64,000 nucleotides of DNA from Dysosmobacter acutus (GTDB taxonomy: Bacteria > Bacillota > Clostridia > Oscillospirales > Oscillospiraceae), in contig NZ_JAHLQN010000001.1 in NCBI RefSeq assembly GCF_018919205.1, forward strand, positions 1,054,001 to 1,118,000, written 5' to 3'. Below the pieces are notes generated by a model, which saw only the letters and a program-made list of their open reading frames with translations, was not told the origin of the DNA and made no database searches. The stretch's first letter is position 1; every line of letters begins with the position of its first letter. Positions 1-64,000 of this stretch are shown piece by piece. Made by a program: the position numbers and the translations under genes.

Positions 1-20
1 GAGAGCGCTTTCTGAATAGA

Positions 21-59
21 AAAAGCCGGCCAAATCCAACGGATTTGGCCGGCTTTTTT
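21..59. terminator. Bidirectional intrinsic terminator
   Basis: A perfect 13-bp stem (25-37 with 41-53, loop AAC) is flanked by an A-run on the left and six T on the right. It can therefore stop transcription in both directions. It ends the leftward zinc-ribbon gene at 70-486 and probably also a gene entering from the left of the window. Confidence 0.85.
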
Positions 60-69
60 GTGTCCCTGC

Positions 70-486
70 TTACTCGCCCATGGGCGCGCCGCACTGGGGG
101 CAGAACTTGCTGTCGGAGGCTGCTCCGCAGATGGGGCAGACCTTCATGTCCGAAGGCGCGGGGACCTCCTCTTCCGGATCCTCCTGCTTCTGGGGCTTGC
201 TGGACTCCAGCTCGGCGATTTTTCTCTTGGACTCCTCAATGGTGTCCACCAGATCCTTCACCGCGTCGGGCACCTCGCCGTCGTATTCAGAGACAAACCA
301 TTCGCCGATGGTCTTGTAGTTCTTTTCGATCTCGCGCTGCTCGCTGACAATGGCCATGTTGATTCTGGCCAGCTCTGCGGCGGCCTGGGCTTTTTCTCCG
401 GCGACAGAAGCGGCTACCTTGGCCTTTTCTGTGGCAACTGCGGCGACTTCCTGGGCCTTTTTACCCAACTCATTAAAAAATGCCAT
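70..486 (-). CDS. Small coiled-coil protein with C-terminal zinc ribbon
   Basis: This 138-residue soluble protein has two visible parts. Residues about 5-95 are alanine-, glutamate- and lysine-rich and look like a long helix or coiled coil. The last 25 residues carry CPICGA and CPQCGA, the paired CxxC knuckles of a zinc ribbon. A GGAG site lies about 9 nt before the ATG, and a terminator follows directly, so it is probably monocistronic. Proteins with this layout are common and uncharacterised in Clostridia. I infer only a structural zinc site and possibly self-association; no enzymatic motif is visible. Confidence 0.8.
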   Translation of the reverse strand: MAFFNELGKKAQEVAAVATEKAKVAASVAGEKAQAAAELARINMAIVSEQREIEKNYKTIGEWFVSEYDGEVPDAVKDLVDTIEESKRKIAELESSKPQKQEDPEEEVPAPSDMKVCPICGAASDSKFCPQCGAPMGE

Positions 487-595
487 ACCGTGAAACTCCT
501 TTCAAGCCGCGGTTTTTATAAACCTCCGGCGCTCTTGATATGCTTCATGATAGCATACCCGTCCACGCAGTGCAATTGCGAATTTGTAAATTTTT

Positions 596-2086
596 CTACT
601 TCTCAATCCAGTTGCCCGCCCGGGCCACGGCCCGCTTCCACTGGCGGTAGTCCTCCTCGCAGGCGGCCTGCTCCCGCTGGGGAAGGAACACGTGCTGGCT
701 GCGGCGCAGCAAGGAGACCTCCTCCTGGTCCCGCCAGAGCCCGGAGGCCAGCCCGGCCAAAGCCGCCGCGCCAAAGGCAGTGGTCTCCACCATGGCGGGC
801 CGATCCACGGGGATGCGCAGCAGATCCGCCTGGGTCTGCATCAGAATGTCGCTGACCGAGGCGCCGCCGTCCACCCGCAGGCAGGTGACGGGCAGGTCCT
901 GGCGCATGGCGGAGAGCAGGTCCGTCACCTGATAGGCGATGGAGTCCAGTACGGCCCGGGCGATGTTGGCCTTTGTGGTGCCCCGGGTAAGGCCCACCAT
1001 GGCGCCCCGTGCGTACATATCCCAGTAGGGCGCGCCAAGCCCGGTAAAGGCCGGCACCACAAAGACGCCGCCGCTGTCCCGTACGCTCTCCGCCAACCGG
1101 TCGCACTCCGGCGCGCTGGAGATAAGCCCCAACTCGTCCCGCAGCCACTGGATGGTGCTACCCGCGTTGAACACGCTGCCCTCCAGGGCATAGGTGGTTT
1201 TGCCGCCGATGCTCCAGGCCACGGAGGTCACGAGGCCCGCCCGGGAGCGCACCGGGGTGCTCCCCACGTTCATCAGGGTAAAGCAGCCCGTGCCGTATGT
1301 ATTTTTTGCCTGGCCGGACTGGAAGCAGCCCTGGCCGAACAGCGCCGCGGCCTGGTCGCCCGCGCTGCCGCAGACGGGAATGCCGGCAAAGTCCTCCAGC
1401 TCCGCAAGGCCGGACTTGACCCTGCCGTAGCACTGGCAGGAGTCCACCGGACGGGGGAGCATGGCCATGGGAATGCCAAGCGCATGGCACAGCGACTCGT
1501 CCCAGCGGAGATTTCGGATGTCGAAGAGCATGGTGCGGGAGGCGTTGGAGTAGTCGGTGACGTGCTCTCCCGTCAGATTCCAGATCAGCCATGAGTCCAC
1601 CGTGCCGCAGAGAAGCTCCCCGCGCTCCGCCCGGGCCCTGGCGCCGGGGATGGCGTCTAAGATCCATTTGATCTTGGTGCCGGAGAAATAGGCGTCAATG
1701 AGCAGCCCCGTGGTCTCCGCCACCTGTTCAGCCAGCCCCTGGGCCTTCAGCTGGTCGCACAGCGCGGCGGTGCGGCGGCACTGCCAGACGATGGCGTTGT
1801 AAACCGGCTTACCGGTTTTGCGGTCCCAGAGGATGGTGGTCTCCCGCTGATTGGTGATGCCGATGCCGGCGATGCCGTGGGGGTCCACATGGGCCGAGCG
1901 GACGGCCTCCGCCATGGCCCGGCGCTCCGTGACCCAGATTTCCAGGGGGTTGTGCTCCACCCAGCCGGGCTGGGGGTAGATCTGGTGAAAGGGATATTGG
2001 GCCTTGGAGACAATCTCCCCCCGCCGGTCAAAGAGAATTGCCCGGGAACTGGTGGTCCCCTGGTCCAGGGACAGGATGTAGTCCAA
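596..2086 (-). CDS. glpK: Glycerol kinase
   Basis: ATP-dependent glycerol kinase makes sn-glycerol 3-phosphate in the cytoplasm. The N-terminus ([18 protein letters not shown]) is the FGGY-kinase phosphate-binding signature, and [24 protein letters not shown] is the typical GlpK central segment. I start it at the TTG at 2086, which follows an AGGTGA ribosome site and gives 496 residues, the usual length. The open frame continues 34 codons further upstream, but that extension is unlike any GlpK. No glpF or glpD is adjacent, so the gene seems to stand alone. Family assignment is very secure. Confidence 0.96.
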
Positions 2087-2144
2087 AAAATCACCTTGCC
2101 TTTCCTTCGGCTGCGCGGCCGCCGCAAAAGCGTGTAAGCCACGG

Positions 2145-2173
2145 TTTCCTCCACGGGAGATTTGTGGTATAAT
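2145..2173 (+). promoter_or_regulatory. Possible promoter for the rightward hydrolase gene
   Basis: A perfect TATAAT (2168-2173) lies 17 bp after a poor -35 (TTTCCT) in the divergent interval between glpK and the hydrolase gene at 2317. The leader would be about 140 nt. The -35 is weak, so confidence is low. Confidence 0.35.
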
Positions 2174-2316
2174 GACCGCATACAGCAACGATGCCCGATT
2201 TTATGAAGATGCCGCGGCGGCACGGCGCCTGTGGCGTCATAGCCGCGTTGCGGCCATGGAACCGACACAATGACGGCCCTTTGCGGCTATTGTAACACAG
2301 GGAGGCTTGATTTTCC

Positions 2317-3261
2317 ATGACAAAACGTGAATTCACCTACCCCTCCCGGAATGGGACCGCCCAAATCCACGCGGTGGAGTGGCTGCCCGAGGGAGAGATC
2401 ACCGGCGTGCTGCAGATTTCCCACGGCGTGGCGGAGTATATCGAACGGTATGAGCCCTTTGTCCGGTTTTTGACGGAGGGGGGGATCGCGGTGGCGGGCA
2501 ACGACCACCTGGGCCACGGGCTTTCCGTGGAACCGGGCGGACCCCGGCTGTACTTTGGGCCAAAGGGCAGCTGGCAGAGCGTGGTGGACGACCTCTACAC
2601 CCTCTACGGGATGGAGAAAAAGCGCTTTCCGGGCCTGCCCTACTTTCTCTTGGGACACTCCATGGGCTCTTTTCTGGCCCGCACCTACCTGATCCGATAC
2701 CCCGGGACCGTGGATGGGGCCATTGTGATGGGCACCGGCCAGATGGTGCCGCCCATGGTGGCCGCGGGACGTGCCGTTGCCGCCGCGGAAGGGCGCCGGG
2801 TGGGCTGGGACAAGATGAGCCCTGTGGTGGAAAAACTGGCTTTCGGCGCCTACAACAAGGTTTTTGCGCCCAACCGGACGGAGTATGACTGGCTCTCCGT
2901 GAACGAGGAGAACGTGGACGCCTACATCGCCGATGAGCTTTGCGGCGGCAACGCCACCGTGGGACTGTTCCGGGAGATGCTGGGCGGCATCCGCTTCATC
3001 ACCGACCGGGACAACCTGAGGCGGATGAACATGAATACCCCCATTTTGTTTCTCTCCGGAGAGAAGGACCCGGTGGGGGAGTGCGGCAGGGGAGTGCGCC
3101 GGGCCTATGAGAGCTTTCGCCGCGCGGGGGTGCGTCAGGTGGAGCTGAAGCTCTATCCGGGGCTGCGCCACGAGATTCTCAATGAATCCTGCCGGGAGGA
3201 CGTTTACGGGGACATCCTCCGGTGGCTGAAGAACAACATAGACAAAATAAGGATGGGATAG
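2317..3261 (+). CDS. Alpha/beta hydrolase (serine lipase / monoacylglycerol lipase-like)
   Basis: This 314-residue protein has the serine-aminopeptidase S33 / lysophospholipase fold. It shows an oxyanion-side HG (residues 36-37), the NDHLGHGLS segment near 62-70, the nucleophile elbow GHSMG (Ser115), an acid in SGEKDP near 250, and a histidine in LRHEILNE near 290. GGGAGG lies about 11 nt before the ATG. Family members hydrolyse acylglycerols or lysophospholipids. A link to the neighbouring glycerol kinase (glycerol released from lipids, then phosphorylated) is plausible but inferred. The true substrate is unknown. Confidence 0.88.
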   Translation: MTKREFTYPSRNGTAQIHAVEWLPEGEITGVLQISHGVAEYIERYEPFVRFLTEGGIAVAGNDHLGHGLSVEPGGPRLYFGPKGSWQSVVDDLYTLYGMEKKRFPGLPYFLLGHSMGSFLARTYLIRYPGTVDGAIVMGTGQMVPPMVAAGRAVAAAEGRRVGWDKMSPVVEKLAFGAYNKVFAPNRTEYDWLSVNEENVDAYIADELCGGNATVGLFREMLGGIRFITDRDNLRRMNMNTPILFLSGEKDPVGECGRGVRRAYESFRRAGVRQVELKLYPGLRHEILNESCREDVYGDILRWLKNNIDKIRMG

Positions 3262-3262
3262 C

Positions 3263-3997
3263 ATGACAAAGCGGCGTACACGGCAATATTATGTAGTCTG
3301 CCTGATGGCACGGATAGCGGCGTTCGGCGCATTGATCGTCTATGGGGCGGATTACGCCCTGCAAGAGGACCTGTACGCCGGATTGGGACATTTTTCTTTC
3401 CTGAGCGTGCTGTGGCTGGCGCTGATGGCCTCCATGGCCTTCCGGCTGTTCCCCTCAAAAATCGAGAGCATGGGATGCCAGAAGGAGTTTGCCGCCCGCT
3501 GCCGCCCCACGGGCAGGGCGCCGGAGCCGTCGGAGATCCGTCAGGCGAACCGGGGCGCGTGGTGGGTGCTGCTCACCTGGACGGGGGTGAACATCCTCTT
3601 TTTCCTTGGCTATGCCCTGAAGTGGTACGACGAGAGGGTGCTTCTGTGCCTGGCCGGATTTTACGGTGTGTGCGACATCGTCTGCATCCTCTTTTACTGT
3701 CCGTTCCAGTCCTGGATGATGCACAACCGCTGCTGCACCACCTGCCGGATCTACAACTGGGACTATCTGATGCTGTGCACGCCCCTGCTGGCCATCCGCA
3801 GCTTCTACACCTGGTCCGCCTGCGCGTTGGCGGCGGTGATCTTCCTGCGCTGGGAGATCGTCTACCACCGCAGTCCGGAGCGTTTTTTTGAAAGCAGCAA
3901 CGACTCGCTCAAATGCAGCCAGTGCCAGGAGCAGCTGTGCGCCTACAAGCGCCGTCTCACAGCTGCCGGGAAACGGAATACAGCCGATGAACATTGA
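3263..3997 (+). CDS. Uncharacterised cysteine-rich membrane protein
   Basis: I do not recognise this 244-residue protein. It has about five or six hydrophobic segments (near 12-30, 42-60, 97-115, 124-142, 160-190) and two cysteine clusters on polar stretches: RCCTTC near 155-160 and CSQCQEQLC near the C-terminus. The clusters could bind metal. The ATG follows the hydrolase stop by one base, so the two genes are probably cotranscribed and translationally coupled. Its 3' end overlaps the end of the convergent gene by 41 bp. Confidence 0.7.
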   Translation: MTKRRTRQYYVVCLMARIAAFGALIVYGADYALQEDLYAGLGHFSFLSVLWLALMASMAFRLFPSKIESMGCQKEFAARCRPTGRAPEPSEIRQANRGAWWVLLTWTGVNILFFLGYALKWYDERVLLCLAGFYGVCDIVCILFYCPFQSWMMHNRCCTTCRIYNWDYLMLCTPLLAIRSFYTWSACALAAVIFLRWEIVYHRSPERFFESSNDSLKCSQCQEQLCAYKRRLTAAGKRNTADEH

Positions 3998-4499
3998 GCA
4001 TCTCCGTGTCGTGATAGAGGGATAAAAGCCGCGCCGAGAAGACGAGGTCCGCCGTCAAAAGGAGCAGGGCCCCATAGGTGGCCCAGTCCGGAATGCGAAA
4101 GGCCACAATCTGAATGAAGGGCTGGAGAAAGACCACGGCCACTGTGGTGAGGACGCCCCAGATCAGGGAAAAGGGGACGCAGACCCGGCCCCTTATAGTT
4201 CCAAAGGTGCCGGAATAGTCCCAGAAACAGACGCCGAAAACTGTGTCGTAGAACCAGTGGACGGCGTATTCCACCGCCGTGGCGGTGAGCGTTCCCCAGA
4301 AGAAGAGATGGTAGGGCGAGCGGATCAGCTCTTCGGGCAGCGACAGCACCGCCGCCATGCCCAGTCCGTAGACGGGACACAGCGGCAGCAGCAAAAACCC
4401 TTTCCGGTTTTGCTTTTTCGCGTGGGTGGCTTTGGCAAACACTTTTTCCAGGCCGTAGCCCAAGAGACTATATATGAGAAAATACCAGAAAAACGGCAT
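3957..4499 (-). CDS. Putative ABC-transporter type IV membrane protein (PF06541-like)
   Basis: This 180-residue protein has about five membrane segments. It carries the family hallmarks: an N-terminal FWYFLIYSLLGYGLEK helix, CPVYGLG, the long TATAVEYAVHWFYDTVFG stretch and FSLIWG. The family is annotated as a putative transporter, but its function is unknown. I start it at the ATG at 4499, behind a GGGAGGGA site, rather than 23 codons upstream where the sequence is not membrane-like and crosses toward the divergent gene. It overlaps the convergent neighbour's 3' end. Confidence 0.85.
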   Translation of the reverse strand: MPFFWYFLIYSLLGYGLEKVFAKATHAKKQNRKGFLLLPLCPVYGLGMAAVLSLPEELIRSPYHLFFWGTLTATAVEYAVHWFYDTVFGVCFWDYSGTFGTIRGRVCVPFSLIWGVLTTVAVVFLQPFIQIVAFRIPDWATYGALLLLTADLVFSARLLSLYHDTEMLNVHRLYSVSRQL

Positions 4500-4560
4500 G
4501 CAGTTCCCTCCCGGCCTATTGTGCCCGGAGCGGGGGCGAACATGCGGAGCGGAGTGAGAA

Positions 4561-5130
4561 ATGGACAATTGGAATGATTTGAAAAAGGAATGCCTCGCCT
4601 GTCAGGCCTGCGCCCTGTCCGCCGGCCGCAGTCACGTGGTATTCGGCGACGGCAGCGAGAGCGCGGAAGTCCTTTTGGTGGGTGAGGGACCAGGCGCCAA
4701 CGAAGATGAGCAGGGCCTGCCCTTTGTGGGCAAGGCCGGCAAGCTGTTGGACGACATGCTGGCCATGATCCACCTGGACCGCACCAAGGTCTACATCACC
4801 AACACCGTCAAGTGTCGCCCGCCGGAGAACCGGGACCCCATGAATGTGGAGCAGGCCGCGTGCCTTGGCTGGCTGCGCCGCCAGACCGCCCTGCTCAGGC
4901 CGAAGATCGTGGTCTGCCTGGGGCGCATCGCCGCAGCGGAACTCATCAAGCCGGATTTTAAGATCACCCGGGAACACGGCCAGTGGTTTGAGAAAAACGG
5001 CGTGTATCTGACCGCCCTCTACCATCCCTCCGCGCTGCTGCGGGACCCGTCTAAGCGGCCCGACACCTTTGAGGACCTGAAGGCGATTCAGGCAAAAATT
5101 CGTCAGGTCTGCCAGCGGACGGCGGTGTAA
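4561..5130 (+). CDS. Uracil-DNA glycosylase, family 4 (Fe-S type)
   Basis: The enzyme excises uracil from DNA as the first step of base-excision repair. The 189-residue protein has the family-4/5 layout: an N-terminal CxxC cluster (CLACQAC, residues 11-17) with further cysteines near 83 and 100 that could complete a 4Fe-4S site, the catalytic-loop motif GEGPGANEDEQGLPFVG, and the C-terminal HPSALLRDP uracil-binding motif. It is transcribed divergently from the PF06541 gene with a 61-bp gap. It is followed by the independent bioY promoter. Confidence 0.93.
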   Translation: MDNWNDLKKECLACQACALSAGRSHVVFGDGSESAEVLLVGEGPGANEDEQGLPFVGKAGKLLDDMLAMIHLDRTKVYITNTVKCRPPENRDPMNVEQAACLGWLRRQTALLRPKIVVCLGRIAAAELIKPDFKITREHGQWFEKNGVYLTALYHPSALLRDPSKRPDTFEDLKAIQAKIRQVCQRTAV

Positions 5131-5145
5131 CGGTTGACAGCCAAG

Positions 5146-5199
5146 ATGTTAACTATTTATTTTAAATAGGTTGACAATGGGGTGGGCAGGTGGTATACT
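5146..5199 (+). promoter_or_regulatory. bioY promoter with overlapping BirA-type operator
   Basis: A near-consensus promoter is present: TTGACA at 5171-5176, exactly 17 bp, TATACT at 5194-5199. Overlapping its -35 is an imperfect inverted repeat: ATGTTAACT (5146-5154), 14 bp, GGTTGACAA (5169-5177). The half-site sequence and 14-bp gap match the biotin-operator pattern bound by BirA-biotinyl-AMP in Firmicutes. Repression when biotin is plentiful is inferred from position and family knowledge. Confidence 0.82.
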
Positions 5200-5229
5200 C
5201 CTTTCAGATCAAAAAGGGAGTTGAAAGAC

Positions 5230-5787
5230 ATGTCTGCTGTCGCTGTGGAAAAACCGAAGTGGAGTACCCGCGATATGGCCTATATCGCGGTGTTCGCCGT
5301 GCTGATTGCCGTCTGTTCCTGGATTGCCATTCCCACCACCGTGCCCTTTACCCTCCAGACCTTTGCCGTGTTTGCCTCGGTGGGGCTGTTGGGGGGCAGG
5401 CGGGGAACGCTGGCTGTGCTGGTGTACATCCTGTTGGGCGCTGTGGGAATCCCGGTGTTCGCGGGCTTCAGCGGGGGAATTGGAATTCTGATGAGCACCA
5501 CCGGCGGATACATCCTTGGCTTTTTAGGTTCCGCGCTGCTCTATTGGGCCATCACCGCCCGGTTCGGTACAAAGACGGCTGTCCAGGCCGCCGCCATGGT
5601 GCTGGGCCTTGCGGTCTGCTATGCCTCTGGCACGCTTTGGTTTATGCAGGTCTACGCCAGAACCTCCGGGCCGGTGGGGCTGACGGCCGCCCTGGGCTGG
5701 TGCGTGATCCCCTTCATTGTGCCGGACCTGTGCAAGATCGCGCTGGCTCTGTGGCTGAGCCGCCGGCTGGGCCGCCATGTCAAATGA
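5230..5787 (+). CDS. bioY: Biotin transporter BioY (ECF S-component)
   Basis: BioY binds biotin in the membrane and works alone or with the shared ECF energising module; no ecfA/ecfT is present here. The 185-residue protein has about six membrane helices. It shows the family signatures VPFTLQTFAVFASVGLLGGRRG and a glycine-rich TTGGYILGF segment. The ATG at 5230 follows a GGGAG site; an upstream in-frame ATG at 5182 would fall inside the promoter. The BirA-type operator upstream supports the specificity for biotin. Confidence 0.94.
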   Translation: MSAVAVEKPKWSTRDMAYIAVFAVLIAVCSWIAIPTTVPFTLQTFAVFASVGLLGGRRGTLAVLVYILLGAVGIPVFAGFSGGIGILMSTTGGYILGFLGSALLYWAITARFGTKTAVQAAAMVLGLAVCYASGTLWFMQVYARTSGPVGLTAALGWCVIPFIVPDLCKIALALWLSRRLGRHVK

Positions 5788-6142
5788 GCTGCGGCCCCAC
5801 CACGCCCTGTGCCTCCGGTTTTTTGAGGGGAAGGGGTACAGCAAGGGGTTTACCGCCCACATGGCCCAAGTCCATGGGGAACTGACGGAGGATGCGTTGG
5901 TATACCTCACCGCGGGGGAGGATGTGATCTGCGCCTTCTGTCCCAACAGCGGCACCGGCTGTCCCGACGCCGCCCGGTACGACCGGACGGTACTGGAGCT
6001 GTGCGGATTGTCACCGGGTGAGACGCTGACTTGGGGCCGGTTTTCCAAGCTGGTCCGCCGCAGGATTTTGGCGGAGGGAAAGCTGAGCCAGGTCTGCGGC
6101 GACTGCCAGTGGGCACATGTATGCGGGTCAAAACAGATATGA
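5777..6142 (+). CDS. DUF1284 family protein
   Basis: This 121-residue protein begins LRPHHALCLRFFEGKGY, the signature of DUF1284. It contains several cysteines (CAFCPNSGTGC, CGDCQW, VCGSK) that could bind an iron-sulfur cluster or zinc. Its start overlaps the last 11 bases of bioY, so it is almost certainly cotranscribed and coupled to it. The family has no established function. Pairing with bioY suggests, but does not show, a link to biotin or iron-sulfur metabolism. Confidence 0.85.
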   Translation: MSNELRPHHALCLRFFEGKGYSKGFTAHMAQVHGELTEDALVYLTAGEDVICAFCPNSGTGCPDAARYDRTVLELCGLSPGETLTWGRFSKLVRRRILAEGKLSQVCGDCQWAHVCGSKQI

Positions 6143-6224
6143 GACGGCTCTTTGGGCTGCTTTGCGGCATATAATGTGCCGCCGCAGCTGGGTTTGAACC
6201 GTCGGGCGCGCATCGATAGGAAAT

Positions 6225-6255
6225 AAAAAAGCGGCTGCAATGCAGCCGCTTTTTT
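6225..6255. terminator. Bidirectional intrinsic terminator
   Basis: A GC-rich hairpin (6231-6249) is flanked by A6 on the left and T6 on the right. It separates the bioY operon from the leftward small gene at 6290-6511 and can serve both. Confidence 0.85.
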
Positions 6256-6289
6256 ATTATCCGGAATCATGCGGACGCCGGCAGTCCGG

Positions 6290-6511
6290 TCATTTTTTGG
6301 GCACGTGGGAGGCAAGGTAGGCCTTGGCCTCCTCGCAGCTTTGAAAGTGGGGGGCGTTGCCAAACAAATACTGCAGCAGGTCGTTCCACTGGTTCAGGGG
6401 AAAATCAGACCGCTCCAGCACCGGATCGATGCGGATGGTGCCCGGATCCCGATACCGCAGGTCCGAAATCAGGCAGTGATTGCTGCGCGCAAGGTATTCC
6501 AGCAAATCCAT
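6290..6511 (-). CDS. Small hypothetical protein
   Basis: This 73-residue soluble acidic protein has no motif I recognise. The start is the ATG at 6511 behind GGGAGG with about 6-nt spacing; a longer frame exists upstream but lacks such a site. It is divergent from the XRE regulator at 6681 and shares with it a 169-bp AT-rich control region, which hints that the regulator may also control it. Confidence 0.65.
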   Translation of the reverse strand: MDLLEYLARSNHCLISDLRYRDPGTIRIDPVLERSDFPLNQWNDLLQYLFGNAPHFQSCEEAKAYLASHVPKK

Positions 6512-6584
6512 GGTATCCTCCCATAAAATTACAGTTGCACAGGTCAAACATTTTAACATATTATGAGCTTTTTCTCCAAAAAAG

Positions 6585-6652
6585 TCAAGTTTTAATCTTC
6601 TGTCTCAAGTTTTAAAATGGTTATTGTTCCGAATTGAAATGGATACTATAAA
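6585..6652 (+). promoter_or_regulatory. Promoter with upstream direct repeats (candidate XRE operator)
   Basis: Two identical 11-mers TCAAGTTTTAA lie at 6585-6595 and 6605-6615, exactly 20 bp apart, so on the same DNA face. They are followed by a candidate promoter: TTGTTC (6624-6629), 17 bp, TATAAA (6647-6652). This fits an autoregulated XRE gene. Regulator binding is inferred. Confidence 0.55.
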
Positions 6653-6680
6653 GGGGGAGACGCAGACAGGAGGAAACCGG

Positions 6681-7010
6681 ATGACCTATGATACAAAGCT
6701 GATCGGCAGCAGGCTGAAGCAGGCGCGAAAGGCAAAGCACTACACCCAGGACTATGTATCCGCCCAGGCCAACATCGGGGAGAAATTCCTCAGCCAGATT
6801 GAACGAGGAAAAGCCGGACTGTCTGTGCAGACACTGCTGTCGCTGTGTGAGATTCTGGAAGTAAGTCCCAATTCCATCCTGCTGGCGCAGAGCGATCTGT
6901 CAGATTCCCGGCTGGAGGAGTTGATGGGCCAGCTGACGCCCCGGCAGCGTCAGGACGCGGAGGCCATTTTAACGGTATTTGTGCGCAACTGTCTGGAAAA
7001 GGAAAAATAA
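6681..7010 (+). CDS. XRE-family transcriptional regulator
   Basis: This is a 109-residue DNA-binding protein. Residues about 6-60 form a classic XRE/Cro helix-turn-helix (GSRLKQARKAKHYTQDYVSAQANIGEKFLSQIERG, shown here in pieces: KQARKAK, SQIERGK, LCEILEVSP). The C-terminal 45 residues are short and lack a ligand domain. AGGAGG lies 7 nt before the ATG. Probable autoregulation through the repeats just upstream is inferred. Confidence 0.88.
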   Translation: MTYDTKLIGSRLKQARKAKHYTQDYVSAQANIGEKFLSQIERGKAGLSVQTLLSLCEILEVSPNSILLAQSDLSDSRLEELMGQLTPRQRQDAEAILTVFVRNCLEKEK

Positions 7011-7011
7011 A

Positions 7012-7046
7012 GTCGTGGGAAACAGGCTGTTTCCCGCGGCTTATTG
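7012..7046 (+). terminator. Intrinsic terminator after XRE gene
   Basis: A 13-bp stem with G-U pairs (7012-7024 with 7028-7040, loop GGC) is followed by TTATT. It lies directly after the XRE stop codon. Confidence 0.6.
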
Positions 7047-7070
7047 CTGTACCGGCTCCTTAGTAGAGGG

Positions 7071-7631
7071 TCAGAGCTTCCGGTACTGGTACAGCAGATG
7101 CATGCGTACGGTGGCGTTGCTCCGGTTTTCCACCTGAAAGGGTTGATCGGCGTCAAAGCGGATGGCGTCCCATTCCATCAGCCGGCAGAGCTCCCCGCCC
7201 ACCGTCACCTCGGCCGTGCCGGACAGCACGGTCAGATAGGCGGTGCAGCCGGGCACCCGGGGCTCCGGCGCAAAGCACCCGCTGATGAAGATGTCCACGT
7301 GGCTGCTCTCCAGTCGGGAGCGCTCGTCAAAGTAGAAGATGGGCCGCTGGACCACCTTACCGCCGTCCAGCCGGATCGGCTTTCGTTCTATCTCCGGCGC
7401 AAGCAGCACCTCTTTGCTCTCCCGGCTCTCCACCAACTGTTCCACGGAGACCTTCAGCGCACCGGCGATCTTGCCCAGGGTGGCCACCGAAGGGTTGGCC
7501 TCGCCTCGCTCGATCTGGCCCAGCATGCTTTTCGATACGCCGGACTCCCGGGCGGTGCGCTCCAGACTCATCTTCTGTATCTTTCGCAGCCGCTTGACAT
7601 TTTCCGCCACAAATTCGTTGATCTCTGCCAT
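7071..7631 (-). CDS. XRE-cupin transcriptional regulator
   Basis: This 186-residue protein has two domains. The N-terminal helix-turn-helix spans about 8-62 (VKRLRKIQKMSLERTARESG, then SKSMLGQIERGEANPS). The C-terminal cupin spans about 105-180 (HVDIFISGCFAPEP, LSGTAEVTVGGE). Such regulators usually sense a small metabolite. The ATG at 7631 has AGGTG upstream; a longer reading frame exists but its extra N-terminus is not domain-like. An AT-rich inverted repeat (ATAAT at 7653-7657, ATTAT at 7665-7669) in its promoter region is a possible operator. The regulated genes cannot be told from this window. Confidence 0.88.
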   Translation of the reverse strand: MAEINEFVAENVKRLRKIQKMSLERTARESGVSKSMLGQIERGEANPSVATLGKIAGALKVSVEQLVESRESKEVLLAPEIERKPIRLDGGKVVQRPIFYFDERSRLESSHVDIFISGCFAPEPRVPGCTAYLTVLSGTAEVTVGGELCRLMEWDAIRFDADQPFQVENRSNATVRMHLLYQYRKL

Positions 7632-7702
7632 AATGCACCTACTTTGATTGATATAATATCGAAAATTATCATTATAGTACGCTTTTTGTAAAATCATGTC
7701 AA

Positions 7703-7740
7703 GAAAAAGCCTCCTCTGGAATACTCCAGAGGAGGCTTTA
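7703..7740 (-). terminator. Terminator after cysE-cysS operon
   Basis: A perfect 12-bp stem (7709-7720 with 7725-7736, loop ATAC) is followed, in the leftward direction, by five T. It ends the cysE-cysS transcript. It also has a short T-run on the plus strand. Confidence 0.85.
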
Positions 7741-7749
7741 TTTGCCGCG

Positions 7750-9195
7750 TCAGCTCCGCTTCCACTTGGCGCCGCCGGGAAGGTCGGTGATCTCAATACC
7801 CTGCTGGTTCAATTCGTCGCGGATGCGGTCGGCCTCCGCAAAGTTCCTGGCCTTTTTCGCCTCAGCCCTCTGCAGCACCAGCGCGTCGATCTCCGGGTCT
7901 CCCTCGCCCTGGATGAGAAAGCCGCCGGCGGCGGACTTGGCGGAGGACTCCTCAGCCCTGCGCTTTTCTGCGGCCTTCTCCAGCAGGCTCAGCCCTAAGA
8001 CCTGGTCGAATTCGCCCAGGAGATGGAGCTTGGTCTCATCATTGGTCTGGCACTTGAGCACGTCGTAGAGGGCGGTGACGGCCAGGGAGGTGTTCAGGTC
8101 GTTGTCCAGGGCGGCCTTGAATTTTTCCCGCGCCGCCCTGGCGGATTCCTCGTCCACGGCGGCGCCGCTGTCTTTCAGGGCGGCGACGCGGCCGATGAGC
8201 TTCCCATAGGCCCCGGCGGCGTTGTCCAAGTTCTCCCAGGAGAACACCAGGGACTTGCGGTAGTGGCTCTGGAGGCAGAACAGCCGGTAGGCCAGGGGAT
8301 CGTAGCCCTTTTCCTCCAGCAGCGACACGGTGAGAAACTCGCCCTTGGATTTGCTCATCTTGCCGGAGGTGGTGTTCAGATGCAGCACATGCATCCAGTA
8401 GTTGCACCACTTGTGGCCCAAATAGGCCTCGGATTGGGCGATTTCATTGGTGTGGTGGGGGAAGGCGTTGTCAATGCCGCCGCAGTGGATATCCAGGTCC
8501 TCGCCAAGGTGCTTCATGGAGATGCCGGAGCACTCGATGTGCCAGCCGGGATAGCCGACGCCCCAGGGGGAGTCCCACTTGAGGGCCTGGTCCTCAAATT
8601 TGGATTGGGTGAACCAGAGGACAAAATCGTTTTTGTTGCGCTTGTTTGTGTCCTCTTCCACACCCTCGCGGACGCCCACGGCCAGATCGTCTGCGTCGTG
8701 GTCGTTGAAGATATAATACTTCTCCAGCCTGGAGGTGTCAAAATACACATTGCCGCCGGCGCGATAGGCATAGCCGGTCTCCAGCAGCCGGGAGATGATC
8801 TTGATATACTCGCCGATGCAGGCTGTGGCGGGCTCCACCACGTCGGGGCGCTTGATGTTTAAGCGGCGGCAGTCCTCGAAAAAGGCGTCGGTGTAAAACT
8901 GGGCGATCTCCATGACGGTCTTGTGTTCCCGCCTGGCGCCCTTGAGCATCTTGTCCTCGCCCGAATCCGCGTCGGAGGTTAGGTGCCCCACGTCGGTGAT
9001 GTTCATCACCCGCTTCACATTGTAGCCCGCATAGCGCAGGTATTTTTCCAGCACATCCTCCATGATATAGGAGCGCAGGTTGCCGATGTGGGCAAAGTGG
9101 TAGACCGTGGGGCCGCAGGTGTACATCTTTACGATGTCCGGGTGGTTGGGGACGAATTCCTCTTTTTTGTGGGAAGCGGAGTTGTACAGATGCAT
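7750..9195 (-). CDS. cysS: Cysteinyl-tRNA synthetase
   Basis: This class I aminoacyl-tRNA synthetase charges tRNA-Cys. The 481-residue protein has the CysS N-terminus with MYTCGPTVY (zinc-ligand Cys), the HIGH-type motif FAHIGNLRS, GWHIECSGI with further zinc ligands, and GKMSKSKGE as the KMSKS loop. The C-terminal helical anticodon region (YDVLKCQ ... ARNFAEADRIRDEL) is complete, so full length is expected. It follows cysE by one base. The pair is controlled by the T-box at about 9.98-10.23 kb, so transcription should rise when tRNA-Cys is uncharged. Confidence 0.97.
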   Translation of the reverse strand: MHLYNSASHKKEEFVPNHPDIVKMYTCGPTVYHFAHIGNLRSYIMEDVLEKYLRYAGYNVKRVMNITDVGHLTSDADSGEDKMLKGARREHKTVMEIAQFYTDAFFEDCRRLNIKRPDVVEPATACIGEYIKIISRLLETGYAYRAGGNVYFDTSRLEKYYIFNDHDADDLAVGVREGVEEDTNKRNKNDFVLWFTQSKFEDQALKWDSPWGVGYPGWHIECSGISMKHLGEDLDIHCGGIDNAFPHHTNEIAQSEAYLGHKWCNYWMHVLHLNTTSGKMSKSKGEFLTVSLLEEKGYDPLAYRLFCLQSHYRKSLVFSWENLDNAAGAYGKLIGRVAALKDSGAAVDEESARAAREKFKAALDNDLNTSLAVTALYDVLKCQTNDETKLHLLGEFDQVLGLSLLEKAAEKRRAEESSAKSAAGGFLIQGEGDPEIDALVLQRAEAKKARNFAEADRIRDELNQQGIEITDLPGGAKWKRS

Positions 9196-9196
9196 A

Positions 9197-9844
9197 TCAG
9201 GCAGTCCTTTCCTTTGAGTTTTTCAGTTCTTGTTCCAGCTCTTCGATACGGGCGGTCAGGGCGCACAGCTCCTGATGCACCGGATTGTCCACATGGATCT
9301 GGTCCACTTCGTCTGTGAAGCGGACGGGTTCACCACGGCCACGGGCGATCTGGGCGGGTACGCCCACTGCGGTGCAGTCCGGCGGCACCTCATCAAGGAC
9401 CACGGCGTTGGCGGCGATGCGGGCGTTGTCGCCCACCTTGAAGGGGCCTAACACCTTGGCGCCGGAGCCGATCATCACATTGTTGCCGATGGTGGGATGG
9501 CGTTTTCCCTTATCCTTTCCCGTGCCGCCCAGGGTTACGCACTGATAGAGCAGCACATCGTCGCCGATTTCCGTGGTCTCGCCGATGACGATGCCCATGC
9601 CATGGTCAATGACAAGGCGGCGGCCGATCCGGGCGCCGGGATGGATTTCAATGCCGGTCTTCTTGCGGCTCCGCTGAGAGACCCAGCGGGCCAGGAAAAA
9701 ACGGCGGCGCACATAGAGATAGTGGGCCAGGCGGTGGTATAAGACGGCTTTTACGCCGGGGTAGAGCAAAAAAATCTCTATCTTGCTCCGGGCCGCGGGG
9801 TCCCGGCGCTGATAAGCGGACAATAATTCATTGAGACGATTCAA
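9197..9844 (-). CDS. cysE: Serine O-acetyltransferase
   Basis: The enzyme acetylates serine with acetyl-CoA, giving O-acetylserine for cysteine synthesis. The 215-residue protein has a helical N-terminal domain (VKAVLYHRLAHYLY) and left-handed beta-helix hexapeptide repeats (IEIHPGARIGRRLVIDHGMGIVIGETTEIG, GGTGKDKGKRHPTIG), with catalytic-region Asp-His in IDHGMG. I favour the TTG at 9844, 8 nt after AAAGGAG; an in-frame TTG at 9865 lacks a good site. It is first in the cysE-cysS operon and lies behind a Cys T-box. Confidence 0.95.
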   Translation of the reverse strand: MNRLNELLSAYQRRDPAARSKIEIFLLYPGVKAVLYHRLAHYLYVRRRFFLARWVSQRSRKKTGIEIHPGARIGRRLVIDHGMGIVIGETTEIGDDVLLYQCVTLGGTGKDKGKRHPTIGNNVMIGSGAKVLGPFKVGDNARIAANAVVLDEVPPDCTAVGVPAQIARGRGEPVRFTDEVDQIHVDNPVHQELCALTARIEELEQELKNSKERTA

Positions 9845-9980
9845 GTTAAGATCTCCTTTATTCAATCAGATGTCGGCGGGATGCGCGGCAACATCGAAGG
9901 AGTGCGAAAAAAGTCATAAGTGCCTCCCTGCCCGGAGGCGGCTGTATCCGCAGGGAAGACAGCTCAGCCTATGCGGGTCA

Positions 9981-10230
9981 AAATAAAAACGCCCCTCATA
10001 CCCGTCAGGGTACAAGAGACGTCGAAAGACGCGGTTCCACTCTTGCATTTTGCTCACGCCGGCCAAACAGCCGGACAGCCCGGTAACGGCGGCTCCGCCG
10101 GGGGCCATTACGCCCCGTGCTCCCGGATGCACTTCACACCCTCCGCCGTAGGCGCGCTTCCAGCCGCTGACGCGCCCTCTCTGCCCTTTGGACGGATGCT
10201 ACTCTTTCCGCTCATCGCACATTTGTACTC
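9981..10230 (-). promoter_or_regulatory. Cys-specific T-box riboswitch
   Basis: Reading leftward, the leader contains the T-box core AGAGTGGAACCGCG (10043-10030). A 14-bp terminator helix follows (10021-10008 with 10003-9990, loop TGAC) and then a T-rich run (9989-9981). An AGAGAGGG GA-type motif lies in Stem I. The specifier region reads GUGAAGUGCAUCC, giving a TGC (Cys) codon followed by A. Uncharged tRNA-Cys would stabilise the antiterminator and switch on cysE-cysS. The core and terminator are clear; the exact Stem I fold needs modelling. Confidence 0.9.
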
Positions 10231-10233
10231 AGT

Positions 10234-10262
10234 ATATTATCAGCCTTTGCGGCGCGTGTCAA
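10234..10262 (-). promoter_or_regulatory. Promoter of the T-box/cysE-cysS transcript
   Basis: On the minus strand TTGACA (10262-10257), 17 bp, TAATAT (10239-10234) form a near-consensus housekeeping promoter. It lies immediately upstream of the T-box leader. Confidence 0.85.
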
Positions 10263-10369
10263 GGGATTTTTCATTCGCCCGCGATGTTGCAAATGCGCCG
10301 GATCATGGTTGCCCCGGGGCGGGCGGTGTGATAAGCTAAGGGTAACTTACAGGAGAAGGGAGCGGTTCC

Positions 10370-10897
10370 ATGATACGAGCGGGAAGAGAGGCAGACATCG
10401 GCCCCATTGAAAAAATCTATCACCGGATTCTGGAGCGGCAGGAGGCCGGACTTGCGTCGGTGGGCTGGATTCGGGGCGTTTACCCCACCGCGCAGACGGC
10501 CCGGGAGGCCCTTGCGGCGGGAGAACTCTTTGTGCTGGAGGAGGACGGAGCCGTGGCCGCCGCCGCGCGGATCAACCAAAGGCAGGTCCCGGAGTATAAA
10601 AATGCCAGATGGCGGTATGCCGACGCGCCGGAGGAGCAGATCATGGTTCTGCACACGCTGGTAGTGGACCCGGAGCGGTCGGGGATGGGGTATGGGACGG
10701 AGTTCGTCCGGTTCTATGAGCGCTATGCCCTCCAGCACAGCTGTCCCTATCTCCGCATGGACACCAACGCGGTGAACGCCGCGGCCCGCAGGCTGTACCG
10801 CGGCCTGGGCTATTGGGAGGCGGACATCGTGCCCTGCGTATTCAACGGCATTCCGGATGTACAGCTTGTGTGTCTGGAAAAGCGGATCGGGCAGTAG
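10370..10897 (+). CDS. GNAT-family N-acetyltransferase
   Basis: This 175-residue acetyltransferase has the GNAT core: the beta4-alpha3 acetyl-CoA region LHTLVVDPERSGMGYGTEFVRFYE (Q/RxxGxG variant RSGMGYG) near residues 96-120, and the motif-B region NAVNAAARRLYRGLGYWE near 127-145. AGGAGAAGGGAG precedes the ATG. The acceptor substrate cannot be read from sequence. It stands alone, convergent with glycerate kinase. Confidence 0.87.
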   Translation: MIRAGREADIGPIEKIYHRILERQEAGLASVGWIRGVYPTAQTAREALAAGELFVLEEDGAVAAAARINQRQVPEYKNARWRYADAPEEQIMVLHTLVVDPERSGMGYGTEFVRFYERYALQHSCPYLRMDTNAVNAAARRLYRGLGYWEADIVPCVFNGIPDVQLVCLEKRIGQ

Positions 10898-10901
10898 AGC
10901 A

Positions 10902-10932
10902 AAGGCCTCCACCGGAAGACGTCGGAGGCCTT
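10902..10932. terminator. Hairpin between convergent genes (weak terminator)
   Basis: A 9-bp stem (10902-10910 with 10924-10932) sits between the convergent GNAT and glycerate kinase genes. It lacks a proper T-run on either strand, so its role as a terminator is uncertain. Confidence 0.4.
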
Positions 10933-10985
10933 CACCGCAAAAGAAAACGTGAACAGTCCCGGCGGAGAGAAAAGGGATCGGAAGA

Positions 10986-12140
10986 TCAGGCGGGGTATTT
11001 CGGGCCGCGGCGCTCCAGCCCGGCAATAAAATGGAGGAGATTCCGGGTGGTGAGACGCAGCCCCTCCTCGCTGTGGGCCATGGCCTCCTCAAGGGCCATG
11101 GGCTGGCGGTGGATGGGGAAGATACCGGTCACCCCTTGGTCATAGGCCTCGTCCACATCGCCGGCCGCGGACCCCACCAGCGCCGCCACCGGCACCCCGG
11201 CTGCCCTGGCCCGCCGGGCCACGCCAAGGACCACCTTGCCCCGCAGACTCTGGCGGTCCAGCCGCCCCTCGCCGGTGATGACCAGGTCCGCCTGCCGGAG
11301 CAGCTCATCAAAATGCACCGCATCCAGAACAGTTTCAATGCCCATCTGCAGGCGGCCCCCAAGGAGGGCCACCGCGCCCGCCCCCATGCCTCCGGCGGCA
11401 CCGCCTCCGGGCAGATGGAGCACATCCACACCCAGATCCCGGCGGACCACCTGTGAAAAATGGAGCAGCCCCGCGTCCAGCCGCTCCGCGATCTCTGGAG
11501 TCGCGCCTTTTTGCGGGCCGAAGACGAAACTTGCCCCGGCGGGGCCGCAGAGCGTGTTGTCGATGTCGCACATGGCCACCACATCCATGGTTCGCAGCCG
11601 GGGAAGGAGGCCGCTGACGTCGATGTGGGTCAGGCGGTGCAGTGTGCCGCCGGTGGGAAGATACTCCTTCCCGGCGGCGTCCAAAAAGCGAACGCCCAAC
11701 GCGGCGGCGGCGCCGCAGCCGCCGTCGTTGGTGGCGCTGCCGCCCAGGGCCAGGATCAGCCGTCCGGCGCCCCGATCCAGGGCCGACGCGATCAGCTCTC
11801 CCACACCAAAGGTGGTGGTCTGGTCCGGGTGAAGGCGTCCGCCTGTCAGGGGAAGCCCCGCGGCCGCGGCCATCTCCACCACGGCGGTGCCGTCCGGCAG
11901 CAGACCATAGAATCCGGTCCGCTCCTCCATGTAGGGCCCGTGGCAGGGCGCTTCCACCCGCCGGCCGCCCAAAGCGGACAAAAAGGCCTCCACACTGCCC
12001 TCGCCGCCGTCGGCCACAGGGATGCTGACCACCCGGGCGTCCGGGACGCAGGAGCGGAGCTCCTCCTCCACCAGACGGCAGATCTGGATGGAAGACAGGG
12101 AGCCTTTGAAGGAATCAGGGACCAGAAGGAACTGTTTCAT
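10986..12140 (-). CDS. Glycerate kinase
   Basis: This glycerate kinase family-1 enzyme phosphorylates D-glycerate with ATP. The 384-residue protein starts MKQFLLVPDSFKGSLSS and contains IPVADGGEGSVEAF, LGGSATNDGGCGAAAALGVRF, LPGGGAAGGMGAG and TGEGRLDRQSLRGK, all family signatures. The ATG at 12140 has GGAGG 6 nt upstream; the open frame extends 76 codons further but without family similarity. Full length. No glycerate-pathway partners are adjacent. Product position (2- or 3-phosphoglycerate) is not resolvable from sequence alone. Confidence 0.95.
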   Translation of the reverse strand: MKQFLLVPDSFKGSLSSIQICRLVEEELRSCVPDARVVSIPVADGGEGSVEAFLSALGGRRVEAPCHGPYMEERTGFYGLLPDGTAVVEMAAAAGLPLTGGRLHPDQTTTFGVGELIASALDRGAGRLILALGGSATNDGGCGAAAALGVRFLDAAGKEYLPTGGTLHRLTHIDVSGLLPRLRTMDVVAMCDIDNTLCGPAGASFVFGPQKGATPEIAERLDAGLLHFSQVVRRDLGVDVLHLPGGGAAGGMGAGAVALLGGRLQMGIETVLDAVHFDELLRQADLVITGEGRLDRQSLRGKVVLGVARRARAAGVPVAALVGSAAGDVDEAYDQGVTGIFPIHRQPMALEEAMAHSEEGLRLTTRNLLHFIAGLERRGPKYPA

Positions 12141-12285
12141 GGCGCGCCTCCTTTCAGGGAAAATCCTGTCTTGATTGTAGCGGCGGGGGAGGGAGCTGTC
12201 AAGCCGCGAAACCGGTTGCAGGGCCGGCGGCGGTATGGTATCATGGAATGCAAAAACAGTTGACAGCTGGAGGGAATTGAAGAAA

Positions 12286-12507
12286 ATGAAAAAATTTGTG
12301 TTTGGCGTGATGCTGGCAGTCATCGGCCTTATGTTCGCCGCCATCTGTTTCGTCCATGCCCTGTGCAACCCCTGGAACTACAATGGAATCGATGGGCTGT
12401 TGGGCTCTTTTCTTGGCACCGATACGCTGATTCCTTTCGTAATTTCCCTGCTGGTGCTGATTGCGGGCGTTGTGATCTGCGGCCGCGAGGCCTATCGCAG
12501 GAAGTAG
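12286..12507 (+). CDS. Small two-helix membrane protein
   Basis: This 73-residue protein has two hydrophobic helices (about 5-25 and 45-65) joined by a polar loop (NPWNYNGIDGLLGS) and a basic C-terminus. I start it at the ATG at 12286; GGAGGG lies 11-12 nt upstream. The function is unknown. The similar small membrane gene 45 bp downstream suggests a two-gene unit. Confidence 0.62.
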   Translation: MKKFVFGVMLAVIGLMFAAICFVHALCNPWNYNGIDGLLGSFLGTDTLIPFVISLLVLIAGVVICGREAYRRK

Positions 12508-12552
12508 GAGCCGCCCAGAGACAACAGACGGACACGGAGTGGAGGGATTTCT

Positions 12553-12762
12553 ATGAATCTGGCGTGCAAGCTTGCGGGTATCCTGTTTGCAATTCTGGCG
12601 GCAGCGCTTCTTCTGCTCTCCGCCTGCATCGCCCTTTTTGGGCGCGGAAGTGGGTTCCTGGATTTGAGCAATGTAGTCGCGCTTGCGGTGTTGGGGAGCG
12701 CGCTTGTCTCCGCCGCACTCTCGCTTGTTGCGTTTTTACTCCTGAAAAAGAAGCCAAAGTGA
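12553..12762 (+). CDS. Small two-helix membrane protein
   Basis: This 69-residue protein is almost entirely two membrane helices (about 5-30 and 40-63) ending in KKKPK, which puts the C-terminus in the cytoplasm by the positive-inside rule. GGAGGG lies about 7 nt before the ATG. No family is recognised. It follows another small membrane gene. Confidence 0.6.
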   Translation: MNLACKLAGILFAILAAALLLLSACIALFGRGSGFLDLSNVVALAVLGSALVSAALSLVAFLLLKKKPK

Positions 12763-12766
12763 CCGA

Positions 12767-12858
12767 TGCGCCGCTCAGCATGCAATGCTGAGCGGCGCAC
12801 TGTTGCTGGCCGGTGATAGACGGCAAAAAGCACCCGCGCCATAGCGCGGGTGCTTTTT
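12767..12858. terminator. Two successive hairpins between convergent units
   Basis: The first is a 14-bp stem (12767-12780 with 12786-12799) without a T-run. The second is a perfect 15-bp stem (12825-12839 with 12844-12858) with A5 and T5 ends, a good bidirectional terminator. They close the small membrane genes and, from the other side, the smsC-smsB operon. Confidence 0.82.
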
Positions 12859-12871
12859 ATGCAATGGAAGC

Positions 12872-13795
12872 TCAGGCCAAAAAACCCTTCAGGATGCAGT
12901 CCTCCGCCTCCTCCTCGGTGAGGCCAAGGGTCTCCAGCTTCAAAAGCTGGTCGCCGGCAATCTTGCCGATGGCCGCCTCGTGAATCAGCTGGGCCTCGGT
13001 GCAGTTGGCGGTGATGGCCGGGATGGAGCGGATTTTGGCGTTCCCCATGATGATGGAGTCGCACTGAACGTGGCCGAAGCACTGGGCGTTGCCCACCATC
13101 CGGGGATAGAAGACCTGGCTGGAGCGGTCCTGGGCCACGGAGCGGGAGATCACCCGGCCCTTGGCATCCTCGCCGTCCAGGACGATCTCCATATCCGATT
13201 CGGCCACTTGGTCGCCGTGGGTCAGCAGCCGCTCGGTGATGACGGCCTCGGCGCCCTTGCCGCAGACGATCTTTGTGTCCCGCTTGGTGGAGTCGATGCC
13301 ACGGATCTGGGTGGTATCCATCCGGATGGAGGCACCCTCCTCCAAATAGACCACGGTCTGGGGGTTCATGATGCGCCCGCCGGTGCCGTCCCCGTCACCG
13401 TAGTGCTTTTCCGTATAGTGCACCCTGGAGTTCTTGCCCACATAGAAGGTGTGAATTCCGTCATGGCGGGAGGTCTCCGCGCCGCAGTTGTGAATTCCGC
13501 AGCCGGCCACAATCTCCACATCACAGTTTTCACCGATGTAGAAGTCGTTGTACACCATCTCCTCAATACCGGGCTTGGTGATGATGACGGGAATGTGGCA
13601 GGTCTCGCCCACGGTGCCGGCCTTGATGCGGATGTCAATGCCGGGCTTGTCCTCCTTGCCGGTGATCTGGATATGCTCGGTGCTCTGCCGGCCGTCGCAG
13701 CCGGAGTCTTTGCGGATGTTGAACGCGCCCACCGGCTTGCCGATCAGATCCGCGATCTTCTCCAGCAGGCTGCGGTCCACCTGGCTCTCCATCAT
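12872..13795 (-). CDS. smsB: SufB/SufD-family Fe-S scaffold (minimal SMS system, SmsB)
   Basis: This 307-residue SufB/SufD-core beta-helix protein assembles iron-sulfur clusters together with its ATPase partner. It has the short N-terminus, GIHNCG and RHDGIHTFYVG segments, the core ERLLTHGDQVAESDMEIVLDG, and a C-terminal FGHVQCDSI ... EAQLIHEAAIGKIAGDQLLKL region typical of the family. The length is shorter than classical SufB, matching the minimal two-gene SMS (SmsC-SmsB) system of anaerobes. Its ATG overlaps the stop of the ATPase gene (ATGA). No sufS, sufU or sufD follows. Confidence 0.92.
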   Translation of the reverse strand: MMESQVDRSLLEKIADLIGKPVGAFNIRKDSGCDGRQSTEHIQITGKEDKPGIDIRIKAGTVGETCHIPVIITKPGIEEMVYNDFYIGENCDVEIVAGCGIHNCGAETSRHDGIHTFYVGKNSRVHYTEKHYGDGDGTGGRIMNPQTVVYLEEGASIRMDTTQIRGIDSTKRDTKIVCGKGAEAVITERLLTHGDQVAESDMEIVLDGEDAKGRVISRSVAQDRSSQVFYPRMVGNAQCFGHVQCDSIIMGNAKIRSIPAITANCTEAQLIHEAAIGKIAGDQLLKLETLGLTEEEAEDCILKGFLA

Positions 13796-14532
13796 CAGCG
13801 CGCACCTTCTTTCGTCAACACCGGGCAGGACCCGATGGTACTGGTCAAAATCTTGGGAAGAATCTCCTGGGCGCTGCCCCGGTGGGAGATGGAGCCATCG
13901 CCCACCACGATGACCTCGTCGGCAAGGGAGATGATCCGCTCCTGATGGGAGATGATGACCATGGTGGCGGTTCCGGCACTGTGAATCTGCTCAAACGTCT
14001 CCGTCAGGCGGGAGAAGCTCCAAAGGTCGATGCCCGCTTCCGGCTCGTCGAAGATCATCAGCTCCGCGTCCCGGGCCAGAATGGTGGCGATTTCAATGCG
14101 CTTGACCTCGCCGCCGGAGAGGGACACATCCACCTCCCGGTCCAGATAGTCGTTGGCGCACAGACCCACCTTGGTCAAAAACTGACAGCAGAGCTCCTTG
14201 GGCAGCTTCTCGTTGCCGGAGGCCAGGGTCAGCAGCTTGCGGACCGTCAGCCCCTTAAACCGGGGCGGCTGCTGAAAGCCGTAGCTGATGCCCAGTCGCG
14301 CCCGCTCGGTAATGCCCAGGGCTGTGATGTCGGTCCCGTTCCAGAGAATCTGGCCGGAGGTGGGCTGTACCAGACCCATGATGACTTTGGCAAGGGTGGT
14401 CTTTCCGCCGCCGTTGGGTCCGGTGAACACCACCAGGCGGTGGTCCTCAATGGTCAGGGAGATGTCTTTTAAAATTCCAAGTTCCCCATCCTGATCGTGG
14501 ACGGAGTAACAGATATGGTTCAGTTCCAGCAT
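13795..14532 (-). CDS. smsC: SufC-like ABC ATPase (SmsC)
   Basis: This 245-residue cytoplasmic ABC ATPase drives Fe-S cluster assembly on the SmsB scaffold. It shows Walker A GPNGGGKTTLAK, SufC-type GISYGFQQPPRFKGLTVRKLL, signature SLSGGEVKRIEIA, Walker B ELMIFDEPEAGIDLWS and a switch histidine in IISHQE. GGAGG precedes the ATG. It is first in a two-gene operon. ATP-binding residues are intact. Confidence 0.94.
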   Translation of the reverse strand: MLELNHICYSVHDQDGELGILKDISLTIEDHRLVVFTGPNGGGKTTLAKVIMGLVQPTSGQILWNGTDITALGITERARLGISYGFQQPPRFKGLTVRKLLTLASGNEKLPKELCCQFLTKVGLCANDYLDREVDVSLSGGEVKRIEIATILARDAELMIFDEPEAGIDLWSFSRLTETFEQIHSAGTATMVIISHQERIISLADEVIVVGDGSISHRGSAQEILPKILTSTIGSCPVLTKEGAR

Positions 14533-14741
14533 ACGCTGACCTCCTTTGTCGCAAACAGGGAAAACCCGCCGGAATCATATTATTTTACCAGATGTGGCCG
14601 GAAAATGCAATTGGCTGCGCCGCATTCGCGGAGTATCTATACAGTATTCTACCAAAAAAGCAAAATTAAACCGGTTGCAGATGCAACAGGAACTAAAATT
14701 CACCCGGTTGCATACAATGGCGGGAAAAGGAGGCGGAATCC

Positions 14742-15320
14742 ATGGATCAATATGATTACCGGCAATACGACCGCATCTGGGAGCGGGTGGCCCCTACCCT
14801 GAACCCCTATCCTGCCGCCCGGACGCAAAACAGCGCCGCCGCGGCGCCCATGACCGTACAAGAGGAGGAGACCCTGCCCGGGGCCCAGCAGGACCCCTGC
14901 TGTATGGGATCGGCGGCGGCGGAGTCGATAGAGGTGCTCAAGGGGTTCATCGAGGAGGAGCTGGCAGACCGGCGGTATTACCTTGCCTTCGCGCGCCAGG
15001 CGCCCAACCCGTCGGCTGCCCGCACACTGCGGGAAATTGCCGCGGATGAGGCGGGCCATGCAAAACGGCTGCTGGCCGTGTACTACCTGATCACCGGGGA
15101 ATGCTTCCGGCCCGCCTTTGGCAGCGAGCGGATCAGCATCGGCCCCTGGTGCGCCGCACTGCGGGGGCGCTACCACGAGGAGGCCTGCGGAGGCTTCAAT
15201 TACATACGGGCGGCGGAGGGAACCACCGATCCCTGCCTGAATAAGCTCCTGACGCAGCTTTCGGAGGATGAATACCGCCACGCGGACAGAATGCTTGCCC
15301 TGTTGGAGCGGGCTCTGTAG
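14742..15320 (+). CDS. Ferritin-like (di-iron four-helix) protein
   Basis: This 192-residue protein has a proline/glutamine-rich N-terminal 60 residues and then a ferritin-like bundle. Likely iron ligands are the Glu in FIEEELADRRYY, Glu-His in DEAGHAKRL, Glu-Glu in RYHEEACGG, and Glu-His in EDEYRHADRM. This is rubrerythrin-like spacing, but there is no rubredoxin domain. A role in peroxide or iron handling is inferred. GGAGG lies 8 nt before the ATG. In the 209-bp divergent region upstream, the 9-mer CCGGTTGCA occurs twice (near 14672 and 14704). Divergence from the Fe-S assembly operon fits an iron theme. Confidence 0.82.
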   Translation: MDQYDYRQYDRIWERVAPTLNPYPAARTQNSAAAAPMTVQEEETLPGAQQDPCCMGSAAAESIEVLKGFIEEELADRRYYLAFARQAPNPSAARTLREIAADEAGHAKRLLAVYYLITGECFRPAFGSERISIGPWCAALRGRYHEEACGGFNYIRAAEGTTDPCLNKLLTQLSEDEYRHADRMLALLERAL

Positions 15321-15329
15321 CTCCGCCAT

Positions 15330-15360
15330 AAAGTCTGTGCCGCCCGGCGGCACAGACTTT
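15330..15360 (+). terminator. Hairpin terminator after ferritin-like gene
   Basis: A perfect 14-bp stem (15330-15343 with 15347-15360) ends in TTT and is followed by GCTCTTTT. It lies 10 bp after the stop codon. Confidence 0.7.
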
Positions 15361-15519
15361 GCTCTTTTCGACAAATAAACAGGGCCTGGAATGGCTATTC
15401 CTTAGAAGAAACGTACATTTACACGAGGAGGCGACCGTGCTAAAATTACTTTAACACTTAAAAGCGTAACGGCGCAAAGTAAAAAAGAAACGGGACTTTA
15501 AAGAGAGAGGGAATCGATC

Positions 15520-16968
15520 ATGAGCCAGATCAAGTTTATGAGTGGGGAGAACATCCCCCTGGAGATGCATAAAGTCCGGATTGTCCAGAAGCTGTACCTG
15601 CCCACTGTGGAGCAGCGCCGGAAAAATATGGAGGCGGCGGGCAACAACACCTTTTTGCTGCAAAATAAAGATGTGTTCATCGACATGCTCACCGACAGCG
15701 GCGTCAACGCCATGAGCGACAACCAGCAATCGGCCATGCTGCAGGCCGACGACGCCTATGCCGGCTCCGCCACCTTCACCCGGCTGGAGAGTAAGCTCCA
15801 TGAGCTCTTCGGCATGGACTACTATCTGCCCACCCACCAGGGCCGGGCGGCGGAAAACATCCTGGCGGAAACCTATGTGAAGCCCGGCACCGTGATTCCC
15901 ATGAACTATCACTTCACCACCACCAAGGCCCACATCACCCGCCTGGGGGGCAGAGTGGAGGAGCTGATCTGCGACGAGGGTCTGGAATCCTTCAACGACT
16001 ATCCCTTCAAGGGCAATTTCAATGTGGACAAGCTCCGCGCGCTCATCGAGTCCGAGGGGGCGGAGAAGATCCCCTTTGTCCGCCTTGAGGCGGGAACCAA
16101 CCTCATCGGAGGCCAGCCCCTGTCTCTGCGGAACATCAAGGACGTGTGCGCCGTGTGCCGGGAGTATGGGATTCTCACGGTGCTGGACGCAAGCCTCCTT
16201 CAGGACAACCTCTATTTTATCAAGCAGCGGGAGGAGGCCTGCAAGGACATGACCATCCGCCAGATCACCCGGGAGATCGCGGATGAGATGGACATCCTCT
16301 ATTTCTCCGCCCGGAAATTGGGCTTTGCCCGGGGCGGCGGCATCTGCATCCGCAGCGAGGCGGAGTGCCTGAAAATGAAAGAGCTGGTCCCCGTGTACGA
16401 GGGGTTTTTGACCTACGGCGGCATGTCCGTCCGGGAGATGGAGGCCATCACCGTGGGCTTGGAGGAGACCATGGACGAGGACGTCATCTCCCAGGGTCCC
16501 CAGTTCATCCGCTATATGGTGGATGAGCTGCACGCGGCGGGCGTGCCGGTCATCACTCCGGCCGGAGGCCTTGGCTGCCACATCGACGTAAAGCAGTTCC
16601 TTCCCCATGTGCCCCAGGAGCAGTACTCCGCCGGAGCCCTGGCGGCGGCGCTGTACATTGCCGGCGGCATCCGGGGCATGGAGCGCGGCACCATGTCCGA
16701 GCAGCGGGAGCCGGACGGGTCCGAGCATCTGGCGGCCATGGAGCTGGTGCGGCTGGCGGTGCCCCGCCGGGTGTACACCCTCTCCCAGGTGAAGTATGTC
16801 ATCGACCGGGTGAAGTGGCTGTATGAAAACCGGGAGATCGTAGGCGGACTGAAGTTCATTGAGGAGCCCGCGGTGCTGCGCTTCTTCTTTGGCCGGCTTG
16901 CACCCGTGTCCGACTGGCAGGAGAAACTGGTGGCCAAGTTCCGCTCCGATTTCGGAGACAGCCTGTAA
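15520..16968 (+). CDS. Tyrosine phenol-lyase-like beta-eliminating lyase (PLP)
   Basis: This PLP enzyme of the tryptophanase/tyrosine phenol-lyase family cleaves an amino acid into pyruvate, ammonia and a side-chain product. It has DDAYAGS, PTHQGRAAENIL, VLDAS (Asp223) and FSARK (Lys266, expected Schiff base). Thr in HFTTTKAH (133-135), Arg389 in MERG and RFFF near the C-terminus match phenol-lyase rather than tryptophanase positions. However, the arginine normally three residues after the Asp is Leu226, and the usual KKD is RKL. Full length (482). It is a single gene flanked by terminators. Family is certain; the substrate is not. Confidence 0.85.
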   Translation: MSQIKFMSGENIPLEMHKVRIVQKLYLPTVEQRRKNMEAAGNNTFLLQNKDVFIDMLTDSGVNAMSDNQQSAMLQADDAYAGSATFTRLESKLHELFGMDYYLPTHQGRAAENILAETYVKPGTVIPMNYHFTTTKAHITRLGGRVEELICDEGLESFNDYPFKGNFNVDKLRALIESEGAEKIPFVRLEAGTNLIGGQPLSLRNIKDVCAVCREYGILTVLDASLLQDNLYFIKQREEACKDMTIRQITREIADEMDILYFSARKLGFARGGGICIRSEAECLKMKELVPVYEGFLTYGGMSVREMEAITVGLEETMDEDVISQGPQFIRYMVDELHAAGVPVITPAGGLGCHIDVKQFLPHVPQEQYSAGALAAALYIAGGIRGMERGTMSEQREPDGSEHLAAMELVRLAVPRRVYTLSQVKYVIDRVKWLYENREIVGGLKFIEEPAVLRFFFGRLAPVSDWQEKLVAKFRSDFGDSL

Positions 16969-17008
16969 AAAAATACCCCCTGCTGAGGCAGCTCAGCAGG
17001 GGGTATTT
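16967..17008. terminator. Bidirectional intrinsic terminator
   Basis: A perfect 17-bp stem (16971-16987 with 16992-17008) with flanking A-rich and TTT ends lies between the convergent lyase and BlaR1-like genes. Confidence 0.85.
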
Positions 17009-17019
17009 GCTGAGTGGCT

Positions 17020-18426
17020 TTACGCCACGTCCATCGCGTCGTAGATGTCCACGTAGGAGGCCACCTGTTCCTCACCCTCGTAAAACCGGAGATCGCGCAG
17101 GTCCACCGTGCCGTCGATCACGATGAGAAACGGGGCGGAGCCCGCGTAATCCGGCAGATCCACCGACTGTTCACCGCCGTCGTAAACCGCCGTCACCCGG
17201 GTGTAGCGCACCTGCCGTACCTCATCGGTGCGGTAGTCCCAGTATCGCTCATTTACACTGCCGAAGGCGGCTGTCACGCCGTTTCCATGGAGGACGGCGC
17301 CATGAAATCCCGGAGCCCTGGCGGGCTCGCAGTCATAGCGGGCGGCAATGCCGTATTCCATATAGGATTTATCAAGGATATAGGCCGTGTACATAGTGAC
17401 ATAGCGTGTGTCCTCGGGATTTCGCGATTCGGTGAGCAGCACCACGCTGTCGCCGCACACATCGGCCGCCACCACCGCATCCTCCTCCCCCTGATTGACC
17501 AGCGCTTTTGCGGCGTCGGCGATCTGCCGCTGCTCCGCCATCCGAATGGGATTGGTGATCAGCACAGCGATTATGACAGCGACCGCCGCCGCCGCCGCGG
17601 GAAAGACGATCCAAAAGGAAGGGGTTCGATAGCGCATCACATGTTTGATCCGTCCCTTTACATCTCCCTCGCCAAAGGCCAGGGGGACGGCGGCAAAGGA
17701 TGACCCGGCGGCCAGTTTCAGCAAGGAGGCGGAGTAGTCGGCCCGGATGTCCACGCCCGCCCGTTGCAGCACGGCTTCGTCACAGGACATCTCCATGTCC
17801 CGTTCCGACAGGGTAAAGGCCAGCCAGACCAGGGGATTGAACCAGTGAAGGGTCAGGGCAAGAAAGGCAAGGAGTTTCACGATGTGATCGTGGCGGCGGA
17901 TATGGGTCTGCTCGTGGAGAATGATGTAAGAGCGCTCCTGTTCCGAAAGAGCGGAAGGCAGGTAGATGACAGGCCGGAACAGCCCCACCACAAAGGCGGA
18001 ATGGATGTGATCGGCCGAGTAGAGATTATCCCGCACGTGCACGGAACCTGTAAGAGTGCGCCGCAGCCGCCAAAGGGAGAGGGCGCTGCAGATCAGCAGT
18101 GCGCTTACGCCAAGCGCCCAAATCAACGAAAAGAAAGAGGGCTCCGTCTCTGCCGCCGGAGAGGATTGGGGCTCCTGTTCCGTGACCGGAGGCTCGGGAT
18201 AGAGCTCATGGACGGCAACAGGCATGTCCACCGCGTTGAACAGGGAAATGGGGGAGGAAAAAGACACCGGGCACAGCAGCCGAAATAAAACCACCGCCCA
18301 CAGGAGATGGGAAAACAGCTTTGGGGCCCGCTTCAGCAGCAGCCTTGATAGCGCCACGGCAAGAATCACGGGGCTTGCCGCAAGGCTCATGTCTAAAATC
18401 CGGGAGAACACTGCATCCATCCACAT
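17020..18426 (-). CDS. BlaR1/MecR1-like M56 membrane metallopeptidase
   Basis: This 468-residue sensor protease is predicted to cleave the BlaI-type repressor encoded just upstream. It has several N-terminal membrane helices and the M56 zinc motif LHEQTHIRRHDH (HExxH), followed by LHWFNPLVW and ERDMEMSCDEAVL with the third zinc-ligand Glu. One more membrane helix lies near 255-275. The extracytoplasmic C-terminus is not a penicillin-binding domain (no SxxK/KTG seen), so the signal is probably not a beta-lactam. I start it at the ATG at 18426, 3 nt after a GGGGGTGA site that also contains the upstream stop. Confidence 0.9.
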   Translation of the reverse strand: MWMDAVFSRILDMSLAASPVILAVALSRLLLKRAPKLFSHLLWAVVLFRLLCPVSFSSPISLFNAVDMPVAVHELYPEPPVTEQEPQSSPAAETEPSFFSLIWALGVSALLICSALSLWRLRRTLTGSVHVRDNLYSADHIHSAFVVGLFRPVIYLPSALSEQERSYIILHEQTHIRRHDHIVKLLAFLALTLHWFNPLVWLAFTLSERDMEMSCDEAVLQRAGVDIRADYSASLLKLAAGSSFAAVPLAFGEGDVKGRIKHVMRYRTPSFWIVFPAAAAAVAVIIAVLITNPIRMAEQRQIADAAKALVNQGEEDAVVAADVCGDSVVLLTESRNPEDTRYVTMYTAYILDKSYMEYGIAARYDCEPARAPGFHGAVLHGNGVTAAFGSVNERYWDYRTDEVRQVRYTRVTAVYDGGEQSVDLPDYAGSAPFLIVIDGTVDLRDLRFYEGEEQVASYVDIYDAMDVA

Positions 18427-18430
18427 GGTG

Positions 18431-18790
18431 TCACCCCCTGTGTTCATCGATGAACCTCTGAAGCTCATCAATTTCCTGTTTTGACAGCTTTTTGCGCATG
18501 GAAAAGGCTGTCAGGAACCTGGGAAGGGAGCCATGAAAGGCTTCATCCACAAATTCCTCGCTTTGCCGGGCGTAAAACTCCTGCCTTGAGAGGAGGGATG
18601 TTACTGCTCCTCCGCTGTTTTGAAAGATACCGCGTTCGCAAAGGCGCCGCAAAATGGTGTACGTCGTTGATTTTTTCCACTCCAGTTCCCGCTCACACAG
18701 CCTGACCAACTCTCCGGAGGAGAGAGGCTCATTGTCCCAAATCAACTCTGCAAACCTGGTCTCCACGGCGCCCAGCCGATATTCCGTCAT
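18431..18790 (-). CDS. BlaI/MecI-family transcriptional repressor
   Basis: This 119-residue winged-helix repressor has the family N-terminus (LGAVETRFAELIWDNEPLSSGELV), the recognition helix region WKKSTTYTILRRLCERGIF and a dimerisation tail. It lies 4 bp upstream of the BlaR1-like gene, the normal two-gene arrangement. Two TAC-N5-GTA palindromes sit in its promoter. It most likely represses its own operon until the partner protease cleaves it. Confidence 0.93.
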   Translation of the reverse strand: MTEYRLGAVETRFAELIWDNEPLSSGELVRLCERELEWKKSTTYTILRRLCERGIFQNSGGAVTSLLSRQEFYARQSEEFVDEAFHGSLPRFLTAFSMRKKLSKQEIDELQRFIDEHRG

Positions 18791-18808
18791 ATGCAGCCTC
18801 CTTTCGGT

Positions 18809-18866
18809 CTACTAACTGTAGCCCACGCCATGAGTTTACTATGTGTAAACCAAAAAGTCAAGCAAA
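18809..18866 (-). promoter_or_regulatory. BlaI-type operators and promoter
   Basis: Two inverted repeats share the pattern TAC-N5-GTA: CTAC-TAACT-GTAG (18809-18821) and GTTTAC-TATGT-GTAAAC (18834-18850), with centres 27 bp apart. A leftward promoter (TTGACT, 17 bp, TAAACT) runs through the second repeat. Binding of the adjacent BlaI-type repressor here would block its own operon. The assignment is by position and symmetry. Confidence 0.7.
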
Positions 18867-18900
18867 TTTTGCCTTGAGGTGGAATTCCTTTCCAAAACGC

Positions 18901-18929
18901 TTGCACATTGGAAAAAAAGCGGCTATACT
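18901..18929 (+). promoter_or_regulatory. Promoter of the HD-domain gene
   Basis: TTGCAC (18901-18906), 17 bp, TATACT (18924-18929), 35 bp upstream of the HD-domain start codon. It is close to consensus and divergent from the BlaI promoter. Confidence 0.75.
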
Positions 18930-18964
18930 GACAAAAAATCCATACAAAGGAGAATCCTCTTATC

Positions 18965-19555
18965 ATGAAAGAATGCATTTCACGCCAGGCGGCCCTTGCG
19001 CTGCTGAGAAAGTATAACGCCGAGCCCTTCCACATCCAGCACGCGCTGACGGTGGAGGGCGTAATGCGCTGGTTCGCCGGGGACCTGGGCTTCGGTGAGG
19101 ACGCGGAGTTCTGGGCCACGGTGGGCCTTTTGCACGATGTGGATTTTGAGAAGTGGCCGGAGGAGCACTGCGTCAAGGCGCCGGAATTGCTGGAGGAGGC
19201 GGGCTGCTCCAGGGAGTTTATCCATGCGGTGTGCAGTCACGGCTACGGCCTTTGCAGCGAGGTTCGACCGGAGGAGGAGATGGAGAAGGTGCTCTTTGCC
19301 TCCGACGAGCTGACCGGGCTCATCGGCGCCGCTGCCCGGATGCGGCCCTCCAAGAGCTGTTCGGATATGGAGCTGTCCAGCCTGAAGAAGAAGTTCAAGG
19401 ATAAGAAGTTTGCCGCGGGCTGTTCCCGGGATGTGATCCGCCAGGGGGCGGAGTTGCTGGGCTGGGAGCTGGACACGTTGATGGAGAAGACTCTGGAGGC
19501 CATGCGCTCCTGCGAGGAGGCCGTCAGCCGGGAAATGGAGTCCTTGGGACTGTAA
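18965..19555 (+). CDS. HD-domain hydrolase
   Basis: This 196-residue protein has an HD phosphohydrolase core: His in FHIQHALTVEGVM (about 22-26), the HD pair in GLLHDVDFEKWPEEH (about 57-58), His in IHAVCSHGYG and Asp in FASDELTGLI. These are the ligands expected for a divalent-metal site. Close relatives are annotated only as HDIG/HD proteins; the substrate is not predictable. AAAGGAG precedes the ATG. Monocistronic, with its own promoter and terminator. Confidence 0.87.
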   Translation: MKECISRQAALALLRKYNAEPFHIQHALTVEGVMRWFAGDLGFGEDAEFWATVGLLHDVDFEKWPEEHCVKAPELLEEAGCSREFIHAVCSHGYGLCSEVRPEEEMEKVLFASDELTGLIGAAARMRPSKSCSDMELSSLKKKFKDKKFAAGCSRDVIRQGAELLGWELDTLMEKTLEAMRSCEEAVSREMESLGL

Positions 19556-19559
19556 AAAA

Positions 19560-19613
19560 GCCGCCGGAACAGGCGGCAAAAAACGCGCGGCGCTATCAGG
19601 CGCCGCGCGTTTT
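19560..19613. terminator. Tandem hairpins, bidirectional terminator
   Basis: A 6-bp GCCGCC/GGCGGC hairpin (19560-19577) followed by A6 is next to a perfect 14-bp stem (19580-19593 with 19600-19613) with A4/T4 ends. Together they end the HD gene and the convergent FakA-like gene. Confidence 0.8.
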
Positions 19614-19617
19614 CATG

Positions 19618-21273
19618 TTATTCCATCGAGATGATGTAATAATAGACGGGCTGACCGCCGGAGAGGACGGAGATTTCCGCCTCGGGGCAGGCCTTCTGGA
19701 AGAGGTCCGCGGCCACGCTGGCGTCCTCCTCGCTGACGTCCTCTCCGAAAAAGAGGGAGACAAAGGAGGCTTCCCGGCTGGCGGCGTCCTCCGCTAACTT
19801 TCCAAGCAGGGCGGTGATGTCCCTGTCGGTGCCGAAAAGCTTCCCCTCCTCAAGGGCAAGGTAGTCGCCCTCGCTGATGGCAAAGCCGTCGAAATCGGAG
19901 TTCCGGGCGGCATAGGTGATCTGGGCCGTGGTGACGGCGCCGATGGCATCGGCCATGGCGTCTGCAATCTGCTGAGCGTCCTCCGCGTCAAAATCCACGT
20001 TCATCATGGCGGTGATGCCCTGAGGCACGGTCTTGGTGGGGATGACCACCACCTCCTTGGAGGTGAGGCCGGCGCACTGCTGGGCGGCCATAATGATGTT
20101 TCCGTTGTTGGGCAGGACAAACACGGTCCTGGCGTTGATGCGCTCGATCTCCTTGAGGATGCTTTCCGTGGAGGGGTTCATGGTCTGCCCGCCGGAGACC
20201 ACGCCGTCCGCGCCCAGGTCCTTGAACAGAGCGGCCAGGCCGTCGCCGGCGCACACGGCCAGAAAGCCAAACTCCTTGGGGGGCTCAGCGGGGGCGGAGG
20301 GTTCTTCCGCCTCCAGATCGTCCACGCTCTGGGTCTTCCGGCCCGCGGCCATGTCCTCGTACTGGGTGCGCATATTCTCAATTTTCGCTAACTCCAGCGT
20401 ACCGTATTTCTGGGACTCGGTAAGGGCGGCGCCGGGGATGTCGGTGTGGACGTGGACCTTGAAGGCGTCGTCGTCCTCGCCGATGACCAAACTGTCGCCG
20501 ATGCCGCTCAGATAGGACCGCAGCGGCTCGATGGACTTGCCGGGGATCCTGCGGACGATGAACACGGTGTCAAAGGTAAAGGTGATCTCCTCATCCGTGA
20601 GGGCGGCAAAGTCGGCCTTTTCCTGGGGATGGGATTCCTCGTTTATCTCCGGCAGTGGTTCCCCGCGCATGGCGGCCAGCATTCCTTCCAGCACGATCAG
20701 ATAGCCCTTTCCGCCGGCGTCCACAACACCGGCCTTCTTCAGTACCGGGTTCATCTCAATGGTCTGGTCCAGAGTGGCGTAGCCCTCGGCAATGGCCTCC
20801 TCCAGAACCTTCTCAATGTCCTGGGTCTCGGCGGCTACTTCACAGGCCCGCTTTGCGGCCAGGCGGGAGACGGTGAGCACGGTGCCCTCGGCGGGCTTCA
20901 TCACCGCCTTGTAGGCGGAGGCCACGCCCTCCTGCATGGCGTTTGCAAAGGCGGCGCTGTCGGCGGACTCCATGCCCTTGAGGGACTTGGACAGTCCCCG
21001 GAAGAGGAGGGACAAAATGACGCCGGAGTTGCCCCGGGCGCCCCGCAGCAGCGCGGAGGCGGTGATGGAGGCGGCCTGCTCCAGGCTCTGGGGATCGGAT
21101 TTCTTCAGCTCCGCCACAGCGGTGTTGATGGTCATGCTCATGTTGGTGCCGGTGTCTCCGTCGGGCACGGGAAAGACGTTTAGGTCGTTGATGGCCTGCT
21201 TTTGGATGGTGATGGCCGCAGCGCCGTGGAGCACCATCTGCTTGAAAAGAGCGCCGGTAAGCTGTTCGTTCAT
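19618..21273 (-). CDS. DAK2/FakA-like kinase (YloV family)
   Basis: This 551-residue protein has an N-terminal DhaL/DAK2 nucleotide-binding domain (about 1-200; PVPDGDTGTNMSMT gives the Mg-ATP-binding Asp residues, plus ARGNSGVILSLLFRG) and a C-terminal region (about 300-551) of the FakA/DegV-associated type (NNGNIIMAAQQC). FakA phosphorylates fatty acids bound to FakB; that activity is inferred here from family. The ATG at 21273 has GGAGG 12 nt upstream; a longer frame exists but its extra residues would overlap the Asp23 gene. Downstream of the Asp23 gene, the conserved yloU-yloV order. Confidence 0.92.
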   Translation of the reverse strand: MNEQLTGALFKQMVLHGAAAITIQKQAINDLNVFPVPDGDTGTNMSMTINTAVAELKKSDPQSLEQAASITASALLRGARGNSGVILSLLFRGLSKSLKGMESADSAAFANAMQEGVASAYKAVMKPAEGTVLTVSRLAAKRACEVAAETQDIEKVLEEAIAEGYATLDQTIEMNPVLKKAGVVDAGGKGYLIVLEGMLAAMRGEPLPEINEESHPQEKADFAALTDEEITFTFDTVFIVRRIPGKSIEPLRSYLSGIGDSLVIGEDDDAFKVHVHTDIPGAALTESQKYGTLELAKIENMRTQYEDMAAGRKTQSVDDLEAEEPSAPAEPPKEFGFLAVCAGDGLAALFKDLGADGVVSGGQTMNPSTESILKEIERINARTVFVLPNNGNIIMAAQQCAGLTSKEVVVIPTKTVPQGITAMMNVDFDAEDAQQIADAMADAIGAVTTAQITYAARNSDFDGFAISEGDYLALEEGKLFGTDRDITALLGKLAEDAASREASFVSLFFGEDVSEEDASVAADLFQKACPEAEISVLSGGQPVYYYIISME

Positions 21274-21290
21274 GTTTTTAAGCTGCCTCC

Positions 21291-21641
21291 TCACATGGTC
21301 ATGGAATCGACGCAGACATCCACTGAGCGCACGGTGACGCCGGTGTTGTGGTTGACTACGTACCGCACCTCGCTCATAATCGAGCGGCATACGGCTGTCA
21401 GATTCACGCCGTTTTCCACGATGATGTGGAGTTCAATATCAATGGAGTCGTCCTCGTTATAGGTGACCTTGACGCCCTTGCTCATTGCCTCGCGGCGGAG
21501 CAGATGGACAAGCCCGTCGGTCATGGAGCGGAACGCCATGCCCTTCACGCCAAAGCAGTTGGTGGCAGCCACGCCGGCAATGTTGGAAAACACTGCGCTG
21601 CTGACAGAAACTTCGCCGCGTTCAGACTGAAATTTTATCAT
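21291..21641 (-). CDS. Asp23/Gls24 family protein (YloU-like)
   Basis: This 116-residue protein of the alkaline-shock Asp23/Gls24 family has the sequence pattern GEVSVSSAVFSNIAGVAATNCFGVKGM, then NEDDSIDIELHIIVENGVNL and VRSVDVCVDSM. I start it at the ATG at 21641, near an AAAGGAC site. It lies 17 bp upstream of the FakA-like gene and is surely cotranscribed with it. The family is cell-envelope or stress related; exact function is unclear. Confidence 0.92.
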   Translation of the reverse strand: MIKFQSERGEVSVSSAVFSNIAGVAATNCFGVKGMAFRSMTDGLVHLLRREAMSKGVKVTYNEDDSIDIELHIIVENGVNLTAVCRSIMSEVRYVVNHNTGVTVRSVDVCVDSMTM

Positions 21642-21905
21642 AAAAAGCGTCCTTTCTTTCCGGATAGTCAGGAAAAATCCCTTATGTCCCCGCGCTCTGA
21701 ACGACGTGCCTTTGAGCCGGGTCACAGTTTCGGTAGCTTATTATATACGATTTTTTCAGGAAGTACAAGCAAAAAAAGAGCCGGCGCGGGTTTTACGGCA
21801 TTGTTTTTGGCATTCCAATATTGAAATCTTTCCGAATCTGACTTAAAATAGAACAGTATATGATTGTGGTCTGCGGGAGACAGGGCTGGTCTGGGGAGTG
21901 ATACG

Positions 21906-22802
21906 ATGAAAAAAGGTCCGCTTTGTGTGCTGGCCTGTTATGTGATTTGGGGACTGCTTCCCGGCTACTGGAAGCTGATGTCCTCGCTGGACTCCTTTTA
22001 TATTCTGGCCACCCGGATTCTCTGGAGCCTGATTTTTGTGGGGCTGATTCTGCTTGCCTCCGGGCAGATGGACCGTGTGCGCGCGGCGCTCCGGGATCGC
22101 GGGGAACTCCTGCGTCTCAGCCTGGCCGGGGTGCTTATCTGCGTCAACTGGGGCGCCTTCATCTGGGCGGTGAACAGCGGTCATATCCTGGACTCCAGCC
22201 TGGCATACTATATGAATCCCATCCTCACTATTTTAATCGGGACCTTTGTGTTTCATGAAAAGCTGACCAGGCTCCAGTGGGTGGCGGTGGGGATCACCCT
22301 TGCGGGGATTGTGGCGGCTGTGGCGCGCTTTGGCCAGATCCCCTGGCTGGCGCTGGTCATCGGTGGGGCGTTCGCCCTGTACGGCGCGGTGAAGAAGGGC
22401 TGCCGCGTGGACGCGGGCACGTCCCTTTTCCTTGAGACGCTGGTGCTGGCCCCTGCCGCGCTGGCATTTGTGCTCTGGTCGGAGTGGAACGGGACCGGCG
22501 CCGTGGGCAATATGGGGCCGGGTGGTTTTGCGCTGCTGGCCTCCACGGGAATTGCCACCAGTGTGCCGCTGCTCTTTTACGCCAAGGGCATCGTACTGAC
22601 GCCCTACACCACGGCCGGGATTTTGATGTACGCCAATCCCACGCTGCAATTCATCGTGGGCGCCCTCTTTTTCCATGAGCGGTTTACCACCACCTACGCC
22701 ATTCTCTTCGGCTTCGTCTGGACGGGGCTGATCTTTTACGTGGCCAGCGACCTGCTGGCCCACCGCGCACAGCGGAAGAATCAACAGTTGGAGGAACAAT
22801 AA
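21906..22802 (+). CDS. rarD: EamA-family permease RarD
   Basis: This 298-residue drug/metabolite-transporter protein has ten predicted membrane helices and RarD hallmarks: YVIWGLLPGYWKL, ATRILWSLIFV, NWGAFIWAVNSGHILDSSLAYYMNPI, and a second half with KGIVLTPYTTAGILMYANPTLQF. The ATG at 21906 lies behind GGGGAGTG; an in-frame upstream ATG at 21864 has no site. The transported substrate is not known. The stop is directly followed by rsmD, so they form one operon. Confidence 0.92.
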   Translation: MKKGPLCVLACYVIWGLLPGYWKLMSSLDSFYILATRILWSLIFVGLILLASGQMDRVRAALRDRGELLRLSLAGVLICVNWGAFIWAVNSGHILDSSLAYYMNPILTILIGTFVFHEKLTRLQWVAVGITLAGIVAAVARFGQIPWLALVIGGAFALYGAVKKGCRVDAGTSLFLETLVLAPAALAFVLWSEWNGTGAVGNMGPGGFALLASTGIATSVPLLFYAKGIVLTPYTTAGILMYANPTLQFIVGALFFHERFTTTYAILFGFVWTGLIFYVASDLLAHRAQRKNQQLEEQ

Positions 22803-23393
22803 ATGCGAGTGATTACAGGCTCCGCCCGGGGCCGGCGGCTGAAGGAGCTGGAGGGGCAGGACACCCGTCCCACCACCGACCGGGTGAAAGAAGGCATGTT
22901 CAGCATTTTGCAGTTTGACCTGGAGGGGCGGCGGGTGCTGGACCTGTTCGCCGGCACGGGCCAGCTTGGCATCGAGGCCCTCTCGCGGGGAGCGGCCTTT
23001 GCCGTATTTGTGGACCACCGGTTCGACGCGGTGAAGCTGATCCGGGAAAACCTGAAGGTGACGGACCTGGCGGACCGGGCCAAAGTGGTGTCCGGGGACG
23101 CAATGGAATATCTTTCAAGCCTGCGGGAAAAGTTTGACATCATCCTGTTAGACCCGCCCTATGGGGCTGAGCTGATAGAGCCGGCGCTGGCCCACATCGC
23201 GCGATTTGACATTCTTTCCCCCCATGGTATAATTGTGGCGGAAAGCCCTGCGGGACGCGCTCTGCCCGCCCTTGCGCCGCCCTACGGGATCCACCGCACC
23301 TACCGGTACGGCAAGATCGGACTGACCGTGTATCATAGAAGTGCAGATGAGGAGGAGTCCAATGACAACGGCGATCTGTTCGGGCAGCTTTGA
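22803..23393 (+). CDS. rsmD: 16S rRNA (guanine966-N2)-methyltransferase
   Basis: This 196-residue SAM-dependent RsmD begins MRVITGSARGRRL and carries TRPTTDRVKEGMFSIL, the SAM motif VLDLFAGTGQLGIEALSRGA and the catalytic DPPY (LLDPPYG). It modifies G966 of 16S rRNA during ribosome assembly. The start codon abuts the rarD stop. The C-terminal 30 bases overlap the coaD start, the common rsmD-coaD arrangement. Confidence 0.96.
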   Translation: MRVITGSARGRRLKELEGQDTRPTTDRVKEGMFSILQFDLEGRRVLDLFAGTGQLGIEALSRGAAFAVFVDHRFDAVKLIRENLKVTDLADRAKVVSGDAMEYLSSLREKFDIILLDPPYGAELIEPALAHIARFDILSPHGIIVAESPAGRALPALAPPYGIHRTYRYGKIGLTVYHRSADEEESNDNGDLFGQL

Positions 23394-23847
23394 TCCCATC
23401 ACCCTGGGACACCTGGATATCATCCGGCGGGCGGCGGAGTGCTTTGACCGGGTCTATGTGTGCGTGGTCCCCAACGCGGAAAAGCGGGGACAGATGTTTA
23501 CCCCGGAGCAGAAGCTGACGCTGGTGCGAAAGGCCGTGGAGGGACTTCCCAACGTGGAGGCGGAGCTGTGGCCGGGGCTGCTGGCGGAGTTCGCACAAAA
23601 GCACGGCGCGAAGGTGATTGTCCGGGGCGTGCGCAACGGAAGCGATTTTGACCAGGAATATCAGATGGCCCGCATCAACGGCGGGCTGTGCCCGGGGCTG
23701 GAGACGGTGTTGCTGCCGGCCGCGGCGGAGTACGAACACTTCAGCTCCACCATGGCCCGGGAGATGATCCGCTACGGCCAGCCGCTGGAGCGGTACCTGC
23801 CGGCGGCCATTGTCCCGGATATCAAACAGTGGATCAACGGGCGGTAA
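23362..23847 (+). CDS. coaD: Phosphopantetheine adenylyltransferase
   Basis: CoaD joins 4'-phosphopantetheine and ATP to give dephospho-CoA, the fourth step of CoA synthesis. The 161-residue protein has GSFDPITLGHLDIIRRA (the T/HxGH nucleotidyltransferase motif) and the family C-terminal segment YEHFSSTMAREMIRYG. The ATG at 23362 follows GAGGAGG and overlaps rsmD by 32 bp. Full length; assignment is secure. Confidence 0.97.
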   Translation: MTTAICSGSFDPITLGHLDIIRRAAECFDRVYVCVVPNAEKRGQMFTPEQKLTLVRKAVEGLPNVEAELWPGLLAEFAQKHGAKVIVRGVRNGSDFDQEYQMARINGGLCPGLETVLLPAAAEYEHFSSTMAREMIRYGQPLERYLPAAIVPDIKQWINGR

Positions 23848-23887
23848 GGCGCGCGGGATCGGATAGACAGAAAGGAATGGAAACGGT

Positions 23888-24415
23888 ATGGCAAATGATG
23901 TAAATCATCTGATCGACATGCTCTACGGGATGATCGACGAGGCCAAGGGCACCGCTTTTGGCCAGGGGAAGTGCACCATCAACCGGGACGAGGCGCTGGA
24001 CCTTCTGGATGAAATCCGGGCGCAGATGCCGGTGGAGCTCAAACGGGCGCAGGAGCTTCTGCGGGCCCGGGAGGAGTACGTGGAGTCCGCCAAGCGGGAT
24101 GTGGAACGCATGATGCGTCAGGCGGAGTTGGACGCCAAGACCAAAGTGTCCGAGAGCGAGGTCACCGCGGCGGCCCGGGACAAGGCCCGCGCCATTGTTC
24201 AGCGGGCGGAGGACAGAACCCGGGAGATGTACCGCGTCACCAACGAATATACCGAGGACGCGCTGCGCCGCACCGAGGAGGCCATCAACATGGCCCTGGA
24301 GGAAATCCGCCAGTCCCGCGCCAACTTCCGCGCCGCCTCCGCCGAGAAGATGCAGCAGCAGCGTCAGCAGCTTCAGGAGCGGGACAAGGAACAGCGGGAA
24401 GAGGAAAATAATTGA
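23888..24415 (+). CDS. Coiled-coil protein, ATP-synthase-b/E-subunit-like
   Basis: This 175-residue charged protein is almost all helix, with heptad-rich stretches from about 45 to 170 (KRAQELLRAREEYVESAKRDVERMMRQAE ...). No membrane segment is present. It resembles stalk subunits of rotary ATPases in composition only, and no other ATPase genes are nearby. Genes like this commonly follow coaD in related Clostridia and remain uncharacterised. AAAGGAATGG precedes the ATG; the gap from coaD is 40 bp, so cotranscription is likely. Confidence 0.68.
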   Translation: MANDVNHLIDMLYGMIDEAKGTAFGQGKCTINRDEALDLLDEIRAQMPVELKRAQELLRAREEYVESAKRDVERMMRQAELDAKTKVSESEVTAAARDKARAIVQRAEDRTREMYRVTNEYTEDALRRTEEAINMALEEIRQSRANFRAASAEKMQQQRQQLQERDKEQREEENN

Positions 24416-24515
24416 CGAAATTTTGCGAATGTTTTTGTGCAAAATAACAGCGCAAAAAACAACTGGGAAATTTACCTATCCATAAATAAAATAACGGTCG
24501 TTATGTAAAGCGGGC

Positions 24516-24559
24516 AAAAAGAAGCCTCACCACAATATATTGTGGTGAGGCTTCTTTTT
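24516..24559. terminator. Long perfect-palindrome terminator
   Basis: A 44-nt perfect palindrome (22 + 22) with A5 and T5 ends closes the rarD-rsmD-coaD unit upstream of the dcw cluster. Being fully symmetric, it works in both directions. Confidence 0.9.
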
Positions 24560-24592
24560 ATCTACAAGAGGAAAATCAAACATGTGTTTTAG

Positions 24593-24740
24593 TGGTGAAA
24601 AAGTGAGGAAATACTGGATAAAACTGGAGAAAACAGGAGAATTTCATCAAAAATTTTTTCTTGCAATTAAATGCCGCTTCGCTTATACTCAAAACATGTG
24701 GTGGGGAAAAGTGGTGCCAAGTAGAGAAAAGTGGTGCTAA
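24593..24740 (+). promoter_or_regulatory. mraZ promoter flanked by MraZ-box-like repeats
   Basis: The core promoter is TTGCAA (24661-24666), 17 bp, TATACT (24684-24689). Upstream are five TGG-type repeats phased at 10-11 bp, starting at 24593, 24604, 24615, 24625 and 24635. Downstream, within the leader, are four repeats phased at exactly 10 bp starting at 24701, 24711, 24721 and 24731, consensus GTGGNGNNAA. MraZ is known to bind short direct repeats with 10-bp phasing before dcw operons, so autoregulation is a strong inference. Confidence 0.75.
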
Positions 24741-24769
24741 AGTCCCACAGAGGGGAGCGGGCGGCAGAT

Positions 24770-25186
24770 ATGACAGGCCAGTATCAGCATAATATCGACG
24801 CCAAGGGCCGCCTGTTCATTCCTGCCAAGCTGCGGGAGGAACTGGGGGAGACGTTTTATGTCACCATGGGAACTGACAGGTGTCTCTCCGTCTACTCTGA
24901 TGCAAGCTGGGCAAAATTCACGGAGAAATTTGAAAGCCTGCCCTACACCAAGACCAAGGCCATGCGGCCGCTCTTTGCCAATGCCGCCAAATGCGAGCCC
25001 GACGCCCAGGGGCGGATTTTGATTCCCCAGAAGCTGCGCGTCTACGCGGACCTGCACAAGGATGTGGTGGTGATCGGCGTGTCCAACCGGGCGGAAATCT
25101 GGAACGCGGATGCATGGCGCGCGGTGGAGGAAGAGGAGCTGAATCCGGAAAACCTGGCCGCCGTTATGGAGGAACTGGGATTCTAA
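24770..25186 (+). CDS. mraZ: Transcriptional regulator MraZ
   Basis: This 138-residue double-AbrB-fold DNA-binding protein is first in the dcw cluster. It begins MTGQYQHNIDAKGRLFIPAKLRE and repeats the DxxGR motif at CEPDAQGRILIPQKLR. MraZ forms a ring oligomer that binds direct repeats upstream of its own gene. The ATG at 24770 gives the canonical N-terminus; the longer in-frame start at 24731 lies in the repeat array. Confidence 0.95.
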   Translation: MTGQYQHNIDAKGRLFIPAKLREELGETFYVTMGTDRCLSVYSDASWAKFTEKFESLPYTKTKAMRPLFANAAKCEPDAQGRILIPQKLRVYADLHKDVVVIGVSNRAEIWNADAWRAVEEEELNPENLAAVMEELGF

Positions 25187-25240
25187 GCGGACCGAGGCGG
25201 ACAAGATGCCGGAGCGGTCCGGGGCGCTGGGAGGCCGGAG

Positions 25241-26179
25241 ATGGAATACACACATAAGCCCGTGCTGCTGCGCGAGTGCATAGAGGCGCTTCAAATCCGG
25301 CCGGACGGGATTTACCTGGACGGCACGCTGGGCCGGGCGGGCCACTCGCTGGAGATTGCCCGCCGCCTGACCACGGGCCGGCTGATCTGCATCGACCGGG
25401 ACATGGCCGCCATCGACGCGGCCCGCCGGCGTCTGTCGGAGCACATGGACCGCGTCACATTGGTGCACAGCAATTTTTCTGAGCTGGCCTCCATCCTTGC
25501 GGAGCTGAATCTTACGGGGGTGGACGGCATGCTCTTTGACCTTGGAGTTTCCTCCCCCCAGTTAGACGACGCGTCCCGGGGCTTTTCCTATATGCACGAC
25601 GCGCCGCTGGACATGCGTATGGATGAGTCCGCGCCGCTGAGCGCTTGGGAAGTGGTGAACCGGTGGAGCTGTGAGGAGCTGCGCCGGATTCTCTATGAAT
25701 ACGGAGAAGAGCGGTATGCCCCGGCCATTGCCCGGGCCATCTGCCGCCGGAGAGAGGACAGGCCCATCGACACCACGCTTGAGCTGGTGGAGGTCATCCG
25801 CCGGGCCATGCCGCCCCAGGCGCTGCGGGAAAAGCAGCATCCCGCGAAACGCAGTTTTCAGGCCATCCGCATTGCGGTGAACGACGAGTTGGGAGCGCTT
25901 TCACCCATGCTCAAAGCGGCGGCGGACGGATTGAACTCCGGCGGCCGCCTTGCGGTCATCTCCTTCCACTCCCTTGAGGACCGCATTGTCAAGAAGACGC
26001 TGCAGGAGTTGGCCAAAGGCTGTATCTGCCCGCCGGAATTTCCGGTGTGCATCTGCGGCCGGAAACCGAAATTGGAGCTAATAAGCCGCAAGCCGGTGGT
26101 CGCCGGCGAGGCGGAGCTGGAGGAAAACCCACGGGCCCGGAGCGCAAAGCTGCGGGTGGCCCAACGGTGCGAACCATAA
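25241..26179 (+). CDS. rsmH: 16S rRNA (cytosine1402-N4)-methyltransferase
   Basis: RsmH (MraW) methylates C1402 of 16S rRNA. The 312-residue protein starts MEYTHKPVLLRECIEAL and has the SAM-binding YLDGTLGRAGHSLEI, FDLGVSSPQLDDASRGFSY, the helical insert and RSFQAIRIAVNDELG. A C-terminal CPPEFPVCICGRKP segment is normal for the family. Second gene of the dcw operon, 54 bp after mraZ. Confidence 0.97.
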   Translation: MEYTHKPVLLRECIEALQIRPDGIYLDGTLGRAGHSLEIARRLTTGRLICIDRDMAAIDAARRRLSEHMDRVTLVHSNFSELASILAELNLTGVDGMLFDLGVSSPQLDDASRGFSYMHDAPLDMRMDESAPLSAWEVVNRWSCEELRRILYEYGEERYAPAIARAICRRREDRPIDTTLELVEVIRRAMPPQALREKQHPAKRSFQAIRIAVNDELGALSPMLKAAADGLNSGGRLAVISFHSLEDRIVKKTLQELAKGCICPPEFPVCICGRKPKLELISRKPVVAGEAELEENPRARSAKLRVAQRCEP

Positions 26180-26200
26180 ACCGATGTTACGGAAGAAAGG

Positions 26201-26752
26201 ATGAGCGGAGTGTCGACAGCAGTAGCCAGAGATTCGCGCTACAGAAACCTCACATACGGAGATCTGGCTTACGATCTGGATCGTGACAGCCGCGAGACCA
26301 TGCTCCGCCATGCCGGAGAACCCCGCCGGGAGGAAGTGGCCAAAGTCCGTTCCGTACCCCATGTGCGTGTCCGGGAGCGGCAAAAGGTTTCCGCCGTTGC
26401 CGTGGTGGGCTTTGCTGCCGTTGCGGCGATGACTGTTCTGCTGCTGATGAGCTATGTGAAGCTGACGGTGATTTCCGACGCGGTGGTGGAGCTTCAGGGG
26501 CAGTTGGGGGAACTGGAGACAGAGAATGTGGCGCTGACCGCTCAGTATCAGCAGACCTTTGACCTTTCGGCGGTCAAGGAAGCCGCCATGGCGGCGGGCA
26601 TGAGCAAGCCCAGCAGCAGCCAGATCTATTACATCGACCTCTCCGGTGAGGACAGCGTGGTGGTATATCAAAAAACGGAGGGAAGCCTCTTCAGCCGCCT
26701 GCTTGCCTCACTGAACCAGGGGATCTACGCCGTGGTGGAATATTTTGAATGA
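26201..26752 (+). CDS. ftsL: FtsL-like septum formation initiator
   Basis: This 183-residue bitopic membrane protein has a charged cytoplasmic N-terminus (about 1-62), a single membrane helix (about 64-86) and an extracellular leucine-zipper-like coiled coil (VVELQGQLGELETENVALTAQY), the FtsL/DivIC layout. Its position between rsmH and the transpeptidase gene supports FtsL, which recruits the division synthase with FtsQ and DivIC. The cytoplasmic part is longer than in Bacillus FtsL. Low sequence conservation is normal. Confidence 0.85.
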   Translation: MSGVSTAVARDSRYRNLTYGDLAYDLDRDSRETMLRHAGEPRREEVAKVRSVPHVRVRERQKVSAVAVVGFAAVAAMTVLLLMSYVKLTVISDAVVELQGQLGELETENVALTAQYQQTFDLSAVKEAAMAAGMSKPSSSQIYYIDLSGEDSVVVYQKTEGSLFSRLLASLNQGIYAVVEYFE

Positions 26753-26777
26753 GGATTGCATCATATAAGAAGGCGGG

Positions 26778-26802
26778 GAGTAAGAAGGAGGACTTCTTAC
26801 TC
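26778..26802 (+). other. Perfect hairpin between ftsL and spoVD
   Basis: A perfect 10-bp stem (26778-26787 with 26793-26802, loop GAGGA) lies in the 108-bp gap. No T-run follows, so it is more likely a pause, RNA-processing or stability element than a terminator. Confidence 0.5.
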
Positions 26803-26860
26803 CTTGCTTGATATTCGTGACTTTGACAGAAAAACAGTGGGATAAAATGGAGGAACTGTT

Positions 26861-29158
26861 GTGGCGGATTCATCAAGAAGAAAAAGTGACGCGGCACGAA
26901 AAGCAAACCGGGTGATCCGGAGCAGGACCCTGCTTCTGATGGGCATCTTCGGAATTGCGACCTTTACCATGCTCTTTGTCCGGCTCTACACGCTGCAGAT
27001 CGGGCGGCATGAGGAGCTTCAGCAGCTGGCGGTGAAGCAGCAGACCCGAAGCACGGTGGTCACCGCCTCCCGGGGCACCATATATGACAAAAACGGCAAT
27101 GTGCTGGCCATTTCCGCCACCGCTGAGACGGTGTTCGTCTCTCCGGCGGAGATTGCGGAGAGCGAACAGGACACGGCCTATATCGCCAGGGGCCTCTCAC
27201 GCATCCTTGATGTGGCGGAGGAGACCATCCTGAAAAAGATGGAGAAGACCTCCTCCCAATACGAGGTGGTGAAGCTGCGGGCGGATCAGGAGCTGGCCGA
27301 TCAGGTGCGGCTGTTTGTCAACGGCCAGATCGACGACCAGGGCAACGAGGTGGCCAAGGACAATCAGAAGCGGCTCCACGGCGTTTATCTGGTGACAGAC
27401 TCCAAGCGCTATTACCCCTACAGCACCCTGGCGGCCCAGGTCATCGGCTTTGTGGGCACGGACAATACGGGCCTCTACGGTCTGGAGAGCAAGTACAACG
27501 ATGAGCTTACCGGCACCTCCGGCATGGTGGTCACGGCCAAAAACGCCGCGGGTACCGACGTGCTCTACCAGTATGAGCAGTATTATGACGCGGAAAACGG
27601 CAACAGTTTGGTGCTGACCCTGGACACCACCGTGCAGTATTTTCTGGAAAAGGGCATTGAGAGCATGGTGGCCAAGTTTGACGCCAAAAACGGCGCCACC
27701 GGCATTGTGATGGATGTGAACACGGGCGGCATCCTGGCCATGGCCTCCTTCCCCACCTATGACCTGAACAACCCAAGCAGCGTCTACGACGCGGACCTTC
27801 AGGCCACGCTGGAGGGGCTGGAAGGGGACGCTTATCTGGAGGCCCTGGGCGCGGCCCAGAAAAAGCAGTGGCGGAACAAGGCCATCAACGACACCTATGA
27901 GCCCGGCTCCACCTTTAAGATTCTGACGCTGTCCACCGCGCTGCAGGAGGGGATTGTCAATAAGAACACCACCTTCAACTGCACCGGCTCCATCCGCGTG
28001 CAGGGCTGGAACAAACCCATCAACTGCTCCAAAAAGGCGGGCCACGGCTCCCAGTCCCTGATGCAGGCCACGGGAAACTCCTGCAACCCCGCCTTCATCA
28101 CCATGGGCCTGAAAATCGGAAACACCACCTTTTATAAGTACTTAAAATCCTTTGGTCTGATGGAGAAAACGGGCCTGGACAACATCGGCGAAACCACCGG
28201 CATCTTTGCCGATGAGAAGTCCTTCAACAGCAATGTGGTTTCCCTGGCCTCCTATGCCTTCGGCCAGACCTTCAACGTCACGCCCATCTCCCTTATCACC
28301 GCCCAGGCGGCCTGCGTCAACGGCGGATACCTCCGCACCCCCTACTTTGTGGAGCAGGTGCTGGACAGCGATGGAAACGTGCTCTACAACCACGACTCCA
28401 CCCCCGTGCGCCAGGTCATCAGCGAGGAGACCTCCGCCACGGTGTGCGAGATGCTGGAGTACGTGGTGGCAGAGGGAACCGGAAAGAACGGCCAGGTGGC
28501 TGGCTACCGCATCGGCGGCAAAACCGGCACCGCCGATAAGACCGGCGACAAGAACAAGGACGTGGTGGTCTCCTTTGTGTGCTTTGCCCCCGCGGACGAC
28601 CCCCAGGTCATGATGCTCATCACCATGGACAGTCCCAGCCGCACCACCGGCACCTATGTGTCCGGCGGCCAGATGGTGGCGCCCACCTCCAGCTCCATCA
28701 TGTCTGAAATCCTGCCCTGGCTCGGCATCAACCCGGATTACTCCGCCGAGGAGATGGTGGGCTCCGACACCACGGTGCCCAATGTGGTGGGCTCCACCCT
28801 GGATCAGGCCAAGGAGAAGCTGGCCGGATTCCACATCAAGACCGTGGGCGACGGGCAGAGCGTCACAGACCAGACGCCTGTGGGCGGCGCCATCGTCCCG
28901 GGCAACGCCACCGTGATTCTGTACCTGGGGGCGGAGAAGCCCACCGATAAATCCACGGTGCCTGCCGTGGTGGGCAAGACCGCCGAGCAGGCCAACGCGG
29001 CCCTTGCCAACGCGGGCCTCATCATGAAGGTGACCGGCGCCACCTCCAGCAGCTCCGGCAATGTGTTCGCCATCTCCCAATCCGTTGCCGCGGGCACGGA
29101 GGTGGAGGCCGGAACCGTGGTCACTGTGCAGTTAGGCGATAACTCCGTTTTGGACTGA
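26861..29158 (+). CDS. spoVD: Class B penicillin-binding protein (SpoVD/FtsI-type) with PASTA domains
   Basis: This 765-residue transpeptidase has a membrane anchor (about 23-45), a dimerisation domain (SRGTIYDKNGNVLA) and a transpeptidase domain with catalytic Ser in STFK (YEPGSTFKILT), SCN in GNSCNP and KTG in GGKTGTADK. Two C-terminal PASTA repeats follow (TVPNVVGSTLDQAKEKLAGF; TVPAVVGKTAEQANAALANAG). It starts at GTG behind GGAGG. PASTA domains are found in SpoVD and PBP2x-like proteins. Whether it serves vegetative division, spore cortex or both cannot be decided here; no second copy is in the window. Confidence 0.92.
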   Translation: MADSSRRKSDAARKANRVIRSRTLLLMGIFGIATFTMLFVRLYTLQIGRHEELQQLAVKQQTRSTVVTASRGTIYDKNGNVLAISATAETVFVSPAEIAESEQDTAYIARGLSRILDVAEETILKKMEKTSSQYEVVKLRADQELADQVRLFVNGQIDDQGNEVAKDNQKRLHGVYLVTDSKRYYPYSTLAAQVIGFVGTDNTGLYGLESKYNDELTGTSGMVVTAKNAAGTDVLYQYEQYYDAENGNSLVLTLDTTVQYFLEKGIESMVAKFDAKNGATGIVMDVNTGGILAMASFPTYDLNNPSSVYDADLQATLEGLEGDAYLEALGAAQKKQWRNKAINDTYEPGSTFKILTLSTALQEGIVNKNTTFNCTGSIRVQGWNKPINCSKKAGHGSQSLMQATGNSCNPAFITMGLKIGNTTFYKYLKSFGLMEKTGLDNIGETTGIFADEKSFNSNVVSLASYAFGQTFNVTPISLITAQAACVNGGYLRTPYFVEQVLDSDGNVLYNHDSTPVRQVISEETSATVCEMLEYVVAEGTGKNGQVAGYRIGGKTGTADKTGDKNKDVVVSFVCFAPADDPQVMMLITMDSPSRTTGTYVSGGQMVAPTSSSIMSEILPWLGINPDYSAEEMVGSDTTVPNVVGSTLDQAKEKLAGFHIKTVGDGQSVTDQTPVGGAIVPGNATVILYLGAEKPTDKSTVPAVVGKTAEQANAALANAGLIMKVTGATSSSSGNVFAISQSVAAGTEVEAGTVVTVQLGDNSVLD

Positions 29159-29284
29159 CCCTCTCAAAAGGCACCTTTTGCATGGTTTTCGGCACCTTCT
29201 CCGATGTGCACGGAAAAATTGTGCGGATATACTAAGCAGGAGCAACCGGCCGAACCACTGTGATTACAAGAGAGGAGTTTAAGG

Positions 29285-30733
29285 ATGAAGCTCAAAGAAC
29301 TGCTGCGGGATATCCCCGTGCTTGATACCAACGCGGATGGTGAAGCGGAGATCACCGGCGTCAGCTACGACTCCCGGAAAACGCGCCCCGGCGATCTGTT
29401 TGTCGCCATGCCCGGCTATTCCATGGACGGCCACGCGTTCATCGCCAAAGCGGCGGAGGCTGGGGCGGCCTGCGTGCTGTGCCAGCGGCCGCCTGAGGAG
29501 GAAATCCCCTATGTGCGGGTGGCCAACTCCCGCCACGGCCTGGCGCTGGTGGGAGCCAACTGGTTTGGCCGCCCGGCGGAGAAGATGAGCGTGGTGGCCG
29601 TCACGGGCACCAATGGGAAAACCACCACCACCTATTTGCTCAAAGCCATTTTGGAGCAGGCCAGAGGGGCCAAAGTGGGTCTGATCGGCACCAACCAGAA
29701 TATGATCGGCCAGGAGGCGGTCCCCACGGAGCGGACCACGCCGGAATCCTTTGAAGTGCAAAAGCTCTTCCGGGCCATGCTGGATAAAGGCTGCAGCTAT
29801 GTGGTGATGGAGACCTCCTCCCATGCGCTGTACGAGGGGCGGGTCTATGGAATTCCCTTTTCCGTAGGAATTTTCACCAACCTGACCCAGGATCACCTGG
29901 ATTTTCACAAGACCATGGAGAACTACTGTGACGCCAAGGCCATCTTGTTCCGCAGCTGTGCTGTGGGCGTCTACAATGCCGACGACCCCTGGTCGAAGCG
30001 GCTGATGAAGGACGCCGACTGCCGCGCCTTCTCCTATGCCCGGGACACGGATGCGGACCTGCGGGCGGAGCACATTGAGCTGGGCGCGGATCACATCTCC
30101 TTCGACGCGGTGACGGCGGAGGAGCGGGTAAAAATAAAAGTTGGCATTCCCGGCGGTTTTATGGTATATAATACGCTGGACGTTTTAGGGGCGGCACTCC
30201 AGCTGGGCATATCGCTGGAGGAGAGCGCCCGGGTTCTTGCCGCTGTGCCCCATGTAAAGGGCCGGGTGGAGGTGGTCCCCACGCCGGGCAAAGACTATAC
30301 TGTCCTCATCGACTACGCCCACAGCCCGGATGGGCTGGAGAATGTGCTCTCCTCCGTCAGGGGCTTTGCCAAGGGCCGCACGGTGGCCGTTTTTGGCTGC
30401 GGCGGCGACCGGGACCGGGCCAAGCGGCCGAAGATGGGGCGCATCGCGGCCCAGCTGGCTGACTTCGTGGTGGTGACCTCCGACAATCCCCGGACGGAGG
30501 ACCCCATGGCCATCATCCGGGAGATACTGCCGGGGATGGAGGGAACGCAGACGCCCTATGTGGTGGTGGAGAACCGGATTGAGGCCATCCACTACGCCAT
30601 GGACCACGCCCGGAAGGACGACGTGATCGTGCTGTGCGGCAAGGGCCACGAGACCTATCAGGTGGTGGGCACCGAAAAGCGCCACCTGGATGAGCGGGAG
30701 GTCGTGGCGGACCACCTGAAGGAAAAACAATAA
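29285..30733 (+). CDS. murE: UDP-MurNAc-tripeptide synthetase, meso-DAP-adding
   Basis: MurE adds the third residue to UDP-MurNAc-L-Ala-D-Glu. The 482-residue protein has the Mur-ligase N-domain (GVSYDSRKTRPGDLFVAM), the ATP loop TGTNGKTTTTYLLKA, the central region TQDHLDFHKTMENY and a C-domain with SDNPRTEDP. The DNPR motif marks specificity for meso-diaminopimelate rather than lysine. A 126-bp gap separates it from spoVD. murF, which usually follows, is absent. Confidence 0.97.
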   Translation: MKLKELLRDIPVLDTNADGEAEITGVSYDSRKTRPGDLFVAMPGYSMDGHAFIAKAAEAGAACVLCQRPPEEEIPYVRVANSRHGLALVGANWFGRPAEKMSVVAVTGTNGKTTTTYLLKAILEQARGAKVGLIGTNQNMIGQEAVPTERTTPESFEVQKLFRAMLDKGCSYVVMETSSHALYEGRVYGIPFSVGIFTNLTQDHLDFHKTMENYCDAKAILFRSCAVGVYNADDPWSKRLMKDADCRAFSYARDTDADLRAEHIELGADHISFDAVTAEERVKIKVGIPGGFMVYNTLDVLGAALQLGISLEESARVLAAVPHVKGRVEVVPTPGKDYTVLIDYAHSPDGLENVLSSVRGFAKGRTVAVFGCGGDRDRAKRPKMGRIAAQLADFVVVTSDNPRTEDPMAIIREILPGMEGTQTPYVVVENRIEAIHYAMDHARKDDVIVLCGKGHETYQVVGTEKRHLDEREVVADHLKEKQ

Positions 30734-30777
30734 CGAAAGAGGCCGCGTGAGGCGCGGCTTGTGTGAGGGAAGAAGAA

Positions 30778-31764
30778 ATGGAAAGTATGATTGCCTGCGT
30801 GCTGAGTTTTGTGGTCACCGCGCTGGTGGGGAAGTGGCTGGTGCCTGAGCTGCGCAAGCTGAAGGCCGGCCAGAGCATCCGGACCGACGGACCCAAATGG
30901 CATATGGCCAAGGAGGGCACGCCGACCATGGGCGGGCTGATGTTCATCGCCGGGGTGGGCGTAACCATTCTGATCTGCTGCTGGAAGAGCATGCTTCAGG
31001 GAAATTTCTCCCACCTCTATGTGTTCCTCTTCGCCCTGGTATACGGCGCCATCGGCTATGTGGACGACTACAGAAAGGTGCGCATGCATCAGAACTTAGG
31101 GCTCACCGCGCTGCAGAAGTTTTTGATGCAGCTGGCCGCCGCCGTGGCATTTTTGTGCCTGATGCGCTTTGAGGGGCTGCTGACGCCCAACCTGTATCTC
31201 CCCTTTTTCAACACCTACCTTGTGATGAACTGGGTGGTTTACCTGATTTTCGCCGCCTTTGTCATCGTGGGCACGGTGAACGCGGTGAACCTGACCGACG
31301 GCATCGACGGCCTTGCGGCCAGCGTCACGGTGCCGGTGGCGCTGTTTTTCGCCATTGCCGCGGCCTGGTGGGGCTATCGGGAGCTTGGGGTGTTCGCCGG
31401 CGCGCTGTGCGGCGGTCTGATCGGCTTTCTGATCTACAACTTTCACCCGGCCAAGGTGTTTATGGGCGACACGGGCTCGCTCTTTTTGGGCGGCGCCGTG
31501 GCGGCCATGGCCTTTGCCTTTGACATGCCGCTGATCCTGATCCCCGTGGGGATCATCTACATCGCCGAGACGCTCTCGGACATCATCCAGGTGGGGTATT
31601 TCAAGCTGACCCACGGCAAGCGCTTTTTCCGCATGGCCCCGTTGCACCACCACCTGGAGCTGTGCGGCTGGAGTGAAAAAAAGCTGGTGTTCGTATTTTC
31701 CGGGATCACGGTGCTCTTTTGCGCCCTGGCCCTGTGGGGTGTGGCCGGCCGGTTCGCCATGTAA
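30778..31764 (+). CDS. mraY: Phospho-MurNAc-pentapeptide transferase
   Basis: MraY makes lipid I at the membrane. The 328-residue protein has about ten helices and the motifs GTPTMGGLMF, YVDDYRK (catalytic Asp pair), NAVNLTDGIDGLAA, VFMGDTGSLFLG and MAPLHHHLEL. The ATG at 30778 is preceded by GAGGGA. It follows murE directly; the usual murF between them is missing. Confidence 0.97.
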   Translation: MESMIACVLSFVVTALVGKWLVPELRKLKAGQSIRTDGPKWHMAKEGTPTMGGLMFIAGVGVTILICCWKSMLQGNFSHLYVFLFALVYGAIGYVDDYRKVRMHQNLGLTALQKFLMQLAAAVAFLCLMRFEGLLTPNLYLPFFNTYLVMNWVVYLIFAAFVIVGTVNAVNLTDGIDGLAASVTVPVALFFAIAAAWWGYRELGVFAGALCGGLIGFLIYNFHPAKVFMGDTGSLFLGGAVAAMAFAFDMPLILIPVGIIYIAETLSDIIQVGYFKLTHGKRFFRMAPLHHHLELCGWSEKKLVFVFSGITVLFCALALWGVAGRFAM

Positions 31765-31799
31765 AACCGGCAATCATCCGTAAAGAAAGGAGGGGGGCT

Positions 31800-32996
31800 G
31801 TGGCACAGCAACGCAGAAGCCGGGAGGAACTGGCCGCCATTGCGCAGCGCAAGGAGCATGCAAAAGAGATGGAGCGGCTCAGCCGGGAGGCGGCGAAGGG
31901 TCCGGTGGATGTCCCCTTCCTGCTGCTGGTGCTGCTGCTGATGGGGATTGGCCTCGTCATGCTGCTCTCCGCCAGCTTTCCCTCCGCTTATTATGAAGAG
32001 GGGAACCCGACCAAGTACTTTATGCGCCAGAGCGTGTTCGCGGCCATGGGCGTCGCCGGGATGATCATTGTCTCCCGCATCAACTACCAGCGCTTCCGGG
32101 GCGTTGCAAAATTGGCGCTGTTTGGCGCTGTTTTGCTGCTGATTCTGGTCATCATTCCCGGCGTGGGCGTGACGCACAACAACGCCACCCGCTGGCTGAG
32201 GATTGGGCCCCTTGAGTTCCAGCCTTCGGAGCTTGCCAAGCTGGGCGTGGTCCTCTATTTCTCTGACAGCATCTCAAAGAAGAAGGATAAGATGCAGACC
32301 CTGCGCTACGGCATCGCCCCCTATGCGGTGATCCTGCTGGCAATTGCCGCGCTGATGATGCTGGAGCCCCACCTCTCGGGCACGGTGCTGATCTTAGGCA
32401 CCGGCGCCGCGCTGATGCTGGTGGGCGGCATCGAGTGGAAATGGGTGGGCGGCGTGCTGGCCGCGGCCGCGGCGGGCGCGTATCTGCTCATCGGCGTGGT
32501 GGGTTACGGCGCCTCCCGCATCGCCATGTGGAAGGACCCCTGGATAGACTCCCTTGGAGACGGGTACCAGATGGTGCAGAGCTATCTTGCCATCGGCTCC
32601 GGCGGCCTTTTCGGCGTGGGCCTGGGCAAGAGCCGGCAGAAGTACCTGTACCTGCCGGAGGAGCACAACGACTTCATCTTCTCGGTGGTTTGCGAGGAGC
32701 TGGGACTCATCGGCGCCACCATCATCATGGTGCTTTTCGCGCTGCTGATTCTGCGGGGCTACTGGATCGCCCTCCAGGCCCGGGACCGGTTCGGCAGCCT
32801 TCTGGTGGTGGGCGTCACCACGCTTTTGGCCATGCAGACCTTTTTGAACATCGCCGTGGTCTCCGGTCTGGTGCCGGCCACCGGCATCTCCCTGCCGTTT
32901 TTCAGCTACGGCGGCACGGCGCTGCTGATCCAGCTGGTGGAGATGGGGATTGTGCTCTCCGTCTCCCGGCAGATGAAGCCCTCCAGGGCCGGATAG
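31800..32996 (+). CDS. ftsW: Septal peptidoglycan glycosyltransferase FtsW
   Basis: This 398-residue SEDS protein has a basic 35-residue cytoplasmic tail, then about ten membrane helices. It shows GVTHNNATRWLRIGPLEFQPSELAKLG, the catalytic-region Asp-Glu stretch and the C-terminal signature PFFSYGGTALLIQLVEMGIVLS. It starts at GTG 31800 behind AAAGGAGG; the frame extends upstream into mraY without homology. It polymerises lipid II with the class B PBP encoded upstream. murD, usually just before it, is absent. Confidence 0.95.
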   Translation: MAQQRRSREELAAIAQRKEHAKEMERLSREAAKGPVDVPFLLLVLLLMGIGLVMLLSASFPSAYYEEGNPTKYFMRQSVFAAMGVAGMIIVSRINYQRFRGVAKLALFGAVLLLILVIIPGVGVTHNNATRWLRIGPLEFQPSELAKLGVVLYFSDSISKKKDKMQTLRYGIAPYAVILLAIAALMMLEPHLSGTVLILGTGAALMLVGGIEWKWVGGVLAAAAAGAYLLIGVVGYGASRIAMWKDPWIDSLGDGYQMVQSYLAIGSGGLFGVGLGKSRQKYLYLPEEHNDFIFSVVCEELGLIGATIIMVLFALLILRGYWIALQARDRFGSLLVVGVTTLLAMQTFLNIAVVSGLVPATGISLPFFSYGGTALLIQLVEMGIVLSVSRQMKPSRAG

Positions 32997-33008
32997 AGGA
33001 GAAGAGAG

Positions 33009-34130
33009 ATGCGTATTCTATTTACCTGCGGCGGAACGGCGGGCCACGTGAACCCGGCCCTGGCCCTGGCGGGATACTTTCAGAGCAAGCACCCGGGGTG
33101 TGAAATCCTCTTTGTGGGGGCGGAGCGGGGGCTGGAAAAGGACCTGATCCCCAAGGCGGGCTATCCCTTCCGCACGGTTCACATCTCCAGCTTCCACCGG
33201 TCGGTGAAGCCGGCGGAGCTGAAGCACAACCTGATTTCCGTCTGCAACCTGATCCGCGCCCCCTACGAGGCCAACGCCATTTTAAAGGAGTTTCGGCCCG
33301 ACTATGTGGTGGGCACCGGGGGCTACGCCAGCTTTCCTATGGTGAAGGCGGCGGCAAAGCACGGGATTCCCACGGCTGTGCACGAGTCCAACATGGTGCC
33401 CGGACTCACCACTAAGATGCTGGAGCCCTATGCCGACCGGGTGATGGTGGGCTTTGAGGCATGCCGCAGGCACTATCAGCACCCGGAGAAGGTGGTGGTC
33501 ACCGGCACCCCGGTCCGTGGCGACTTCTTTGCCCTGAGCCATCTTAAGGCCCGGGAGAAGTTAGGCCTGCTTGGGGAGCGCAAGCTGATCGTTTCCTTCT
33601 GGGGCTCTTTGGGCGCGGGGGAGATGAATCGCCAGATGGTGGAGTTCCTGGCCATTGAATCGGCCCGCGAGCCCTTTTACCACATCCACGGCGCCGGCAA
33701 ATCCGGCTATCCCGGAATGCTGGAGCTGCTGCGGCAAAGGGGAGTGGATTTGGAGCAGCATCCGGCCCTCCAGCTGAAGGAGTATATCTACGATATGTCC
33801 GTGGTGATGCGGGCGGCGGACCTGGTGATCTGCCGCTCCGGCGCCTCCACCATCAGCGAGCTGACGGCACTTGGCGTGCCCGCTATCATGGTGCCCTCCC
33901 CCAATGTGACCAACAATCATCAGGAGAAGAACGCCCGGGTTCTGGAGGAGCACGGCGGCGCCCGTGTGGTGCTGGAGAAGGATTCCAGCGCCCAGGTGCT
34001 GTTTCAGGAGGCTGCGGCCATCCTCCACGACGAGCAAAAGAGGCTGTCCATGGCCCGTTCCATGGGAGAACTTGGGATTTTGGACGCCACGGAGCGGATT
34101 TATCAGACGATCCTTGCAATTGACCAGTAA
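33009..34130 (+). CDS. murG: UDP-GlcNAc:lipid I GlcNAc transferase
   Basis: MurG makes lipid II at the inner face of the membrane. The 373-residue protein shows the G-loops CGGTAGHVNPALALA and GTGGYASFPMVKAA, VHESNMVPGLTTKML, and the donor-binding LVICRSGASTISELTALGVPAIMVPSPNVTNNHQEKNA. GAGGAGAAGAG precedes the ATG. 12 bp after ftsW, so same operon. Confidence 0.97.
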   Translation: MRILFTCGGTAGHVNPALALAGYFQSKHPGCEILFVGAERGLEKDLIPKAGYPFRTVHISSFHRSVKPAELKHNLISVCNLIRAPYEANAILKEFRPDYVVGTGGYASFPMVKAAAKHGIPTAVHESNMVPGLTTKMLEPYADRVMVGFEACRRHYQHPEKVVVTGTPVRGDFFALSHLKAREKLGLLGERKLIVSFWGSLGAGEMNRQMVEFLAIESAREPFYHIHGAGKSGYPGMLELLRQRGVDLEQHPALQLKEYIYDMSVVMRAADLVICRSGASTISELTALGVPAIMVPSPNVTNNHQEKNARVLEEHGGARVVLEKDSSAQVLFQEAAAILHDEQKRLSMARSMGELGILDATERIYQTILAIDQ

Positions 34131-34188
34131 CCCCTGGGACCGCCTGACGCATACTATGGCTTAGTTTGGTATGCGGAGGGTAACGGAT

Positions 34189-35511
34189 ATGGGAATACTA
34201 TTGGTGGATGGCGGGCGGACGCTCCAGGGGCAGGTGGAGGTGCAGGGTGCCAAAAACAGCGTCCTGCCCATCCTGGCGGCCACAATTCTGGCCTGCGGCC
34301 AGTGCGTGATCAAGCACTGTCCCCGGCTGCGGGACGTGGACGCCTCCATTCAGATCCTCAGGCACCTGGGCTGCTCGGCCCAATGGGAAAGCGGCGCCTT
34401 GGTGGTGGACACGGCGCAGATGAACTGCTGCTCCATCCCCGATGAGCTGATGCGGGAGATGCGCTCTTCGGTGATTTTCTTGGGGGCTGTTTTGGCCCGC
34501 TGCGGACAGGCGGAGCTCTCCTACCCCGGAGGCTGCGAGTTAGGCCCCAGGCCCATCGATCTGCACCTGACGGCCCTGCGGGCTCTGGGGGCGGACATTG
34601 AGGACAGGGGCGGGACGCTGCGCTGCCAGGCGGAAAAGCTCTGCGGCACGGAGATCGTGCTGAGCCTGCCCAGCGTGGGAGCCACGGAAAACGCCATCCT
34701 GGCGGCCTGCGGCGCGGAGGGCACCACGGTGATCTGCAACGCCGCCCGGGAGCCGGAGATTATGGACCTGCAGGAATTTCTGGTGAAATGCGGCGCCCGC
34801 ATCCACGGCGCGGGCAGCTCCACCGTGACGGTGGAGGGCGGCCGGCCGCTGCATGGCTGCGTACATCGATGCATCGCCGACCGGATCGCGGCGGCCACGC
34901 TGCTCTCGGCTGTGGCGGCCGCCGGCGGGGAAGCGGTACTTACCGGGGTGGACTACCGCCAGCTCTCCACGGTGACGGCGGCCCTTTCGGAGGCGGGCTG
35001 CCGAATCCGCAGCCAAAACAGCACCATCTCCATTGCCCGGCGGGACCGGCTGCACTGCATCCGGCCGGTGCGTACCGCGCCCTATCCCGGATTTCCCACA
35101 GACGCTCAGGCCGTGCTGATGGCCGCTCTGCTGCGAAGCGCGGGAGCCACGGTATTTGTGGAGAACATATTTGAAAACCGCTACCGCCACGTGGATGAGC
35201 TGGCCCGTATGGGGGCGGATATCCGTGTGGAGGGCCGGGTGGCGGTGGTGTGCGGGGTGGAGTCCCTCCACGGCGCCACGCTGCGCTCCACGGATCTCAG
35301 GGGCGGGGCGGCGCTGTGTGTGGCGGCCCTTGCGGCCCAGGGACAAAGCGAGATCGGCGAGCTGCACCACATAGACAGAGGATACGAAGATATCGCGCGG
35401 GATCTCAGGGCGCTGGGCGCCTCGGTCCGGCGGGTGGAAAGCGAGGAACCCCATGGCGAGGAGAACAAACCGGAGGCGCAGGCGAAGAGGAAGATACGGC
35501 TTTCTGTATAA
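34189..35511 (+). CDS. murA: UDP-GlcNAc 1-carboxyvinyltransferase
   Basis: MurA transfers enolpyruvate from PEP to UDP-GlcNAc, the first committed step of peptidoglycan synthesis, and is the fosfomycin target. The 440-residue protein has VQGAKNSVLPILAATIL and the active-site loop PGGCELGPRPIDLHL, with the catalytic Cys present (so fosfomycin sensitivity at the target is expected). Its C-terminal HHIDRGYE segment is typical. ATG at 34189 follows CGGAGGG. Its 3' end overlaps ftsQ by 59 bp. Confidence 0.96.
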   Translation: MGILLVDGGRTLQGQVEVQGAKNSVLPILAATILACGQCVIKHCPRLRDVDASIQILRHLGCSAQWESGALVVDTAQMNCCSIPDELMREMRSSVIFLGAVLARCGQAELSYPGGCELGPRPIDLHLTALRALGADIEDRGGTLRCQAEKLCGTEIVLSLPSVGATENAILAACGAEGTTVICNAAREPEIMDLQEFLVKCGARIHGAGSSTVTVEGGRPLHGCVHRCIADRIAAATLLSAVAAAGGEAVLTGVDYRQLSTVTAALSEAGCRIRSQNSTISIARRDRLHCIRPVRTAPYPGFPTDAQAVLMAALLRSAGATVFVENIFENRYRHVDELARMGADIRVEGRVAVVCGVESLHGATLRSTDLRGGAALCVAALAAQGQSEIGELHHIDRGYEDIARDLRALGASVRRVESEEPHGEENKPEAQAKRKIRLSV

Positions 35512-36205
35512 ACTGCTGTCCGTCTTGGTGATCTGCGCCGCCATTGTGGCGGCACTGACGCTGTTTTTCAAAGTGAATACCATCGTCATATCCGGGGAGT
35601 CCCACTACACCAAGCAGGCGATCCTGGATGCCGCCCAGGTCCAGCACGGCGACAATATGTATCTTCTCAACAAGCACACCGTGGCAAACCGCATCATGCA
35701 GCAGTGCCCCTATGTGGAGAACGCGCGCATCAACCGCAAGCTGCCGGACACACTGCTCATCGAAATCACGGAGACCACCGCCGCCGGCGTCATCGTCCAG
35801 GACGGGGCCGGGTGGCTCATCAGCCCAAGGGGAAAGATTCTGGAAAAGCTGGCGGCCGGTCAGGCCGGGGACTACGCCGTCATCGACGGCTGTACGCTGC
35901 TGGCTCCCGCCGTCAGCTCCTTCCTCTCCTTTGGCGAGGAGGATTCCTACAAGCAGGAGCAGCTCCTTGGCCTTTTGGAGGCGCTGCGGGAGGCGGAGGT
36001 GATAGACCAGGTGGAGGCGGTGCACCTGGGGGACGCGTCGGTGCTGACCATGGAATACGGCGGGCGCTTCACGGTGAAGATCGCCTGGGGCGCCAACTTT
36101 ACCTATCAAATCCAAAATCTGGAATATGTCATCAGCTGCCTTGAGATCAATGAGACTGGAACGATTGATCTGACGCGGGAGGGCGTGGCGAATTTCATTC
36201 CGTAA
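35453..36205 (+). CDS. ftsQ: Cell-division protein FtsQ/DivIB
   Basis: This 250-residue bitopic protein has a very basic cytoplasmic N-terminus (RRTNRRRRRRGRYG), one membrane helix (about 18-40) and an extracellular POTRA domain (VNTIVISGESHYTKQAILDAAQVQHGDNMY ... VENARINRKLPDTLLIEITE), followed by the FtsQ beta domain. It binds FtsL/DivIC at the septum. Its ATG lies inside the murA 3' end. ftsA, often next, is absent. Confidence 0.93.
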   Translation: MARRTNRRRRRRGRYGFLYKLLSVLVICAAIVAALTLFFKVNTIVISGESHYTKQAILDAAQVQHGDNMYLLNKHTVANRIMQQCPYVENARINRKLPDTLLIEITETTAAGVIVQDGAGWLISPRGKILEKLAAGQAGDYAVIDGCTLLAPAVSSFLSFGEEDSYKQEQLLGLLEALREAEVIDQVEAVHLGDASVLTMEYGGRFTVKIAWGANFTYQIQNLEYVISCLEINETGTIDLTREGVANFIP

Positions 36206-36240
36206 GGCGAAAAATTCTCCCGGAGAAAAGCGTCTGACTA

Positions 36241-36269
36241 TTGACCTTGGAGTCAAAGCGTAATACAAT
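36241..36269 (+). promoter_or_regulatory. ftsZ promoter
   Basis: TTGACC (36241-36246), 17 bp, TACAAT (36264-36269), about 75 bp upstream of the ftsZ ATG. This lets ftsZ be expressed apart from the long dcw transcript. Confidence 0.8.
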
Positions 36270-36345
36270 ATGATAAATACATTATCTTGGGTACGAGTCT
36301 GCATAAATTGCACTTCAGATACGAATTGTAGTAGGAGGAAGCAGT

Positions 36346-37467
36346 ATGGCTTTTGGTTTGGAGACCGGTCCCGACACTGTGGTGAACATCAAGGTCATCG
36401 GTGTCGGCGGCGGCGGCAACAACGTGGTGAACCGCATGGTCAAATCCGGCACCCGCGGTGTCGACTTTGTGGCAGTCAATACGGACAAGCAGGCGCTGAA
36501 TGTGTCCAGCGCAACCTATAAGATTCAGATTGGTGAGAAGCTGACCCACGGCCAGGGCGCTGGCTCCGATCCCGAGGTGGGCCGCAAGAGCGCGGAGGAA
36601 AGCCGCAGCCAGATCGCCAAGGCGCTGGAGAACACGGACATGGTCTTCATCACCGCCGGCATGGGCGGCGGCACCGGCACCGGCGGCGCGCCCATTGTGG
36701 CGGAGATCGCCCATGAGATGGACATCCTCACCGTCGCCGTGGTGACCAAGCCCTTCGGCTTTGAGGGCCGCCGCCGCATGGTCCAGGCCGAGCAGGGCAT
36801 TGAGGAGCTCAAGGGAAAGGTGGACTCTCTGGTCATCATCCCCAACGAGCGGCTCAAGCATGCCACAGACCAGAAGATCACATTCGCAAACGCGTTTGAA
36901 ATTGCCGACGACGTGCTGCGCCAGGCGGTGCAGTCCATCTCCGACCTGATCCGCGACACGGGCTTCATCAACCTGGACTTCGCGGACGTCACCGCGATTA
37001 TGAAAGACGCGGGCCTGGCCCACATGGGCGTGGGCCGTGCCGCCGGCAAGGGAAAGGCGGAGGAGGCGGCCAGGATGGCCGTGTCCAGCCCCTTGCTGGA
37101 GACCTCCATCGACGGCGCCAAGGGCGTGCTCATCAATGTGACCGGCTCCATGGACATCGGTCTGGAAGAGGTGGAGCAGGCTGCTTCTCTGGTGCAGCAG
37201 GCGGTTCATCCCGACGCGCTCACCATCTTTGGCGCAACCTTCGACGAGACGCTGGACGACGAGATCCGTGTCACCGTCATTGCCACCGGCTTTGAGGACA
37301 CCACTCCCGGGATCACCGTGGGCAGGAAAAAGCAGGAAGAGAGTTCCTCCTCCGCCGCCGGCGCAGAGCAACAGCCCAAGGTTCCCACGCCTCTGGATCC
37401 CGAGGAGGCGGAGGATGACGACGATCCCTTTGCCGATATTTTTAAAATTTTCAATAAGCGCGACTGA
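36346..37467 (+). CDS. ftsZ: Cell-division GTPase FtsZ
   Basis: FtsZ forms the cytokinetic ring. The 373-residue protein has [15 protein letters not shown], the tubulin signature [12 protein letters not shown], synergy-loop region [18 protein letters not shown] and a short conserved tail ([14 protein letters not shown]) that normally binds membrane-tethering partners. GGAGGAAGCAGT precedes the ATG. It has its own promoter and a strong terminator. Confidence 0.98.
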
Positions 37468-37480
37468 TTCCACTTTTTGA

Positions 37481-37518
37481 GCAAACCCCGCAGATTTTTC
37501 TGCGGGGTTTGCTTTTTT
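37481..37518 (+). terminator. Intrinsic terminator after ftsZ
   Basis: A perfect 14-bp stem (37481-37494 with 37499-37512, loop TTTT) is followed by six T. Confidence 0.92.
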
Positions 37519-37645
37519 GCCCGAAAGTCGGCGGCAGGGAAGCGCGGCCATGGAACTATCGCCGCTTTTTAGAAATGCTATTATGCCGGATTCCGCAAAC
37601 AGTAAAAGAGGCCGGTCGGAGGACCGGTGTGAAAGGAGTGATCCA

Positions 37646-38680
37646 ATGGATGAACCACAAAAAAATCAAAGAAAGCGGCTGCGGGGCGGCGCGGCGGCTT
37701 TCCTCAGCCTGCTGCTGTTTGTATCCCCTCTGGTGGTAACCGCCCGGGCCGCCGACACAGTGAAAACGTTGGTCCCTGTGGGACACACCATCGGCGTAAA
37801 GCTGTTTTCAAGAGGTGTGTTGGTGGTGGAATTGTCTGACGGTCCCTGTCCCGCCCGAGCCTGCGGCCTGAAAACCGGAGACCTGATCAGCAAATGCAAC
37901 GGCACCCAGATTCAATCCACAGAGCACATGCAGGCCCTGCTCCAGCAAAACCAGGATCAGGAGCTGAAGCTGCAGGTGCAGCGGGGCAGCCAGATCCTTC
38001 AGATGAAGACCACCCCGGTGCAAAGCGAGGAGGGCAACTGGCTGTTGGGCGCCTGGATCCGGGATTCCATGGCCGGGATCGGCACGATGACCTTCTATGA
38101 CCCCGAAAGCGGAACCTTTGGCGCCCTGGGCCACGGTGTGACCGATACGGATACCGCGCAGCTGATGAGCCTCTCTTCAGGCTCTGTGATGGCCTCCACG
38201 GTAAAGGCGGTCAAGCGGGGCGAGATTGGAGAGGCCGGTGAGCTCAGGGGGAACTTTGATCTGAGTGAGGACCTGGGCCCCCTGTATGCAAATACTGACT
38301 GCGGCGTGTTCGGAACCATGGACGGCTGCACCTTTGCCACCCACGAGGCCATGCCCGTGGCGCAAAACAGCGAGGTCCACACCGGGCAGGCCACCATTCT
38401 GGCCAATGTCTCCGGAGACACGGTGGAGGAGTATGACGTGCAGATCACCAAGATATTCGATAACTCAGGCGACACCCGGAATATGCTTGTTGAAGTCACC
38501 GATCCGGCCCTTCTGGCGGTGACCGGCGGTATCGTCCAGGGCATGGTAGTGAGTTATAATAGGGACAACTCAGGAGAGAAACCCTTGCGCCGCAAGGCTT
38601 TGCGGGCTTGTAGAATAGGAGCGCCGGTGAGGTGCAGACGAGGTCAATATGGGACAACTCCTTTTTTACAAACAGGGTAA
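37646..38680 (+). pseudogene. spoIVB: spoIVB, interrupted at the catalytic serine by an integrated element
   Basis: SpoIVB is a PDZ-containing serine peptidase secreted by the forespore; it triggers the pro-sigma-K checkpoint. Residues 1-300 are normal: signal/anchor (14-36), PDZ domain (about 45-120), GALGHGVTD with catalytic His163, and TDPALLAVTGGIVQGM ending at Met300. Family members continue with SGSP, whose serine is the nucleophile. Here the frame runs into 44 unrelated residues and stops at 38680. The serine and whole C-terminal lobe are missing. AAAGGAG precedes the ATG. The protein should be inactive unless the element excises and rejoins the gene. Confidence 0.9.
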
Positions 38681-38774
38681 AGGGTGTTTCTGCTGTTATC
38701 CCTTTCTTCATTGACAATTTGAATGGGAACAACTTTACATAGGAGAAAGTAGGTGATTGTGAACGGAACAACAT
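38562..38774 (+). repeat. Four GG(G/A)ACAAC repeats near the left end
   Basis: GGGACAACTC occurs identically at 38562-38571 and 38651-38660. Related copies are GGGAACAACT (38725-38734) and GGAACAACAT (38765-38774). All are in the same orientation within the 260 bp between the junction and parA. They could be recombinase or accessory-factor sites, or regulator sites for the parA promoter, which overlaps the third copy. Confidence 0.6.
38711..38739 (+). promoter_or_regulatory. Candidate parA promoter
   Basis: TTGACA (38711-38716), 17 bp, TTTACA (38734-38739). The -35 is perfect and the -10 is weak. One of the GGAACAAC repeats lies in the spacer, so repression by an element protein is possible. 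Confidence 0.55.
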
Positions 38775-38801
38775 TATAATGCCAAAGATGGAGGAATAGG
38801 C

Positions 38802-39632
38802 ATGAAACAATGTCAGATTATTTCAATTACCAATTCCAAAGGCGGTGTTGGAAAAACAACTACCGCTTTGAACCTCGCGGCTGCCCTCGCAGCTGAAGAT
38901 AAAAAGGTCCTGCTGATCGACAATGACCCCCAGGGCAATCTCACCGCAGCCCTCGGCTATACGCCGGGGGAACAGAAGAATACGCTGGCAAAGCTGCTGC
39001 TTGTCCAAATTGACTCTCCGGAGGATCTGGAACTCCACCTCGATCGTGCTGTACTACATACCAGCGGCGGCCTTGACCTGATCCCTGCCAACAAGCGGTT
39101 AGCGGACGCTGCAGCCCGCTTGCAGGTTATGCAGCTTTCACAGTATAACGCATCTGGCATCTCGGATGACCCTTGCGAGAAGGTGCTGGACAAGCTGTTA
39201 GCATCCCTGTGTGGACTGTATGATTACATCATCATAGACTGTGGACTGAAGCATGAACTATTGACCGTTAATGCTCTGGCTGCGGCAGATTACTGCATCA
39301 TTCCGGTGCAGGCACACTTCCTCGCCAGTGAAGGGATTCCCGATGTTTTAGAAATGGTGCGCAATGTACAGAATCGATTCAACCCCGATTTGAAGATTGC
39401 GGGCATTCTCTTGACCATGTATCAGTCCCGCCCGCAGCTCTGCCAAAGCGTTCGCTCCAGCGTGGGAGAGATCTACGGTGACAGCATTCATGTATTTGAC
39501 CGCCCCATTGAGCAGACGATTAAGGTTGCGGAGTGTCCGGCAGCAGGCATGAGCATTCTCGATTATGCACCTAAGAATCCTGCTGCTGACTCCTATCGCT
39601 CCCTTGCCCAGGAGGTGCTGCGGCTTGGCTAA
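38802..39632 (+). CDS. parA: ParA-family partition ATPase
   Basis: This 276-residue ParA/Soj ATPase has the deviant Walker A KGGVGKTT (13-20), Walker A' region LLIDNDPQGNLTAALGY (Asp in DNDPQ) and YIIIDCGLKHELLTVNALAAADYCIIPVQ. There is no N-terminal DNA-binding domain, so it is the small Soj-like class. With ParB just downstream it probably stabilises the excised circular form of the element, which is inferred. TGGAGGAATAGGC precedes the ATG. Confidence 0.94.
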   Translation: MKQCQIISITNSKGGVGKTTTALNLAAALAAEDKKVLLIDNDPQGNLTAALGYTPGEQKNTLAKLLLVQIDSPEDLELHLDRAVLHTSGGLDLIPANKRLADAAARLQVMQLSQYNASGISDDPCEKVLDKLLASLCGLYDYIIIDCGLKHELLTVNALAAADYCIIPVQAHFLASEGIPDVLEMVRNVQNRFNPDLKIAGILLTMYQSRPQLCQSVRSSVGEIYGDSIHVFDRPIEQTIKVAECPAAGMSILDYAPKNPAADSYRSLAQEVLRLG

Positions 39633-40710
39633 GAAAAACATGGATGACCTGTTAAAGCGGCGCATGAGCGCAGCGCAGCAAGCATCAGAGTTGGAAGTAG
39701 GCAATGAGGCTTATGAAACCATGTTTCAAGCAAAGGCGAATGCGGCAGCTCCCCGCTTTTGCGAACTGCCGATCAACAGCCTCTGCCCTTTTCGCACGGC
39801 AGATATTGGATTTCATCCCTACCCGCCTGAAAAGCTCCGCGCATTCTCTCAGCAGCTTGCCGAGCAGGGCATCTATGAGCGCATTATTGTTCGTCTAATT
39901 CCAAATAGTGAGCAGTATGAGATCCTTGCCGGACACAATCGTACCGAGGCGTGGCGACTGACCGGACACTCGATGATTCCTGCTGAGGTTGTGGAAGCCG
40001 ATGACGCAAGAGCGATTTCCATTGCCGTTGCCACCAATCTCCTGCGGCGGCAGGACCTCACCATCATTGAACGCGGCAAAGCGTATCGAGCGTTGCTTAT
40101 AGAGAGCAACAGAAACGGGCAACGAAATGCAGCCTATCCAACCTTTGGCGAAAATCGCCAAAGGTTGGAGGAATCTTCAGGCAACTCAACTTCTGGCGAT
40201 TTTCGCCAAAAGTTAGATGGAGATAGCGACGGCGAGACCTTTGGCGAGAATCACCAAAGGTACAACGCCCGAAAGATCGTTGCAGATTTCTTCGGTGTGA
40301 CGGAGTATGAGATCCGCAAGGCCATCAAGCTGGCAGCACTGATTCCGCAGCTTGCTGATATTTTGGAGAACAGTCCGCGCAAGCTGCCGATTGCCTGTGC
40401 GGAACGCATTGCCGATTATGATGCAGACTCTCAAAGGGCATTTGTAGAAATGTGCACCATTGAGGGATATGTACTCAATAAGTCAACCATACAGAAGATC
40501 GCCCATACCTGCCCACCTCCATCCGCTGAGCATCAAGACATTTACGCGGCTTGGCGGCAGGCACGGGCAGATGAGGAGTTGCGCCGCGCTGCACCACCTA
40601 AGAAAATCACCTTTGACCGCAGAAAATTTGCGCCCTATCTGGATAAGGTGGGTAGTGATAAGGAAATCGAGAGCTTATTTTTAGAATTCTTGCGGCAGCG
40701 AATTGGCTGA
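39625..40710 (+). CDS. parB: ParB/RepB/Spo0J-family partition protein
   Basis: This 361-residue protein starts at TTG 39625, 9 nt after AGGAGG and overlapping parA by 8 bp. It has the ParB N-domain: IGFHPYPPEKLRAFSQQLAEQGIYERIIVR, then EILAGHNRTEAWRLTG (box II, GxxRxxA-like) and a DNA-binding helical region around YNARKIVADFFGVTEYEIRKAIKLA. Between them (about 170-215) is an unusual 16-residue repeat, TFGENRQRLEESSGNS / TSGDFRQKLDGDSDGE / TFGENHQRY, whose DNA forms three palindromes. Complete and in frame. Confidence 0.92.
   Translation: MAKKNMDDLLKRRMSAAQQASELEVGNEAYETMFQAKANAAAPRFCELPINSLCPFRTADIGFHPYPPEKLRAFSQQLAEQGIYERIIVRLIPNSEQYEILAGHNRTEAWRLTGHSMIPAEVVEADDARAISIAVATNLLRRQDLTIIERGKAYRALLIESNRNGQRNAAYPTFGENRQRLEESSGNSTSGDFRQKLDGDSDGETFGENHQRYNARKIVADFFGVTEYEIRKAIKLAALIPQLADILENSPRKLPIACAERIADYDADSQRAFVEMCTIEGYVLNKSTIQKIAHTCPPPSAEHQDIYAAWRQARADEELRRAAPPKKITFDRRKFAPYLDKVGSDKEIESLFLEFLRQRIG
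40137..40261. repeat. Three palindromes spaced exactly 48 bp apart inside parB
   Basis: ACCTTTGGCGA-N3-TCGCCAAAGGT (centre 40153), a one-mismatch copy at 40188-40214 (centre 40201) and another at 40237-40261 (centre 40249). The first extends to a perfect 15-bp stem (40137-40169). Sequence between copies is not conserved. Even spacing and symmetry suggest protein-binding sites such as a centromere. Confidence 0.85.
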
Positions 40711-40749
40711 TGTATAATCAAAAAAAGAAAGAGAAAGGATAGCAACGCT

Positions 40750-41634
40750 ATGAGCGAACAGGATAAAATTCGGCTTTTTGAAAATCAACCCATTCGCACG
40801 GCTTGGAATGAAGAACAAGAGGAGTGGTACTTCTCTATTGTCGATGTAATCCATGTACTGACTGGAAGTGAAAACCCTCGCAGATATTGGAGTGACTTGA
40901 AGCGCAAGTTGAAGTCTGAGGGGGCAACTCAGTTGTACGAAAATATCGTACAACTGAAAATGAAATCGTCGGATGGAAAGAACTATAAGACCGACGCTGC
41001 CACAACCGAGCAGCTTCTCCGCATTATTCAGTCTATCCCATCCCCCCGTGCGGAACCGGTGAAACGCTGGCTGGCAGAGGTCGGCAGGGAACGCATTGAG
41101 GAGACCATTGATCCGGAGCAGGCCATCGACCGCGCATTGGAAACCTATCTGAAAAAGGGCTATGACCCTGATTGGGTACATCAAAGGCTGCTCTCTATCC
41201 GCATTCGAAATGAGCTTACCGATGAGTGGCAGAAACGCGGTGTGGAAAAGGGTCGTGAATTTGCGATTCTGACCGATGAGATCACCCGCACGTGGTCCGG
41301 CATGACCACGCGGCAGTACAAGAATCTCAAGGGGCTGAAAAAGGAAAACCTGCGGGACAACATGAGCGATACCGAATTGGTCTTGACTATGCTGGCCGAG
41401 GCGTCCACCCGTGATATTTCCAAAGCCTCCAAGCCGGAAGGATTTTCCGGCAGTATGGAGGTTGCCCGACAGGGCGGTGAGGTTGCCGGTGTAGCACGAA
41501 AGGCTCTTGAGGAGCGCACCGGCGCTCCGGTTATTACTGCGCAGAACGCCGCGCAGATGAACACCTTGGTTGTGGGCATGATCGAAGAAGCCGCCGCGCT
41601 GCCGGCGCAAGCCGAAGCAGATGACAAAGAATAA
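40750..41634 (+). CDS. Bro-N domain / DinD-like protein
   Basis: This 294-residue protein has an N-terminal Bro-N domain (IRLFENQPIRTAWNEEQEEWYFSIVDVIHVLTGSENPRRYWSDLKRKL), found in phage antirepressors and DinD. The C-terminal two-thirds (WHQ-like ERGREFAILTDEITRTWSGMTTRQYKNLKGLKKENLRDNMSDTELVLTMLAEAST, quoted in part) resembles DinD-type proteins. A role in stress or SOS-linked control of the element is plausible but inferred. The closing hairpin at 41652-41682 makes the parA-parB-bro set look like one unit. Confidence 0.8.
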   Translation: MSEQDKIRLFENQPIRTAWNEEQEEWYFSIVDVIHVLTGSENPRRYWSDLKRKLKSEGATQLYENIVQLKMKSSDGKNYKTDAATTEQLLRIIQSIPSPRAEPVKRWLAEVGRERIEETIDPEQAIDRALETYLKKGYDPDWVHQRLLSIRIRNELTDEWQKRGVEKGREFAILTDEITRTWSGMTTRQYKNLKGLKKENLRDNMSDTELVLTMLAEASTRDISKASKPEGFSGSMEVARQGGEVAGVARKALEERTGAPVITAQNAAQMNTLVVGMIEEAAALPAQAEADDKE

Positions 41635-41651
41635 TAAGACTTATGCCAGAA

Positions 41652-41682
41652 GGCTCGACACCGCAAGGTGCCGGGCCTTTTT
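41652..41682 (+). terminator. Intrinsic terminator after the Bro-N gene
   Basis: An 11-bp stem with one mismatch and a wobble (41652-41662 with 41667-41677, loop GCAA) followed by five T. Confidence 0.8.
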
Positions 41683-41705
41683 CTATCCCATTGTGAGGTA
41701 CAAAG

Positions 41706-42122
41706 ATGAAAGAAATAAATATACAGTTCCACAAAACACGACCGCAAAATCCGTTTGACGATGGGGCGAAGGCCCGTTTGCACCGTATGGGCCTTCTGAG
41801 GATAGATGGAAGTGTGGACGAAGCCACATTGGGCGCCTTGAGCCGCGCCTATTCCGGCTTATTGTTTGATGACTTGTGCGACACTTGCCAGAATTCTTGT
41901 GAGATCACAGAGATCCTTCGGAGACTATATGAAGCTGCGGAGCAGGCCGAACCACGGCAAAAGTTTCTGCTGATCTGTCTGCAATACGACGCGCTCTCTC
42001 AGCCGCTTCCCAATCCAATTTGGTGGATAAGCGGTGATTCGGAGCTTGCCGGGGACTTTGCAGAGCGTTTTATCTGCCATCTGAAGAAGCTGAGCAAGGC
42101 AATGGAGGTGACGGAGCCATGA
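41706..42122 (+). CDS. Hypothetical protein of the element
   Basis: This 138-residue acidic soluble protein has a CDTCQNSC cluster near residues 56-63 but no motif I recognise. GTGAGG precedes the ATG. Its stop overlaps the start of the RelE-like toxin gene by 4 bp (ATGA), so they are translated together. That arrangement would suit an antitoxin, but the sequence shows no DNA-binding fold, so I do not call it one. Confidence 0.65.
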   Translation: MKEINIQFHKTRPQNPFDDGAKARLHRMGLLRIDGSVDEATLGALSRAYSGLLFDDLCDTCQNSCEITEILRRLYEAAEQAEPRQKFLLICLQYDALSQPLPNPIWWISGDSELAGDFAERFICHLKKLSKAMEVTEP

Positions 42123-42514
42123 AGGGAATCCTAATCTATCAGCCAACAAGCAAGTCCGCTCCGCTCGCCGATTTTATTGATGGGCTTGATCCGCGGCTGC
42201 GGGAAAAAATCCTCCTGCGGCTGTATTTCCTGACCCAGCTTGAAAAGCCGGAAATGAAAGAACCGCATTTCAAGCGATTTTCAATCGAGCGCTATCGGGA
42301 TCTCTGGGAGCTGCGGGTGAAGAGCAAAGTGCTCATACGCATCATTTTCTGCACGCTTCCCAATGGAGATGTTCTGCTTTTGCATGGCTTTGTGAAGCGT
42401 CAGAAGCGGGATACAATGCAGGCGCTGGAGCAGTCTATCAGAATACTTGACGCGCTGCGGGAACATCCGGAGCGCGCGGTAGAATACAAGATCAAGGAGG
42501 AGAAAGCGTCATGA
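42119..42514 (+). CDS. RelE/HigB-like toxin (Gp49 family)
   Basis: This 131-residue protein has the phage-derived Gp49/HigB toxin pattern: ADFIDGLDPRLREKILLRL, then PHFKRFSIERYRDLWELRVKSKVLIRIIFCTLPNGDVLLLHGFVKRQKRDTMQALEQSI (quoted in parts: LWELRVKSK, RIIF, LLHGFVKR). Such toxins cleave mRNA on the ribosome. An HTH antitoxin gene normally follows; here only a 21-codon ORF follows. It may be an orphan, or the upstream overlapping protein may neutralise it. Confidence 0.85.
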   Translation: MKGILIYQPTSKSAPLADFIDGLDPRLREKILLRLYFLTQLEKPEMKEPHFKRFSIERYRDLWELRVKSKVLIRIIFCTLPNGDVLLLHGFVKRQKRDTMQALEQSIRILDALREHPERAVEYKIKEEKAS

Positions 42515-42576
42515 AGCAGGTATCCGGCATACCGCCTGACCGTATGGCAGGAATGCGCATCACAAAAATTATTTGA
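42511..42576 (+). CDS. 21-residue ORF where the antitoxin gene would be
   Basis: An ORF encoding MKQVSGIPPDRMAGMRITKII begins inside the toxin stop (ATGA overlap) and has a strong AAGGAGGAG site 8 nt upstream. It could be the remnant of a deleted HigA-type antitoxin or a real micropeptide. It shows no helix-turn-helix. Confidence 0.4.
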   Translation: MKQVSGIPPDRMAGMRITKII

Positions 42577-42595
42577 GAAGGAGGCTCTCCCAAAC

Positions 42596-43501
42596 ATGAA
42601 AAGAGTAATATCCTGCGTGCTGCTGATGCTGGTTCTTACCTCCAATGCCTTTGCGTTGGAGGTGCCTACGGACACAGTGGTTCAAAACCTCAACGGCAGT
42701 CAGCAAGCGATCAAAACCTTTACAGTATCCCCTGAGCAGGACCCTGCGGCACTAATTGAGGAGCCCTTTGAGCTGGAAGGGTATCTCTACACCTTTGCGG
42801 ACATTGTAAAAAGTGAGAATCCCGTGGAAGAAAAGCGGATTCATACCGAGGTTATCACCGTTGAAACAACGAAAGATGACCTTGCTCTGATTCTGGAGCA
42901 GCTTAAGCCCACCATCGAGTATGATGACGGCAGATTTCAGGGTACCCTCGCATTGGATCACACCAGTCTCAATACCGTAGCCGCCGGCTATGCTACGAAA
43001 AACTACACGGTGACGGAAACCAAAACCATCGGACAGCTTGACCGCAACGATATGTCCTATGTCCCCGCGACAACCATCAAGAACGGCAGAACCCTGAGCC
43101 TTGCCAATGTGGAGTGGCAGGTCACCGGCACCGATCTTGTGGGTGAGGCGCTGATGCCCTCTCAATATCAGGCTGTTGCTACCTACTCTGCGAAAGCGTC
43201 CTATCAGGCGGCTACAGGCTATGTTACAACAGCGGAGTATATCGGCGATGTGACCCACGAGGGTGTTGAAAGTGTTACTTATGTTCTGACCTATATCGGG
43301 ACAGAAGCGAACCACAAGGGCGCGTCTGCCGCTCAGGTCGGAGCGTTTTTTGCGGATCACTTTCCTTGGATCTTAGGTGGAATCGTTCTGATTTGCGCCG
43401 CTGTTGGCGGCACGCTGCTTGTATGCCGCCGAAAGGCCGTAGTGAAAGCAGAATGTGAAGCGGATGAAACAGAGGAAAACGAAGAAGATCAGGAGGTGTA
43501 A
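42596..43501 (+). CDS. Secreted membrane-anchored surface protein
   Basis: This 301-residue protein has a signal peptide (about 1-21, cleavage after NAFA), an extracellular beta-rich region (about 22-255), a membrane helix (about 260-280, FPWILGGIVLICAAVGGTLLVCRRK) and an acidic cytoplasmic tail. Tyr-rich repeats such as SYVPATTIKNGRTL recall surface proteins. It precedes the sortase gene with about 4 bp spacing, so it likely works with the sortase/adhesin module. No family function is known to me. Confidence 0.75.
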   Translation: MKRVISCVLLMLVLTSNAFALEVPTDTVVQNLNGSQQAIKTFTVSPEQDPAALIEEPFELEGYLYTFADIVKSENPVEEKRIHTEVITVETTKDDLALILEQLKPTIEYDDGRFQGTLALDHTSLNTVAAGYATKNYTVTETKTIGQLDRNDMSYVPATTIKNGRTLSLANVEWQVTGTDLVGEALMPSQYQAVATYSAKASYQAATGYVTTAEYIGDVTHEGVESVTYVLTYIGTEANHKGASAAQVGAFFADHFPWILGGIVLICAAVGGTLLVCRRKAVVKAECEADETEENEEDQEV

Positions 43502-43505
43502 AAAC

Positions 43506-44288
43506 ATGAAACTCTTTCAGAAACTGGTCTGCATGGCATTGACGGCGACAGCAACAGCATCCCTTTCTATTTGCGCTTTTGCCGCGGACTATACCTTTGA
43601 CACAGCCGCGGACACCGACTATTACCCTTCGACCTCTTATGAGGACACCTACGGTACCGCGTATCATTACGGCAGCAAAAATCTTGTGGATTATCAGATT
43701 CCCGAACTTCCCTACGGCGTTCTCAGCACCACACAAACCGGCGTCATGGAAAAGCTCCGACTCCCCGGCCTACAGCAGACTGTAGGCGGTTCGGCTTCCG
43801 GTATCTACGGTGTGGATAGTGGCGTAGGTATCCCAGCGGTCACACCCGTCATTTCGTCCTATCAGGAGCCTGCTTATACAAGTGCCAAAGATATGGAGCG
43901 AAAGGACGGCAGCATCGGCACCCTGAAAATTCCATCCCTGGACATCAACATGAAGGTCTGGGAAGGAGAAACAAAAGAAAGCATGAAAAAGGGACTGGGG
44001 CATTACAGCTCCACCTCAGCGTGGGACGGCAATATCGGCGTGTGCGGCCATAACCGGGGCGCCAAGTACACCATCGGCAGCATCAAGGATCTGGAAATCG
44101 GTGACACCATCACCTATACCACGATCTACGGCACCCGCACATATGAGGTCGTTTTGGTAAAGACTATCTCCAATTCCGACTGGAGCTATCTGCAGGCGAC
44201 AGCAGACAACCGTATCACGCTTACCACCTGCCTCGCCAATCAGCCTGAAAAAAGAATTTGCGTTCAAGCAGTGCAAATAACTCAATAA
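43506..44288 (+). CDS. Sortase family transpeptidase
   Basis: This 260-residue protein has an N-terminal signal/anchor (about 5-24), a 100-residue linker and a sortase domain (about 135-260). The catalytic His is in VCGHNRGAKYTIGSIKDL, the Cys in RITLTTC and the Arg in PEKRICVQ. The TLTTC motif and lack of a C-terminal helix resemble class B/D sortases. It probably acts on the LPKTG adhesin encoded 1.6 kb downstream. ATG at 43506 lies 7-8 nt after AGGAGGTG; an upstream in-frame start lies in the preceding gene. Confidence 0.9.
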   Translation: MKLFQKLVCMALTATATASLSICAFAADYTFDTAADTDYYPSTSYEDTYGTAYHYGSKNLVDYQIPELPYGVLSTTQTGVMEKLRLPGLQQTVGGSASGIYGVDSGVGIPAVTPVISSYQEPAYTSAKDMERKDGSIGTLKIPSLDINMKVWEGETKESMKKGLGHYSSTSAWDGNIGVCGHNRGAKYTIGSIKDLEIGDTITYTTIYGTRTYEVVLVKTISNSDWSYLQATADNRITLTTCLANQPEKRICVQAVQITQ

Positions 44289-44435
44289 AATGATGGAAAA
44301 CGGATGGAATTGTGCAAAAAATGTTGTGTCTCCGTTTTATCGGCGTAAGGATTTAAAATAAACCTTTGACAGCCTGAACCTTCTGTATTATCCTCAAATT
44401 ACTCCGGAGAATCTTAATCAAAAGGAAGTATCAGT

Positions 44436-44633
44436 TTGGTACAGAATTTCAGACCAAATAGGAAAGATGACGAAATACGGGTCAAAATGGACATCACTGT
44501 TGACCTTCCCGCGGAAGTCGCGGAACAGGCAGAACGGATGGGCATTTGCGAGTTTGATCAATGCACCTTTGACGAAGCTACCCGACGCATGACCGCAAGT
44601 GTAACCACCGTCTTTTACCGGAAAGGGGCGTGA
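44436..44633 (+). CDS. Small hypothetical protein
   Basis: This 65-residue protein has no recognised family. It starts at TTG 44436 with AAAGGAAG about 9 nt upstream; an ATG at 44487 is an alternative. Central residues ITVDLPAEVAEQAERMGI look like a short helix pair. It sits directly before the SLH/CAP gene. The 147-bp gap before it has a TTGACA but no well-spaced -10. Confidence 0.5.
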   Translation: MVQNFRPNRKDDEIRVKMDITVDLPAEVAEQAERMGICEFDQCTFDEATRRMTASVTTVFYRKGA

Positions 44634-44637
44634 TCAT

Positions 44638-45729
44638 TTGAAGCGGATCCGAGTTATTTCCCTCGCTGTAATTGCTGCACTATCCTTAACAGTAACTTCT
44701 TTTGCCGCCGAAAAAAGTCCGCAGCAGTCTGCTGCCGCCTATCTGAGTGAAGCCGGCATTATGCTGGGCAACGAGTCTGGCGACATGATGCTGGAGCAGG
44801 GGCTGACACGGGCGCAGATGGCGGCGCTGCTCACCCGAATTGTCACAGATCCCGAGCAATTTGAAACGGACAGCGCCTTTTACCGCAGCCTTTGCAGCTT
44901 TACGGATGTTCCGGAATGGGCAAAAAGCTATGTGGGCTACTGCGTCGCAAATAATCTGGTTGCAGGGTATGGCAATGGACGCTACGGCTCCAATGACCCT
45001 GTTACTTCTGCGGCGGCCTGCACGGTGATGCTGCGGTGCTTGAATGATGTTGATGCTGTATGGGATTATCAGTCTGCCTGCCAGACTGCCGTTCAGTTGG
45101 GACTTGCTGCGGAAGAAACTGTTGCGGACGCCGAGATTACCCGCGGAAAGATGGCGGTGCTGATCTGCCACACGTTGGCAAGGCTTGGTTATGACGTGAA
45201 ATTGTCCGAAACTGCACAGCCAAATCTCTCTGCCAATGGAACATCGGACGCAGCCGCCGTGCAGGAAACAGCAGAGCCCTTCGATGCTGCTGCGGCCAAG
45301 CAGGACATCATTGACCGAACCAACGCTCTGCGCTGCGAAAAAAGCGTAGCTGCCCTGACCGTCAATGAAAAGCTCATGCAGGCAGCGCAGGTGCGGGCAG
45401 AGGAGATGGCGGCCAGCGGTGTCTACTCTCACACAAGGCCGGACGGGAGAAAGTATACGACAGTCACGGACTGCAAATACATCGGTGAAAATATTCACTT
45501 GATCGGAGAATGGCAGATTCGAGATTCTTCGCTCCCGTCCTTTGCAGTTGAAGCGTGGAAGAATAGCGCGGCACATCTGAAAAATATGCTCAATACGAGA
45601 TACCATGCGATCGGCGTTGGTGTTTCACAAGGCACTGTCATGGGCGAGCCCTACTGGTATTGCGTTCAGCTTTTCTTATTGGACGGCTACAATGTCACAT
45701 GGGTGGATGCGCCCGCAGCAAAAGGGTGA
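44638..45729 (+). CDS. SLH-like and CAP (SCP/PR1) domain surface protein
   Basis: This 363-residue secreted protein has a signal peptide (about 1-24, ending SFAA). Two or three S-layer-homology-like repeats span about 30-185 (LTRAQMAALLTRI, FTDVPEWAKSYVGYCVANNLVAGYGNGRYGSNDPVTSAAACTVMLRCL, quoted in part). A C-terminal CAP domain spans about 220-355 (INRTNALR-type start, SHTRPDGR, IGENIH, AVEAWKNSAAHLKNML). SLH repeats usually bind cell-wall polymers; CAP function is unclear. It starts at TTG behind GAAAGGGG. It is part of the element's surface module. Confidence 0.85.
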   Translation: MKRIRVISLAVIAALSLTVTSFAAEKSPQQSAAAYLSEAGIMLGNESGDMMLEQGLTRAQMAALLTRIVTDPEQFETDSAFYRSLCSFTDVPEWAKSYVGYCVANNLVAGYGNGRYGSNDPVTSAAACTVMLRCLNDVDAVWDYQSACQTAVQLGLAAEETVADAEITRGKMAVLICHTLARLGYDVKLSETAQPNLSANGTSDAAAVQETAEPFDAAAAKQDIIDRTNALRCEKSVAALTVNEKLMQAAQVRAEEMAASGVYSHTRPDGRKYTTVTDCKYIGENIHLIGEWQIRDSSLPSFAVEAWKNSAAHLKNMLNTRYHAIGVGVSQGTVMGEPYWYCVQLFLLDGYNVTWVDAPAAKG

Positions 45730-45792
45730 CTTCGCATAATCAGTTGACATTAACGGAAGACCAATTACGATGAACAATTTCATAACACAACC

Positions 45793-45825
45793 AAGCAGAC
45801 CGAGGAAACTTGGTCTGCTTATCTT
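45793..45825 (+). terminator. Hairpin in front of the giant adhesin gene
   Basis: A 9-bp stem (45793-45801 with 45812-45820) extended by AG/CT, followed by ATCTTTT. It could end the SLH/CAP transcript or attenuate the adhesin gene, whose GGAGG starts 16 bp later. Confidence 0.6.
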
Positions 45826-45848
45826 TTGCGAAAAAGGAGGAAAAGACC

Positions 45849-48800
45849 TTGAAAAAGATGCGAACAAGACTTTTATCACTGCTGCTTGTACTGGTGACCG
45901 TTCTGAGTCTGCTGCCTACCTCGGCATTGGCGGCGTCCAGCACCGGTACCGGCATCAAGCCCACCAGCAACACAAATTACTGGACGACCCGCCTGCTCCA
46001 TGACGGAACGCCGTACAGCTATAAGCCGCCCATGGCAGCGGGGAAAATGCTCTACTGCCTGGATCGCGGCTATGGCTACCGCTGGGGTACTCCGTCGTTC
46101 CTCAACTCTTACACCTATACATCCGCCACCGGCGCGGACGCGGACGCTGTCCTGAAAACAGCGCTGGCGCAGAGCGGCATGGGTGAACTGGATGCCCAGC
46201 AGCTTGAAAACTTCAAGTGGATGATGACCTATATCGTCGATTACAAGGGAGATATTCCCGGCAGCCTTTTTTTTGCAGCACAGACCTATGTGTGGGATCA
46301 CCAGACCTTCAAGGGTGAGGGCGACGGCGATATCGACGGCGGAGGCTTTGCTAATGCGGATACCTATGAGACTTACTTGGGCTACATCGATTGGATGTTG
46401 GCCGAAAAAGCAAAGGAGGACGCAGCCTTCCAGAAGCAGATCGAGGAGTACGCCGCACAGGGCGTCATTGCTACGGTTGTTGAAGATGACACCGCAAAAT
46501 GGGCAGTGTGGGCAAAGTCCAGCGTAAAGGGCCGCCAGAGTTTTTTCAACTATTACGCGCCGAGAAAACTCTCTCTTGAAGCGCAGCCGGGAGAACCGGA
46601 TATTCCCCCTGCGGGTACAGGCGATATTACGCTGAAGAAGGTTGCCGCAGGAACCACCCGTGGTTTAGATGGTGCCCGCTTTCTGATTTACCGGGACGGT
46701 CAGATCGTGGGCAGCGATGTAACGGCAAACGGCGGCATCATCGAGATCAACGACGTCACCAAGGGCCTGTGGAGCTTCGTAGAAACGGAGGCTCCGGCCG
46801 GGTACTGCACCGATCCTACCCCCATCAGCGTCTATGTGGACACCACGGACGGCGATAAGCAGTACACGGTCACCGCCGAGAATTATGAACTGCCCAATAT
46901 GAAAATCATCAAGCGGGACGCCATGAGCGGCAAACCGATTGCCGGCACGGTGTTTTCCATTAAGTCCGTTACCGGCAGCTATTCCACCTCCGTTACGACT
47001 GGGACGGACGGTTCCGCAACGCTCTCGGCCATTCCTGCCGGTGTCTATGTTGCGCGTGAGGAATCCGTTCCCGAGCCGTACATCGTAACCAATACCGAGC
47101 AGACCGTGGCGCTGCGCCCCGGCAAAACCTCCGAGGTCACTTTCGTTGACTATGAAAAGCCCGGTCTTGAAATTGTCAAGAAGAACATCGCCAACGGAGA
47201 GCCTATCGAGGGCGTGACCTACCGCATCGAGCAGATCGACGGCAGCTTTTCCACCAGCGCCACCACCGATAACCATGGCCGCATCTTCCTCGACTCTGTC
47301 CCGGTCGGCACATTCAAAGTGACGGAGATCAATGTCCCCAACCATGTCATTCTCTGCCCCATTCCGCAGGAAGTAGCGCTGAAGGCTGGTGAGACATCTA
47401 CCGTCACCTTCTTCAATGCCCTCAAGCCCAGCTTGGAGATCCGCAAGTTGGATAGCGTCACCGGTGATCCCGTCAAGGGCGCCAAGTTCCAGATCTGGTA
47501 TGGCAGCAACCATACCGACACCGGTGAGCTCAACGACCTCGGCACTTACTTTTCTGACGCAAGCGGAAAAATCATTCTTCCTGAGATCAAGGATGGCTGG
47601 TACAAAGTAACGGAATTGGAGCCGGCGTCCGGGTACGCCATCAAGGAGCCTGCCACGCAGGAATGCTTCATCGCCGGTGGTGAGAGCAAGGTGTTGATTT
47701 TCGAAAACACACCCCTTTCCGCCATCATCATCCGCAAGGTGGACAGTGAGAGCGGTCAGCCGCTGGAAGGTGCATGGTTTAGAATCCGCTACCTCGGCGG
47801 CACCTCCGGTACAGGCGGCACTGTGGTTGGCGAGTACAAAACATCCAGCAATGGCACCATCGTTGCAACCGGCCTCAAGGCAGGCACTTATGTCTGCGAG
47901 GAGATCTCCGCGCCGGACGGGTATGTGATCACCGACGCCGCGGAAACGGTCTATCTCTCCGGTAAGGATCAGGACGTCATTACCGTGACCTTCGGCAACG
48001 ATAAGATGGGTTCTTTGCTCATTGTCAAAAAGGACGCCGTGACCGGCGCGCCCATCTCCGATGTCGAGTTCCTTGTGACCGACTCGGACGGAAGTGTCAT
48101 CGGTACTGCCAATGGTAAGTATGTGACCGACAGCGCAGGTACTATCCGTATTGATGGCCTGACCCCCGGCATGACAGTCATCGCCCGTGAGGTGCGGGCA
48201 AAAGACGGCTACATTCTGGATGATACCCCGCAGAGCATCAAGATCAAGCGAAACTCTGTCATGACGCTGGAGTTCCGCAATCAACCCAAGGGCGGTGTGT
48301 TAGTTCGAAAGGTCGATGCTGCAACGAACGAACCGATCTCCGATGTTGAGTTCCTCGTGACCGACTCCGATGGAAACTTCATCGGTAATGCCAACGGCAA
48401 ATTCGTGACGGACAGCGCAGGTACTTTCTCTATTACCGACATTGCCCCCGGTACGACGCTCATCATCAAGGAAACCCGCGCCAAAGAGGGGTACCTGTTG
48501 GACGATACGCCGCAGACGGTTAAGGTCAAATCCAACGAAGTCACCACGGTAGAGTTCAGAAATCAGCCCAAGGGCAACCTTATCATCGTCAAGCAGGATT
48601 CCATCACAAAGGAACCGCTGGAGGGCGTTCAGTTCAAGATCGTCTATGCGGATGGCTCGTATGTAGATGCCGAGGGCGGCACGCTGTCCTCCAACGGCCT
48701 GTACTGGACGGATAAGGAGGGCAAGATCACCCTCTCCGGCATTTCCGGCACCGTTGTGGTGACGGAGGTTGAGACGATCCCCGGCTATACTATCGACGAA

Positions 48801-50246
48801 AACAGCCGCACGCAAACCGTTACCATCAATCCCAATGATACCCAGACGCTTCACTTTTACAACGATCCCGTGGGCGGCGTGGAGATTATCAAGGTCAATG
48901 CGGATAAGACCTCTCAGCGCATTCCCAACACTACCTTTGAGATTCGCAAGGTGGACGATGCGCTGGTGGACACCGTGACCACAGGGAAAAACGGCAGCGT
49001 GTTCTGCTCTTTGCCGGATGGCGCTTACTACGCCGTTGAGGTCGAGGCAGCGGATGGCTTCCGACTGGATAATACGCCCCATTACTTTGAGGTCAAGGGC
49101 GGCAAAACCACCACGCTGACCGTCAAGAACAAGGCGCTGTCCGGCATCCTCATCCACAAAATCGACAGTACCACTGGCGAGGGCATCTATGGCGTAACCT
49201 TCCTGCTCTATGACGGCAATAAGAATCCCATGGGACAGTATGAATCCGATCAGGACGGCTATGTTTACATCGCCGACCTTGAAAAGTCCGGCCGCTACTA
49301 TATCCGTGAGCTGGAAAACGAGGGCTACCATGTGGACAAGCAGCTCAAGACCGTCTATGTAACGGCAGGCAAAACCATTGAGATCGAGTGGGAGAACGAG
49401 CCTGTTACCGGTCAGATCCAGATTTACAAGTACGCCGCTGAATATAACGAAGTCACCGGCACAGCACCCGGCACGCCGTTAAAGGGAGCAGTCTATGAGA
49501 TTGTCAACGCCCGCAGCGGCAAGGTGTTGGACTACATCACCACCGATGCGAGGGGTGTTGCGGCCAGTAAGCCGCTGCCTTTAACGCGGTATCAGATTCG
49601 CGAGGTCACAGCGCCTGCGTATTGGCAGGTGTCCTCGGAAGTGTTTGATGTTACGCTGGAATATCCCGGCCAGATCATCAAGCTGTCTGCCTACGATAAA
49701 CCTTCCTCTCTGGGCGTTACGATCACCAAGCGCGGCAATAGTGCTGTGATGGCTGGCAGTCAGATGCGCTATGACTTCACCGTTGCCAACACCAGCAATG
49801 TGCCGCTGGAGTCATTCTTCTGGCATGACCGCATTCCTACGGATATTGCCAACGCGACCGTGCTGAGTACCGGCACCTACAGTGCGCGGCTTACCTACCG
49901 TATTCTTTATAAGACTAACTACAGCGCGAGCTATCAGGTGTTGGCGTCCAATTTGCTGAGCAGCAACAACTACAGCTTTGCCCTAAACGCCATCCCCATG
50001 CAGGCAGGTGAGGTGGTAACCGACATCTATTTTGACTTCGGAACCGTGCCGGTGGGCTTCCAGTCCGTGGCGAATCCCACTCTGAGCGTGATGGTCAAGG
50101 GCATGGCGGTCAATGGCTACCAGATGGTCAACCGCGCCGATGCCGGCGGCAAGTATCAGGGTACCTGGCAGACCGCAACAGCCAACTGGATCACCATTGT
50201 CCGCAAGATCGGCACTACCCCGAAACTGCCCAAGACGGGATATTAA
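45849..50246 (+). CDS. Giant thioester/Cna-B (SpaA-like) adhesin ending in LPKTGY
   Basis: This 1,465-residue surface protein has a signal peptide (1-28, SALA). Next is a thioester-like domain (about 40-250) with Cys70 in MLYCLDRG and Gln145 in FFAAQTYVW, the pair that forms a reactive thioester in Gram-positive adhesins. Eleven tandem prealbumin-like SpaA/Cna-B repeats follow (about 258-1297), each with a K near the start and an E in the TExxAPxGY-type motif. A DUF11-like domain and the terminal LPKTGY close it. The usual membrane helix and basic tail after LPXTG are absent. Start TTG 45849 is 8 nt after GGAGG. Probably mediates cell or host attachment. Confidence 0.88.
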   Translation: MKKMRTRLLSLLLVLVTVLSLLPTSALAASSTGTGIKPTSNTNYWTTRLLHDGTPYSYKPPMAAGKMLYCLDRGYGYRWGTPSFLNSYTYTSATGADADAVLKTALAQSGMGELDAQQLENFKWMMTYIVDYKGDIPGSLFFAAQTYVWDHQTFKGEGDGDIDGGGFANADTYETYLGYIDWMLAEKAKEDAAFQKQIEEYAAQGVIATVVEDDTAKWAVWAKSSVKGRQSFFNYYAPRKLSLEAQPGEPDIPPAGTGDITLKKVAAGTTRGLDGARFLIYRDGQIVGSDVTANGGIIEINDVTKGLWSFVETEAPAGYCTDPTPISVYVDTTDGDKQYTVTAENYELPNMKIIKRDAMSGKPIAGTVFSIKSVTGSYSTSVTTGTDGSATLSAIPAGVYVAREESVPEPYIVTNTEQTVALRPGKTSEVTFVDYEKPGLEIVKKNIANGEPIEGVTYRIEQIDGSFSTSATTDNHGRIFLDSVPVGTFKVTEINVPNHVILCPIPQEVALKAGETSTVTFFNALKPSLEIRKLDSVTGDPVKGAKFQIWYGSNHTDTGELNDLGTYFSDASGKIILPEIKDGWYKVTELEPASGYAIKEPATQECFIAGGESKVLIFENTPLSAIIIRKVDSESGQPLEGAWFRIRYLGGTSGTGGTVVGEYKTSSNGTIVATGLKAGTYVCEEISAPDGYVITDAAETVYLSGKDQDVITVTFGNDKMGSLLIVKKDAVTGAPISDVEFLVTDSDGSVIGTANGKYVTDSAGTIRIDGLTPGMTVIAREVRAKDGYILDDTPQSIKIKRNSVMTLEFRNQPKGGVLVRKVDAATNEPISDVEFLVTDSDGNFIGNANGKFVTDSAGTFSITDIAPGTTLIIKETRAKEGYLLDDTPQTVKVKSNEVTTVEFRNQPKGNLIIVKQDSITKEPLEGVQFKIVYADGSYVDAEGGTLSSNGLYWTDKEGKITLSGISGTVVVTEVETIPGYTIDENSRTQTVTINPNDTQTLHFYNDPVGGVEIIKVNADKTSQRIPNTTFEIRKVDDALVDTVTTGKNGSVFCSLPDGAYYAVEVEAADGFRLDNTPHYFEVKGGKTTTLTVKNKALSGILIHKIDSTTGEGIYGVTFLLYDGNKNPMGQYESDQDGYVYIADLEKSGRYYIRELENEGYHVDKQLKTVYVTAGKTIEIEWENEPVTGQIQIYKYAAEYNEVTGTAPGTPLKGAVYEIVNARSGKVLDYITTDARGVAASKPLPLTRYQIREVTAPAYWQVSSEVFDVTLEYPGQIIKLSAYDKPSSLGVTITKRGNSAVMAGSQMRYDFTVANTSNVPLESFFWHDRIPTDIANATVLSTGTYSARLTYRILYKTNYSASYQVLASNLLSSNNYSFALNAIPMQAGEVVTDIYFDFGTVPVGFQSVANPTLSVMVKGMAVNGYQMVNRADAGGKYQGTWQTATANWITIVRKIGTTPKLPKTGY

Positions 50247-50255
50247 CTACTGAAA

Positions 50256-50286
50256 GGCGGCAACCAGCTTTACGCTGGTTGCCGCC
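50256..50286 (+). terminator. Hairpin after the adhesin gene
   Basis: A perfect 13-bp stem (50256-50268 with 50274-50286, loop TTTAC) starts 9 bp after the stop. T-run is poor (TGCTATAT), so termination may be partial. Confidence 0.65.
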
Positions 50287-50310
50287 TGCTATATACAAAT
50301 TATGCTTCAA

Positions 50311-50580
50311 TCATTGTGCGGAAATCGACTTGATGAGTACCGTTGTCAGAACACGCTGGCTTTCTCTGCTGCAGGATTCACAAAACTGATTTTTCATTGC
50401 AAAATCGACCGCAGAGGAAATGCGCCGAAGATCCTCAGAATCTAATGTATCCGCTGCAAGATGCTGCCATACACGGGAATAGGCTTTTCTCAGGTCTTCT
50501 GATGTATGATTACCAGAAAAAAAGGAGCCGAGAACTCCTTCAATCATTGCAAGTTCTTCACTCGTAAATATCAAAGCCAT
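50311..50580 (-). CDS. Small hypothetical protein, opposite strand
   Basis: This 89-residue protein is the only leftward gene in the visible element. It is a soluble helical protein with CESC near residues 68-71 and no recognised family. The start is the ATG at 50580 with a weak AGG close by. Its orientation and the sequence after it suggest recent acquisition with the neighbouring cargo gene, but this is inference. Confidence 0.5.
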   Translation of the reverse strand: MALIFTSEELAMIEGVLGSFFSGNHTSEDLRKAYSRVWQHLAADTLDSEDLRRISSAVDFAMKNQFCESCSRESQRVLTTVLIKSISAQ

Positions 50581-50722
50581 CACCTCATAATGATTTGATT
50601 ATAGCGAATCAGTATCTTGATTGCAAGGACTCTTTTCTTGACTGCTACAAACAAGTAAGATTGCTGTAGAAAAATGTGATTTTTACTCGATAATAATTCG
50701 GGAAAAATGTGTGAAATCTGCG

Positions 50723-50751
50723 TTGAAAATTCAAGAAAAATGTGTTATACT
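50723..50751 (+). promoter_or_regulatory. Promoter of the DUF4143 ATPase gene
   Basis: TTGAAA (50723-50728), 17 bp, TATACT (50746-50751), 27 bp before the start codon. Overlapping TATAAT follows at once. This gives the cargo gene independent expression. Confidence 0.8.
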
Positions 50752-50777
50752 ATAATCACCACTTGAAAAGGATGGTG

Positions 50778-52076
50778 ATGCACTTGAAGCGCAACGCAAT
50801 TTCGGAGCTAATCCGTTGGAAAGACAGCGCCGAGCGCAAGCCCATGGTGCTCAAGGGCGCACGGCAGGTCGGCAAGACCTGGCTGATGAAAGCGTTCGGG
50901 CAGAACTACTACGATCACTTCGTCTACTTCAACTTTGACGAGGAAGATGAGCTGAAGTCCATCTTTGAGACGAACAAGAATCCGCACCGTATCATTGAGC
51001 TGCTCTCCATGATCTGCGGCGAGAAAATCGAGCCGGAGAAAACCCTGATTATCTTTGACGAGATACAGGAGTGTCCCGAAGCGCTGAATACGCTTAAATA
51101 CTTCAAGGAAAAAGCGAATGAATACCATGTGATTGCCGCAGGCAGTCTGCTCGGCACACTGCTTGCCAAGCCGAAGTCTTACCCTGTCGGCATGGTGAAT
51201 CTTCTGGACATCTATCCGCTGACCTTTGATGAGTTTCTGGAGGCAACGGATCCCGGCCTATACGCCTACTATGAGAGCATCGAAAAGGAACAGCCGATCG
51301 AGGAGATCTTCCACAATCGCCTGTTGGAGGCATACAATTACTATCTCATCATCGGCGGTATGCCGGAATGCGTGTCCTCTTGGATCAAGTACAAAGACCC
51401 TGCCAAGGTGTCGCAGATTCAGCGAGAACTGATCGAGGTCTATGAAAACGACTTCTCCAAGCACAACGGCAAGGTCAACAGCGGACGGATCCTCATGGTG
51501 TTCCGCAGTATCGTTGCTCAGCTTGCCAAGCCCAACGAGAAGTTCATGTACGGCGCTGTTCGCGAGGGCGGCAGAGCCAGAGACTTTGAAGAAGCGATTG
51601 AATGGCTCGTTTCAGCCGGTATGCTGAACCGTGTCTACAATGTCTCGAAGATGGAGCACCCGCTGTCTGCCTTTGACAAGCTCGATCAGTTCAAACTCTT
51701 TGTCTTTGATACGGGACTGCTCAAGCACATGGCGGGCATTGACAATGCGGCGGTCCTGCTGAAAACCGACTATCAGTTCAAAGGACCACTCACCGAAAAC
51801 TATGTCCTGCAACAGCTTCGTGGGCAATTCGAGGTCGAGCCTCGTTACTACTCCGATAAGAACAGCGAGATCGACTTTGTGCTGCAAAACGGCATGGAGA
51901 TCATCCCCATTGAAGCCAAGGGCGGCGAAGATAAGTCTGCCCCATCGTTCAAGAAGTATGTCGCAGACCACAAGCCGGAACACGCTTTCCGCTTCTCCAA
52001 GCGCGGCTACCGCAAGGATGGTGATTTTACCAATCTCCCGCTGTATCTCGCACGAAAAACAAAAGAATTGCTGTGA
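50778..52076 (+). CDS. AAA-14/DUF4143 ATPase
   Basis: This 432-residue protein has an N-terminal P-loop ATPase domain: Walker A LKGARQVGKTWLM, Walker B TLIIFDEIQECPEAL and the sensor AAGSLLG. The C-terminal DUF4143 part (EIDFVLQNGMEIIPIEAKGG) resembles the PD-(D/E)xK nuclease-type fold (Asp ... E-x-K). The cellular role of this large family is unknown; some members are linked to mobile DNA. ATG 50778 with AAGG upstream. Own promoter and terminator, so it is a cargo gene placed between the surface and transfer modules. Confidence 0.9.
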   Translation: MHLKRNAISELIRWKDSAERKPMVLKGARQVGKTWLMKAFGQNYYDHFVYFNFDEEDELKSIFETNKNPHRIIELLSMICGEKIEPEKTLIIFDEIQECPEALNTLKYFKEKANEYHVIAAGSLLGTLLAKPKSYPVGMVNLLDIYPLTFDEFLEATDPGLYAYYESIEKEQPIEEIFHNRLLEAYNYYLIIGGMPECVSSWIKYKDPAKVSQIQRELIEVYENDFSKHNGKVNSGRILMVFRSIVAQLAKPNEKFMYGAVREGGRARDFEEAIEWLVSAGMLNRVYNVSKMEHPLSAFDKLDQFKLFVFDTGLLKHMAGIDNAAVLLKTDYQFKGPLTENYVLQQLRGQFEVEPRYYSDKNSEIDFVLQNGMEIIPIEAKGGEDKSAPSFKKYVADHKPEHAFRFSKRGYRKDGDFTNLPLYLARKTKELL

Positions 52077-52118
52077 GAATCACTTTTCTTGACAGGTACA
52101 AGCATATTTTGCAAGCAT

Positions 52119-52160
52119 AAAATGGACATCTGCCGATTTGGGCAGATGTCCATTTTCATT
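52119..52160 (+). terminator. Intrinsic terminator after the ATPase gene
   Basis: A perfect 16-bp stem (52119-52134 with 52141-52156) ending in TTTT. Confidence 0.85.
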
Positions 52161-52260
52161 CTCTTTGTTTGATGACCTCGAACAAATAAGCATGATTCTC
52201 GGATGTTCGCAATGTCAGGCAGCCTGCTTCCGGTATTCTCATATGAAAAGGAGCCTCTCT

Positions 52261-52605
52261 ATGATCAGAAAATGCTACAAATTCTACACACTTATTATGA
52301 CCCTGATGTGGGTTATGGCCGCGATGACCGCATCAGCCTTTGCCGTAGACGATATGTGGACTGTTGCCAACCGCATTATCGTAGATGTTTACACAAAAAT
52401 TGTCGGCATCAGTACGGTGCTGGCAGGTTTAATGTCCGCCGTTGCCGTGATCGGAGCAAAAATTTCAAATAATCAGCATAAGACCGATCAGGCGTGGGAT
52501 TGGCTCAAGCGCATTTGGGTCGCATGGGCCATTATTAACGGCATCGGCGCTTTTATCGCCTATGTTGCACCGCTCTTCAGCGGCCTTGCCACTCTGACGC
52601 CGTAA
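52261..52605 (+). CDS. VirB2/TrbC-like pilin or small T4SS membrane protein
   Basis: This 114-residue protein has a cleavable-looking N-terminal signal (about 9-28, ASAFA) and two further membrane helices (about 44-66 and 86-108). This matches VirB2/TrbC-type pilins and the small Maff2-like proteins of clostridial conjugative elements. It is the first gene of the transfer operon, immediately before the TrbL/VirB6-like gene. AAAAGGAG precedes the ATG. Pilin function is inferred from position and topology. Confidence 0.75.
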   Translation: MIRKCYKFYTLIMTLMWVMAAMTASAFAVDDMWTVANRIIVDVYTKIVGISTVLAGLMSAVAVIGAKISNNQHKTDQAWDWLKRIWVAWAIINGIGAFIAYVAPLFSGLATLTP

Positions 52606-52641
52606 TGAGGGCAAAGCTCCGGCGCAAAGGAGGTGTCCCCG

Positions 52642-54744
52642 TTGCTTGAGCTTATTTTTCAAGGCTTTCTCGAATGGGCCTATGGGCTCGCTCTGGAATG
52701 CTGGCAATATTTCTCTACGGCGCTGCTGGATATTATGAGTATGGATTTTGCATATCTGAAAAGCCACGCTCCCGTTGTGGACGAGATCATGCAGATCCTT
52801 CTGGCAGTTGGTTGGGCGCTCCTGATCGGCAATCTGGTTTTTCAGGCGCTCAAAAGTATGGCGGTGGGGCTTGGCTTTGAAGGAGAAGATCCAAAGCTGC
52901 TCTTTGCCCGCACCTTCGTTTTTGCGTTTTTACTGCTGGCAAGTCCGCAGATCTGCGAGATCGGGCTGAGTATGACGTCAAAGATCATTGAGCTGCTCCA
53001 GATTCCTGACGCAGTTAATGTCACATTTGTAGATGAGAGCGTATTCGGAGCCATAGGTGCAGCATGGCTGCTGGTCATTATTTTCGGCATTATCGTGATG
53101 TTCAAGGTGTTTAAGCTTCTTTTGGAGATTGCGGAGCGGTATGTCATCCTCGCCATGCTTACGATCACAGCGCCGCTGGCCTTTGCTATGGGCGGCAGCA
53201 AAAGCACCTCGGAGATTTTCACAGGCTGGTGCCGGATGTTCGGCAGTATGTGCCTTTTGATGGTGACAAATGTGATTTTCTTCAAAATGCTGCTGTCTGT
53301 TCTTGCCACAGTTCCCAGCGGTTTAGATGTTCTCCCGTGGATCGTGCTGATCCTTACGATTGTCAAGGTCGCACGGAAAGCAGACGCCATTGTAACGCGC
53401 ATCGGCTTAAATCCCGCTATCACCGGTGACTCTCTGGGAAGAGGACTCCCCGGCACGCTGACTTATATGGTGGTTCGCAGTGCGGCTTCTCAAATTACAA
53501 AGGCAGTGGGCAAGTCCGCAGGAAACGGCGGCAAAGGCGCTGCGCCCAACGCGCCGTCCGGCGGCCCCCGCATGGGCGGGCCCGGCGGAGGTCATGGCAA
53601 CACGGCGGAGTATGTCCGGCAAAGCGCAGCGCAGCAAAGCAGCACAAATCAAAGCACATCACAGAAATCGTCTGATGCGCAAAGCGCCTCAGTACATACA
53701 GGCGCGCCGCAATCACCCTCGCAGGAAAAGTCCGCCCCATTTGCTGCGCAGGACAGTATGCCTAAAAATTCGACAGCGCCAAGGCCCTCGCAGGAACGGA
53801 AAAGTTCTGTTCCTCTCGGCACACGCCGCTCTCTGACACATATCAAGGCTGCAACAAAGATACCGCCTGTCGGTGCGCAGAATGCATCCGGCAGACCCGG
53901 TACGGCAGGAAAAGCTGGCGCTTCGGCACGCCCCAGTGTGGCGGGAGCGGCAGAGACTCTTCAAAGCGGCGTGCGCTCCCCAGCCTCGCAGCGCATGAGA
54001 GTACATTCGCCAGAGACAACGCAGCCCGGCCGTGCAGGAACGTCGGCAGCACCATCCGCTTCCCGTATGAGTCAGATAAACGCACAAAAAGTACAGGGTG
54101 GAGCAACTGGTCAGGTGACGCAGGCCGCAGAGCACACAGGGATCACGGTGGGACAAACCACCGTGAACACTTTGCAGGACAACTCTCCAAGACCTGCGGC
54201 GGGGATTGGTGGCGCGATGCTTACCACCGCCTCTGTTCGCGGCGGAATACAGACCGTGCAGCAACATACACCCAATGCGCGCTATACGCAGCGGCCACCC
54301 AAGCAGCCAACCGGTCAGGCATCGCCGCCTCGGGCGGAAAGCCCGCACCCCGGCACCGCAGGAATGCAAAGCGCCGTTTCTGCGCAGCGGCCGTCTGGAG
54401 AACCGCGACCCGGCAGGAATGGTATTCCAAGCCGCACGGCAGTTTCTCCGGATGCACGGCAGCATAGTCCGATCCGGCAGGAATCGCGCAGTGCTTCCGC
54501 AGCCGCCGCGCCGACACTCAAAGGGACAGCGCCTAACCGACACCCCGACCCGGCAGGAACGGCGGCAGGCGTCCCATCGGCATCACAGTCGCGGCAGACA
54601 GTCAGACCGTCCGCACCTTCTGCGAAAAGCAGCGCGCAGCCCGGAAAGAAAGCGGTATCCACAACTGCGGCACTCAAAGGCAGCGTAAAGGCAGACGGCG
54701 ATGTAAAACCGTCAAGAAAACAGCGGGGTAAGAAGCATGGATGA
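52642..54744 (+). CDS. TrbL/VirB6-like T4SS membrane protein with long disordered tail
   Basis: This 700-residue protein has about six membrane helices in residues 1-270 (for example ILLAVGWALLIGNLVFQALK, AAWLLVIIFGIIVMFKVFKLL, YVILAMLTITAPLAFAMG), the VirB6/TrbL pattern of the inner-membrane channel. Residues about 300-700 are low-complexity, rich in Ser, Pro, Ala, Gln, Gly and Arg, and probably disordered. TTG 52642 is 8 nt after AGGAGG; the GTG at 52633 would overlap the site. Its end overlaps the next gene by 8 bp. Confidence 0.85.
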   Translation: MLELIFQGFLEWAYGLALECWQYFSTALLDIMSMDFAYLKSHAPVVDEIMQILLAVGWALLIGNLVFQALKSMAVGLGFEGEDPKLLFARTFVFAFLLLASPQICEIGLSMTSKIIELLQIPDAVNVTFVDESVFGAIGAAWLLVIIFGIIVMFKVFKLLLEIAERYVILAMLTITAPLAFAMGGSKSTSEIFTGWCRMFGSMCLLMVTNVIFFKMLLSVLATVPSGLDVLPWIVLILTIVKVARKADAIVTRIGLNPAITGDSLGRGLPGTLTYMVVRSAASQITKAVGKSAGNGGKGAAPNAPSGGPRMGGPGGGHGNTAEYVRQSAAQQSSTNQSTSQKSSDAQSASVHTGAPQSPSQEKSAPFAAQDSMPKNSTAPRPSQERKSSVPLGTRRSLTHIKAATKIPPVGAQNASGRPGTAGKAGASARPSVAGAAETLQSGVRSPASQRMRVHSPETTQPGRAGTSAAPSASRMSQINAQKVQGGATGQVTQAAEHTGITVGQTTVNTLQDNSPRPAAGIGGAMLTTASVRGGIQTVQQHTPNARYTQRPPKQPTGQASPPRAESPHPGTAGMQSAVSAQRPSGEPRPGRNGIPSRTAVSPDARQHSPIRQESRSASAAAAPTLKGTAPNRHPDPAGTAAGVPSASQSRQTVRPSAPSAKSSAQPGKKAVSTTAALKGSVKADGDVKPSRKQRGKKHG

Positions 54745-56089
54745 GAAAGACAATTCCCGATCTTCCCTTCAAACGGCGGCTGATCTTGGCCGTGCCGCAA
54801 AAGCAGCCTACCGGATTGCGCAGGCTGCTGCGGTGTCTGGTGTTCACGGTGCCGCTGCCGCTGCGGTAAAAGAAACCGTTCCGGCCCTGGTAAAGTTTTT
54901 CCTTGCCGTTCTGCTCATCCTAATCGTGATCCCGATGGTAGTATTTACAGCGCTGCCCAATATTTTTTTCGGCTACGATTCCTCTGATACCGCTTCGGTG
55001 ATCCATATGACGGAACAAGCCATGCGTATCGGCGGGGCGTATATGAGTCTGGATGATTTCGAGCGAACGCAGATTGACTCCATCATAACCGGTATTGCGG
55101 CGGAATATGAGGCGGATGGAACGGCAATTGACCATATTGAAGTCAAAAACACGATGAAAGAGGATGACCTGCTCTGGATCATTGCAATCAATTCCGCCGC
55201 CTATGAGCAGGATCTGGACGCCATGAGCGCGGAGCTGATTCAGAATTTCTGCCAATCCACCCTGTCCTATCAGCCATCGCTTTCTCTTCTGGGTGGCAGC
55301 ACCTCCGCAACGCTGGAGGTAGAGATCAAGCGGATCGATCCGGAAGAGTTGATGGAGCAGATGGGCTTCAATGAGGATGCCAGACAGTGGGCAGGCGCCC
55401 TCTTTGAAACGCTGAAGGATAGCGGCGCGCTTGAGAAGTACGGCGGGTACTTCAGCGCCTACCAACCGGATTACAGCGGGGATGGCTCCTATTCCGGCGA
55501 TATTCAGCATGGTACAAGCTATGATAATGACATTGACATTTCCCGTTTTGTCAGCCCGTCTACGAAAAATAATCTCGACCTTGCCGCCTATGCGGTGCAG
55601 GCGTGGGAGAACAACTGGGGCTATGTGTGGGGAACCTACGGCAATATTCTCACAGAGTCCCTCTTTGCCTATAAAAAGCAGCAGTACCCGGACGGAGTCG
55701 GCAATTACGCTGATTTTATTGAAGCAAACTGGCTGGGACGGCGCACGGCAGACTGCATCGGCCTGATCAAAGGCTATGCGTGGCTGGATGCTTCCACCAT
55801 GCGCATCGGTTATGCCGCAAACGGAATGCCGGATTACGGTGCGGATCAGATGTATCAGGCGGCAAAGAATGCCGGCATTCAAGGAACAGACTACGGCACG
55901 GTATCCTCCATGCCGGAAATCCCCGGACTGATGTTATGGAAAAGCGGACACGCCGGCGTTTATATTGGCGGCGGTTACGCAATAGAAGCCATGGGAACGC
56001 GAAAAGGTGTTGTGAAAACCGAAGTCAGCGGACGCGGCTGGCAGGGGTGGTGTAAGCTGCCCTATATCGACTATCTGGAGGTGGAGTAA
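54737..56089 (+). CDS. T4SS-associated NlpC/P60 cell-wall hydrolase
   Basis: This 450-residue bitopic protein has a cytoplasmic N-terminus, a membrane helix (about 53-75), a central extracellular region and a C-terminal NlpC/P60-like peptidase domain (about 285-445). The likely catalytic Cys is in GRRTADCIGLIKGY near 340 and the His in KSGHAGVYIGGGYAIEAMG near 404. It probably opens peptidoglycan for the transfer channel, like VirB1 or the Tn916 Orf14 protein. Overlaps the TrbL-like gene, so coupled. Confidence 0.85.
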   Translation: MDEKDNSRSSLQTAADLGRAAKAAYRIAQAAAVSGVHGAAAAAVKETVPALVKFFLAVLLILIVIPMVVFTALPNIFFGYDSSDTASVIHMTEQAMRIGGAYMSLDDFERTQIDSIITGIAAEYEADGTAIDHIEVKNTMKEDDLLWIIAINSAAYEQDLDAMSAELIQNFCQSTLSYQPSLSLLGGSTSATLEVEIKRIDPEELMEQMGFNEDARQWAGALFETLKDSGALEKYGGYFSAYQPDYSGDGSYSGDIQHGTSYDNDIDISRFVSPSTKNNLDLAAYAVQAWENNWGYVWGTYGNILTESLFAYKKQQYPDGVGNYADFIEANWLGRRTADCIGLIKGYAWLDASTMRIGYAANGMPDYGADQMYQAAKNAGIQGTDYGTVSSMPEIPGLMLWKSGHAGVYIGGGYAIEAMGTRKGVVKTEVSGRGWQGWCKLPYIDYLEVE

Positions 56090-56362
56090 TTGGCAGAGAC
56101 AACCTATTTACGCTATATACGGCTGAAATGCGGCATTACGCTGATGGAATTGGAAGAGCACAGCAGCTTCAGCAACCAGTATTTGAGCCTGCTGGAACTG
56201 GGCAGGGCAAACTGTACGCCCAGAAATGCGGAAACGCTGGACCGTGCCATGCTGGATATCATTCTCTCCCGTGCAGAGGAGCTGATGAAGCTGGCACAGA
56301 TTTGCTATGAGCACAAAGGACATCTGTTAGATGCCGTGGAGGTGGATCCGAATGAACTATGA
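56090..56362 (+). CDS. Small helix-turn-helix-like protein
   Basis: This 90-residue protein starts at TTG 56090, directly after the hydrolase stop. Residues 6-50 (YIRLKCGITLMELEEHSSFSNQYLSLLELGRANCTPRN) follow an XRE-type helix-turn-helix pattern. It may regulate the transfer operon from inside it. It overlaps the PrgI gene by 11 bp. Confidence 0.65.
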   Translation: MAETTYLRYIRLKCGITLMELEEHSSFSNQYLSLLELGRANCTPRNAETLDRAMLDIILSRAEELMKLAQICYEHKGHLLDAVEVDPNEL

Positions 56363-56657
56363 GGTCTATCACATTCCTACCAATTTTACAGATGCAGGCC
56401 GCGTTATGGGACTCTTTGAGCTGCGGAATCTGGTGGAGGCTGTCCTCCTGACGCTCCCGGCACTGTATCTTTGCATTGCTTTTCTTCCGCTGGATCTGAC
56501 TCCGAAAATCATAGTGACGCTGACGATCATTGTGCCGCTGGGCGGCTTTGGGCTGATCGGCATCAGTGATGACAGTATGACACGGTGGCTGGGAAGCTGG
56601 TGGAAATGGCGGAGATCCCGCCGGATTATCTTATTTCGAGGGGAGGTCAGGAAATGA
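56352..56657 (+). CDS. PrgI-family T4SS protein
   Basis: This 101-residue protein begins EVYHIPTNFTDAGRVMGLFELRNLVEA, typical of the PrgI family of Gram-positive conjugation systems. It has two membrane helices (about 33-52 and 57-77) and a basic tail. PrgI is a VirB3-like partner of VirB4. ATG 56352 is behind GGAGGTG. It overlaps the next gene by 4 bp. Confidence 0.88.
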   Translation: MNYEVYHIPTNFTDAGRVMGLFELRNLVEAVLLTLPALYLCIAFLPLDLTPKIIVTLTIIVPLGGFGLIGISDDSMTRWLGSWWKWRRSRRIILFRGEVRK

Positions 56658-57328
56658 ATCTCAAGGAACTGATTTTTGGAGGAAGCGTTCATACCGACGG
56701 CAGCGGCGGAGTATACCGTGACAGCGTGCAGGCGTGGCTCCCAATCAAAAATATCATCGGCGGCGTAGTCATCACCAAAGATAACCGCTTTGTGAAGATC
56801 ATGGAAGTGCTGCCTGTCAACATCTATCTGAAGTCTGCCATTGACCGGCAGAATATTATCTCGTCCTTTGCATCGTATTTGCAGATCGCACCGGATGAAC
56901 TGCAGATGATCGCCCGCACGCTGCCCGCGGACACGCAGGCGTATGTAGAGCAGATGCAGCGCTATGCAGAACAGGAGGAAAACGAAGCGTGCCGGGAGAT
57001 GATCGAGGATAACATTCGGGAGATCGGTCATGGCATCGCCGGCGGCGCCATGCGGCATCGCTTTTTCCTTGTGTTTCAGTATGAACCCTCCATGCGGGCC
57101 AAGCGCAACACGGTGCAGGCCATCATCCAGCGGCTCAACGAAGAGGCCGACACCGCAAGGCGGTATCTGGATCTATGTGAACTGGAGGTATTAGAGCCTC
57201 AGTATTCCGATAATTTTGTGCTCAAGCTGCTCTATGAGATTTTGAACAAGAAAACCAGCCAGCGTGTGCGTCTGCCGGAGGGCGTTTTCGATATGACAAC
57301 GGCCGTTCATGGGATCTATGGGGAATAA
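56654..57328 (+). CDS. VirB4 N-terminal-domain-like protein
   Basis: This 224-residue protein resembles the N-terminal domain of conjugative VirB4/TraC ATPases: SVQAWLPIKNIIGGVVITKDNRFVKIMEVLPVNIYLKSAIDRQNIISSFASYL (quoted in part as KNIIGGVVITKDNRF). It has no Walker motifs and stops at 57328. The following VirB4 gene (58065) carries the ATPase. Either the ATPase was split, with a toxin-antitoxin pair between the parts, or this is a separate partner as in some elements. GAGGGGAGG precedes the ATG. Confidence 0.72.
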   Translation: MNLKELIFGGSVHTDGSGGVYRDSVQAWLPIKNIIGGVVITKDNRFVKIMEVLPVNIYLKSAIDRQNIISSFASYLQIAPDELQMIARTLPADTQAYVEQMQRYAEQEENEACREMIEDNIREIGHGIAGGAMRHRFFLVFQYEPSMRAKRNTVQAIIQRLNEEADTARRYLDLCELEVLEPQYSDNFVLKLLYEILNKKTSQRVRLPEGVFDMTTAVHGIYGE

Positions 57329-57348
57329 CACGGCGGAGCGCATTTTTC

Positions 57349-57377
57349 TTGACGAGAGGTAATAATTCTTATATAAT
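57349..57377 (+). promoter_or_regulatory. Promoter of the Phd/ParE-like pair
   Basis: TTGACG (57349-57354), 17 bp, TATAAT (57372-57377), 33 bp before the antitoxin ATG. Confidence 0.82.
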
Positions 57378-57409
57378 TAAGAAGTAATAAATACAAGGAG
57401 GCGTTCCAC

Positions 57410-57676
57410 ATGATGATTCGATCTGCTACTGCACTGCGGAATGATTATGACGGCATGGTGAAGCTGTCCATCGAAAAGCAAGAGCCGATTTTCCTCACGC
57501 GCAACGGAGATGGCGAAATGGTCTTTTTACCGATCGAGCTTTGGGAGAAGCGTCAGGCAGAGCTGGAACTGTTTGCTGAGATGCTTCGGAGAGAGCAGAA
57601 CAGATTTGCCGGCGCAAGGACTTATTCTGCTGCGGATATGCAGGCGGAAACGGAGGAGCTGCTTCGTGAGAGTTGA
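57410..57676 (+). CDS. Phd/YefM-family antitoxin
   Basis: This 88-residue protein has the Phd/YefM N-domain (RSATALRNDYDGMVKLSIEKQEPIFLTRNGDGEMVFLPIELWEKR) and a C-terminal acidic helix that would wrap the toxin. It binds its own promoter in characterised members. GGAGG lies 8 nt before the ATG. It overlaps the toxin gene by 11 bp. Confidence 0.88.
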   Translation: MMIRSATALRNDYDGMVKLSIEKQEPIFLTRNGDGEMVFLPIELWEKRQAELELFAEMLRREQNRFAGARTYSAADMQAETEELLRES

Positions 57677-57992
57677 ATGGCTGAGCGAAGCGCGCAATGA
57701 GTACCGTCAATTGCTTCAGTATTATAAAACAGAAGTTGGTCTGCCGTATGCGCGGAAGTTTGCGAGTAAGATACTGACGAGCGTAAATCAACTCGAGCGT
57801 TTTCCAGAAATAGGTGTTTTGAAATATGACACGCTGATGGGAAAGCATGGTTTTCGGGCGTTGTTCATTGACCAATATGCTTGTGTCTATAAAATTGAAG
57901 GTGATACTGTCTATATCTACCATCTCGCAGACGCCCGGAAAAATTACATCTACCATATCTTCGGCATGGAAGAACCGGACTCAACAACTTAA
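57666..57992 (+). CDS. RelE/ParE-family toxin
   Basis: This 108-residue protein starts at GTG 57666 within the antitoxin 3' end. It shows the RelE/ParE pattern: VEWLSEARNEYRQLLQYYKTEVG, ARKFASKILTSVNQLERFPEIG, then FRALFIDQYACVYKIEGDTVYIYHLADAR. The longer open frame upstream is only the antitoxin's second frame. The pair would stabilise the element by post-segregational killing, inferred from family. Confidence 0.87.
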   Translation: MRVEWLSEARNEYRQLLQYYKTEVGLPYARKFASKILTSVNQLERFPEIGVLKYDTLMGKHGFRALFIDQYACVYKIEGDTVYIYHLADARKNYIYHIFGMEEPDSTT

Positions 57993-58007
57993 AAAACAAC
58001 AGCAAAA

Positions 58008-58031
58008 GCATCTCTGCGGAGGTGCTTTTTT
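58008..58031 (+). terminator. Intrinsic terminator after the toxin gene
   Basis: A 6-bp stem with one wobble (58008-58013 with 58020-58025, 6-nt loop) is followed by six T. It makes the pair a self-contained unit inside the transfer operon. Confidence 0.65.
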
Positions 58032-58064
58032 GCTGCCCAAAACGTATGCAAAGGATGTGATTCA

Positions 58065-60038
58065 GTGGTTAAAACGAAAACGAAAAAGGCGCCGGCGGCA
58101 AAGTCCGCTCCGGAGAAGACTGGTAAGAAAAAACAGCCTGGGGAGAGTCAGATCAAAAAACAGCCTTTTTTGAAGCGGATGCTCTTTGGCGAGGAAAAGC
58201 CGGATCTCAGTGAGCTTGAAGCAGGCTCCACCACCATTCTTGACATTCTCTCTCCCACCACGGTGGATACAAAAAGCCGTGACTACATCATCGTAGACGA
58301 CGTGTATCATGCTTATCTCTATATCACGGGCTATGGCTATACCACTACCGTCGGCACCTGCTGGCTTGCGCCTTTGGTGGAGGCTGGCGAAGGGATTAAC
58401 CTGAGTTTTCTCGTCAAGCGTCAGCCCAAGGAAAAGATCCTCTCCAAAATCGCCCAGACCACTATGGTCAACCGCTCCCGGATGCGGGATGTGGGCGATA
58501 CGCGGCAGGACTACGAGGAACTGGATAGTGCGATCAGTTCCGGCCTTTATCTCAAGGATGTAATGAACCGGCAAGGCGAGAATTTCTATTATATGCATAC
58601 CTTGATTGAAGTGACGGCATCTGATCCCGAAACGCTGGAACAGCGCGTCACAGAGGTGGAGAAGCTGTGCGTATCCGTGGATATGATCGCACGGCGCTGC
58701 GACTATAAAAACGAGCAGGCGTTTCTCTCGGCTCTTCCCATTCTGGCGCTTGATCCGGATATTGAGCGTAAGGCACGCCGCAATGCGCTGACCTCCGGCG
58801 TGGCAGCAGCCTTTCCGTTCGTTTCCTATGAGCTGAGTGACCACGATGGGATCTTTCTGGGACTGAACCTCTACAACCGCTCTCCGGTATTTCTCAATCC
58901 CTATGATGATTATAAGTACACCAGCGGCAACTGGTGGATCGGCGGCTCTACCGGTGCAGGCAAGACGGTGACGCTGCAATGTCTCGGTGGGCGGCTGCGG
59001 GAACAGGGCAAGCGGGTCATCATCATCGTTCCCAAGAAAGGGCATGAGTTCCGCCCCCTCTGTGAGCGTCTGGGCGGGCTGTATTTGCGGATGTCGCCAT
59101 CCTCAAAGGACTGTCCGAATCTGATGGCGATTCGGCGGAAATCGCTGGACTCCTACGCAAAGCTCAAAAATATCGCCGCGCGGGATGACTCTGTGCTGGC
59201 AGACAAGATCGCGCAGCTGATCATCTGGTTTTCTCTGAAGAAAAAGGATCTGAACGAAGAGGATAAGAGCCGCCTTGACTCCTCGCTGGTGGAGGTTTAT
59301 AAGCGCTACGGCATTACCTTCGACAACAGCACCATTGTCGATGAGAACGGAAATTTCCGCACCATGCCCATTCTCTCGGACTGGTATGAGATTCTTTATC
59401 AAGAGCAGGACACGCGGCATCTGGCAGTAGTGCTCTCTCGCTATGTCACTGGCTCGGCTGCGGCAATGGCAGGCCGAAACGACATTGAACTTAACAATAA
59501 GTACATTGTCCTCGACCTCTCTGGTATGCCGGATGATATGATCGCGGACGGCACCTTCTGGGCCACCAGCATCGCCTACGACCTCATTATGAACTGTGAG
59601 GACGAACTCTCGGCGCTTCTGGCAGACGAGTTATGGAGTCTTGTGGGTGCTACGGCAAACCCGCAGGCGGCCGGGTTTGTGCTGGAAATGGTAAAGACCA
59701 TCCGTGGCCTTGGCGGGATCGCAGTTACCAGCACCCAGGGAATGCAGGACCTTTTCAGTCTGGAGGGCGGGAGTTACGGCAAAGGAATCCTCGATTCCAG
59801 CCGCATTAAACTGGTTATGCAGATGGAGGAGCAGGAGGCACGGCTCATTCAGGATAAGCTGAACCTTTCCGAAGATGAGGTTCGGCAGATCACCCGCTTT
59901 CGGCGCGGCGAGGGACTTCTCTGCATCGGCTACAACCATGTTCCCATTGCGTTCCACACGACACCAAAGGAATATGAAGCCATTACCACTTCACCCACCG
60001 ATCTGCGCGTAAAGCGAACGGGGCAAATCGATGAATGA
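58065..60038 (+). CDS. VirB4-family T4SS ATPase
   Basis: This 657-residue ATPase energises pilus assembly and DNA transfer. It has a Lys/Pro-rich N-terminus (1-45), a VirB4 N-domain (about 70-280) and the ATPase domain: Walker A GGSTGAGKTVTL (about 297-308), Walker B LSALLADELWSLVG (about 515-525) and the RSTQGMQDL-type segment. Starts at GTG behind AAGGA. It has its own short leader after the toxin-antitoxin terminator, so its expression must come from a nearby promoter or read-through. Confidence 0.92.
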   Translation: MVKTKTKKAPAAKSAPEKTGKKKQPGESQIKKQPFLKRMLFGEEKPDLSELEAGSTTILDILSPTTVDTKSRDYIIVDDVYHAYLYITGYGYTTTVGTCWLAPLVEAGEGINLSFLVKRQPKEKILSKIAQTTMVNRSRMRDVGDTRQDYEELDSAISSGLYLKDVMNRQGENFYYMHTLIEVTASDPETLEQRVTEVEKLCVSVDMIARRCDYKNEQAFLSALPILALDPDIERKARRNALTSGVAAAFPFVSYELSDHDGIFLGLNLYNRSPVFLNPYDDYKYTSGNWWIGGSTGAGKTVTLQCLGGRLREQGKRVIIIVPKKGHEFRPLCERLGGLYLRMSPSSKDCPNLMAIRRKSLDSYAKLKNIAARDDSVLADKIAQLIIWFSLKKKDLNEEDKSRLDSSLVEVYKRYGITFDNSTIVDENGNFRTMPILSDWYEILYQEQDTRHLAVVLSRYVTGSAAAMAGRNDIELNNKYIVLDLSGMPDDMIADGTFWATSIAYDLIMNCEDELSALLADELWSLVGATANPQAAGFVLEMVKTIRGLGGIAVTSTQGMQDLFSLEGGSYGKGILDSSRIKLVMQMEEQEARLIQDKLNLSEDEVRQITRFRRGEGLLCIGYNHVPIAFHTTPKEYEAITTSPTDLRVKRTGQIDE

Positions 60039-60714
60039 TCTAAAGCGGGATATGATGCGGATTCAGGAACTGATCGGCAATGCCTTCCGACAGACCGGCT
60101 CTCTGGTTGCCCTGACAGACGGCGGGCAGATGAATCCAAACAAGCTGCAAAAGACATTGGAGCAGACGATGGAACAATTTGAAGCAGCCACTCTGGAACT
60201 GCGAAAACTCTGCGAGCGGTACGCACCGGGAAGCGGGGGCTTTGCGAAAAAGCCAATTCTGCCATCCATGGATGTAACGGGCAGCGTGGAGGCCTTTGGC
60301 TATGGCTGGCTCCATATCACGATCAATACGCTGCTGCCCCATTGCCGGTATCAAAGCCCAAACTGGCTCAGCGATACCATTCGGCGGCTGCTGGACAGCT
60401 ATGAGGCGTGTGGAAAGGAATTGCCGTTTTTTGAGCGGGCCATGCTGATCATTGATGAGCATACCGCCATGGAAGGCCGGCATATTTTCGATCAGGACAA
60501 CAAGGGGTGGAAGGCGGTCAGCAACGCCATCAAAGGAAGACTTATTCCGGATGATGACCAGCATACGCTGGCAGTCGCCCTTCTTTCTACGGCAGTGCAA
60601 AGCCAGGAGTGCTGTCATATCACCGTCCTGCCCCTGTCCGATGCTCATGACTTTTTCTCCGCACATTCCAGTGACTATGCCCCCGGAAACTTCTGTTTCG
60701 GTGGATGGTGCTGA
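60031..60714 (+). CDS. Conserved element protein of unknown function
   Basis: This 227-residue protein overlaps the end of virB4 by 8 bp (ATGA) and is surely coupled to it. It is mixed alpha/beta without membrane segments. The N-terminal 70 residues are helical, then a YGWLHITINTLLPHCRY region and a conserved-looking ERAMLIIDEHTAMEGRH stretch. Similar proteins occur next to virB4 in clostridial elements under domain-of-unknown-function names, which I recall only loosely. No enzymatic motif is certain. Confidence 0.7.
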   Translation: MNDLKRDMMRIQELIGNAFRQTGSLVALTDGGQMNPNKLQKTLEQTMEQFEAATLELRKLCERYAPGSGGFAKKPILPSMDVTGSVEAFGYGWLHITINTLLPHCRYQSPNWLSDTIRRLLDSYEACGKELPFFERAMLIIDEHTAMEGRHIFDQDNKGWKAVSNAIKGRLIPDDDQHTLAVALLSTAVQSQECCHITVLPLSDAHDFFSAHSSDYAPGNFCFGGWC

Positions 60715-60836
60715 TGGGCAAAGCAGGTGAAAAAGCTGCGAAAACACCCAACAGATTGCTGCCTGATTTCAAGCGCCTTGGAGCTGCTTTGCAGCGCGGC
60801 TGGCCTGTTGGGTGTCAGCGGGCTTGGAAGGCTTGA
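60714..60836 (+). CDS. Possible 40-residue coupled ORF
   Basis: An ATG overlaps the preceding stop (TGATG) and opens a basic 40-residue frame. Its DNA also forms inverted repeats (60744-60815), so it may be part of a structured or transfer-origin region rather than a true gene. No clear ribosome site. Confidence 0.3.
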   Translation: MGKAGEKAAKTPNRLLPDFKRLGAALQRGWPVGCQRAWKA

Positions 60837-60986
60837 AACAACAGCTTTTTTGAGAAGTGTTTTTGGCCGGTTTTCGCATACTGACCTGTCTACTATGTGG
60901 GGGCAACAGGCTGCGCCCACATAGCGGCTCGTAAGGACGCCGAAATTGTTCTTGCGCCGTTTTCGGCGCAAGGGCGATTTCGGCGT
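60744..60986. other. Highly structured non-coding stretch (candidate oriT or RNA)
   Basis: Three inverted repeats occur within 243 bp. The first has 11-bp arms (60744-60754 with 60805-60815) and an inner 5-bp GCTGC hairpin (60783-60795). The second has 9-bp arms (60893-60901 with 60916-60924). The third has 10-bp outer arms (60937-60946 with 60977-60986) and 9-bp inner arms (60951-60959 with 60964-60972) separated by 4-nt internal loops. No convincing gene occupies 60837-61017. Confidence 0.7.
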
Positions 60987-61023
60987 TCGCAGGAATTGGG
61001 AAGGGAGTGGTTCATGTGTGCTT

Positions 61024-62145
61024 ATGAGCGTAAGAGATATGGATGTTCTGAGGCTTCTCTGCTGGTGTCAAAATGTGCGTCCCGATGATTTGAGCAGTAT
61101 CTCTACAGAAACAGAGCGTGAAAACTTGATAACGCTGGGCTTGATCAAACGCCATCAACGAAGTGACACGCTGCTTCTCACAAACAGCGGTAGAGCCTTT
61201 TTGCAGGCAGCCTTAGAGGGTGATGTTCCAAATTTGACGCTCTCGTACCATGATGCGGCGATTGAGCGGCGTGTGCGGCTTTCCGCTCTGATGATGACTG
61301 CTTACCATGCGGGGATCAATGTATTCACAATAACAGCGAACAGTCTGGCGGAGCCTTCCACGCTGTTTATTACTGCGATTACAAGAAGCCGCGGACACAA
61401 TCCATGGGGCAGCGCCCGCGTCGGGGCGATTGCACATCTGGGCAGCACTTACTACGCGGTACATTATATCTATTCTGGAATCGGCCGCATGGCGGTCAAT
61501 GACGAACTGGCAGCGTTTCATAATCACACCAATTTCGGCAAAGACACGCAGCGTGCCTTTCTCTTCGCTGGAGCTTCCTACGCTGACATCATAGAGGAAC
61601 TCAAGGCGCGTGATGAAAAGCGGGATGCCAAGTTGATCCGATATAGCGAAGCCTATCGGGGACTTCACTATCCCGTCCATCTGCTCTCCTGTGATGAAAC
61701 AGGCGCGCGTCAGCTTCAAATTATGGCTGTTCCGGACTACCGCATGAAGCTTGCAAAGCTGATGCTGCGCTCTGCTTACCGCCCTCCGCCGGAGGATGCT
61801 CCCGCGTGGGACGCCATCTACCAGAACCGCCCCTTCGTCATTGGAGCGGATATGAACCTGCGGCGGATTGATGCCGCCATCGCAAGCGCAAAAAAGAGGG
61901 GATGCCTGCCGATTTCACTGGCCGCCTTGGATGCTCAGGGTGACGCGGTGCTGCTGCGGCGCTATAAAGATACCGGCTACGCCGTCATCTATAAGGTGAC
62001 GGAGAGCGTTCTGACGGAGCTGTTCGGCCATCCTCCGTCGCTCTATCTTCCCCCTTGCACACAATATCTGACGAAGAAAGGAGCCGTGGTGGATGCCCCG
62101 CTTATCCAAGTTGATCGAAAAGATAGAGGATCGCCTCGCAAATAA
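61024..62145 (+). CDS. Winged-helix protein, possible replication-relaxation family
   Basis: This 373-residue protein begins with a winged-helix-like domain (residues 1-62: MSVRDMDVLRLLCWCQNVRPDDL ... LITLGLIKRH ... LLLTNSGRAFL). A mixed alpha/beta region follows (about 80-360). The pattern recalls replication-relaxation (PF13814) proteins that sit beside VirD4 genes; this needs a profile search. I place the start at ATG 61024; GTG 61018 is better placed after AAGGGAG. It overlaps the coupling-protein gene by 53 bp. No HUH relaxase histidine triad is visible. Confidence 0.6.
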   Translation: MSVRDMDVLRLLCWCQNVRPDDLSSISTETERENLITLGLIKRHQRSDTLLLTNSGRAFLQAALEGDVPNLTLSYHDAAIERRVRLSALMMTAYHAGINVFTITANSLAEPSTLFITAITRSRGHNPWGSARVGAIAHLGSTYYAVHYIYSGIGRMAVNDELAAFHNHTNFGKDTQRAFLFAGASYADIIEELKARDEKRDAKLIRYSEAYRGLHYPVHLLSCDETGARQLQIMAVPDYRMKLAKLMLRSAYRPPPEDAPAWDAIYQNRPFVIGADMNLRRIDAAIASAKKRGCLPISLAALDAQGDAVLLRRYKDTGYAVIYKVTESVLTELFGHPPSLYLPPCTQYLTKKGAVVDAPLIQVDRKDRGSPRK

Positions 62146-64000
62146 ATGGGGCTGCTGGTATGAACGAAATAAGGCCCGCGTGCCGCTGTATGCGGTGCTG
62201 GGCGGCATCGGCTGGTATCTCTACGGAATGTTCCTCAATTCCCTCAAGCTGGGAAAGGAATCCGTATTCAACACCACCGGTGAAGTGATCGAGAGCATTT
62301 GGGTATTCAACCCCTTCAAAAATCTCTTCGCTGTTTTTACGCCCTTTGGCCTTGGCGTTTCCACCTTCATTGCCCTTATGGTCTGCCTCATTACGAAAAA
62401 AGGCTACAGCTGGTTTTCAGGCTACAAATTTACCCGGGACGCCCGCGGCTTTGATATCCTGCCGGACGGCACTCACGGCACCTCCGGATTTGCGACAAAA
62501 AAGGAGCTTGCTGAGCATCTGGAGCTGGGCAGCGCCGAAGAAGTTACCGGAATGCTCCTTGGACGCATTAAGGCGCGGCCGGATGATCCGGAAAAATACG
62601 CCACCTACGTGGCGCACCGCATGAAGCCTGGGGAAAACAATAACATCCTCTGCATCGGCGCACCCGGCTCCTATAAGTCCAGAGGCTTTATCATTCCCTT
62701 CCTCATGGGCTGCGCGCAGCGAAGCAGCGGCGGACACCATGAATCCGTTGTCGTGACCGACCCCAAAGGCGAACTCTTTGAAAACCTTGCGCCGTATTTT
62801 CGGGAGCATGGCTTCTATGTCAAGGCGGTCAATTTCCTCGATATGGCGCACTCTGACGGTTGGAACTGCCTTGCGGGACTGGAAGCAAACCCTGACCTTG
62901 TAACCACCGTGGCCAACACCATCATTCAAAACACCTCCGGCCCCAAGGAGGCGGATGACTTCTGGAGCCGTGCGGAATTGAACCTCCTGATGGCACTTAT
63001 CCACTATGTCTGCAATCTGAAGGATGCCCGCGGCAATCTTCTTCCGTTGGAGCAGCGCAGCCTCGGAGACGTCTATAAGATCCTCGCCTATAAAAGCGTC
63101 AACGAGATCAACCGCATCCTTGCGGAGCTGCCGCCGGAGCATCCCGCCAAAGGGCCCCACGGCCTCTTTCTGAAGGCAAGGGAAAACCTCTGGGGCAATA
63201 TCATCATCGGCCTTGGCAACCGTCTCGCGGTCTTTCAGAATCCGCTGGTGGACAAGATCACCCGCAACCACGATGTAGACCTGCTTCTTCCCGGGCAAAA
63301 GCCCTGTGCGTACTTTGTCATCATCTCCGCACAAGATAGCGCCTATCGATTTTTAAGCTCCCTCTTTTTCTCCCTGACCTTCCCGCAACTATCCAATTAC
63401 GCCCGTCTCCACGGAGGACGGCTTCCCGTTCTGACAAACTTCTGCTTGGAAGAATATCTCAACATCGGCTACATGGAGGGCATCTCTGATGTTTTCAACT
63501 CCATCCGCGGCTTCAATATGTCTGTGCAGGTGGCGGTGCAGTCCCTCTCCCAATGGCAGGAAAAGTATCCGGGGAAGGAATGGGAAAATCAGCTCGGCTC
63601 CTTTGACATGACCCTCTACATGGGCTGCAACGATATGACGAGCGCGGAATACTTTGCTAAAAAGTGCGGTAAGGTCACGATCTCCGTCACCAACAATCAG
63701 TTTCCCTTGGCACCGCTGTTTTCTCCCATCTACAGTACCACCCGCCCCTATTCCCAGACGCGAAGCAACACCCAGCGAGACCTCCTCCAGCCCGATGAAT
63801 TCCTGCGGCTCAATAAGTTTCTCTGTATTGTGATGTTCAACCACTATAAGCCCGCCCAGCTCTATAAGATCATGCTGGAGGAACTGCCGGAATACAAAAA
63901 GCTGAAAAAATGCAGCGTCTTTGACTATGTGCCGGAATGGAAAAAGAGAGAAGAAGAGGGTGCAAAGCGTCGCACGGCAGGAAATCGCACATCGGCCGCT
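62093..64000 (+). CDS. VirD4/TraG-type coupling protein (runs off window)
   Basis: The 636 residues visible have two N-terminal membrane helices (about 30-50 and 80-103) and a P-loop ATPase domain. The nucleotide loop is CIGAPGSYKSRG (about 188-198), VVVTDPKGELFENLA follows, and LTNFCLEEYLNIG near 450 takes the Walker B place. It links the processed DNA strand to the T4SS channel. The AAAGGAG site is 9-10 nt before the ATG. The frame is open to the last base, so the C-terminus lies outside the window. Confidence 0.92.
   Translation, partial: MPRLSKLIEKIEDRLANKWGCWYERNKARVPLYAVLGGIGWYLYGMFLNSLKLGKESVFNTTGEVIESIWVFNPFKNLFAVFTPFGLGVSTFIALMVCLITKKGYSWFSGYKFTRDARGFDILPDGTHGTSGFATKKELAEHLELGSAEEVTGMLLGRIKARPDDPEKYATYVAHRMKPGENNNILCIGAPGSYKSRGFIIPFLMGCAQRSSGGHHESVVVTDPKGELFENLAPYFREHGFYVKAVNFLDMAHSDGWNCLAGLEANPDLVTTVANTIIQNTSGPKEADDFWSRAELNLLMALIHYVCNLKDARGNLLPLEQRSLGDVYKILAYKSVNEINRILAELPPEHPAKGPHGLFLKARENLWGNIIIGLGNRLAVFQNPLVDKITRNHDVDLLLPGQKPCAYFVIISAQDSAYRFLSSLFFSLTFPQLSNYARLHGGRLPVLTNFCLEEYLNIGYMEGISDVFNSIRGFNMSVQVAVQSLSQWQEKYPGKEWENQLGSFDMTLYMGCNDMTSAEYFAKKCGKVTISVTNNQFPLAPLFSPIYSTTRPYSQTRSNTQRDLLQPDEFLRLNKFLCIVMFNHYKPAQLYKIMLEELPEYKKLKKCSVFDYVPEWKKREEEGAKRRTAGNRTSAA

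Follow-up and report, generated by a model that had tools for sequence, protein, structure and literature searches.

A sister subfamily of tyrosine phenol-lyase with an altered PLP surround and a putative built-in cation

What reaction is catalysed by an enzyme that combines the substrate-binding residues of tyrosine phenol-lyase (TPL) with an altered surround of its PLP cofactor? This question is raised by a gene at positions 15520 to 16968 of the window, the 64,000-nucleotide stretch of Dysosmobacter acutus DNA analysed here. The gene begins with ATG and encodes a 482-amino acid PLP lyase, as established from the list of open reading frames, family profiles and a fold model. It lies on the plus strand, as do the codons, the hairpin and the promoter-like site given below.

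Family profiles place the protein broadly. The lyase passes the cut-offs of Pfam model Beta_elim_lyase PF01212 (168.8 bits; cut-off 27) and of the NCBIfam 'tryptophanase' subfamily model PRK13238 (604.4 bits; cut-off 285), the latter being a broad model that is no test of indole-lyase activity. It falls below the cut-offs of the equivalog models for TPL (TIGR02618, 449.3 versus 720.7 bits) and for TnaA (TIGR02617, 364.8 versus 825.8; NF053783, 400.8 versus 750). Among solved structures, TPLs come closest in sequence (E values of 9e-115 to 5e-110), sharing 40-41% identity with the lyase and lying outside its clade, and tryptophanases come next. The residues that define the TPL/tryptophanase family (fold type I, 4.1.99.x) are all found in the protein, namely the Schiff-base lysine (K266), the tyrosine general acid (Y80), the aspartate at the PLP nitrogen (D223), the asparagine at O3' (N194) and the arginine that binds the carboxylate (R411).

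Residue equivalences were taken from an alignment with C. freundii TPL. The catalytic residues T58, S60, Y80, R109, N194, D223, S263, K266 and R411 are unchanged from TPL, where their counterparts are T49, S51, Y71, R100, N185, D214, S254, K257 and R404, respectively. Among these, Y80 is encoded at 15757 to 15759 and R411, the alpha-carboxylate residue, at 16750 to 16752. The accessible part of a study of P. vulgaris tryptophan indole-lyase (PMC11301627) lists Thr50, Ser52, Tyr72, Asn194, Asp223, Ser263, Lys266 and Arg414 as catalytic residues, and the alignment gives each of these an identical counterpart in the 482-amino acid lyase. According to the same source, T124 and R381 of TPL bind the hydroxyl group of tyrosine. 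Their counterparts are T133 (15916 to 15918), which contacts the phenol hydroxyl in TPL and is Asp in tryptophanases, and R389 (16684 to 16686), a determinant of phenol specificity. Together with M387 and F455 (TPL M379 and F448; F448/F449 correspond to F455/F456), these TPL-type substrate residues occur in 52 of 52 clade sequences. The phenol-lyase markers named in the initial annotation (the Thr of FTTT, Arg389 of MERG, and RFF) are all placed by this alignment.

Identification as a tryptophanase, which the name of the NCBIfam subfamily implies, would be in keeping with the PRK13238 score and with the annotation of a clade copy from Rhodobacter, but the residues argue otherwise. In the P. 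vulgaris enzyme, the indole ring nitrogen is contacted by Asp133 and His458, which also contact each other (PMC11301627, accessible part), whereas these two positions are Thr and Phe in 52/52 clade sequences. The TnaA equivalog scores are far below their cut-offs, and the phylogenetic tree groups the clade with TPLs. On sequence grounds, the name 'tryptophanase' is contradicted for the 482-amino acid lyase, and we regard indole-lyase activity as very improbable.

Other positions distinguish the clade from its relatives. To define them, 52 clade sequences were compared with 31 TPL and tryptophanase sequences, identical sequences being used once. The clade rows omit one fragment (L017), an 804-residue open frame (L071) and unfetched hits that include fragments in G170 and G318, and the 31 outside rows omit eight of ten long tryptophanases described below. 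L226 (16195 to 16197) replaces TPL Arg217 in 52/52 clade rows, and Arg is present in 31/31 outside rows. Arg217, by the numbering of PMC3870968, is listed in the part of that paper available to us among the carboxylate-contact residues of TPL, and for the indole-lyase the accessible text of PMC11301627 has the carboxylate held by Thr50, Asn194 and Arg414 and does not contain the term Arg226. The segment R265-K266-L267 (16312 to 16320) aligns with K256-K257-D258 of TPL, K266 being the Schiff-base lysine. R265 is found in 52/52 clade rows and 0/31 outside rows, and the position of D258 is hydrophobic or Ser in the clade. Thus, alignment confirmed three details of the initial annotation: Leu226 in place of Arg, RKL in place of KKD, and retention of the catalytic Lys266.

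The monovalent-cation site is probably also rebuilt in the clade. D78 (15751 to 15753) replaces TPL Glu69 (52/52 clade rows, 0/31 outside), and R271 (16330 to 16332) aligns with TPL Asn262, with one residue deleted directly after it. At position 271, 46 of the 52 clade rows have Arg and six have Lys. The tree implies three switches between the two, so the charge persists even as the residue varies. In TPL, Glu69 and Asn262 serve as ligands of the cation, and mutants of the C. freundii enzyme at Glu69 and Lys256 have reportedly been studied for monovalent-cation activation. Both this rebuilding and the clade-wide fixation of the changes extend the residue list of the initial annotation.

Row comparison reveals several additional differences. 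R188 and E190 (16081 to 16089; TPL C179 and A181) are clade-specific and present in 52/52 rows each, as is Y261 in place of TPL T252, while F296 at the position of TPL M288 is a tryptophanase-like residue. The segment L351 to H354 (16570 to 16581) replaces TPL His343 to Phe346, with Leu for H343 in 49/52 clade rows and His for F346 in 52/52; the His343 Ala mutant of TPL is said to have been studied for its kinetic effects. R188, E190, S225, Y261, G352, H354, W433 and W466 are all present in 52/52 clade rows, whereas no more than 10% of the outside rows share them. A clade-specific C-terminal extension spans approximately residues 463-482 (16906 to 16965; row comparison and fold model), within which the model places a helix at 466-478. 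Another five clade sequences, read from among 11 other clade genomes found in the window's order, match the clade pattern wherever positions were compared.

A maximum-likelihood tree of 83 rows, midpoint-rooted, unites the 52 clade rows with a support of 100/100 and joins them through a 100/99 branch to 14 classical TPLs, whose own branch has a support of 99/96. The tryptophanases fall outside the clade and the TPLs, and the 482-amino acid lyase is a sister to the classical TPL branch rather than a member of it. The stem of the clade is long, at 1.15 changes per column. These findings make it nearly certain that the clade is a distinct subfamily sister to TPL. They also provide the phylogeny that the initial annotation had called for, and its view of a TPL-like enzyme with an altered PLP surround is borne out by the tree and the substrate residues. 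However, the lyase is not a single odd case, as the changes are clade-wide (52/52). The subfamily has apparently been neither described nor assayed, as a search of open-licence papers yielded no description of it and no assayed member. Likewise, among the PDB matches and the open literature searched we found no homologue with the same residues that is a proven ordinary lyase, which was the observation named as refuting the earlier view.

An ordinary K+-activated TPL whose changed residues reflect neutral drift would account for the intact catalytic and phenol-binding residues and for the shared fold. However, L226, R265, D78, R188, E190 and Y261 are present in 52/52 sequences that are just 51-73% identical to the query, and drift would not hold them constant, which makes this explanation improbable. 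Their fixation throughout a widespread clade means that the changes are old and have been kept by selection. The clade is under purifying selection, with dN/dS values of 0.03-0.09 in six of eight close pairs, the other two having no usable dS. This result also bears on a non-catalytic or decaying relative, which might be suspected from the change of several second-shell residues that are constant elsewhere in the family. Such a relative is scarcely credible given the low dN/dS in the six computable pairs, the retention of the Schiff-base lysine and the direct catalytic residues, and the presence of zero internal stops in the best matches listed for the 45 genomes of the window's phylum that carry the clade form.

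The fold is that of the family as a whole. An AlphaFold2 model of the lyase (mean pLDDT 92.7) has a TPL as its best match (TM 0.92/0.97, Z 54.4, rmsd 1.4 over 454 residues). Z scores are 46-54 against TPL entries and 41-52.5 against ordinary tryptophanases, and since the best tryptophanase value of 52.5 exceeds those of several TPL entries, the fold alone cannot separate the two.

The spread of the clade across several phyla is patchy. Relatives occur on named contigs from an Oscillospiraceae MAG, Bacteroidota, an Akkermansiaceae MAG, a Balneolales MAG and Tangfeifania, and a Rhodobacter sp. plasmid carries a copy with 67.6% identity to the query. In the window's phylum, the clade form was found in 45/398 genomes, a count that does not include the window's own: 38 at 65-73% identity, five at 51-54% and two as fragments. 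In its order, 12 of 197 genomes carry the form, including the window's own, and one of them is in its family. Among 36 other genomes of the same genus, many of them incomplete, none has it. Recent horizontal transfer into the window's genome may be considered, but given 12/197 genomes in the order, patchy loss would fit equally well. Two Bacteroidota MAGs that bear different names, Candidatus Cacconaster (L010, 5992-7440) and a horse-faeces Bacteroidales (L011, 2590-4038), carry near-identical clade genes with matching flanking genes.

Some carriers encode additional family members. Of the 45 clade genomes, 14 have at least one further match at E <= 1e-60, some of these matches being fragments. 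Among seven second copies that were read, five are classical TPLs by their residues (G279, G147, G202, G453 and G120) and two are tryptophanases (G091 and G134). Where a classical TPL is present, as in these five cases, the clade enzyme is no stand-in for a missing TPL. As a separate observation, 10/36 genomes of the window's own genus (among loci L020-L045) carry instead a long tryptophanase of ~550 amino acids that is 27-30% identical to the query. These proteins have the size of Butyricicoccus 8sl7, with Asn at the position of TPL M288 and Ser at those of M379 and T49.

Coexistence with classical TPL is also compatible with a different substrate. A beta-lyase of the same family might act on another hydroxyaryl-alanine or on an S-linked cysteine derivative, its altered PLP surround reflecting a new specificity. 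Consistent with this are the long stem, the loss of R217 and H343, the gain of R188, E190, Y261, H354 and the C-terminal extension, the additional TPL in the five checked genomes, and a thiocysteine lyase SH domain (9cen) whose fold can serve C-S substrates. Against it, the four TPL-type substrate residues in 52/52 sequences are hard to explain unless a phenol-like group is bound. We consider such an enzyme possible but on balance doubtful.

Gene neighbourhoods were compared across 50 loci, including the window, with proteins clustered by similarity, and 27 distinct flanking proteins were scanned (20 with Pfam, 10 with NCBIfam, three in both). Neighbours were taken as the longest non-overlapping open reading frames, a procedure that yields wrong frames in the GC-rich Rhodobacter locus and parts of the window and can miss weak linkage. 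No recurring partner gene was found among the 50 loci. Within the 51-54% identity branch, a TrpX-like ABC substrate-binding protein lies downstream in 2/5 loci (226-231 bits, below the cut-off of 390). In L117 and L118, the clade gene is followed by the TrpX-like substrate-binding protein, a permease and an ATPase, and the two loci share an open reading frame of 324-328 amino acids, whose L117 copy has no Pfam or NCBIfam match. Six loci from two families (L092, L095, L102, L104, L106 and L110) have a histidine kinase and a protein of 225-240 amino acids, presumably its response regulator, near the clade gene; five of the six carry a DUF4342 protein, identified as such in L092 only. In L098 and L114, the clade PLP enzyme has as neighbours subunits similar to those of a putative vitamin B6 ABC transporter, with scores below cut-off.

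In the window, a rubrerythrin-like gene (14742-15320) lies 5' of the lyase gene, and between the two is a terminator-like 15-pair hairpin (15329 to 15361; five such sites in the whole stretch versus a mean of 2.4 in shuffles). A promoter-like TTTACA-17-TAAAAT, with TG ahead of the second hexamer, is located at 15418 to 15446, 73 bp 5' of the lyase ATG, and is weak evidence because one such site was found versus a mean of 0.7 in shuffles. Given these two elements, the lyase gene is probably transcribed alone, as a single-gene transcript. Other neighbours are a SufB/SufC-like pair and a BlaI/BlaR1-like pair, the latter comprising a BlaI-like repressor and a BlaR1-like M56 peptidase on the minus strand at 17020-18790, convergent with the lyase gene. 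None of the neighbours found beside the gene in the window points to tyrosine or phenol or has an evident link to aromatic amino acids, and an Rfam scan of 9000-22000 returned zero RNA elements. An antisense open reading frame at 15451-16728 (425 amino acids) was taken to be a mirror of the lyase coding frame. An EamA-family transporter gene lies at 21864-22802, 5 kb from the lyase gene. On the Rhodobacter plasmid, the clade gene is 0.6 kb away from a gene annotated as EamA-family RarD (L047, 8392-9357); this resemblance is probably a coincidence.

We hypothesize that the enzyme has phenol-lyase activity with a K+-free site, a tentative reading to which we assign a probability of about 0.4. 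The data show the subfamily, its residues, its place in the tree, its fold and its purifying selection, and from these we infer substrate, catalysis and K+ independence. Because the phenol-binding residues are kept, a p-hydroxyphenyl substrate is favoured. The protein would act as an active fold-type-I PLP beta-eliminating lyase that follows the TPL route. It would take a phenol-type (p-hydroxyphenyl) leaving group off tyrosine or a closely related analogue, and the products would be a phenol, pyruvate and ammonia. The predicted order of steps is formation of the K266 aldimine, removal of the alpha proton, formation of a quinonoid, Y80-assisted elimination and release of aminoacrylate. It is in the second shell that the clade departs from TPL, part of the change being centred on the cation site. 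In place of the K+ of TPL, the enzyme would use a positive side chain of its own, that of R271 (Arg or Lys throughout the clade), which would pair with D78. R265, R188, E190, Y261, L226 and H354 may re-form the network around PLP and its phosphate. The predicted outcome is activity with little or no requirement for K+ or NH4+.

A precedent for a built-in cation is provided by pyruvate kinase. However, all the fixed changes fall on one stem and so represent one joint event rather than independent proof of a coupled site, which weakens the case for coupling. In addition, K+ replacement leaves the loss of Arg217 unexplained, so a changed substrate stays a live option; the loss of Arg217 and His343 could indicate a different substrate or a slow enzyme. 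Also counting against the hypothesis are the lack of a neighbour shared across the clade and the tryptophanase-like Phe at TPL position 288. A broader proposal, which we consider rather unlikely, is that the clade represents a widespread third functional class beside TPL and tryptophanase, concealed by the name 'tryptophanase'. Such a class would be K+-free, carry its own cation (R271/K271 with D78) and use a re-formed PLP network to cleave a hydroxyaryl amino acid that differs from the classical substrate, or to do so under different conditions.

Since uremic toxins derive from phenol and indole, the distinction between TPL and tryptophanase bears on how gut metagenomes are read. The Rhodobacter copy is annotated as 'tryptophanase', and the profile match of the query carries the same name, although the sequence lacks the indole-binding pair. 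Names of this kind would lead to false predictions of indole production in the carriers, and phenol production may be missed. The clade also constitutes a natural experiment on how an enzyme may lose its dependence on K+, as the positions of TPL Glu69, Lys256 and Asn262 have all changed on one branch.

Among known systems, TPL (EC 4.1.99.2; C. freundii, P. ananatis and E. herbicola) is the sister group and has the same fold, catalytic residues and T124, M379, R381 and F448. It shares about 40% identity with the lyase, whose clade differs from it by E69D, R217L, K256R, N262R/K plus the deletion, M288F, H343L, F346H, the altered D258 and the C-terminal extension. TnaA (EC 4.1.99.1) shares with the 482-amino acid lyase the fold, the catalytic residues and Phe at TPL position 288, but identity to solved examples is about 35-37%, and the lyase lacks the indole-binding Asp/His and lies outside the tryptophanase part of the tree. 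The long (~550 amino acids) gut tryptophanases such as Butyricicoccus 8sl7 belong to the same superfamily, and some members of the window's genus carry this form. They differ in their lower identity (about 27-30%) and extra length, and they keep R217, KKD, E69, N262 and the Asp/His pair. The thiocysteine lyase SH domain of polyketide synthases (9cen) is a distant fold relative (Z 36, 22% identity). Embedded SH-type domains are described in the available part of PMC3870968 as being without counterparts of TPL Tyr71 and Arg381, both of which are present in the 482-amino acid lyase.
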